Assembly (NCBI GenBank): GCA_902560505.1
Contig: CACELY010000010.1
Coordinates: 1-38,226, forward strand
DNA from: an uncultured Alphaproteobacteria bacterium
GTDB lineage: Bacteria > Pseudomonadota > Alphaproteobacteria > Rhodobacterales > Rhodobacteraceae
DNA length: 38,226 nucleotides
Direction: 5' to 3'
Shown here: piece by piece, positions 1-38,226 of the stretch
Position numbering within the stretch: the first letter of the stretch is position 1
Layout: the number at the start of each line of letters is the position of its first letter
Translations under genes and position numbers: made by a program
The notes under the pieces: model-generated
Told to the model about the DNA's origin: nothing
Seen by the model: only the letters and a program-made list of their open reading frames with translations
Database searches by the model: none

Positions 1-137
1 TAGAATGTAAAGCTTTGCAAGAAGCATTTTCAGAAATGCGGTCGGGCAATTTGTCAACATATTCAAATATGCTTAAATCTGACGATGCAGCGGAAGGTGT
101 TGCAGCATTCGTTGAAAAAAAGAGATCCAAATTTTAA
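1..137 (+). CDS. Enoyl-CoA hydratase/isomerase family protein, C-terminal end only (5' truncated by window edge)
   Basis: Frame 3 reads ECKALQEAFSEMRSGNLSTYSNMLKSDDAAEGVAAFVEKKRSKF*; the S-D-D-A-A-E-G-V-x-A-F-x-E-K-R-x-P/S-x-F ending is typical of crotonase-family proteins. Confidence 0.75.
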   Translation, partial: ECKALQEAFSEMRSGNLSTYSNMLKSDDAAEGVAAFVEKKRSKF

Positions 138-148
138 AGGAAAATAGC

Positions 149-1096
149 TTGGAAAGTTTAGATAAGATCTCAACAGTCGCTAGCATTGGAGGCGGACCCA
201 TAGGAGCTGGTTGGGCCGCTCATTTTCTAGCCAAAGGCCTAAATGTAAAATGTTATCTACACTCAGAGACTGAAATAGATGATTATAAGTCATTAATCAA
301 AATGGCTTGGGAAACTTTAGAAAAATTAGGTATTGATGAAGCAGCATCGTTAGAAAAAATGCAAATTTTCACAAACTTAAAAGAGAGCTTAACCGAGGTC
401 GACTTCGTGCAGGAGAGCATTCCAGAAATATTAAATATAAAGCAAGATTTTTATTCCCAAATTGATTTATTTTTAAATCCGAACGTTATTATAGCTTCAT
501 CAACTTCTGGGCTATTAATTTCAGACATTGTAAAGAACTGCAACACAAAAGATAGAGCAATAGTAGGACATCCTTTTAACCCTCCCTACTTACTACCACT
601 GGTAGAAGTTGTTGCTAGTGAATACACCAATAAACTATGTGTTGATCAGGCGGTCAGCTTTTATAAAGCGGTCGGTAAAGTCCCAATTGTGCTTAAAAAA
701 GAGATTCCGGGATTTATTGCAACTCGGTTACAGGAAGCATTATGGCGAGAGGCTTTGCACATGGTCGCAAATGACGAAGCAACTCCTGAACAAATTGATT
801 TAGCACTAATTAATGGGCCAGCACCTAGGATGGCTTACCAAGGTCAATGCATGGCATTTCACGTAGCCTGTGGCGAAGGAGGTATGGCTACAAATCTCGA
901 CCAATTCGGTCCTGCATTACAATTACCATGGACTAGACTTAAAGCTCCTGAATTAACACAAGAATTACGTGATAAGATGGTTAGTGGGTGTAAAGATATG
1001 TCAAAAGGTAAGCATTTTCTTAAAATGGCTAAAGATCGTGATAACGCAATTGCTGCAATTTTGAGTGCCATAAAAAACAATCGTCCCAATAAATAA
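149..1096 (+). CDS. 3-hydroxyacyl-CoA dehydrogenase-family protein, probable L-carnitine 3-dehydrogenase
   Basis: Rossmann [32 protein letters not shown] motif; TTG start with upstream AAAGGA; followed directly by a BKACE gene. Confidence 0.8.
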
Positions 1097-1106
1097 TGAG
1101 GTTAGC

Positions 1107-1994
1107 ATGAATTTTGAGGTAATAGTGACATGTGCAGTTACGGGAGCCGGTGAGACTGTTGATAAAAGTCCGCATGTTCCAGTAACTCCAAAAGAGGTTG
1201 CAGATGCTGCTATCGAAGCTGCGAAAGCAGGTGCGTCTGCAGCCCATGTTCATGTGCGAGATCCGGAAACTGGTAAAGGATCGCGAGATGTAAACTTATT
1301 TAAAGAAGCAGTTGACAGAATAAGAGATGATAAAACTGATGTAGTTATAAATCTTACTGCAGGAATGGGCGGTGATTGGGCTCCTGATGAAAATGATTTT
1401 TCGATGCCTGGCCCCGGAACGGACATGATAGGTCCTGATGAGAGGCTCGCACATATAGAGATATGTAAGCCAGAAATTTGTTCCTTAGATTGCGGAACCT
1501 TAAATTTCGGTGTCGACGATCATTCTATTTATATATCCACTCTACCTATCCTGAGAAGAATGGCCGAATTGACAAAATCTTGGGGAGTAAAACCAGAATT
1601 AGAGGTTTTTGACTTAGGTCATATTAGATTAGCCAAACAGCTAATTGAAGAGGGATTAATTAAAGAACCCCCAATGTTTCAAATATGTTTAGGAATACCG
1701 TGGGGAGCTGATCAAAGTGTTGATACTATGAAGGCAATGAAGGATCATCTCCCATCAAATGCAATTTGGTCTGGGTTTGGTATTTCAAGAATGCAAATAC
1801 CAATGGCCGCTGCAGCCATTACTATGGGGGGCAATGTCCGTGTTGGTTTAGAAGATAATCTTTATCTTTCAAAAGGCGTACTTGCTACGAATGGACAATT
1901 GGTTGAAAAAGTTATAAAAATAATCACGCTGATGGGTGGAAGAGTTCTTACCCCAGATGAAACAAGGAAAAAGCTTTCATTAATAAAAAACTAA
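1107..1994 (+). CDS. BKACE (DUF849) beta-keto acid cleavage enzyme, probable 3-dehydrocarnitine cleavage enzyme
   Basis: [85 protein letters not shown] motifs of the BKACE family; paired with carnitine dehydrogenase. Confidence 0.85.
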
Positions 1995-2009
1995 TTATTG
2001 AGATAAACT

Positions 2010-3167
2010 ATGTATGACACTTCAAGCGACTCAAAAATTCTATTAGATACTGTCCAAAAATTCATGGCTGACGAAATTTATCCTCATGAAGACCGTGTGG
2101 ATAAACTTGGTTATGTTCCAGATGAAATAGGCAAACAAATAGAAGAAAAATCAAAAGAAGTTGGATTATTTGCAGCTAATCTTCCAGAAAAATACGGTGG
2201 GGGGGGATTGGATTATTCTTCAATGATGATTGTTGAAAGAGAGTATGGAAAAACTTCACATGCTTTACATTCATGGATAGCACGTCCTACCGAAATACTT
2301 CTGGCCTGCAACGAAAAGCAAATTGAAGAGTACCTTTATCCCTGTGTAAAAGGTGATAAACGAGAATTATTTGCATTAACAGAACCTGACGCGGGCTCTG
2401 ATATCATGAGTATGAAATCGAACGCTAAGAAAGAAGGAGCTGACTGGATTTTGAATGGTTCCAAACATTTTATTTCTGGACCATGTATGCCAGATTTTGC
2501 GATTGTATTTGCTGCTACAGGAGAAGATGAAACGCCTCGCGGAAAAAGAAAGAGAATTACAGCCTTCTTAGTAGATGTTGGCATTCCCGGATTTGATATT
2601 CAAGAGGGTACAAAGTGTATCAGCTACCGGGGATATAAAAATTACCAGTTAAGCTTTAATGACGTTAGGCTTTCTGCTGATAAGATACTAGGTACTGAGG
2701 GTAATGGACTTTCATTATCTGGGAAATGGCTTGGCATGGGTCGTATTTGGGTAGGAGCGACTTGTTGTGGCAAGGCAGAACGAATTCTTGATTTAGCTTT
2801 AGACTGGGCTGCTCAAAGAAAACAATTTGGCAAGCCAATAGGAACTTTCCAAGCTACAGGTTTCAAGCTAGCAGATATGAAGATGAACTTACGAGCCGCA
2901 GACCTATTAGTAAAAGATGCTGTGGACAGGGCTCTGTTTGGTCAAATGATGGATGAAGATGCGGCTATTGTTAAGATTTTCTGTTCAGAAATGCTTAATA
3001 AGGTAGCAGATGATACTGTTCAGATTTTTGGAGGAATGGGCTTAATGGAAGAGATGCCTATTGAAAGGCTTTGGAGAGACTCACGATTGGAAAGAATTTG
3101 GGATGGAACCTCTGAAATACAAAGGCATATTGTAACGCGCTCAATGCTTAGACCTCTTGGGGCATGA
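2010..3167 (+). CDS. Acyl-CoA dehydrogenase
   Basis: LTEPDAGSDIMSMKSNAKKEGADWILNGSKHFIS, QIFGGMGLMEEMPIERLWRDSRLERIWDGTSEIQRHIVTRSML. Confidence 0.9.
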   Translation: MYDTSSDSKILLDTVQKFMADEIYPHEDRVDKLGYVPDEIGKQIEEKSKEVGLFAANLPEKYGGGGLDYSSMMIVEREYGKTSHALHSWIARPTEILLACNEKQIEEYLYPCVKGDKRELFALTEPDAGSDIMSMKSNAKKEGADWILNGSKHFISGPCMPDFAIVFAATGEDETPRGKRKRITAFLVDVGIPGFDIQEGTKCISYRGYKNYQLSFNDVRLSADKILGTEGNGLSLSGKWLGMGRIWVGATCCGKAERILDLALDWAAQRKQFGKPIGTFQATGFKLADMKMNLRAADLLVKDAVDRALFGQMMDEDAAIVKIFCSEMLNKVADDTVQIFGGMGLMEEMPIERLWRDSRLERIWDGTSEIQRHIVTRSMLRPLGA

Positions 3168-4705
3168 TTTTAAACTCTTTAAAAAGCATCGATCGTTTTT
3201 TTAAAGCAAAATCAGTCGTTTTTATCGGTGGCAAAGACATATTTGTTCCCATAAGGGAGTTAAAAAGAAGAGGTTATAAGGGGAAAATATTTGTTGTTAA
3301 CCCAACAAGAAAGAAAATCGATAATTATAAATGTTTAAGAAAGGTTTCTGACCTTCCGTTGAGTCCGGATGCTGCGTTCATCGCTGTACCTGCTAAAGAG
3401 GTTATTTCAATTGTGAGAGCTCTTAAAGCCATTAAGTGCAAAGGAATAGTATGTTATTCGGCAGGGTTTAAAGAAATCGGTAAGACTGGAAAATACCTTG
3501 AGGATAGACTTATTAAGGAATGCGGTGACACTCCATTAATTGGGCCTAATTGTTATGGATTCATTAATTTTTCTGACAACCTTGCACTTTGGCCGTTTTC
3601 ACACAAAGGCAAACGTTGCAAAAAGGGAATTGCGCTTATTACTCAAAGTGGAATGCTATCATCAGATATTATTATGGCAACTAGATCACTTCCAATTAGC
3701 TTTATGGTATCCGTGGGGAACCAAGCTGTAACAAAGATTGAAGACTTAATTTACTATTTCAGCAAAAAGACAAATGTGTCCTGCATTGCTATACACATCG
3801 AAGGAATTTCTGATTTAACTAGATTTGTGGAGGCCTCAAAATTTTCATTTAATGCAGGAAAACCTATTATTGTTTACAAATCTGGTAAATCACAAATTGG
3901 TAAAAGGATTGCTAAAAGCCATACCGGATCTCTTTCCGGAAATAATGAAATGTATTCAGCACTTTTTAAGCAATTGACTATTACTGAAGTATATGATCCG
4001 ATACAATTACTTGAAACAGCTAAATTGTTTAGTGTTTCATGCCCAATAAAAACAAATAAAATTTTAGCACTTACCTGTTCTGGTGGTGGAGCTGCAATGG
4101 TTGCAGATAACGCAGAAGAATTCGAATTAAAGTTACCAAACTTTAGTAAATGTCAGAAAAAATCACTGGACAAAGTGTTACCAAAGATAGCAACGATATC
4201 AAACCCCTTAGATTACACAACTCCCATATGGGGTATTCCAGAAAAGACAGGTCCAGTATTTAAAAACGCACTGAAAAACGACTATTCCACAGCAATTTTG
4301 GTACAGGATTTTCCTCATGCGCAAATAAACGAGACTGAACAGCTCTATTTAAACGATACAAAGGTTTTTATAGATGAATGTAAACTCGTTGGTCTTACTC
4401 CCATTATCTGTTCAACGCTGCCTGAAAATATTAATGAAGGTGTAGGCAATAAGATTTTGAAGTTGGGTGGCATTCCAATGCAGGGTATATATAACTGTTT
4501 AAACGCAGTAAAACAGCTCTTAGATTACAATAATTTCAGTGATAGAAAAGAGTTGCATAATTTTAAGTTAGCCCAATACAAAAATAATAAATTTGTGAAC
4601 ATAAACGAATACCAAGGAAAAATTCTTATTAGAGCAAAAGGAATAAAAGTTCCTAATGCACAACTTGTCAAAAAATGTAAAAGATTTAGAAAAATTAAAA
4701 ATTAA
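3164..4705 (+). CDS. ADP-forming acyl-CoA synthetase (acetate-CoA ligase family), CoA-binding and ligase domains; reading frame interrupted before the ATP-grasp domain
   Basis: N-terminal CoA-binding domain (SVVFIGGKDIFVPIRELKRRGYKGKIFVVNP), ITQSGMLSSDI, SHTGSLSGNNEMYSALFKQ; terminates just after INEYQGKILIRAKGIKVPNAQLVKK, the start of the ATP-grasp domain. Overlaps the preceding stop by 4 nt. Confidence 0.8.
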   Translation: MILNSLKSIDRFFKAKSVVFIGGKDIFVPIRELKRRGYKGKIFVVNPTRKKIDNYKCLRKVSDLPLSPDAAFIAVPAKEVISIVRALKAIKCKGIVCYSAGFKEIGKTGKYLEDRLIKECGDTPLIGPNCYGFINFSDNLALWPFSHKGKRCKKGIALITQSGMLSSDIIMATRSLPISFMVSVGNQAVTKIEDLIYYFSKKTNVSCIAIHIEGISDLTRFVEASKFSFNAGKPIIVYKSGKSQIGKRIAKSHTGSLSGNNEMYSALFKQLTITEVYDPIQLLETAKLFSVSCPIKTNKILALTCSGGGAAMVADNAEEFELKLPNFSKCQKKSLDKVLPKIATISNPLDYTTPIWGIPEKTGPVFKNALKNDYSTAILVQDFPHAQINETEQLYLNDTKVFIDECKLVGLTPIICSTLPENINEGVGNKILKLGGIPMQGIYNCLNAVKQLLDYNNFSDRKELHNFKLAQYKNNKFVNINEYQGKILIRAKGIKVPNAQLVKKCKRFRKIKN

Positions 4706-5240
4706 ATTTCCAATCGCTTTAAAGTTTACTAGCTCAAAAATTTTACATAAGACCGAGTTAGGAGCTGTTAAGTTAAATATCAATAGTCGAACGGAGCTAA
4801 TATCAAAATATCACGAAGTTAAAAAATCATTGGGCTTAAAGGCAATTAATAATGGTACTTTTTTTATCGAAGAAATGCTTCCAGCTCCAATTGCAGAAAT
4901 GTTTTTAAGCATTCGAAGAGACAAAACATTTGGTGATGTATTAGTTGTTGGCATGGGAGGAGCGTTAACTGAATTATACAGGGATACAAAAACTTTTATA
5001 TTACCTGTATCAAAAAAATATATTTCACAAGAAATAAAAAAATTGAAATTTTTCAATCTAATCAATGGTTTTCGTAATAATAGTAAAGCAAATTTCAATA
5101 TGATTATTAATGAAATATTTAAAATAGCAGATTTTCATAGCCAAGAAGAAAATGGGTGCGTATCAATAGAGATAAATCCATTTTTTATATACAAAGATAG
5201 CATGATAGCAGCGGATTGTGTTTTAAGTCGAAAAATATAA
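4656..5240 (+). CDS. ADP-forming acyl-CoA synthetase, ATP-grasp domain fragment (continuation of 3164..4705 in the +1 frame)
   Basis: KNVKDLEKLKIKFPIALKFTSSKILHKTELGAVKLN ... VVGMGGALTELYRD is the ATP-grasp continuation; restored by removing one A from the A6 run at 4670-4675. Confidence 0.75.
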   Translation: MHNLSKNVKDLEKLKIKFPIALKFTSSKILHKTELGAVKLNINSRTELISKYHEVKKSLGLKAINNGTFFIEEMLPAPIAEMFLSIRRDKTFGDVLVVGMGGALTELYRDTKTFILPVSKKYISQEIKKLKFFNLINGFRNNSKANFNMIINEIFKIADFHSQEENGCVSIEINPFFIYKDSMIAADCVLSRKI

Positions 5241-5244
5241 GATA

Positions 5245-6288
5245 CTATTTATATTTTTCTTTGTTTTTTGAAGCTTTCTCTCTGAAAAGTGCACCTATAG
5301 CTGCGTCTAATGTAACTTTTCCTATTTTTTTACCTTTATCATCGACAACGCTACACTCCTTGTTCTTTTCATTATTTAGGACCTTTAAAGCGTCTTCGAG
5401 AGAGCAAGAGCTGTCTAAAGAAGCGCCCTCACTACTACCTTTTTGCATAATGGATTTAACTTCAATTACTTTCCCACGGTTAATATCTTTTATGAAATCA
5501 GAGATATAGTCATCAGCTGGCTTCATAATTATTTGTTGAGGATCACCTTTTTGAATAATCTTTCCATCCCTCAATATTGCAATGTTATCTCCAATTCTAA
5601 GTGCTTCATCTAAATCGTGTGTTATAAAGATAATTGTCTTATGTAAATCTTTTTGAAGTTCTAAAAGGATATTTTGCATATCGGTTCTTATTAAAGGGTC
5701 TAAGGCTGAAAATGCTTCATCCATCAATAATATAGGAGCATCTGTTGCCAGTGCTCTAGCCAAACCAACTCTCTGTTGCATGCCACCGGAGAGTTGAGCA
5801 GGATATCTTTCCTCAAATCCTGATAATCCCACACTTTCAATCCACTTATGGCTTTTTTCCTTCGCTATACTCTCCTGCTCACCTTGGATGGTCAGGCCAT
5901 ACGCAACGTTTTGTGCTACTGTTTTATGCGGTAAGAGAGCAAACTTTTGAAAAACCATAGATGTTTTCTTTCGCCTGAATTCACGCAATTGAAGTTGTGA
6001 CATTGAAAGAATATCTTCATCATCTACGGTAATTGCGCCCGCTGTAGGTTCAATCAAGCGATTGATATGTCTTATCAGAGTTGACTTTCCAGAGCCTGAT
6101 AGTCCCATAATCACCTGTATTCTTTGCTCAGGAATATCTAGATTAATGTCGTTTAGCCCAAGGACATGACTATGATTATCCAATAGCTCCTGTTTTGACA
6201 TTCCATTTTTTACAGAATCTATAAAAGACTTACCTCTAGGACCAAAGATTTTATAGAGATTTTCTATTTTAAGCTTAGTTTTACTCAT
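5245..6288 (-). CDS. Glycine betaine/proline-type ABC transporter ATP-binding protein with C-terminal CBS-like region
   Basis: Walker A GLSGSGKST, LSGGMQQRVGLARALATDAPILLMDEAFSALDPLIR, ITHDLDEALRIGD. Start placed at ATG 6288 (MSKTKLKIENLYKIFG), giving an ATGAGTAA overlap with the permease stop, rather than the longer ORF start at 6348. Confidence 0.9.
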   Translation of the reverse strand: MSKTKLKIENLYKIFGPRGKSFIDSVKNGMSKQELLDNHSHVLGLNDINLDIPEQRIQVIMGLSGSGKSTLIRHINRLIEPTAGAITVDDEDILSMSQLQLREFRRKKTSMVFQKFALLPHKTVAQNVAYGLTIQGEQESIAKEKSHKWIESVGLSGFEERYPAQLSGGMQQRVGLARALATDAPILLMDEAFSALDPLIRTDMQNILLELQKDLHKTIIFITHDLDEALRIGDNIAILRDGKIIQKGDPQQIIMKPADDYISDFIKDINRGKVIEVKSIMQKGSSEGASLDSSCSLEDALKVLNNEKNKECSVVDDKGKKIGKVTLDAAIGALFREKASKNKEKYK

Positions 6289-7171
6289 GCTCTTTTCCGT
6301 AACGGTGAGCTTGAAGTCTTTGTCCGTACCGCTGCGATACTCTATCAAAAATTATTGCCAACGCAACTATTGCTAAACCGTTCATCAATCCGAGTGTTAA
6401 ATACTGATTTTGAACAGCTTGCAGAACCGGCATACCTAAACCTTTAACACCAATCATTGAAGCTATAACAACCATTGCCAACGCCATCATGATGGTCTGG
6501 TTTACTCCAGCGAAAATATTTGGTAGAGCCAAGGGAATTTGTACCGAAAAGAGCTTTTGTCTGTAGCTAGAACCAAAAGCATCTGCAGCCTCAAGAATTT
6601 CTTTATCCACTAACCTTATGCCTAAATTAGTTAAACGAATAATTGGAGGTATCGCGTATACACAAACCGCTATTAATCCTGGCACCCTTCCAATGCCTAG
6701 AAGCATTACTACCGGTAACAAATAGACAAAGATTGGGATGGTTTGCATTAAGTCTAAAATTGGTGTTATTGCACTTTGTACTCGATCATAGCGTGACATT
6801 AATATTCCGATTGGAATTCCGACAGCTATACAAATAAGTGTAGAAACAGATATTAATGAAATAGTTGCCATCATATCTTTCCACATTCCAAAATAACCAA
6901 TTAACATGAAGGAAACTACAGAGCCTAAAGCCAGCTTCCAGCTTCTAGACCCGATATAGGCAAGCCCCGCAACTATTATAAGTATAATTGGCCATGGAGT
7001 TGCTATTAAGAGTTTTTCTAACCAGACTAAGAAGAAATACAGAGGATCAAAGAATGCTTCAATAGCATCTCCGTTTGACCTAGACCATTCTCTAAAAGAT
7101 CCATCAATGCCTTTTTTCAAATCTCTTAAGTCTCTTTTGCCTAAGCTCGGAAACTCTGCAAGCCAATCCAT
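6281..7171 (-). CDS. Glycine betaine/proline-type ABC transporter permease (ProW/TmoW family)
   Basis: Hydrophobic; AADAFGSSYRQKLFSVQIPLALPNIFAGVNQTIMMALAMVVIASMIG permease EAA-loop motif. Confidence 0.9.
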   Translation of the reverse strand: MDWLAEFPSLGKRDLRDLKKGIDGSFREWSRSNGDAIEAFFDPLYFFLVWLEKLLIATPWPIILIIVAGLAYIGSRSWKLALGSVVSFMLIGYFGMWKDMMATISLISVSTLICIAVGIPIGILMSRYDRVQSAITPILDLMQTIPIFVYLLPVVMLLGIGRVPGLIAVCVYAIPPIIRLTNLGIRLVDKEILEAADAFGSSYRQKLFSVQIPLALPNIFAGVNQTIMMALAMVVIASMIGVKGLGMPVLQAVQNQYLTLGLMNGLAIVALAIIFDRVSQRYGQRLQAHRYGKEHE

Positions 7172-7200
7172 GATTTACCCTTATCAAAAAATTAAAAAAA

Positions 7201-7228
7201 AAGTCGCCTCAGTTACCCGAGGCGACTT
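7201..7228 (-). terminator. Perfect 10-bp stem / 8-nt loop hairpin followed (minus strand) by a U-rich tract; intercistronic terminator/attenuator between SBP and permease
   Basis: AAGTCGCCTC agttaccc GAGGCGACTT; minus-strand downstream sequence is TTTTTTTAATTTTTT (7186-7200). Confidence 0.85.
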
Positions 7229-7244
7229 AAATAAACATATATTT

Positions 7245-8249
7245 TTAGAGAGATGCCTTAACCTTCTTAGCGACGTCTGCAGACACCCAAGGTGTCCAAA
7301 CATCTTCATATTCGATTAAGAACTCGACAGCTGCATCTGGCCCATTAGCCTGGTTATCTTCCATATACACCAACATTTTGTTCATTATTGGGCCTGGGAA
7401 AATACGTTTTGCAAAATAACCCATAGCATCTGATCCTGCAGACTCTTTAAAGTTTGTAGTCACAATAGTGTGAACTTCTGATTTGGTCCAAGCTGATGGC
7501 TTTGGATCAGCACAGTCTTGTTCAGCTTTTGCAATACAACCATCCCAGTTCTCTGCGCCAGCAAAAGGTACGCCAAAAGGAACAAGCTGCATGTTAAATT
7601 TTCCGATAGGAGCTGTTGGAGCCCAATAGTACCCAAACCAATTATCTCCTCTTTGTACAGCTTTTGCCATAGATGCGTCAAGACCAGCTTGCGAACCTGG
7701 GTCAACTAAGATCCAGCCTTTATCTTCCATTTTAAACGCTCTGAATAGGTTTATGTTTGAAAGTTGGCATCCCCATCCTGCAGGACATCCAATGAATTCT
7801 CCTTTTGAAGGATCCTCTTTTGCCGGGAAAAGATCTGGTCTTTCAAGAATATCTAAAACAGTCTTTAGACCTGGGTTCTTTGTAAGCACGTAGTCTGGTA
7901 CCCACCAGCCCTCTCCAAGATCCGTGATCGGCATTTCTCTAGCTGAATGCAATCTTCCTTCGTCCATTGCCTTGAAAAGTGGTTCTCTTACAGCATTGAT
8001 CCACAACTCAGCAGCAACATCAGGTTGACCCTTTTCATTCATAGATGCAAAAGTCGTAGTAGTTGCGCCGGCAACCATTTCGATTTCGCAGCCATAACCT
8101 TCTTCAAGAATAATTTTATCGACATTTGCCATTAGTGTAGCTGATGGCCAGTTCATATCAGCCATAGAAATTGACCCACATGCCGCATAGACATTTGTGG
8201 CTAAAGCCATGGTGCCAGCAACGACAGTTGACATCAAAAATTTATACAT
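7245..8249 (-). CDS. ABC transporter substrate-binding protein, ProX/OpuAC family, resembling TMAO/betaine-binding TmoX type
   Basis: Signal peptide MYKFLMSTVVAGTMALATNVYAAC; multiple Trp-containing segments (MNWPSATL, AELWINAV, GEGWWVPDY, GWGCQ, DNWFGYYWAPT) consistent with a quaternary-amine binding aromatic pocket; upstream of permease and ATPase. Confidence 0.85.
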   Translation of the reverse strand: MYKFLMSTVVAGTMALATNVYAACGSISMADMNWPSATLMANVDKIILEEGYGCEIEMVAGATTTTFASMNEKGQPDVAAELWINAVREPLFKAMDEGRLHSAREMPITDLGEGWWVPDYVLTKNPGLKTVLDILERPDLFPAKEDPSKGEFIGCPAGWGCQLSNINLFRAFKMEDKGWILVDPGSQAGLDASMAKAVQRGDNWFGYYWAPTAPIGKFNMQLVPFGVPFAGAENWDGCIAKAEQDCADPKPSAWTKSEVHTIVTTNFKESAGSDAMGYFAKRIFPGPIMNKMLVYMEDNQANGPDAAVEFLIEYEDVWTPWVSADVAKKVKASL

Positions 8250-8490
8250 ATCTCTTTCCTTCCATTATAGGTCATACGTTAAAGACCAAGATTTGTTTAT
8301 CATAAGGCTACCCGTTTCATTAAGCGCTTGTCAATAGCAACAACTTTTTTTGTAGCGAGCTTTACAGATGAGACCTAATATTTATTCAATTATTGAACTA
8401 GTTGCTTTAAAAATGCTTGAAAAAGCGCCAGTTTGTTGTATTTATTATAATCAGAGGTCGGTCGCTAGCCCTCTATAAAAAAGGCCTAAA

Positions 8491-8766
8491 ATGTATTCGG
8501 AGGCTATAGTGGCAATGTTCAATTATATTTTATCAAAGATAAATAGTAAAAAAACTCCATATCAAGTAGGGCAAAGACTCTATTCGAGAACAAAGCGCAA
8601 TGCCCTTTTTTTAGAAAAAGAAATATTTGTAAATGAAATAAAGCATTTTCGAGTGAGAATTGAGGGTGCGCCGATTAAAAAAGCTGTTATTCTAAGTGAA
8701 AGTGCTTTAAAAAATGAAAAATATAAAGCTCTTGAAAATAATTCAAAAATAGAAACGCTGCTTTGA
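8491..8766 (+). CDS. Small hypothetical protein (91 aa or shorter)
   Basis: ORF in the gap between two minus-strand operons; no recognised family. Weakly supported. Confidence 0.3.
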   Translation: MYSEAIVAMFNYILSKINSKKTPYQVGQRLYSRTKRNALFLEKEIFVNEIKHFRVRIEGAPIKKAVILSESALKNEKYKALENNSKIETLL

Positions 8767-8795
8767 TTTTGTTGGTCCTTTAACTTAATTTACAC

Positions 8796-10445
8796 TTAAC
8801 GATCAGGAATTAGCATTATAACGTCATCCGTTAGGCCTTCTTTTCTGACATCTACCTTACTTAATTTCCCAGACCCAGTTTTTCTGATGCTATCTACAAA
8901 CCTGATATACTTTGGGACAGCAAACCTAGGTAGCTTCTCTTGACAAAAGAGAAGAAATTTATCATTTTCAATATTATCTCCTTTATTTTTAACAATGCAT
9001 ACAAGGACTTCGTCTTCACCGCCTGATTTTTCTGTTTTTACCCCTATCGCTGCACTTTCATCTACTTGCGGGTATGAATTGATAACTTGTTCCAATTCAA
9101 AGGCAGAGATATTCTCACCTCTACGCCTGATGCAGTCTTTTATTCTATCAAAATAATGCATTCTTCCCTTTTCATCAAAATGGCATGCGTCACCAGTGTG
9201 AAACCATAAATTTCGCCAAGCCTCTACAGTTTTCTCTGGCATTTTATAATAACCCGCCGAAAAAATTCCTGGGTGTTTAGGCCTAATTAGTAACTCTCCA
9301 ACTTTATTAACAGGCAGAGTTTCATCATTCTCGGGATCAGCAATTCTGACTTCATATAATTCATTTACTGGGTAACCAGCACGCCCTGGGACACAAGTCT
9401 CTTCATTAAGTGAAGCCCAAAAACTCATGCCGCTCTCAGTCATCCCGAAACCTTGTAAAAACTTAATATTAAAACGTTTTTCAAAATCTTTTCCCCATTC
9501 ACCGATGGGAACGGCACTAACTAATCTTAATGAATGATTTTTATCTTCCTTGCTCTCCTTGGTGCTATAAACAAACTCAGGCATTACACCAAGTAGATGT
9601 GTTGTTGTTGCTTTTGAGATTTGAACGTCACTTAACCATCGATTGGGGCTAAATCTTTCTACGCAATAAACACTCATGCCCGCATATAGAGCTGCGAAGC
9701 ACTGAATACTTAGTGCGTTAATATGGAATAAGGGCATGCAGATATACTGTGTGTCTCTATCAGAAAACTCAGCAACCTCAGCACTTATAATAGCGTAAGA
9801 AAAGAAGTGTCCATGAGGCAACAAGACACCTTTAGACGGACCAGTGGTTCCAGACGTATACATTATCGCACAAATTTTATGAATTGAAGCAGTTTCCAGC
9901 AAACTGATTTCGCTATCATTAATGATATTATCTAAGCACGATTGAAAGCTTAAAATCTCTTCGGCATGAAGGGCCGTTGGCAATGATTTTTTATCAAAAG
10001 ACTTAGTTACTATAGTACCCCTCAGTTGGTTTTTTTGTGACTTTATATTTTTAAAAACCTCTAATAAAGTATTGTCTATTATGGATATTTTTGGCTCACA
10101 ATTAAGAAACTGGTGCTCTAAGAATTGCCCTCTTAATTCTGTATTTATCGGAACAAAAATAGCTCCAATCTTCATTACAGCAAATAGAGAAATAAGAAAT
10201 TCTGGACTATTTTTTAGAAAACAAAAGACATTTTCATCCTCTTTAAGTCCGATATCTAAAAGTTTATAAGCAAATTTGTCCGACTGCTCATCAAGTAATT
10301 TAAATGAGAGAGAAGTGCCGGAGTCAAATCTAATGAATTCTTTGTCCCCATATTCAGACGCTCTGCTCTTTAACAACTTCAAAATATTCCAGTTGGATTT
10401 CTCTACAAAAACACCTCTTTCTTTCATAATAAAACTCCGTACCAC
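8796..10445 (-). CDS. AMP-forming acyl-CoA synthetase, CaiC (crotonobetaine/carnitine-CoA ligase)-like
   Basis: IMYTSGTTGPSKGVLLPHG, GFGMTES, WFHTGDACHFDEKGRMHYFDRIKDCIRRRGENISAFELEQVINSYPQV, KTGSGKLSK. Start may be an internal Met (MKERGVF). Confidence 0.8.
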   Translation of the reverse strand: MVRSFIMKERGVFVEKSNWNILKLLKSRASEYGDKEFIRFDSGTSLSFKLLDEQSDKFAYKLLDIGLKEDENVFCFLKNSPEFLISLFAVMKIGAIFVPINTELRGQFLEHQFLNCEPKISIIDNTLLEVFKNIKSQKNQLRGTIVTKSFDKKSLPTALHAEEILSFQSCLDNIINDSEISLLETASIHKICAIMYTSGTTGPSKGVLLPHGHFFSYAIISAEVAEFSDRDTQYICMPLFHINALSIQCFAALYAGMSVYCVERFSPNRWLSDVQISKATTTHLLGVMPEFVYSTKESKEDKNHSLRLVSAVPIGEWGKDFEKRFNIKFLQGFGMTESGMSFWASLNEETCVPGRAGYPVNELYEVRIADPENDETLPVNKVGELLIRPKHPGIFSAGYYKMPEKTVEAWRNLWFHTGDACHFDEKGRMHYFDRIKDCIRRRGENISAFELEQVINSYPQVDESAAIGVKTEKSGGEDEVLVCIVKNKGDNIENDKFLLFCQEKLPRFAVPKYIRFVDSIRKTGSGKLSKVDVRKEGLTDDVIMLIPDR

Positions 10446-10462
10446 AAAATAGCTTTAAATTA

Positions 10463-11335
10463 TTATTTCGTTAATTTGTCGGCGTTAGAATACAGTGCAT
10501 TATATACTACAGCAAAGCAAATTAAAGATCCTCCTAGAATGGTATTGAGTAAAACCTCTTCCCCAATAAAAATCCATACCCAAAACGGTCCCAAAAATAC
10601 CTCTCCAAGCATTAGTATGGTTAGTTGCGTTGCTGGGACAAATTTTGAGCCTAAAGTATATAAAACAAGGCCACCACCTACCTGGAAGACACCTAAAATG
10701 AAAATAATGAAGAAGTCTTTACTGATAAGCTGAATACTATAATTTAAAAACAATATAATTAAGAAAGCAACAGAGGATGCGATGATCCCAGAAGCGAAAA
10801 CAGATGGCAACATTTGCATATGTTTGTTTAGTCTTAGATTGATAGTAAAAAAAGAAAAGCCGATGGCTGAAATAATAGCAGATAAGTTTCCTTTCCAATT
10901 ACCACCACCAAAATCACCCCAAATCATAATAATGACGCCCGTAAAAGCAATGGCAATGGACAGTAATGTTTTGATTGATATTGTTTCTTTTAGCAATATT
11001 GGTGACAAAATAGCTGTAAATATTGGGGCACAAGCAAATAATAGGAGAGCATTTGCTGCTGATGTAGTTAATAAAGCGTAAATTCCTCCTATATATGCAA
11101 AAAATAGTGCAGTACCACCAAGCACGTAAGACACCCAGTTTCTTAAAAGAAGAGAAAAGTTAAACCTGAAAAAAAAATGGAGCAAAAACCCAATAAAGAT
11201 TGAAATAAAAATTGAACGAAAAAATAATATTTCAAACGCATTGGCCTGCTCAATGCTCTTGATACTTAATCCTATAGTGGACCAAAGTATTCCTGCGGTA
11301 ACAGCTAAAATAATACCAAAACTTCTATCTGTCAT
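10463..11335 (-). CDS. EamA/DMT-family transporter
   Basis: Highly hydrophobic, about 10 predicted TM segments; ILWSTIGLSIKS, FFRSIFISI, PIFTAILSPILLKE motifs of EamA repeats. Confidence 0.85.
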   Translation of the reverse strand: MTDRSFGIILAVTAGILWSTIGLSIKSIEQANAFEILFFRSIFISIFIGFLLHFFFRFNFSLLLRNWVSYVLGGTALFFAYIGGIYALLTTSAANALLLFACAPIFTAILSPILLKETISIKTLLSIAIAFTGVIIMIWGDFGGGNWKGNLSAIISAIGFSFFTINLRLNKHMQMLPSVFASGIIASSVAFLIILFLNYSIQLISKDFFIIFILGVFQVGGGLVLYTLGSKFVPATQLTILMLGEVFLGPFWVWIFIGEEVLLNTILGGSLICFAVVYNALYSNADKLTK

Positions 11336-11448
11336 AGTCTTCTAAAATTTGTAATGTTCTCATTAATCTTTTCTCAAATAGACAAAGAACCTCTAATAGC
11401 TTTAAGTAATAAAGTAAACATGTTAATCTTTCCGTAGGGGGAATTGGA

Positions 11449-12870
11449 ATGGCAGGAAAAGAGTTTTTAGAGTCGATTGAAATCAATTTCAAGCAAGCTA
11501 TAAAATTTTTAAACAGTAATAAATCAGAGAGTGCTTTATCTGACGATCTTGCAGAACAAATTATGCAAGCAAATTCAACTTATTTAGTAAGATTTGGCGT
11601 TAGATTAAGGAATAAAGTTTATACATTTCAAGGATATAGATCAGTACACTCCGATCACTTTGAACCTGTGAAAGGCGGCATAAGGTACGATTTAGATGTA
11701 AATCAAGAGGAAGTTGAGGCTTTAGCAGCTCTTATGACTTATAAGTGTTCGCTTGTTGAGGTACCTTTCGGGGGATCAAAAGGAGGTCTAATCATTGACC
11801 CAAAAGAGTGGAGTGCAGAAGAACTAGAAAAAATTACCCGCCGGTTTACTCAAGAACTGGCTAAAAGAGATTTAATTCATCCATCACAGAATGTACCAGC
11901 ACCTGATGTCGGAACTGGGGAACGAGAAATGGCATGGATGGCAGACGAATATAGAAGATTGAACCCCACGGATTTAAATGCATGGGCCTGCGTTACTGGA
12001 AAACCCGTAAGCAAGGGAGGGATTGCTGGCAGAACTGAAGCTACGGGGCGTGGTGTAAAATACGCACTAAACGCGTTCTTTGACTGTAAAATTGATTTAG
12101 AAAAAACTGGACTCTCACCAGGGTTAAGCGGAAAGCGAGTAATAATACAGGGTCTCGGCAATGTTGGTTATCATGCTGCACTCTTTTTATCGAAAGAGGA
12201 TGGTGCAAAAATAACTCATGTTTTGGAGCGGGATGGAGCTATAATAAATGAACAAGGGATCGATATCCAGAAATTACGAGACAATATAATAAAAAATGGC
12301 TCAATAAAAGGCTATCCAGGGTTTACCGATAAAGGACCAGAGCTTCTGGAAGCTGATGCCGATATTTTGATTCCCGCAGCAATGGAGTTGGTAATAACTG
12401 AAGAAAATGCTGCAAGAATTAAGGCTCCTCTAATCATCGAAGCAGCAAACGGGCCAATATCGTCCAATGCTGATAAGATATTGAATGAAAATAATAAAAT
12501 CATTATTCCAGATTTATATGCTAATGCTGGAGGGGTTACAGTTAGCTACTTCGAATGGATCAAAAATTTAAGCAGAATAAGATTTGGTAGACTACAAAGA
12601 CGTGCGCAAGAAAACCAACTGTCTTCTTTAATTAGTGGAATTGAGTCTATGACTAAGGAAAAGTTTTCTGACGAGTTTAAAAAAGAGATTGTTAAAGGCG
12701 ATTCAGAGCTTGATTTAGTAAGATCAGGACTAGAAGATACCATGCGAACTACTTATGATGTAATAAGTGCTCGTTGGAACTCAGATACAGATATTCCTGA
12801 CCTGCGCACTGCTGCTATGATGGTTTCAATAAGTAGAGTAGCTAGCACCTATTCAACGTTAGGCATTTAA
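11449..12870 (+). CDS. Glutamate dehydrogenase (Glu/Leu/Phe/Val dehydrogenase family)
   Basis: PVKGGIRYDLDVNQEEVEALAALMTYKCSLVEVPFGGSKGGLIIDP; ITRRFTQEL; RVIIQGLGNVGYHAALFL; AANGPISSNADKIL. Confidence 0.92.
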   Translation: MAGKEFLESIEINFKQAIKFLNSNKSESALSDDLAEQIMQANSTYLVRFGVRLRNKVYTFQGYRSVHSDHFEPVKGGIRYDLDVNQEEVEALAALMTYKCSLVEVPFGGSKGGLIIDPKEWSAEELEKITRRFTQELAKRDLIHPSQNVPAPDVGTGEREMAWMADEYRRLNPTDLNAWACVTGKPVSKGGIAGRTEATGRGVKYALNAFFDCKIDLEKTGLSPGLSGKRVIIQGLGNVGYHAALFLSKEDGAKITHVLERDGAIINEQGIDIQKLRDNIIKNGSIKGYPGFTDKGPELLEADADILIPAAMELVITEENAARIKAPLIIEAANGPISSNADKILNENNKIIIPDLYANAGGVTVSYFEWIKNLSRIRFGRLQRRAQENQLSSLISGIESMTKEKFSDEFKKEIVKGDSELDLVRSGLEDTMRTTYDVISARWNSDTDIPDLRTAAMMVSISRVASTYSTLGI

Positions 12871-12900
12871 TAAACTATAAAAGTGTATGCATCTAATCGC

Positions 12901-13665
12901 TTACATTCTACTTTCTCTGATATCAGAAATAATTAGTTCAAGCTCCTCTAAAGGCACAAAGCCCGGGAAAAATTTACCCTCGATAATAAATAGAGGTGTG
13001 CCAGAAAAACCTATTCGTCTTGCTAGTGCATTTGACTTTGCTATATGGTTTATAACGAATTCACTCTCCATGTCTTTTTTCAAGCTAGCGATATCAATCT
13101 CTAAATTTTTTGCTATTTCAAAAATTTTAGTCTCAGTTAGAGTCCCTTCCTTCATAAGCCGCCAATGATATTCTTTGTACTTGCCTTGTGCAATTGATGC
13201 TAAAGCCGCTTTTGCAGCAATAACACTATTATTGTTTAAAATAGGCCACTCACGGGGTATAAATTTTATGTTCTCATCAGCTTTAATTAAATTTTGAAGA
13301 TCTGTTGCGGCCGTTTTGCAATACGGACAGTTATAATCAAAGAATTCAACAATCGTAATATCTCCGGTTGGATTACCAATGACAACTGTATCTTCAGCGT
13401 CAGTCAGCTCTGAACTATATTCTCTGATAAGATTTGAGACATTATCATTTCTTTGCTGTTCTTCCCTAGCTTGAAGAATTCTAGAAGCCTCTCGAAGTAT
13501 TTCAGGATTTTCGAGCAATGCTTCCAGTGCTAACTTTTTTATCGTTGCCATCTCATTTTCTGAAAAGCTGTTGTTTCTTTTTTCTTGAGCGAATAAAGGT
13601 ATGGTTACAAAAACACAAGCTACGAATAAGATGGTATATGCGATACATTTAAGCTTCATAAGCAT
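12901..13665 (-). CDS. DsbA-family thioredoxin-fold protein with signal peptide
   Basis: Signal peptide and VEFFDYNCPYCKTAATDLQ (CPYC active site), RIGFSGTPLFIIEGKFFPGFVP cis-Pro region. Confidence 0.88.
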   Translation of the reverse strand: MLMKLKCIAYTILFVACVFVTIPLFAQEKRNNSFSENEMATIKKLALEALLENPEILREASRILQAREEQQRNDNVSNLIREYSSELTDAEDTVVIGNPTGDITIVEFFDYNCPYCKTAATDLQNLIKADENIKFIPREWPILNNNSVIAAKAALASIAQGKYKEYHWRLMKEGTLTETKIFEIAKNLEIDIASLKKDMESEFVINHIAKSNALARRIGFSGTPLFIIEGKFFPGFVPLEELELIISDIRESRM

Positions 13666-15044
13666 TAGGAACTAAGACTCCCAATTTTATGAAATAATTG
13701 CCGATATGCCTCCTGCCCTTTATAAAAACTAGATAATCGGAAAAATTCATTAGGCGCATGCCAGTTTTCGTCATTAAGTTGAAAAGAAAATGTTGTTGTA
13801 TAGACGCCTAAAAATCGGTAAAAAGCAGAAAGAATGGGAATTGAGCCTCCAACTCTTATAATATATGGATCTTTTCCATAAATATTTTTTAGTACCTCTT
13901 TTGCCAATTTCATTGAATTCAAGTCACTGGGAATTAATAAGGGATCGCCTTCATCTTGAAGCGGTATAACCTTACCAGTGACTCCCGATGGCAGATGTTT
14001 TTCAACATGTTTTTCAATCTTTTTAAGTATCTCTTTTGGTTTTTGATCTGCTACTAAACGACAAGTTATTTTTGCAAAGGCTTTCGAAGGTAGAACCGTT
14101 TTAGTGCCTGCTCCTTGATAACCACCCGAAATACCATTTAAATCAATAGTAGGGCGTGCGCTCACTCGCTCTAATGGTGTATAGCCAATTTCACCATCTA
14201 AACAAATGGCGCCTGTCTGTTCTACAAATTTTTTCTCATCAAAAGGAACTCTTGATATCTCCTCTTTGTCTTTAGAAGTAAGAGGAATAACTTCATCATA
14301 AAAACCTTCAACAGCGATCTCTCCGCTGTCATTCTTCATGGAAGCGATCAATTGTGATAATGCCATTACAGGGTTTGCAATCGCCGCACCATATATTCCC
14401 GAATGCTTGTCGGTATCTGGACCAGTTACCTCAATATCAAAACCTAAAATACCTTTATAAGCCACTGCCAATTCACACTCATCTTCAGAAAACTGGCCAC
14501 CATCAGCTGAAAAAATCATGTCACAGATCAGTTTGTCAACATTTTTGGAAACAAATTCAGGCATGTTTGGTGAGGCCACTTCTTCTTCCCCTTCAAAAAT
14601 GAATTTGATGTTGAAGGGGAAAGTCTCCGACGTTTTAAATATTGACTCAAACACAACGATAGGTATGAACATGGAACCCTTATCATCAGAAGCTCCTCGC
14701 CCAAAAATTTTGTTATCTTTAATAATCGGTTTGAAGGGATCAATATCCCACAATTCAAGCGGATCTACAGGTTGAACATCATAATGACCATATATAAGTA
14801 CTGTAGGTTTATCACTCCCAGCGTGCAACCAATCACCATAAACTGCAGGTTGCCCACCAGTATCCATTAGCTCCACATTCTCTATGCCAGCTTTTAACAT
14901 TCGCTCTTTTAACCAGGCCGCAGCTCTTTGAACGTCTTTAGAATGTTCTGGCAAAGCAGCAATCGAAGGTATAGATATAAAATCTAACAAATCATTATTA
15001 AATTTTTCTCTGTTTTCTGTTAGATATTTTTGATCATTTTCCAT
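13665..15044 (-). CDS. M20 family metallopeptidase (dipeptidase/CNDP-like)
   Basis: VLIYGHYDVQPVDPLELWDIDPFKPIIKDNKIFGRGASDDKGSM; FEGEEEVASPNMPEF; HAPNEFFRLSSFYKG. Confidence 0.9.
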   Translation of the reverse strand: MENDQKYLTENREKFNNDLLDFISIPSIAALPEHSKDVQRAAAWLKERMLKAGIENVELMDTGGQPAVYGDWLHAGSDKPTVLIYGHYDVQPVDPLELWDIDPFKPIIKDNKIFGRGASDDKGSMFIPIVVFESIFKTSETFPFNIKFIFEGEEEVASPNMPEFVSKNVDKLICDMIFSADGGQFSEDECELAVAYKGILGFDIEVTGPDTDKHSGIYGAAIANPVMALSQLIASMKNDSGEIAVEGFYDEVIPLTSKDKEEISRVPFDEKKFVEQTGAICLDGEIGYTPLERVSARPTIDLNGISGGYQGAGTKTVLPSKAFAKITCRLVADQKPKEILKKIEKHVEKHLPSGVTGKVIPLQDEGDPLLIPSDLNSMKLAKEVLKNIYGKDPYIIRVGGSIPILSAFYRFLGVYTTTFSFQLNDENWHAPNEFFRLSSFYKGQEAYRQLFHKIGSLSS

Positions 15045-15190
15045 TATTTAAGCAACCTTCTTACTATCTATCCTAGACAACTTAATATGTTATACGTTCA
15101 AATTTATTTAAAGTAACTTTTTTATTAAGTAAACGAAGTTAGTTTATCTAAACAAACATTAATAAAGCAACCCTCATACTCAATCAGTAT

Positions 15191-16063
15191 TTAATTGTAA
15201 TAGAAACTAACCGAATGTTTAGCCTCAGCAAAAAATAACCATCTTGAAAAATAAATTCCTACAAAATGAATGCCTATTACAAAAACGCTTACACTAAAGT
15301 TACTAGGAAACATTAAAATTAATAACATAGGCAAAACAAATGCCGCAAAGAAAGAGATATATCTTATTTTTATCGCATGTTTCCTAGCAACTTTATAAAC
15401 CATCTCATTAAGCAAATAGTTTCTATTAGTATGAGCGACATCAAAAGCTCTAATATCTTCATTTTTACTAAATCCCAAAGCGGTACCAACACTCGTTTCT
15501 TTATATATAAAACTTTGGTCAGCAATATACCAAAACAAGACTTGAAGAACTGCAAAAATCAATAGCAAAACTAAGCTAGCGTAATCCAATAATAGAATTG
15601 AGCCACCTGCCAAAGCTGTAAAAATAAAAAGAGCAGGCGTTAACATATTATTCCAAGATGGCACGGTTTTTAACTGTGCATAAATCATGGAAGTAGTAAA
15701 AATAGTAAATAAAGATAAAAGAAATAATATAATGCCCACCTCGTTGAAATATCGATTTTGTACAAAAACCCAACCAATGTTTCCTACAACAATCGATAGG
15801 CAGAAGATCGAGGAAATCGCCTCTCGACTTAACCAGCTAGTTTGCCATTGAGACATGGATTTGATTGCATTTTTTTTGTTTGCAAGATGAAAAAAAGAGG
15901 AAATCAATCCAATAATTGAAAAAAAAAGACCAATTACAGAAAAAATCACAATATCAACCGTGCTGATCTGATTCAAAAATTGTAGCAGTCCAATAATTGA
16001 AATCAGTCCAAAACCGAAACCAGAAAGAACAGTAAAAAGGATTATTGATGGAGCAGGATGCAT
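15191..16063 (-). CDS. soeC: DmsC-type membrane anchor subunit, probable sulfite dehydrogenase SoeC
   Basis: Polytopic DmsC/NrfD-like protein with HPAPSIILFTVLSGFGFGL start; adjacent and overlapping with Fe-S subunit gene. Confidence 0.75.
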   Translation of the reverse strand: MHPAPSIILFTVLSGFGFGLISIIGLLQFLNQISTVDIVIFSVIGLFFSIIGLISSFFHLANKKNAIKSMSQWQTSWLSREAISSIFCLSIVVGNIGWVFVQNRYFNEVGIILFLLSLFTIFTTSMIYAQLKTVPSWNNMLTPALFIFTALAGGSILLLDYASLVLLLIFAVLQVLFWYIADQSFIYKETSVGTALGFSKNEDIRAFDVAHTNRNYLLNEMVYKVARKHAIKIRYISFFAAFVLPMLLILMFPSNFSVSVFVIGIHFVGIYFSRWLFFAEAKHSVSFYYN

Positions 16064-16806
16064 TAGAATTTACTAAGAGCTCTATCCACCCAACCAAGTA
16101 GCCCTGTAGCATCTGTTTCCTCCTCAACAACTGACCCAACAGAGCTGACAGAATTCTTAGACTTTATTCTAGGAAGTAGATATTTATTAACTGGTTTTGT
16201 TTGCATTTCAGGCATAAGATCAACTCCACCTCTCTCTTTGACCTTCTTTGAAACATCTGAATTAGGGTCATTGAAATCACCAAATGCTCTTGCGCCAGTG
16301 GGACAACTCTTTACACACACAGGCACTCTGTCCTCTGGTGGAAGCTCTTCACTATAAATTCTATCAACACACAAAGTACATTTTTTCATTACACCGCTTA
16401 CTAAATCTAGCTCTCGAGCTCCATAGGGACACGCCCAAGCACAAAGCCCACAGCCCATGCAATCATCTTCATTAACAAGAACTATCCCATCTTCTTCTCT
16501 CTTGTAACTTGCTCCTGTCGGGCAAACAGTCACACAAGGTGCATCTTCACAATGAAGGCAAGATCTTGGAAAGTAAAACGTCTCAGCTTCATTCGTACAG
16601 CTGTTTTCTCTCTCATATGAATGAACTCGATTTAAAAAAGTACCAACTGGATCCTTCTGATGAGAGTTGATATCACTTAACTGCTTTTCGCCTCCTGATG
16701 AATTCCACTCTTTACAACTCACTACACATCCGTGACATCCAACACAAGTGTCAAGATCAATTAAAAGCCCTAATTTTTTATCTTCGCATTTAGGTAATTT
16801 TGTCAA
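16063..16806 (-). CDS. soeB: 4Fe-4S ferredoxin subunit, probable sulfite dehydrogenase SoeB
   Basis: Four Cys clusters: CVGCHGCVVSC, CLHCEDAPCVTVCPTGA, CMGCGLCAWACPYGARE, CTLCVDRI...CVKSCPTGARAFGD. Confidence 0.8.
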   Translation of the reverse strand: MTKLPKCEDKKLGLLIDLDTCVGCHGCVVSCKEWNSSGGEKQLSDINSHQKDPVGTFLNRVHSYERENSCTNEAETFYFPRSCLHCEDAPCVTVCPTGASYKREEDGIVLVNEDDCMGCGLCAWACPYGARELDLVSGVMKKCTLCVDRIYSEELPPEDRVPVCVKSCPTGARAFGDFNDPNSDVSKKVKERGGVDLMPEMQTKPVNKYLLPRIKSKNSVSSVGSVVEEETDATGLLGWVDRALSKF

Positions 16807-16813
16807 TTCTTAC

Positions 16814-19612
16814 TCATTTCTTTTTATCTACCCCAACATTTACAGGAGAGCTCAATACTGGAAACTGCGGGAGAGATACCTTACTGGGGTTGTCCACCTT
16901 CTCAATGTTAACCAATAGGTCATACCATGCAGCTTGTCCAGTAATAGGATCAGAATTACTATATCTGTAGCCGCTATCATTCTTGGGCAAGAGATCAGAA
17001 ATGAGGTGATTTATTATAAAACCTTCATTAGCCTCCTCCACATTTTCATCTAGAGCCCAAGATCCTTTTCTTTTGCCAATTGCGTTCCATGTCCATACTG
17101 TATCTTCATTCTGGCTCTTCATAAGTGCAACCGGAACAACTATTGATGAATTTTCCGACGTTAATCTAGCCCAGTCTCCATCTTTAAAATTCTTTTCTTT
17201 CCAAATACCTTTAGACACAAATAATTTGTTAGAACCATGAATTTGTCTCAACCAAACATTCTGACTGCCCCAGCTATGATACATCGCTGCGGGTCTCTGT
17301 GTAATTGCATGTATAGGATATTGTTTGACTTTTTTTGGATCATGATTTGACCACCAAATTGGTAATGGATCCATTTTTTCGTCAATTCTTTCAAACAAAT
17401 GCTTCTGAGGTTTCAAATTATCTGGCAATTGGTGGTAATTTTGCAACTTTGCTAGTGGCTCTAAATAGATTTGAAAGACAAAAGGCTCTTCTTTATCGTA
17501 GAAACCCATTTCTACAGCCCACTTTTGATATGCTCTATTCCATGGTTTATAATATTGGGCTTCGTCGGGGATTTTTTCACTCCAAAAACCACCATTCTTT
17601 ATATAATTGTCAATTTGATTTAAGCTGATGTCTCCTCGGCCACAATCTGTATTAGTCTCACCTCTAAATCCTGCTAAAGGCCCAATGCCCGGGCGTCTCT
17701 GATGCCTCTGCATGTAATCAGCGTAATCCTCAAATAATGGCCGCTTGTCGCTGTCTACCATTCCTGGTAGCTCCAGCATTACGCCAAGTTGCAGCAAAAC
17801 ATCTTGAAAACTTCTTACATCTCTATCTGGCTTAACAACTGGCCAGCGTATTGCATCACTAACTTGATCGGGCTCACCTATAGGCCTATCCAATAACGAT
17901 ATACAATCATATCTTTCTAAATATGTCGTATCCGGCAAAATAAGATCAGCATAGGCAACAGTTTCCGAGTAATAGCTATCGGAGTATATTATCCTAGGGA
18001 TTCTATACGCGCCTGAGTCAGGGTCTCGTTCTGTTAATTTCTTGATTGTTTCCTCGGTATTCATAGAGGAATTCCATGCCATATTTGCCATGTAGAGAAA
18101 TAAAGTATCTATTTTATAAGGATCTCCACTGTGACAGTTAGATATTACAGTATGCATTAATCCATGTGAAGACATAGGGTTTTCCCATGTAAAACCTTTA
18201 TCAATTCTTGCTGGCTTACCATCCTCTGTATAAGCTAAGTCTTCGGGTCCACTTATATATCCAAGATGAGGTCCATCTAATTCACTATCAGGACTAAATT
18301 TAAAATGTGGTCTAGGGTGCGCATCAAACGGCTTAGGATAAGGCGGTTTATACCGAAATCCACCTGGAACATCAACGCTACCAATTAAAATTTGAAGCAA
18401 GTGTATAGCTCGGCAGGTTTGAAATCCATTGGAGTGCGCTGAAATACCTCTCATCGCATGGAAACTAACCGGCCTGCCGGTGAACCCCGACCTTTTTTCC
18501 CCTCTAAAGTCCACCCAACTTTGATCAATGTATATTGACTTGTTAAACGCAGTTAAAGCTATATCATCAGCCAACCTTAATATTTGCTCTTCCTTCAATC
18601 CGCACTGCGGTGCAACTAATTTTGGAGAATATGCGTTATCCAAATATTTTTCAGTTAACAAACTAAATACAGTCTTATAGGAACCATCTTCATTTGAATA
18701 AGACTTGGTCAAAGACGGCCTCACTCCCTTATCTGAAAATCTCTTTAATTCACCAGAAAAATGATCTATCACAAGAGGACAGCCTTCTTTATCCTTTAAA
18801 AACAATCCCTTCCTATCATTAGTTGATGTAACACTCACAAGGAATGGTGAATTTGTAAAACTTTGCAAATAATCTAAATCAATTTTTTTCTTTTTAAGCA
18901 GCGTATGCACAATCGAAAGAACCAAGAGGCCATCGGTTCCTGGGCGTATACCTAACCATTGATCTGCAACTGAATTATAGCCAGTCCTTACTGGATTAAT
19001 TGCGATAACTTTTGCACCTCTATTTTTCAACTTTCCTAACCCTCTTTTAATAGGATTACTGTCATGATCTTCTGCCACACCAAAAAGAAGCATTAGCTCT
19101 GTTTTATCCCAATCAGGAGAACCAAATTCCCAAAATGAACCTCCCATAGTATAAATACCTGCAGCAGCCATATTTACAGAACAAAAGCCACCATGAGCTG
19201 CGTAGTTGGGTGTGCCAAACTTTTGTGCCCACCAACCAGTAAATGACTGAGATTGATCTCGACCAGTATAAAAGACAAGTTTTTCTGGCGATTTTTTACG
19301 AATGGGAGATAACCACTCAACCGCTATCTTAAGAGCCTCATCCCAGGATATCTCTTCAAACTTCCCCTCTCCACGCTCACCAACCCTACGTAGTGGCTTT
19401 TTTAGCCTAGAGGCTGCTTTATGCTGAAAAATACCAGAAGCACCTTTTGCACATAAAACACCCTTATTTACTGGATGATCTCTATTACCTTCTATATGGA
19501 CGACTTCATTGTCTTTTATATGCACATCAATGCCACAGCGACATGCACACATATAACAAGTCGTTTTAGAAACTTTTACAAGGCTTTCAGTGGCGTAAAT
19601 TTCTTTATCCAT
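16814..19612 (-). CDS. soeA: Molybdopterin oxidoreductase without Tat signal, probable cytoplasmic sulfite dehydrogenase catalytic subunit SoeA
   Basis: TTCYMCACRCGIDVHIKDNEVVHIEGNRDHPVNKGVLCAKG 4Fe-4S site; GRDQSQSFTGWWAQKFGTPNYAAHGGFCSVNMAAAGIYTMGG; no N-terminal twin-arginine leader, unlike DmsA/PhsA. Confidence 0.75.
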   Translation of the reverse strand: MDKEIYATESLVKVSKTTCYMCACRCGIDVHIKDNEVVHIEGNRDHPVNKGVLCAKGASGIFQHKAASRLKKPLRRVGERGEGKFEEISWDEALKIAVEWLSPIRKKSPEKLVFYTGRDQSQSFTGWWAQKFGTPNYAAHGGFCSVNMAAAGIYTMGGSFWEFGSPDWDKTELMLLFGVAEDHDSNPIKRGLGKLKNRGAKVIAINPVRTGYNSVADQWLGIRPGTDGLLVLSIVHTLLKKKKIDLDYLQSFTNSPFLVSVTSTNDRKGLFLKDKEGCPLVIDHFSGELKRFSDKGVRPSLTKSYSNEDGSYKTVFSLLTEKYLDNAYSPKLVAPQCGLKEEQILRLADDIALTAFNKSIYIDQSWVDFRGEKRSGFTGRPVSFHAMRGISAHSNGFQTCRAIHLLQILIGSVDVPGGFRYKPPYPKPFDAHPRPHFKFSPDSELDGPHLGYISGPEDLAYTEDGKPARIDKGFTWENPMSSHGLMHTVISNCHSGDPYKIDTLFLYMANMAWNSSMNTEETIKKLTERDPDSGAYRIPRIIYSDSYYSETVAYADLILPDTTYLERYDCISLLDRPIGEPDQVSDAIRWPVVKPDRDVRSFQDVLLQLGVMLELPGMVDSDKRPLFEDYADYMQRHQRRPGIGPLAGFRGETNTDCGRGDISLNQIDNYIKNGGFWSEKIPDEAQYYKPWNRAYQKWAVEMGFYDKEEPFVFQIYLEPLAKLQNYHQLPDNLKPQKHLFERIDEKMDPLPIWWSNHDPKKVKQYPIHAITQRPAAMYHSWGSQNVWLRQIHGSNKLFVSKGIWKEKNFKDGDWARLTSENSSIVVPVALMKSQNEDTVWTWNAIGKRKGSWALDENVEEANEGFIINHLISDLLPKNDSGYRYSNSDPITGQAAWYDLLVNIEKVDNPSKVSLPQFPVLSSPVNVGVDKKK

Positions 19613-19626
19613 ATTTTTCTTTTAGA

Positions 19627-19869
19627 TTAATCTTTAGTATTTATTTCTATTAATTTTTGGTCTTCATCGACCATTTCGCCTTCAACTACAAAAATAGAGA
19701 CAACCGAGCCAGAAACATTTGAAACAACGGGGATTTCCATTTTCATAGATTCAATAACTATCACGTCTTGACCAGATTCAACAACATCCCCAACTTTACA
19801 ATTAATTTTCCAAATCGATCCTGATATTTCTGACGAAAGAATAGCTCTTCCCATTGTGTTTCCCCTCAA
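19627..19869 (-). CDS. Stand-alone biotinyl/lipoyl-domain carrier protein (BCCP-like, 80 aa or shorter)
   Basis: VIVIESMKMEIPVVSNVSGSV: canonical biotin attachment motif MKM; ends 14 bp before the soeA start. Confidence 0.85.
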   Translation of the reverse strand: MRGNTMGRAILSSEISGSIWKINCKVGDVVESGQDVIVIESMKMEIPVVSNVSGSVVSIFVVEGEMVDEDQKLIEINTKD

Positions 19870-19955
19870 TAACTGAATTACAACCTAACGTAATTAAAAA
19901 ATATTTAAAAGATTTAAAAAAAGTATTAACATAAAAATTGTATTGGGAGAGTCAA

Positions 19956-21254
19956 ATGCAGGCACCTTCTTTTAAAAATAAAATAAATCCTGGCAAGGCC
20001 CCAGAAAAAATCAATGTTTTTTCTGAACCGACAGAACTAGCTCTAAAAGAATGGAATAATAAAGGCTTACAATTGCCGGACGTATCTATAATTAATTCAT
20101 ATAGAAAAGAACAAGTCGTAACGCAATTAAAGAAGAACAGAGTCGATGCCATTTTGCTTTTTGACCCATTAAATATTAGGTACGCAACTGGCACATCAAA
20201 TATGCTTTTGTGGAATACACATAACCCTTTTAGATCCTGCTTAATTTTTGATGACGGCCACTGTATTCTTTGGGATTACCAAGAAAGCACGCATTATTTA
20301 GAATCCAATTATCTGTACGTCGATGAAGTTAGAACTGGCGCATCTATGTTTTATTTTGCAAAAGGAGATAATGTGAAGTCTGCCGCTGAAGATTTTTCTC
20401 ATCAAGTAAGTCAATTCTTCGAAAAAAAAAGAAAAAACAATAAGAAATTGGCGATAGATAAAATAATGCTCGATGGGTTTAAAAGTCTAGAAAGTAGAGA
20501 CTTTAAAATCGAAAATGGAGAAAAAATAATGGAGCATGCGCGATCTATAAAATCTGCCGAAGAGATAAAAGCTATGAGATGCTCTATTTCGGCATGTGAA
20601 ACCTCAATACATGTTATGGAGAAAGAAACAAAGCCAGGTATGACTGAAAATGATATCTGGTCAATTCTTCATTCGGAAAACATTAAAAGAGGTGGAGAGT
20701 GGATTGAAACTCGATTACTCTCGTCCGGTACCAAAACAAACCCCTGGTTTCAGGAATGTGGCTCTAGAATACTTCAGAATAATGAAATAGTGGCTTTTGA
20801 TACTGATCTAGTTGGTTGTTACTCGATTTGCACTGATATTTCTAGAACATGGTGGATAGGAGACCAAGAGCCAACAAAGGAAATGAAACAAGATTATCAA
20901 ATAGCATTGGAACATATCCAAAAGAATGCTGAACTTGTTGCTCCTGGTGTTCACTTTAAAGATTTAACCTTTAAAGGACATCAACTTGATGATATGTATA
21001 AAAAACAACAATACAGTTGCAGGTTTCACGGTGTTGGGCTATGCGACGAGTTTCCTCTGATAACATATCCAGAGGACTATGAAGAGGGTGCATTTGACTA
21101 TGTCCTTCAGCCAGGAATGACGTTATGTGTAGAGGCATTAATCAGCCGTGAAAACGGCGAATTTTCAATTAAGCTTGAAGATCAATTACTTGTGACAGAT
21201 AGTGGATTTGAAAATCTTACCTCTTATCCATTCGACGAAAAGTTTCTAAATTAA
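19956..21254 (+). CDS. dddP: DMSP lyase DddP (M24 metallopeptidase fold)
   Basis: LLFDPLNIRYATGTSNMLLWNTHNPFRSC, ENDIWSILHSENIKRGGEWIETRLLSSGTKTNPWFQECGSRI, FDTDLVGCYSICTDISRTWWIG, RFHGVGLCDEFPL, VEALIS, IKLEDQLLVT: DddP-characteristic. ATG at 19956 preceded by GGGAGAG; ORF track start 19938 is a TTG. Confidence 0.85.
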   Translation: MQAPSFKNKINPGKAPEKINVFSEPTELALKEWNNKGLQLPDVSIINSYRKEQVVTQLKKNRVDAILLFDPLNIRYATGTSNMLLWNTHNPFRSCLIFDDGHCILWDYQESTHYLESNYLYVDEVRTGASMFYFAKGDNVKSAAEDFSHQVSQFFEKKRKNNKKLAIDKIMLDGFKSLESRDFKIENGEKIMEHARSIKSAEEIKAMRCSISACETSIHVMEKETKPGMTENDIWSILHSENIKRGGEWIETRLLSSGTKTNPWFQECGSRILQNNEIVAFDTDLVGCYSICTDISRTWWIGDQEPTKEMKQDYQIALEHIQKNAELVAPGVHFKDLTFKGHQLDDMYKKQQYSCRFHGVGLCDEFPLITYPEDYEEGAFDYVLQPGMTLCVEALISRENGEFSIKLEDQLLVTDSGFENLTSYPFDEKFLN

Positions 21255-21260
21255 TCCTCT

Positions 21261-22346
21261 TTAAATTTTACCTTCTGTTAAAAACACAAGAGCAAACGAA
21301 TCCTCATTTATCTCGAAAATTTGGTTTTCTGTGGCATATATCAAGGCTGCAATGCCTGCACCCCCGGAAGGGCTAGTTGTAATTCCAAAATCATTTATAA
21401 ATTTCAGTTTTTTCTCGACATAATCATCTTCTAAGTGCATGAAATAATTTGCTGTCTTTGAAAGCGAATAAAATGCAGACCAGGATGGCTCTTTGCAATC
21501 TAAACGCCCCATTGTTGACACTTGGCCTTCGGCAACACTTGGTTTTTCATTTTGTAAAGACACAAACAAGGTCTTTGCTTGACTAGGTTCAACAACAATT
21601 ATCTGGGCATCTTGCCTTAAAAACTTTCGAAGGGATAACGCAATGGCAGCCGCAAATCCACCAACTCCTGCCTGCAAGAAAACATGTGTTATTTGATTTA
21701 AATTATGTGATAATAGTTGCTTGCGAACCTCTTCACCTATAATCATGTAGCCTTCCATGACATCAACGCCCGACTGACAAGTTTCCCAAGTTGAGTCAGA
21801 TAATAAAACATAATTATTATTACGTGCATATTTTTCGGCCTCAATCATACTTGCCTCGTAGTTATCCCCTTTAAACTTGACATCTGCCCCTATGTTTTCA
21901 AGCTGATCTGCAAAAGCTTTGGGTACGTTTTTTGAAAGAAAAACAATCGCATTTGCACCAAATAATTTAGCTCCTACTGACATTGAAATACCATGGTTCC
22001 CGGCACTTGCTGTCACAAAAGTAACACCTCTCAACGTATTTCTTAAATTTTCTAATGAAATTTCGACTTTTGCGCCCAAGCGTGAATAGGCCATCTTTGC
22101 TATAGCATATGTTGCGCCTGTTGCTTTAAAGCTACCTAAGTTAAACCTGTTTCTTTCATCTTTTATAAGAACAGAGTTTAAACCTAAATTTTCTGCAAAT
22201 GTCTTTTGGTCATAGAAGTCTGTCGGCATGTACTCTGGACAGAAATCTAAAAGCTTCAACAAAATATCTGTACTGTCATTCAAATCTTTTACATTAGAGG
22301 GCTTCTTTAAACCAATAGGAAAAAAAGGATTAGATATATAGTTCAC
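21261..22346 (-). CDS. PLP-dependent fold-type II enzyme, diaminopropionate ammonia-lyase-like
   Basis: NLGSFKATGATYAIAKMA (PLP lysine), VTFVTASAGNHGISMSVGAKLFGANAIVFL, TMGRLDCKEPSWSAF, SPSGGAGIAAL. Confidence 0.7.
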   Translation of the reverse strand: MNYISNPFFPIGLKKPSNVKDLNDSTDILLKLLDFCPEYMPTDFYDQKTFAENLGLNSVLIKDERNRFNLGSFKATGATYAIAKMAYSRLGAKVEISLENLRNTLRGVTFVTASAGNHGISMSVGAKLFGANAIVFLSKNVPKAFADQLENIGADVKFKGDNYEASMIEAEKYARNNNYVLLSDSTWETCQSGVDVMEGYMIIGEEVRKQLLSHNLNQITHVFLQAGVGGFAAAIALSLRKFLRQDAQIIVVEPSQAKTLFVSLQNEKPSVAEGQVSTMGRLDCKEPSWSAFYSLSKTANYFMHLEDDYVEKKLKFINDFGITTSPSGGAGIAALIYATENQIFEINEDSFALVFLTEGKI

Positions 22347-23131
22347 TTATTATTCTCTAAAAACTGCAAAAATATAGAGCCCACTTCATTTGGCTGCTCA
22401 ACACATGGCAGGTGTCCAGCCTTTTTTATTACTTTAAAAATACTACCTCTAATTAAACTCGCAGCATTTTGAACAAGATTAATCGGAGTAGAGCCGTCTT
22501 CCTCCCCTACTAGCACTAAAGTAGGCATATTAATTGTTTTTGCCTGTTCAGTTAGATCACAGCGGGCAATAGCTTCACAACATCCAATATAACCAGATTT
22601 TGTTGTCCTTGTGAGCATTGATCTCCACATTTGTAATTCATCAGCACTATATTTTAAAAAATAAGTAGAAAACCATCGCGCCAAAATATCATCTGAAATT
22701 GCTTCTATCCCTCCTTCTTTGACACGCTTTATTCTTTCGGTCCACATCTCGTTTGAACCAATTTTTGGTGCTGTATCACATAAGATTAATTTATTACAAA
22801 TTTTTGGTCTTTGCTTAATCAATTCGAGGGCAATCAAGCCCCCTATTGATAGTCCTACCAGACAAATATTTTTAAGATTTAGATAATCAACTAAATTACT
22901 CACATCTTTTGCAAGGCTCTCAATAGAAATGTCGTTTTTAAAATTCGTTGACAATCCATGACCTCTTTTATCTATTCTGACAGTTCTAAAACGTTCTCCT
23001 AAAACATATAATAGTTTATCCCATACCCGAAAATCAGTTCCTAAAGAATTTAGAAAAACAATTGCAAAATCATCCTTGGGACCCCTGTCATCGAAATGAA
23101 TATTTTCTAATCCTGATTTTAAACTTTGCAC
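22343..23131 (-). CDS. Alpha/beta hydrolase, 3-oxoadipate enol-lactonase (PcaD)-like
   Basis: IVFLNSLGTDFRVWDKLLYVLGERFRTVRIDKRGHGLS; nucleophile elbow GLSIGG; ends in ATGA overlap with downstream gene. Confidence 0.75.
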   Translation of the reverse strand: MQSLKSGLENIHFDDRGPKDDFAIVFLNSLGTDFRVWDKLLYVLGERFRTVRIDKRGHGLSTNFKNDISIESLAKDVSNLVDYLNLKNICLVGLSIGGLIALELIKQRPKICNKLILCDTAPKIGSNEMWTERIKRVKEGGIEAISDDILARWFSTYFLKYSADELQMWRSMLTRTTKSGYIGCCEAIARCDLTEQAKTINMPTLVLVGEEDGSTPINLVQNAASLIRGSIFKVIKKAGHLPCVEQPNEVGSIFLQFLENNK

Positions 23132-23226
23132 CTTTATTAAATTCTCCTATAAATTAAGTACATATTAGAATATTAAATTTAAATTTTTTAATCAATTTTA
23201 TATTCCTCAAGAAAAAGGATATCGAT

Positions 23227-25002
23227 ATGACTAAGATGACCACTGAAGAAGCCTTTGTAAAAGTATTACAAAAACACGGAATCGCTCATGCATTTGGAAT
23301 TATTGGCTCTGCTATGATGCCAATTTCCGATTTATTTCCTTCAGCTGGCATTCAATTTTGGGACGCTGCTCATGAAGGTAACGCTGGAATGATGGCTGAT
23401 GGTTACACAAGAGCAACCGGAGAAATGTCTATGATGGTAGCTCAAAACGGACCAGGTATCACAAACTTTGTTACTCCGGTAAAGACAGCTTATTGGAACC
23501 ACACCCCACTTCTTTTGGTAACTCCTCAGGCTGCTAATAAAACAATAGGGCAAGGAGGTTTTCAAGAAGTTGAGCAAATGGCACTATTCAAAGACATGGT
23601 GGCATATCAAGAAGAAGTAAGAGATCCTCAAAGAATAGCTGAGACGTTGAATAGAGTTATATCTAGAGCAAAAAAGGCATCTGCTCCCGCCCAAATAAAT
23701 ATCCCTAGGGATTTTTGGAACAAGGAAGTTGATATAGATATTCCGGAGTTAATTGAATTTGAATTACCTGATGGAGGCGAGGACACTATAAAAACAGCTG
23801 CTAACCTGCTAATTAATGCAAATTTTCCTGTAATACTTAATGGAGCTGGAGTGGTATTAAGCGATGCAATAAATGACACTATACAATTAGCAGAAAGGTT
23901 ACACGCACCGGTATGTACCGGTTACCAACATAATGATGCTTTTCCAGGCTCACATCCGTTTCATTGTGGCCCTCTTGGATATAATGGATCGAAGGCTGCT
24001 ATGGAAATAATAAAGAAAGCTGATGTTGTTTTGGCAGTTGGAACGCGTCTTAACCCTTTTTCAACTTTACCTGGTTACGGCATCGACTATTGGCCAAAGA
24101 AAGCGAAAATAATCCAAATAGACTTAAATAGTGATCGTATAGGATTAACAAAAAAAGTGTCTTTGGGTATCGTTGGTGATGCAAAGAAGGTAGTCAAGAA
24201 AATTCTCAATTTTATGCCTGAAATAGCGATTGATGATAAAGTTAAAGAACGTACTGATTATATTTCGCAAACTAAGTCAAAGTGGGCTCAAGAGCTAAGT
24301 TCTTTAGATCACGAAGAGGACGACCCAGGAACAACTTGGAATGAGAGAGCAAGAAAGAGAGATCCCGAAAAAATGTCGCCTCGAATGGCTTGGAGAGCTA
24401 TTCAATCTGCATTGCCTAAAGATGCTATTATTTCATCAGACATAGGGAATAATTGTGCAATAGGTAATGCATATCCTACTTTTGAAAAAGGGAGAAAGTA
24501 TCTAGCTCCGGGTTTATTTGGGCCGTGCGGATATGGGTTGCCTTCAATCGTAGGCGCAAAAATTGGAGTGCCAACTGTTCCTGTAGTTGGATTTGCAGGG
24601 GATGGCGCATTCGGAATTTCGGTAAATGAAATGACTTCTATTGGTAGGTCTGAATGGCCAGCTATAACTATGATTATCTTTAGAAATTATCAATGGGGAG
24701 CTGAAAAAAGAAACACTACGCTTTGGTTTAAAGACAATTTTGTAGGCACGGAATTAGACACCAAGGTATCTTACGCAAAAATGGCAGATGCTTGTGGCTT
24801 CATTGGAACAACTGCTAACTCTATGGAAGAATTAACATCTATTTTAAAAGAAGCCATTAACCAACAAATGGAAAACAATAAAACTACATTCATTGAAGTG
24901 ATGCTAAATCAAGAACTTGGAGAACCTTTTAGAAGGGATGCTATGAAAGCCCCTGTTCCTGTTGCAGGAATATCAAAGGGCGATATGAAAGCAGTTGGCT
25001 AG
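23227..25002 (+). CDS. xsc: Sulfoacetaldehyde acetyltransferase
   Basis: MTTEEAFVKVLQKHGIAHAFGIIGSAMMPISDLFP, WDAAHEGNAGMMADGYTRATGEMSMMVAQNGPGITNFVTPVKTAYWNHTPLLLVTPQAANKTIGQGGFQEVEQMALFKDMV; ThDP-binding VGFAGDGAFGISVNEM; next to pta. Confidence 0.92.
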   Translation: MTKMTTEEAFVKVLQKHGIAHAFGIIGSAMMPISDLFPSAGIQFWDAAHEGNAGMMADGYTRATGEMSMMVAQNGPGITNFVTPVKTAYWNHTPLLLVTPQAANKTIGQGGFQEVEQMALFKDMVAYQEEVRDPQRIAETLNRVISRAKKASAPAQINIPRDFWNKEVDIDIPELIEFELPDGGEDTIKTAANLLINANFPVILNGAGVVLSDAINDTIQLAERLHAPVCTGYQHNDAFPGSHPFHCGPLGYNGSKAAMEIIKKADVVLAVGTRLNPFSTLPGYGIDYWPKKAKIIQIDLNSDRIGLTKKVSLGIVGDAKKVVKKILNFMPEIAIDDKVKERTDYISQTKSKWAQELSSLDHEEDDPGTTWNERARKRDPEKMSPRMAWRAIQSALPKDAIISSDIGNNCAIGNAYPTFEKGRKYLAPGLFGPCGYGLPSIVGAKIGVPTVPVVGFAGDGAFGISVNEMTSIGRSEWPAITMIIFRNYQWGAEKRNTTLWFKDNFVGTELDTKVSYAKMADACGFIGTTANSMEELTSILKEAINQQMENNKTTFIEVMLNQELGEPFRRDAMKAPVPVAGISKGDMKAVG

Positions 25003-25019
25003 TTAATAGGATTAGAAAA

Positions 25020-25973
25020 TTGAGCCCAAGCTCTTTCATATTAGATCAATCAAAAGTATTTGCTCCAAAAAGCTTGCTAACAATGGCAAAAAACAGGGCA
25101 AAAGTAGCTAAAGTAGCAATCGCATTTTCTCACAGCAAGTCCGCTATATCGGGGGCAAAACAAGCTTTCGATTTAAATTTGATTGAACCAATCTTTGTAG
25201 GCCCTAAAGATCAAATTGAAAAACAGGCTAGAGGTTTAAGCTGGGATATATCTTGTTTCAGAATAATAAATGAAACTGAAGAAGAAAAAGCTGGGGATAT
25301 CAGTGCCCTTTTGTGTGGGAACGGTGAAGCAGATATCCTTATGAAGGGGGATTTGCATTCAGATACTTTCATGAGATCTGTAATTGCGAAAAAAAATAAT
25401 CTAAGAACAAAAAACAAGATTGTTCACCAATTTTATATAACTAATGACGATATGAATACAGGAATTATGGTCTCAGATGCAGCAGTAAACATCAAACCTA
25501 GTGAGAAAACTCTAAAAACAGTGATTGAAACAATGGTTAAAAGTTTGAAAACACTGGGTATAAAAACCCCAAAAATTGCATTTTTATCTGCTAGTGAGAT
25601 TGTTATGGAAAATATGGAGTCAACTATAACTGCTCATAACTTGAAGGAATGGGCCACAGAAAATATTAAAGAAGCATTGTTTTCTGGCCCTCTAGCTCTT
25701 GACCTTATAATTAGTAGAGATGCTGCAATTAAAAAAGGATTGGGGAATGACCCTGTTGCGGGCCAATCGAATGGGATCGTAGTACCAGAAATTGTATCTG
25801 GTAATACTCTTTACAAGTCACTTGTATATTTTGCTGGAGGGTGCGCAGCAGGCATAGTTCTAGGAGCTAAAGTACCTGTTCTACTCACAAGTCGAGCAGA
25901 TCCACCGGAAGCAAGGCTTGCTTCTATAGCACTAGCCAGCATCTTGAGTGATGACAGGGCCCAACATGGCTAA
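25020..25973 (+). CDS. pta: Phosphate acetyltransferase (Pta/Ptb family)
   Basis: ADILMKGDLHSDTFMRSV, GPLALDLIISRDAAIKKGLGNDPVAGQSNGIVVPEIVSGN, TSRADPPEARLASIALA; 18 bp downstream of xsc. Confidence 0.85.
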   Translation: MSPSSFILDQSKVFAPKSLLTMAKNRAKVAKVAIAFSHSKSAISGAKQAFDLNLIEPIFVGPKDQIEKQARGLSWDISCFRIINETEEEKAGDISALLCGNGEADILMKGDLHSDTFMRSVIAKKNNLRTKNKIVHQFYITNDDMNTGIMVSDAAVNIKPSEKTLKTVIETMVKSLKTLGIKTPKIAFLSASEIVMENMESTITAHNLKEWATENIKEALFSGPLALDLIISRDAAIKKGLGNDPVAGQSNGIVVPEIVSGNTLYKSLVYFAGGCAAGIVLGAKVPVLLTSRADPPEARLASIALASILSDDRAQHG

Positions 25974-26845
25974 ACATTATGAATAGATAAACCAAGATCT
26001 TTAATCTCTTTTTCAAAATGCTTTCCGGAAATCACGGATCTCTTAGGTTGCCCAGTCAAATATTTGTTTGACACTTCTACAAGTCTTTCAACTGAACAAT
26101 TAATAACACGGCTCCTGAAAATTTTTCTTTTGGATTGGTCTATTCCTCTTATATTTTGATTAAAATCTGCTCTTGCCTCGCCAGCGGGTGAGCCGGGTTT
26201 GTCAATCGAAGAGATAACACCTAATATTCCTTCTTCCAATTTTTCTGAGTTTATAAATTTCAATGACCATTCAATAGATTCATTGAATGCGTTAAAAGTC
26301 TCCCTGCAGTTTGGATCTCGATATGAAAAAAATCTAAAAGAACGAGATGCCGAATCCTGCTGAGCACCTGAGCCGTAAGCTCCTCCCTTTTCCCTTATTG
26401 CAGAGTGAAGAAATCCATTTCGTAAAACAGCTCCTAAGACAGTAAGTATCGGTGCATCTGGATGATCATAACCGACGGTGGGGAATGCCTGAGCACAAAA
26501 ATTTACATCCGATCCAGTAATCCACGCAATTTCCTCAGATTGCAAGTCTACACCATTTAGAACGTCTAAGGTTTCTAAACCGGTTTTGGTTGTAGTTCCC
26601 TTATCAAAATTTTGATTACTTGCACTTATAACTACCTCTATTTTTGAAGCAGGATTAATGAAACTCTTTAACTTTGAAAATGACTCGAGCAACACTTCCA
26701 TTTTTATTTTTCCGTTTGAATCTCGTAGCGTTTTGAGATTATGTATAGACGACACGCCGCCGACATATTCTGACACAGCACCAAACTTTGAGATTTTCGC
26801 TCGCGAAGCTTTACTCCAGGGTTTAAGTCCTAGCAAATTTGTTTC
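25970..26845 (-). pseudogene. M16C-type (presequence protease-like) metallopeptidase, C-terminal remnant only
   Basis: AFPTVGYDHPDAPILTVLGAVLRNGFLHSAIREKGGAYGSGA and SSIDKPGSPAGEARADFNQNIRG are C-terminal M16C segments; the HxxEH-bearing N-terminal half is absent and the frame closes with a stop at 26846-26848. Confidence 0.75.
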
Positions 26846-26951
26846 TCATGAAATAGGACTCGATGAATTGGATGACTTTCTACTCAAATGCTGGAACCAT
26901 AAAAATAAAAATAAAATTTTCAAGCATATTAAGGGTTTAGTGAAATTATGA
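26846..26951 (+). pseudogene. Possible 3' tail of a truncated plus-strand gene
   Basis: Reads SHEIGLDELDDFLLKCWNHKNKNKIFKHIKGLVKL* and its TGA overlaps the next start codon as ATGA (26948-26951). Boundary at left is approximate. Confidence 0.4.
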
Positions 26952-27673
26952 AAATTGTCTTGATTTTACCTTGCTATAATGAAAGCGAAAATCTATTTAA
27001 AATTAAAAAGGAGTTGTCTGAATTAGAATATTTAATAAAAAATGTTAACTTCCAATTGATAATAGTAAATAATGGATCCACTGATAACTCCGAAGATATT
27101 TTAAAGAGTGAGGCTTTTTTAAATAGCTCTATAAGGTCAATAAACGTAAAACATAATATCGGCTATGGTCACGGAATTAAAGAGGGAATAAGAAATACCA
27201 AGGCTGATATTTATGCATGGGCTCATGGCGATTTGCAAACTCCATTACGAGATATTATTAATTGTTTATTTCTTTCCATAGAAAAAAAGTATTACATCGT
27301 TGCTGGAAAAAGACTTACGAGTGGTCTTCAAAAAGTTCAAAGTAAAATTTTTGATTCTATAACTTCGCTTTGCATGGGCTTTAAAGCTTATGATTTAAAT
27401 GCTCAGCCTAAAATATTTCCGATGGAATACAGAAATATTTTTCTTTCAGAAAACAGCCCTGACGATTTTGCAATGGATATGTATTATTTCAAAGTTTTTA
27501 ATTACTTAAATAAAGATATATTAAGAAAAGATGTATCATTTGAAGATCGATCTAGTGGAGAAGCAAAAGGAGGGGGCCAAGGATCATTGGTAAGTCGTTT
27601 TATTTTATTAATAAAAATGAGTAAGTCTGCACTAAAGATACGGAAGATGAAATTTGGAAATTATAAAACATAG
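26948..27673 (+). CDS. Glycosyltransferase family 2
   Basis: KIVLILPCYNESENLFKIKKEL, LIIVNNGSTDNSEDIL, NIGYGHGIKEGIRNTKADIYAWAHGDLQT. Confidence 0.88.
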   Translation: MKIVLILPCYNESENLFKIKKELSELEYLIKNVNFQLIIVNNGSTDNSEDILKSEAFLNSSIRSINVKHNIGYGHGIKEGIRNTKADIYAWAHGDLQTPLRDIINCLFLSIEKKYYIVAGKRLTSGLQKVQSKIFDSITSLCMGFKAYDLNAQPKIFPMEYRNIFLSENSPDDFAMDMYYFKVFNYLNKDILRKDVSFEDRSSGEAKGGGQGSLVSRFILLIKMSKSALKIRKMKFGNYKT

Positions 27674-28280
27674 GCAAAATTCAATACTTAATTTGAGTGG
27701 CAACCAATTTATCACAGGGGTTGAAATTGATGTAAGAACTTATAATGGAGACTTAGTTCTAAACCATGACCCATTCAAGAATGGTGTGAAACTCAAAGAT
27801 TGGATAAATCATTTCAACTTAGCATTGCTTATTGTAAATGTTAAGGAGGAAGGCTTGGAAGACCATATTATTAAAATTTTTAAAAAATCCGGTATTACTA
27901 ATTACTTTATTTTAGACGAAACGATCCCTTATATTATCAGGTACTGTAAACTGGGTTTTTCAAAATTCGCATTAAGAGTTTCATTATGGGAAGACTTAAG
28001 CTCTGCTATAAAAATTGTAGAGAGAATGGATTGTAAGCCAAACTGGATTTGGCTAGATACATTTAATGGTAATATCTCTTTAAGTTATGCAGATATAAAA
28101 AAATTGAAGGTTTTAAATTTAAAAATCTGTTTAGTATCCCCTGAGCTACATTCAGATTACAATCACAAAGTTCCCGACAAGAATTTTGTAAAACAGTTCG
28201 AAAATCTTGGTAGAGAAAATTTTGATGCAGTTTGCACCAAGCAAGAAACCTTTTGGTTTGAATTGAACAACAGTAAATAA
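27654..28280 (+). CDS. Glycerophosphodiester phosphodiesterase-like (GDPD/PI-PLC-like TIM barrel) protein
   Basis: KHRQNS, GVEIDVRTYNGDLVLNHDPF reproduce the HR...ExD...G..V..HD pattern of GDPD proteins; TTG start overlapping the GT2 gene. Confidence 0.65.
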   Translation: MEIIKHRQNSILNLSGNQFITGVEIDVRTYNGDLVLNHDPFKNGVKLKDWINHFNLALLIVNVKEEGLEDHIIKIFKKSGITNYFILDETIPYIIRYCKLGFSKFALRVSLWEDLSSAIKIVERMDCKPNWIWLDTFNGNISLSYADIKKLKVLNLKICLVSPELHSDYNHKVPDKNFVKQFENLGRENFDAVCTKQETFWFELNNSK

Positions 28281-28694
28281 TAGCTATATAAAATTTTATA
28301 AATATTATAAAAATTTAGGTCGATATGATTGGGATTTCTTATTTTTCAATCGCTAATCGCCTTATCATAATATTTTTTTAGTTTTTGTAACGCTTCTAAA
28401 GGTTTAAAAATTAAGTTAAGAGAGGGTAGGGAACATACCGCTTTTTTGCTTGTGAATGTTTAAAAGTTTCTACTGACATAAAAAAAATTATTTTGTATAT
28501 CGTTTGCAATGATTTTATTGAAATTAAATCATTATTGTAGGGAGAAAAGAGGGTATTTAAAATGATGCTTTATTTTATAAATAATTATAACACTGATTTA
28601 CTCTATTAGGCGCATAATATATATTATGTTATTTTTTTTCTTTAACAATTTATGGCAAAACCAAATAAAAACATATACTTACACAGTTAACTGT

Positions 28695-30257
28695 TTAATT
28701 TAATTTTGATATCATTTCAGAAACAAGCTTTTCTAGCCTATCTATCCTTAATTCGAGTGAATTTCTTTCACTTTTTATCAGAGATATCTTGCTTTCATCT
28801 TTTGCTATTTTTTTCGTTTTTAGATCACGAATAACTGAAAACACTTTGATTTCCCTATTAATACCTTTCATAGTAATTGAGTTTAATTCATCTACTTCGA
28901 CTAAATCTTGTGCATGAGCATAGCTTTCATAAGACATTAATATCCCATCACTAGGCGCGGCAGCTTCTAATCTTTGGGCTATATTTACTTCTCCACCAAT
29001 AATTGTATAAGTCAACCTCTGTTCACTACCAAAATTTCCGACATTACAATAACCGGTATTAATTCCCATTCTAATTTGGAATGGCTCATAAAAGCCCTCG
29101 TTTCTCCATTTACTTTGGAGGCTTTTTATTTTTCTTTGCATATTTAAAGCCATTTTGATACATGCTCTTGCATCCTCTTTTTCTCCTTTACTTTCTGGGT
29201 CACCAAAAAATACCATCATCGCATCACCAATATATTTATCTATCGTTGCTCCATAAGTAAGCGCTATGTCAGTCATTTCAGAGAAATATTCATTTAGATA
29301 TTTAGTTAAATCTTCCGGTTGTAAACCTTCCGATGAAGATGTGAAGTTTTTTATATCGCTAAAAAAAATAGTTAGTTTTTTTCTTTTAGTTGCGATTCCA
29401 GTATCAAATTGGCCAGAAAACAGCGCATTGTGAATTTGAGGTGGTAAATACTTACCTAGTTTTGAAGACAGTTTTTCTGTATCCTCTTTTTGCTTTTGAA
29501 CGAGATTTTTTTGCTGTTCTGCTTCCTCTAATACCCTTCTCAAAAGTAGTTGATTTGCATCAAACCTGATTTCAGCCAAATGTTCTTTATGGTTCCTTGT
29601 TTTTTGTAGTTGATTAAAAGTTATTGTATATTGGTATCTGCTGAAACCGTTATCCATGTCCTCACTATTTTCTTCGTCAATAGCCATTTTAATGTCGAAG
29701 AGTTCTGAGAACATACTTATCAAAAAAACAGAATAGTTGGCTTCAAAAAAGTTGTTATTTGCAACTACTTGAGAGCTTATTACGGGCACATCGTATTTAC
29801 CTGGACCTATCTTTATAAAATTTAATTTAGATCGCACTTTATCATTGTGCATTTGCCCAAGGTAATCATTTGTTATTTTTTCCCAAGCTGGAAGAGTTTG
29901 ATCTAAAATCTTGAGGTTTTTAGAGAAATTAGAGTGATCTAAAAGCTCTTTTTTATATTTTATCCTGAAATCGTGTATAAATTTGCCAATTGAAGGTACT
30001 ATTGAAAGCATTAAAAAACCTTGTTCAAGCCCAATAGCATAAAGTGCTTCTTTCCCGAAACGGGTTCTTATCTCCTCAAAAATTCTTGCTCTTAGATGAC
30101 TGGGATACTCTTTATCATTATCAATTTGAGTAATTCCGTGCTCTTTAAGAACCCTTTCTCCCAAAGACCCTAATCCAGCAAGAACTTTTATTGTGGAAGC
30201 TAGCGCGGCTCCTGGTATCTTCATTTCATTAATTGTTTTGATGGCGGATGTGCTCAT
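28695..30257 (-). CDS. Class III adenylate cyclase with unrecognised N-terminal domain (paralogue 2)
   Basis: LTIFFSDIKNFTSSSEGLQPEDLTKYLNEYFSEMTDIA, ATIDKYIGDAMMVFFGDPES, LTYTIIGGEVNIAQRLE; K/T specificity pair suggests ATP as substrate. Confidence 0.88.
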   Translation of the reverse strand: MSTSAIKTINEMKIPGAALASTIKVLAGLGSLGERVLKEHGITQIDNDKEYPSHLRARIFEEIRTRFGKEALYAIGLEQGFLMLSIVPSIGKFIHDFRIKYKKELLDHSNFSKNLKILDQTLPAWEKITNDYLGQMHNDKVRSKLNFIKIGPGKYDVPVISSQVVANNNFFEANYSVFLISMFSELFDIKMAIDEENSEDMDNGFSRYQYTITFNQLQKTRNHKEHLAEIRFDANQLLLRRVLEEAEQQKNLVQKQKEDTEKLSSKLGKYLPPQIHNALFSGQFDTGIATKRKKLTIFFSDIKNFTSSSEGLQPEDLTKYLNEYFSEMTDIALTYGATIDKYIGDAMMVFFGDPESKGEKEDARACIKMALNMQRKIKSLQSKWRNEGFYEPFQIRMGINTGYCNVGNFGSEQRLTYTIIGGEVNIAQRLEAAAPSDGILMSYESYAHAQDLVEVDELNSITMKGINREIKVFSVIRDLKTKKIAKDESKISLIKSERNSLELRIDRLEKLVSEMISKLN

Positions 30258-31771
30258 TTTATCCGATCCAAAATCTCTTCAATTTTGGTTTCCAGAGCAT
30301 CCAGCCTATCCGCTATCCTTTCTGGAACATTCTTTATTTTATGAGAAGATTCTTTTATTTTATTTCCCTGTCTAATTTTATTTAAAACCGAAAATACTTT
30401 AATCTCTCTTTTCACTCCTTTCATCGAAATACTGTTTAGTTGTTCTACTTCTATCAAGTCCTGAGCGTGTGCGTATGTTTCATAAGACATCAATATTCCT
30501 CCTGGCTGTGCTGATGCCTCTAAGCGTTGAGCAACATTTACTTCACTACCAATAATTGTATAAGTAAGCCGTTGGTCGCTTCCAAAATTACCTACGTTAC
30601 AATAACCAGTATTCATACCCATCCTAATCACGAATGGATCTGCAAAACCTTGTTTTTGCCATTTATCTTGTAAATCAGATATTCTGTCGCGCATTTTCAA
30701 TGCCATTTTAACGCATGCTCTTGCATCTTCTTGTTCCCCCTTACTATCTGGGTCACCAAAAAATACCATCATTGCGTCACCTATATATTTATCAATTGTT
30801 GCACCGTGATCGAGCGCAATATCAGTCATCTCTGAAAAATATTCATTAAGATACCTTGTTAGATCTTCCGGTTGGAGACCCTCCGAGGTAGACGTAAAAT
30901 TTGAGATATCACTAAAAAAAATCGTTAATTTACGTCTTTTTGTAGTAATTCCAGTATCAAACTCACCAGAAAAAATTGCTTCGTGGACTTGCGGAGGAAG
31001 GTATTTAGCCAAATTTACAGATAACCTCTCGGTTTCCTCTTTTTTTCGTTCAGCATCCTCTAAAACAGCTTTCATGAGACCTTCATGCGCTTTAAGTCTT
31101 GTATTTGCGATTATCTCTTTCTGATCCCTTAAAGTCTCATTTGGTAAAAATTTGAGGATAAAAGCTCCACTTGACCAACCATCATCAATATCCTCACTTT
31201 TTTCATCAAGTTTATAATCAATATTGAACAAATCGCCAAAAAGGTTAATAAGAAAAATGTGATAATTTCCAATTCCAAATTTCCAATTTTTCAATGGCTG
31301 AGCGAGAACAAATGCCATTTCCCATGTATCTTCTGATATACGTTTGAAACCTATATCACCTTTAAGCTTATTGCTGCGAAATTGCCCCATATAATCATTT
31401 GTAATTTTTTGTAGTCCAGGCAAAGTTTCATCTATAAAATTGAAATTTCTAGTTCTATTGTTAGAAGACACCGATCTCATCGAGTATGTTTTTCTAGAAT
31501 TATCTATGTACTTACCAAAAGCAGGTAGCATAGATAACATTAAAAGCCCCTGCTCTACGCCAATTGCATATAATGCGTCAGTACCAAATCTACTTCTTAC
31601 CTCCTCAAATATTTTTAGTCTAATGGAACTCGGGTAATTTTTTTTTGGATCAATCTCACTTATTCCATTTTGCTTTAAAACTTTCTCACCAAGTGGACCA
31701 AGCCCCGCTAGTACTTTTATTGTTGACGCAAGCGAAGCACCAGGAATTGTAGCTTTAATTTCACTAGACAT
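30254..31771 (-). CDS. Class III adenylate cyclase with unrecognised N-terminal domain (paralogue 1)
   Basis: Same domain architecture as 28695..30257; LTIFFSDISNFTSTSEGLQPEDLTRYLNEYFSEMTDIA, ATIDKYIGDAMMVFFGDPDS, LTYTIIGSEVNVAQRLE; 4-nt ATGA overlap with the downstream paralogue. Confidence 0.88.
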   Translation of the reverse strand: MSSEIKATIPGASLASTIKVLAGLGPLGEKVLKQNGISEIDPKKNYPSSIRLKIFEEVRSRFGTDALYAIGVEQGLLMLSMLPAFGKYIDNSRKTYSMRSVSSNNRTRNFNFIDETLPGLQKITNDYMGQFRSNKLKGDIGFKRISEDTWEMAFVLAQPLKNWKFGIGNYHIFLINLFGDLFNIDYKLDEKSEDIDDGWSSGAFILKFLPNETLRDQKEIIANTRLKAHEGLMKAVLEDAERKKEETERLSVNLAKYLPPQVHEAIFSGEFDTGITTKRRKLTIFFSDISNFTSTSEGLQPEDLTRYLNEYFSEMTDIALDHGATIDKYIGDAMMVFFGDPDSKGEQEDARACVKMALKMRDRISDLQDKWQKQGFADPFVIRMGMNTGYCNVGNFGSDQRLTYTIIGSEVNVAQRLEASAQPGGILMSYETYAHAQDLIEVEQLNSISMKGVKREIKVFSVLNKIRQGNKIKESSHKIKNVPERIADRLDALETKIEEILDRIK

Positions 31772-31886
31772 ATCTTATTACCCTAAGTTTTATATAGATA
31801 TTATAGACTACTCTTATTTTCGAGCCTATTTAATTTGATTTAATCACGTTTTTTCGTAATCTATTAGCTAAAGCTTGGGAGATATA

Positions 31887-32207
31887 ATGGGAAAAAAACA
31901 TTTCATTTGTACGCATACTTGGTTAAATGAGGATGCAAAAAAACAAGGTACTGAATTCACTTCTAATATGACTGAGAAAGAATTTTTTGACTCAGTCAAA
32001 ACTGACAAGGCTGAGACACTGGCTCATTGGATGGGTAAAGAAGATTTCTTTTTCTGTCATTGGTATGCCGATAGTGCAGATGATATTATGGACGCGCTTG
32101 ATAAAGGAGGGTATCACGAATTAATGATAACTATGCCTTCTGAGATGCAGCGTTTTGTTACAGCTGACAATATTAAAGATCAAAAGCTTATAAACCCTGA
32201 AGAATAA
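31887..32207 (+). CDS. Small conserved-looking hypothetical protein (106 aa)
   Basis: MGKKHFICTHTWLNEDAKKQG...TLAHWMGKEDFFFCHWYADSADDIMDAL; ATG at 31887 preceded by GGGAGA; track start 31875 is a TTG. Confidence 0.65.
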   Translation: MGKKHFICTHTWLNEDAKKQGTEFTSNMTEKEFFDSVKTDKAETLAHWMGKEDFFFCHWYADSADDIMDALDKGGYHELMITMPSEMQRFVTADNIKDQKLINPEE

Positions 32208-32221
32208 TCCAATTTTTCAAA

Positions 32222-33448
32222 TTAGCTGCATTTATTATCTATAAATTCAAGAAAAAGTGGCCGTATCTCGGTTCGCCAAGCCTTACCACTAAAAATACCG
32301 TAGTGACCTGCCCCATCTTGTATATGAGAAAACTTCATATTTTTTGGTAACTTATTCAAAATCTTTAAAGCTGCAGAGCATTGACCAGGTGCTGAAATAT
32401 CATCGTTAGTGCCTTCAATGATAAATGTTGGAATGGTAGTGATGTTTCTAAGATCAACAGGTTGTTCATCAATAGAAAACTCATTCTTAGCGATCTCTCG
32501 CTTTTTAAATATCCTATCTACTGTCGAGAGATAAAATTCAGCTGTCATATCCATAACTGCTAGATATTCGTCATAAAATTTGTTATGTCTATCATATTCT
32601 GATGCTTGACCTACGGCTTCCTTTTCAATTTGATCGATAAAAGCTTTACTATGAGTCTCCTGGTTCATTGCCATAAATGACGCTAATTGGATTGCTCCCG
32701 GATATACTTCACGTCCTACTCCTTTATAATTTAAGCCGACCGGCATGGTTACAGTTGACTCAAGTGCCTCCATCGAGGTTCTGCGACCAAAGTCCGTGAC
32801 ATTTGTTGGATTGGCATCAGGATCGATTGGCCCACCTATCAAAGTAAGTGATTTTGGATTAAATTCAGGAAATCTTTCTGAAGTAATCGCTGCAGCTGCG
32901 AGCGCAAGAGGAGCTGGTTGGCAAACAGCCATAACATTGAGGTCTGGTGATAGATCACGAAAAAAATCTACCAAGTACTTTGTAAAATCTTCAATATCGA
33001 ACTTACCTGCAGAAAAAGGAACATCTCGGGCATTTTTCCAGTCAGTCACATACACATCACAGTTAGGAAGAAGAGAAATAACAGTATTTCTAGTCAACGT
33101 TGCGTAATGTCCAGACATTGGAGCAATGATTAGTACTTTTCGATCTATTTTCTTTCGTCGTGTGCTCTTAAATTTAATCAGATTACAAAAAGGAAGTTCT
33201 TTAATTGTCTCTAACGCTACAAGATACTCAATCCCGTCCGAAATAACAGAGTCTATTCCCCAGTCAGGCTTAGACGTAATTCTTGATAAGCTGTGCTCAG
33301 TTACCTTTCCCCACGCTGCAAGAGTTGAAGGAATAGGACTTGGGTACAACCCAAATAATGGATTTTCCCAAAATGCTCTTGTTGTTGACGCGACCCACTT
33401 ATTGTATTGTCTTAAATTTTCGAAATAGTCGTATGTAGGTAACAGCAT
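32222..33448 (-). CDS. phaZ: Intracellular polyhydroxyalkanoate depolymerase
   Basis: MLLPTYDYFENLRQYNKWVASTTRAFWENPLFGLYPSPIPSTLAAWGKVTEH; MAVCQPAPLALAAAA nucleophile (Cys) box; VEGTNDDISAPGQC-like segment IEGTNDDISAPGQCSAAL. Confidence 0.9.
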   Translation of the reverse strand: MLLPTYDYFENLRQYNKWVASTTRAFWENPLFGLYPSPIPSTLAAWGKVTEHSLSRITSKPDWGIDSVISDGIEYLVALETIKELPFCNLIKFKSTRRKKIDRKVLIIAPMSGHYATLTRNTVISLLPNCDVYVTDWKNARDVPFSAGKFDIEDFTKYLVDFFRDLSPDLNVMAVCQPAPLALAAAAITSERFPEFNPKSLTLIGGPIDPDANPTNVTDFGRRTSMEALESTVTMPVGLNYKGVGREVYPGAIQLASFMAMNQETHSKAFIDQIEKEAVGQASEYDRHNKFYDEYLAVMDMTAEFYLSTVDRIFKKREIAKNEFSIDEQPVDLRNITTIPTFIIEGTNDDISAPGQCSAALKILNKLPKNMKFSHIQDGAGHYGIFSGKAWRTEIRPLFLEFIDNKCS

Positions 33449-33507
33449 AGTTTTTACTAGCTTTTTAAAATTAAGGTTTTATATCTACTCTATTAATAAC
33501 GATAGCA

Positions 33508-35319
33508 ATGAAAGTGCAAGAAGAAAACAAAAATCTGAAAGATGACGTTGCAGTAGGTCCGAAAGAATACAAGGAATTACTTAACAATTTTGACAAAATA
33601 GACACGCTTACAAAGCGACTCGTAATAGCTTTATCTTCTAAAACACCTGATCCTGAGGTTAAAACACAACCTTCACAAGAGTTATATTATAAAGCTTCTG
33701 CAAAATATTTTTCAGAAATTTTGTCTAATCCAACGAAGCTTATTGAAAATCAAGTTAAATATTATAAGTCGACTTTGGAAAATTGGACAAGTATACAAAA
33801 TGACATTCTTAAAAGTGCTGGTTCCAAAAAAGATCAAAAAAAGGAGCCTGAAAAGACTGATCAGGGTTGGGATGAAAGCCTATACTTTAAACTAATAAAA
33901 CAGCATTACACTATATCGTCAAAGATCATTGAAGAAACAATTGATGATTTAGATGGATTGAGCAAGTCTGATAAAAAGCAAATAAGTTTTTTTACCAAAC
34001 AGATGATTGAGTTTTTTTCTCCTTCTAATTTTCTAGGAACCAATCCCGAAGCTCTAACACAAGCTCTTGAAACTAACGGAAAGTCTTTGGTTGACGGTCT
34101 CGAAAATCTTGTAACTGATGTAGAAAATAGCACTGGTGATCTAACAGTATCCCTGACAGACACACAGGCATTTGAAGTAGGAGAAAATCTTGCTATTACT
34201 GAAGGTCGGGTTATTTTCAGAAATGATTTATTTGAGTTAATACACTATAAGCCACTGACGGAGACGGTTTCAAAGACTCCCCTACTCATTGTTCCTCCTT
34301 GGATAAACAAGTTTTATAATTTAGACCTTCAACCTAGAAATAGTTTCGTTAAATTCGCAGTAGAACAAGGCATTTCAACGTTTATTATCTCCTGGGTAAA
34401 TCCTGGTAAGGAGCATACTGAGGTTAATTTCACAGATTATATTGAAAAAGGCTTTTTTGAAGCCTCAAAAGTAGTTAAAGCTATTACAGAGCAGGAAAAA
34501 ATAAATTGCATAGGATACTGCATAGGAGGAACACTTTTAGCTACGGCCTTATCTTACCTTTGCAAAAAGGGTGAAAACTTCGTTAATTCTGCAACTTTTT
34601 TTACTACGCTAACCGATTTTGAAGACCCCGGAGATTTGTCATTATTTATTACAGATGAATATCTAGATGAGATAAATCGACAAATCGAAAAGGTAGGGTA
34701 TATGGAAGGGTCGTTTCTTGCTCAAACTTTCAGTTTTTTACGCTCAAATGATTTAGTTTATGGTCCCGCTGTTCGATCATATTTAATGGGGAAAAAGCCC
34801 CCTCGCTTTGATTTGCTCTATTGGAACGGAGATTCTACCAATTTACCTGGAAAAATGGCACTGGAATATTTGAATAATTTTTACAAAGAAAATCAACTGT
34901 CAAGAGGCGAATTAACATTAATAGGGGAAAGGCTTTCACTCAAATACATTGATATACCTATTTTCGTTGTAGCGACGCACACTGATCATATTGCTCCTTG
35001 GCGATCATCCTTTTATGGTTTGAATAAGTCCTCAGGTAACAAAAGGTTTGTCTTAGCTGGTAGTGGACATATTGCAGGTATAATTAATCCAGCATATAGT
35101 AAGAAATATGGCTATTGGACAAACTCGCAATCATTTTCGGATCCCGACGATTGGTTTAAGACTGCAGATCGACATGAGGGATCTTGGTGGCCATATTGGT
35201 CTACCTGGATCAAAGCTAGATCTAGCTCCCATGACAAAGCATATATGCCTGGTTCTCATAAAGACTATCCCTCTTTGGGGCTGGCACCCGGCAAATACGT
35301 TATGAAAAATTACAAGTAA
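33508..35319 (+). CDS. phaC: Poly(3-hydroxyalkanoate) synthase, class I
   Basis: INCIGYCIGGTLLATALSYL (Cys nucleophile box), PLLIVPPWINKFYNLDLQPRNSFVKFAVEQG, FVVATHTDHIAPWRSSFYGL, AGSGHIAGIINPA. Confidence 0.93.
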   Translation: MKVQEENKNLKDDVAVGPKEYKELLNNFDKIDTLTKRLVIALSSKTPDPEVKTQPSQELYYKASAKYFSEILSNPTKLIENQVKYYKSTLENWTSIQNDILKSAGSKKDQKKEPEKTDQGWDESLYFKLIKQHYTISSKIIEETIDDLDGLSKSDKKQISFFTKQMIEFFSPSNFLGTNPEALTQALETNGKSLVDGLENLVTDVENSTGDLTVSLTDTQAFEVGENLAITEGRVIFRNDLFELIHYKPLTETVSKTPLLIVPPWINKFYNLDLQPRNSFVKFAVEQGISTFIISWVNPGKEHTEVNFTDYIEKGFFEASKVVKAITEQEKINCIGYCIGGTLLATALSYLCKKGENFVNSATFFTTLTDFEDPGDLSLFITDEYLDEINRQIEKVGYMEGSFLAQTFSFLRSNDLVYGPAVRSYLMGKKPPRFDLLYWNGDSTNLPGKMALEYLNNFYKENQLSRGELTLIGERLSLKYIDIPIFVVATHTDHIAPWRSSFYGLNKSSGNKRFVLAGSGHIAGIINPAYSKKYGYWTNSQSFSDPDDWFKTADRHEGSWWPYWSTWIKARSSSHDKAYMPGSHKDYPSLGLAPGKYVMKNYK

Positions 35320-35343
35320 TTCTGCGATTGCAAAAAAAATATA

Positions 35344-35390
35344 TTGACATTTTATGCAAATGCAGCATATATTGCTGTATCCGCATAAAA
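35344..35390 (+). promoter_or_regulatory. phaP promoter (TTGACA - 18 bp - TATATT) overlapped by a 41-bp nested inverted repeat, candidate PhaR operator
   Basis: TTTTATGC aaat GCAGCA tatat TGCTGT atcc GCATAAAA (35350-35390); -35 35344-35349, -10 35368-35373. Confidence 0.75.
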
Positions 35391-35403
35391 AAAGGAGCAG
35401 AAA

Positions 35404-35811
35404 ATGTTTAATTTTGAAGATTACACTAAGAATTTTGAAAAAATGATGTCCCAAAGCCCTATAAAGATCGATGAAGCAATGAAATCCATAATGGATTATA
35501 ACTCAAAATTTGGGAAGATAGCTTTAGACACAGTAAAAAAGAATACTGAACTGTCACAAACATGGGCAAAGGAAAGTTTATCGGCCTTAGACCCTTTTGT
35601 AAAAAGTAATGAAAAACCTGAAGATTTTATGAAGATTGCCACCGATTATGTGAGCTCACAAACCCAAAGTACACCAAAGCATATAGCAGAGTTTGCAGAG
35701 GTGGCTAAAAAGGCCCAGCTAGAAACAATAGATTTGATGATGAAGGCCGGAAAAGATGCCCAGGAAGAGCTTACCAATGTGACAAAGAAAGCTTCTTCTC
35801 CGAAAGAGTAG
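35404..35811 (+). CDS. phaP: Phasin family protein
   Basis: MFNFEDYTKNFEKMM...LDTVKKNTELSQTWAKESLSAL...TQSTPKHIAEFAEVAKKAQLETIDLMMKAGKDAQEEL; between phaC and phaR; preceded by AAAGGAG. Confidence 0.88.
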   Translation: MFNFEDYTKNFEKMMSQSPIKIDEAMKSIMDYNSKFGKIALDTVKKNTELSQTWAKESLSALDPFVKSNEKPEDFMKIATDYVSSQTQSTPKHIAEFAEVAKKAQLETIDLMMKAGKDAQEELTNVTKKASSPKE

Positions 35812-35835
35812 ACTTTACGTAAAAATTTTCTCCTA

Positions 35836-35864
35836 AAAATGGTCGCTTAGCGGCCATTTTTTTT
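35836..35864 (+). terminator. Rho-independent terminator downstream of phaP
   Basis: AAAATGGTCG cttag CGGCCATTTT followed by continued T tract (T8 to 35864); one G-U pair in the stem. Confidence 0.85.
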
Positions 35865-35904
35865 AACTTATCAAAATATCATCTAGTTGATAAAATACAA
35901 CATT

Positions 35905-36501
35905 ATGGATAATGATTCAGATACAATAATCATCAATAAGTATAGCAGCAGACGCTTGTACAATACCAATTCAAGCGAATATGTGACATTAGATGATCTC
36001 TGTAGGCTTATAAACGAAGGGAAAAATTTTAAGATCATAGATAAGGACTCTGGAAAAGATATTACCAATCAATATTTGCTACAGATAATATCAGACCTCG
36101 AAAATAAAGAGGGTAATGTGTTTCCTCAAGATGTGTTAAAAGAGATAATTCTAAGTTATAACAATACAGCCCAAAAATTCATGCCTGAGATATTATCAAA
36201 AACATTCGAAGTATTTCACCAGCAACAACAGAGTTTTTTAAAAGCATTCAACTCACCGGCAAAAGAGAATAAGTCTAGCGAAAACAGTGCCGTTTTTTTT
36301 GAAGAGTGGCAAAAAAGTCAGGGTGAAATAATGGAAAAGATGATGCAGCCTTGGCTTAACAATCCCCTATTTAAAGAAAAGACATCTGAAGAGCCATCTA
36401 ACTCCAGTGTGTCAAAAGATAATAGTAGTGTGGAAGAAATAGACTCCTTAAGGCAACAAATTGAAGAATTAAGAGATATAATTACAAAGAAGAACCCGTA
36501 A
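35905..36501 (+). CDS. phaR: Polyhydroxyalkanoate synthesis repressor PhaR
   Basis: IIINKYSSRRLYNTNSSEYVTLDDLCRLINEGKNFKIIDKDSGKDITNQYLLQII N-terminal PhaR DNA/PHB-binding domain. ATG at 35905; track start 35887 is a TTG. Confidence 0.92.
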   Translation: MDNDSDTIIINKYSSRRLYNTNSSEYVTLDDLCRLINEGKNFKIIDKDSGKDITNQYLLQIISDLENKEGNVFPQDVLKEIILSYNNTAQKFMPEILSKTFEVFHQQQQSFLKAFNSPAKENKSSENSAVFFEEWQKSQGEIMEKMMQPWLNNPLFKEKTSEEPSNSSVSKDNSSVEEIDSLRQQIEELRDIITKKNP

Positions 36502-36504
36502 CTT

Positions 36505-37614
36505 TTATCTATATATTCTGTACAACCCGCCCTTCTTTTCATCAGAAATAATAAGAATACTGCCGTCATTAAGTTGTTCAATATCCCTAATTCTACCAAA
36601 CCGTTTTTTAAATAACACTAGCTCTTTTTGGGGTAACTCGTTTTCTAATTTAACTACATAAAGGCTTTTAAACTTAAGTGAAGATACTAACAAGTGCCCC
36701 TTGAATTCAGGAAACATATTTTTGTCATAAAATATCATGCCAGATGGTGCAATTGAAGGCACCCAATACCATATGGGATTCTCAAAACCATCTAATGAAG
36801 TTATCCCCTGCCCTATCTTTCCGCCCCAATATTCTTCGCCATAAGTCACGATTGGCCAACCGTAGTTTTTCCCTGGCTTCAACACATTGATTTCATCTCC
36901 ACCTTTTGGACCATGTTCATTAACCCAAATTTCATTGGTCTTACTATTTATTGCCATTCCTTGAGGATTTCTATGCCCCTTTGTATACACTTCCGCAGGC
37001 CAGCTATTGTAGGCCTTCTGTTCCCTGGTAGAACCCTCATATTTATTTACCCTGATGACTGAGCCAGCATGAGAGTTTACATCTTGGGCTTCGTATCTAT
37101 TTCCTCTATCTCCAATAGACATAAAAATTTCGTCATCTAGAATAGCCAGCCTGCAACCGAAATGAACCCCTGACTCCGAAACATTATTAGCTTTAAATAG
37201 TATTTTTTTTGAGATGAGTTTATCTTCTTTTAAAGTCCCAGCCATCAAAGTGGTAGAGGAGCCTCCAGAAACCTTAGATGAGTAACAAATATAAACTTTT
37301 CTCTCAGACGCCGTCTCTTTATCAACAAGTACGTCTAAAAGACCACCTTGCCTGACGTTAAAAACTTCTGGTAAGTTACTAATTTTTATTCTTGAACCAT
37401 TTTTTATATTTACCTTAAACAGGTTTCCACCTCTCTCAGTGATTAAAACTTCGTCATTATCAAAAACAGAAATACCCCAGGGATGAGAGAAAGCTTTTCC
37501 AACTTTCTTAACTTTGTAATCTTGTGTGAATGATGGAGCTGAAAAAGCAAATAATGCAACTGTCAGCAAGAAAATCATCAAAGAGTTGAGCAAAGTTATT
37601 TTTATAATTTTCAT
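36505..37614 (-). CDS. PQQ-dependent/soluble aldose sugar dehydrogenase (YliI/Asd-like beta-propeller)
   Basis: Signal peptide; HPWGISVFDNDEVLITERGGNLFKV, GHRNPQGMAINSKTNEIWVNEHGPKGGDEINVLKPGKNYGWP. Confidence 0.9.
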   Translation of the reverse strand: MKIIKITLLNSLMIFLLTVALFAFSAPSFTQDYKVKKVGKAFSHPWGISVFDNDEVLITERGGNLFKVNIKNGSRIKISNLPEVFNVRQGGLLDVLVDKETASERKVYICYSSKVSGGSSTTLMAGTLKEDKLISKKILFKANNVSESGVHFGCRLAILDDEIFMSIGDRGNRYEAQDVNSHAGSVIRVNKYEGSTREQKAYNSWPAEVYTKGHRNPQGMAINSKTNEIWVNEHGPKGGDEINVLKPGKNYGWPIVTYGEEYWGGKIGQGITSLDGFENPIWYWVPSIAPSGMIFYDKNMFPEFKGHLLVSSLKFKSLYVVKLENELPQKELVLFKKRFGRIRDIEQLNDGSILIISDEKKGGLYRIYR

Positions 37615-37626
37615 ACTAATTTTTTC

Positions 37627-38226
37627 TCAAGCAGTATTTTCAATAAGATCATGCAGATACATATCTACCTTAACTTTTTTATTAATAATCTTATCAAAGC
37701 CAATCTTCTCAACACAATCAAATGGTTTTGCGATGATTATTTTTGAAAGGCCACTTTTTAAAGCATTAACTGCATGAACGCCAAGTTCAGTTGCCAAAAC
37801 TCTATCTAATGCGGATGGATTCCCTCCCCTCTGCATATGACCTAAGGTTGTAATTCTTAAGTCTAAATCACCTTTTTTCTTAAGAGCGCCGGCCAATGAA
37901 GACCCTCCTTTAGAAAAACCTCCTTCCGCAAGAATAATAATGCACCCTTTTTTTCCTCTGTCTAATTGGCTTTTAATCTTTTTAGATAATTTAGCGATAT
38001 CAATTTTAACTTCAGGTATTATTGTAACCTCAGCTCCTGCACCAATTCCAGCAAGTATGCCCAGCCAGCCACAATTTCTGCCCATCACTTCTACGATATG
38101 GGTAACGTTTGAAGTCGTTGCAGTATCTCTTATTTTGTCTATTGCGCTCAATGCAGTATTAATGGCGGTATCGAAACCTATAGTAGGTCCTACCAAAGGC
38201 ATGTCTTTATCTATAGTAGCAGGTAT
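37627..38226 (-). CDS. 6-phosphofructokinase, C-terminal part (5' end beyond window)
   Basis: Minus-strand reading from the window edge: IPATIDKDMPLVGPTIGFDTAINTALSAIDKIRDTA...IVEVMGRNCGWLGILAGIGAGAEVTIIPE...TTLGHMQRGGNPSALDRVLATELGVHAV. Confidence 0.9.
   Translation of the reverse strand: MPATIDKDMPLVGPTIGFDTAINTALSAIDKIRDTATTSNVTHIVEVMGRNCGWLGILAGIGAGAEVTIIPEVKIDIAKLSKKIKSQLDRGKKGCIIILAEGGFSKGGSSLAGALKKKGDLDLRITTLGHMQRGGNPSALDRVLATELGVHAVNALKSGLSKIIIAKPFDCVEKIGFDKIINKKVKVDMYLHDLIENTA

Follow-up and report, generated by a model that had tools for sequence, protein, structure and literature searches.

The 38,226-nt alphaproteobacterial stretch analysed here (the window) carries a long inverted repeat across the promoter of a phasin gene, phaP, and the locus raises the question of what part of this repeat, if any, is read by the repressor PhaR. 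The initial annotation saw in the repeat a nested operator. Comparison with relatives points instead to short TGC/GCA boxes, one of which lies outside the repeat.

The pha genes and the inverted repeat

The window has phaZ on the minus strand (32222-33448, assigned by Pfam), followed on the plus strand by three genes. These are phaC, encoding the PHB synthase (33508-35319; PhaC_N, E 3e-67), which ends just upstream of the candidate operator; phaP, encoding the phasin (35404-35811; Phasin_2, PF09361, E 1.4e-7); and phaR, encoding the PHB-responsive repressor (35905-36501; PHB_acc_N, PF07879, E 9.7e-24, and PHB_acc, PF05233, E 2.2e-6). The original phaP and phaR assignments are borne out by these Pfam matches, but phaR, with its ATG at 35905, is the next gene after phaP and not two genes downstream as had been annotated. 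Of 22 genomes of the genus, 14 have both genes and the other 8 have neither; one of these 8 is 90% complete, and the PHB cassette may therefore be patchy in the genus. The relatives of the locus are, presumably, single-cell genomes of marine plankton.

Between phaP and phaR, a run of T comes after a conserved hairpin, GGTCGC-TTA-GCGGCC (35838-35868). This is a likely terminator and suggests that phaR has a promoter of its own. A TTATCA...TTGATAA dyad is found upstream of phaR (35868-35898); its left arm is altered in three congeners (G012, G019 and G018), and it may possibly represent promoter elements.

The inverted repeat, TTTTATGCaaatGCAGCAtatatTGCTGTatccGCATAAAA, is 41 bp in length, imperfect and unstranded. 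It is located at 35350-35390 and is centred on the -10 element of the phaP promoter. The -35 element TTGACA (35344-35349) and the -10 element TATATT (35368-35373), both on the plus strand, are 18 bp apart. Repeat sequence, coordinates, promoter elements and the position of the -10 at the repeat centre all agree with what had been annotated. The -35 element is kept in congeners and is TTGAAA-like in the family, where the -10 consensus, nATATT, is one bp closer to the -35 than is the -10 of the window. Symmetry of the repeat extends over 15 of 18 arm positions, with 8/8 in the outer arms, 5/6 in the inner arms and 2/4 between them. The two-level symmetry first described is thus present, with one mismatch between the inner arms GCAGCA and TGCTGT; the CAGCA/TGCTG portion is perfect.

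The repeat is the top dyad of its size class across the 38-kb window. When the whole window is shuffled with dinucleotides preserved, dyads this good number ∼0.47 per 38 kb on average, and the symmetry alone is therefore unexceptional window-wide. When only the 84-bp intergenic region is shuffled, an equally good dyad appears in 8 of 5000 shuffles. The dyad symmetry is real and is unusual locally, yet it is not compelling alone.

TGC/GCA boxes around the -35 element

An alignment of the window with the regions upstream of phaP orthologues in 12 congeners covers 13 species of the genus; most of these are closely related, and conservation counts across them are not independent. TGC-N4-GCA sequences are present in all 13 species at two places. 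Box I, TGC-gatt-GCA (35323-35332, plus strand), is upstream of the -35 element and starts 3 bp past the phaC stop codon, outside the coordinates initially annotated. Box II, TGC-aaat-GCA (35355-35364, plus strand), is in the -35/-10 spacer, and its extended form, TTATGC-AAAT-GCAGCA (35352-35367), constitutes the left half of the 41-bp repeat. The starts of the two boxes are 30-32 bp apart around TTGACA in the 13 species. All 12 half-site bases are invariant in 13/13 species; in the rest of the intergenic region this holds for 32 of 72 positions (Fisher p = 1.9e-4; 13 species, mostly close relatives). When the window is compared with the most divergent species alone, G018, identity is 12/12 in the half-sites and 38/72 at the other positions (p = 0.001).

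A third and weak box, TGT-atcc-GCA (box III, 35376-35385, plus strand), is situated over the predicted phaP transcription start (∼35379), at +32 from the -35 element (35376 - 35344). Its centre is 21 bp from that of box II, and its extended form, TGCTGT-ATCC-GCATAA, is the right half of the repeat. The 41-bp repeat is read here as box II facing the weaker box III and not as separate inner and outer dyads: each box joins one 'outer' half of the repeat to the same-side 'inner' half. Box III is poorly conserved in the genus. The full TGC-atcc-GCA is found in G007, G010 and G012, the TGC half being exact in 3/13 species; the GCA half is retained in most congeners, and the box is degraded in most; in G005 and G018 it has moved or is missing.

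In the family, the phaP upstream regions of 102 other genera were compared, and the -35 element and a downstream box could be placed in 101 of them. Two [CT]GC-N3-GC[AG] boxes are found at fixed places either side of the -35 in 99/101 genera, 26-30 bp apart, and the core of the downstream box begins at exactly +9, counted from the first base of the -35. The same pair of N3 boxes is present in Pseudorhodobacter turbinis, a named relative. Box I of the window is the positional counterpart of the upstream family box, and box II is that of the box at +9. The spacer length differs: CTGC-N3-GCAG occurs 167 times in the 102 family regions and CTGC-N4-GCAG does not occur at all.

The window site is in a phasin promoter of a genome that encodes PhaR, and its two main boxes, each a dyad of TGC and GCA half-sites, flank the -35 element. 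The 3-nt spacer of the YGC-N3-GCR form is replaced by 4 nt in both main boxes in 13/13 species. Because of this difference from the N3 form of 99/101 family genera, the site is classed as a variant PhaR operator.

Published PhaR sites and competing readings

In Bradyrhizobium diazoefficiens, DNase I footprinting at phaP1 reveals two boxes, one on each side of the -35 and 6 bp away from it, and PhaR no longer binds once PHB is present (PMC6201568). Full binding requires both boxes, and in solution PhaR is predominantly tetrameric; Paracoccus denitrificans PhaR is also reported as tetrameric (PMC10888616). As in the window, two TGC...GCA boxes lie around a phasin -35 element, there 29 bp apart (positions -101 and -72), but the spacer is of 3 nt (TGCRNYGCASMA) and not 4 (PMC6201568, PMC10888616). 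Only two footprinted sites are described in that species, with no third box, whereas the window has the weak box III. Sinorhizobium meliloti phaP1 and phaP2 have two YGCRNYGCR palindromes that flank the -35 and resemble the window boxes in this arrangement and in their AT-rich outer arms, although this core has a 3-nt spacer (PMC12542648). A Rhodobacter sphaeroides PhaR site, cited as CTGCNNNGCAG in PMC12542648, has the same TGC/GCA half-sites, again with a 3-nt spacer, and almost every genus of the window's family has boxes of this kind. In layout and in their half-sites the window boxes agree with published PhaR sites; in spacer length they do not.

As first proposed, the operator was the nested double dyad itself, with inner GCAGCA-N5-TGCTGT arms and outer TTTTATGC/GCATAAAA arms, and one PhaR dimer would bind per dyad. 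The real and locally unlikely symmetry, centred on the -10, favours this proposal, but the published sites are TGC-N3-GCA boxes (PMC6201568, PMC12542648) and the proposal does not account for box I upstream of the -35. The initial annotation had suggested searching for the dyad upstream of phaP in close relatives. In the 12 congeners the symmetry at the same geometry falls to 5-14/18, with 12-14/18 in ten relatives and 5/18 in G005 and G018, both of which have boxes I and II intact. Perfect inner CAGCA/TGCTG pairing is found only in the window's species and G002 (2/13). On this conservation pattern the nested inner/outer dyad is rejected as the functional unit, and the nested reading is very unlikely. 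What stands of the original proposal is a PhaR operator on the phaP promoter, which the comparison supports. Chance symmetry of an AT-rich promoter with no regulator involved would fit the number of equally good dyads expected at the window's size and composition. It is scarcely credible, since the TGC/GCA half-sites are invariant in 13 species while the remaining region drifts, and the two-box layout recurs across the family.

A serious possibility, with somewhat less than an even chance, is that boxes I and II are the PhaR sites and that box III and the repeat symmetry are incidental, a start-site or leader constraint having mimicked a half-box. The better retention of the GCA half over the TGC half in the genus is consistent with this, as is the wide family conservation of C at +34 and A at +35, which a start site would predict. 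However, in 16/101 genera (e.g. L093, L102 and L292) TGC-N4-GCA overlies the predicted phaP start, exactly at +32 relative to the -35, with nine other occurrences scattered, and the two halves at +32 co-occur beyond independence (Fisher 6e-7, shared ancestry uncorrected).

A probable variant operator and its spacer

With gene identities, box conservation, two-box architecture and the spacing difference observed, the locus is in all likelihood a PhaR operator of the phaP promoter, made up of N4 boxes I and II and the weaker box III. PhaR from the adjoining gene would bind box I just upstream of the -35, box II in the -35/-10 spacer and, more weakly, box III at the start site, and would thereby keep RNA polymerase off. 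Once PHB granules are present, PhaR would shift onto the polymer and the promoter would open; the phasin would then be made and coat the granules. Binding, repression and PHB release are proposed here by analogy with Bradyrhizobium, Sinorhizobium and Paracoccus. As the window boxes depart from the published 3-nt-spacer consensus forms compared, recognition of the N4 form by PhaR is assumed. The earlier suggestion of two dimers or a tetramer occluding RNA polymerase is retained in part: more than one dimer, or a tetramer, is probable and fits the published tetrameric PhaR, but the geometry would be set by boxes I and II on either side of the -35, and box III would be a weak addition.

Other targets of PhaR were sought. 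Autoregulation of phaR through the same boxes was rejected, as no TGC/GCA box is present upstream of phaR in the 13 species. Control of phaZ and phaC was likewise rejected: no TGC/GCA box is seen in their divergent intergenic region (33449-33507) in the 13 species, whereas S. meliloti PhaR (AniA) also binds the phaZ promoter (PMC12542648). This intergenic region contains TTTTTACTAGCTTTTT, identical in 13/13 species. In the window's own genome (71% complete), TTNTGCNNNTGCANNA is matched without mismatch at ten sites. Boxes I and II account for two of these and the remaining eight are in long stop-free frames, and therefore no further promoter site is recognised among them. Degenerate box scans across the genus are too noisy for defining a regulon. 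A genus scan for the family-type TGCTGC-N3-GCAGCA gave scattered matches at or slightly above control level and none at the phaP promoter. Given how closely most congeners are related and that the genome is incomplete, PhaR may still have a wider regulon.

At the protein level, residues 8-68 of PhaR have 39 positions that are invariant among 31 family sequences, and at 13 of the 39 the genus is fixed for another residue. A sequence search for a PDB relative of PhaR found none. The change from a 3- to a 4-nt spacer accompanies these 13 changes in the DNA-binding region; this is a correlation only. Lineage divergence alone could yield the 13 changes, and co-evolution of repressor and operator is accordingly put forward as a hypothesis. 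Perhaps, and this is held tentatively, the PhaR of the genus shifted its recognition geometry by one bp, both main boxes going together from 3 to 4 nt alongside the changes in PhaR, with the start-site box having kept an N4 form found in part of the family.

The operator appears to be of a known type, and its new feature is that both main boxes have spacers of 4 nt, a length fixed in this marine genus. The comparison corrects which bases mutagenesis should target. In addition, with the spacer and PhaR both changed, swaps of proteins and boxes could test what spacing rule this poorly understood DNA-binding domain follows. If the shift is true, it would be an example from nature of a repressor and its operator co-evolving in spacing, on an apparently single target. 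PhaR matches the making of the granule coat to how much polymer is stored, and the known two-box operator is now assigned to an uncultured alphaproteobacterial lineage of the open ocean whose genomes are small and AT-rich.
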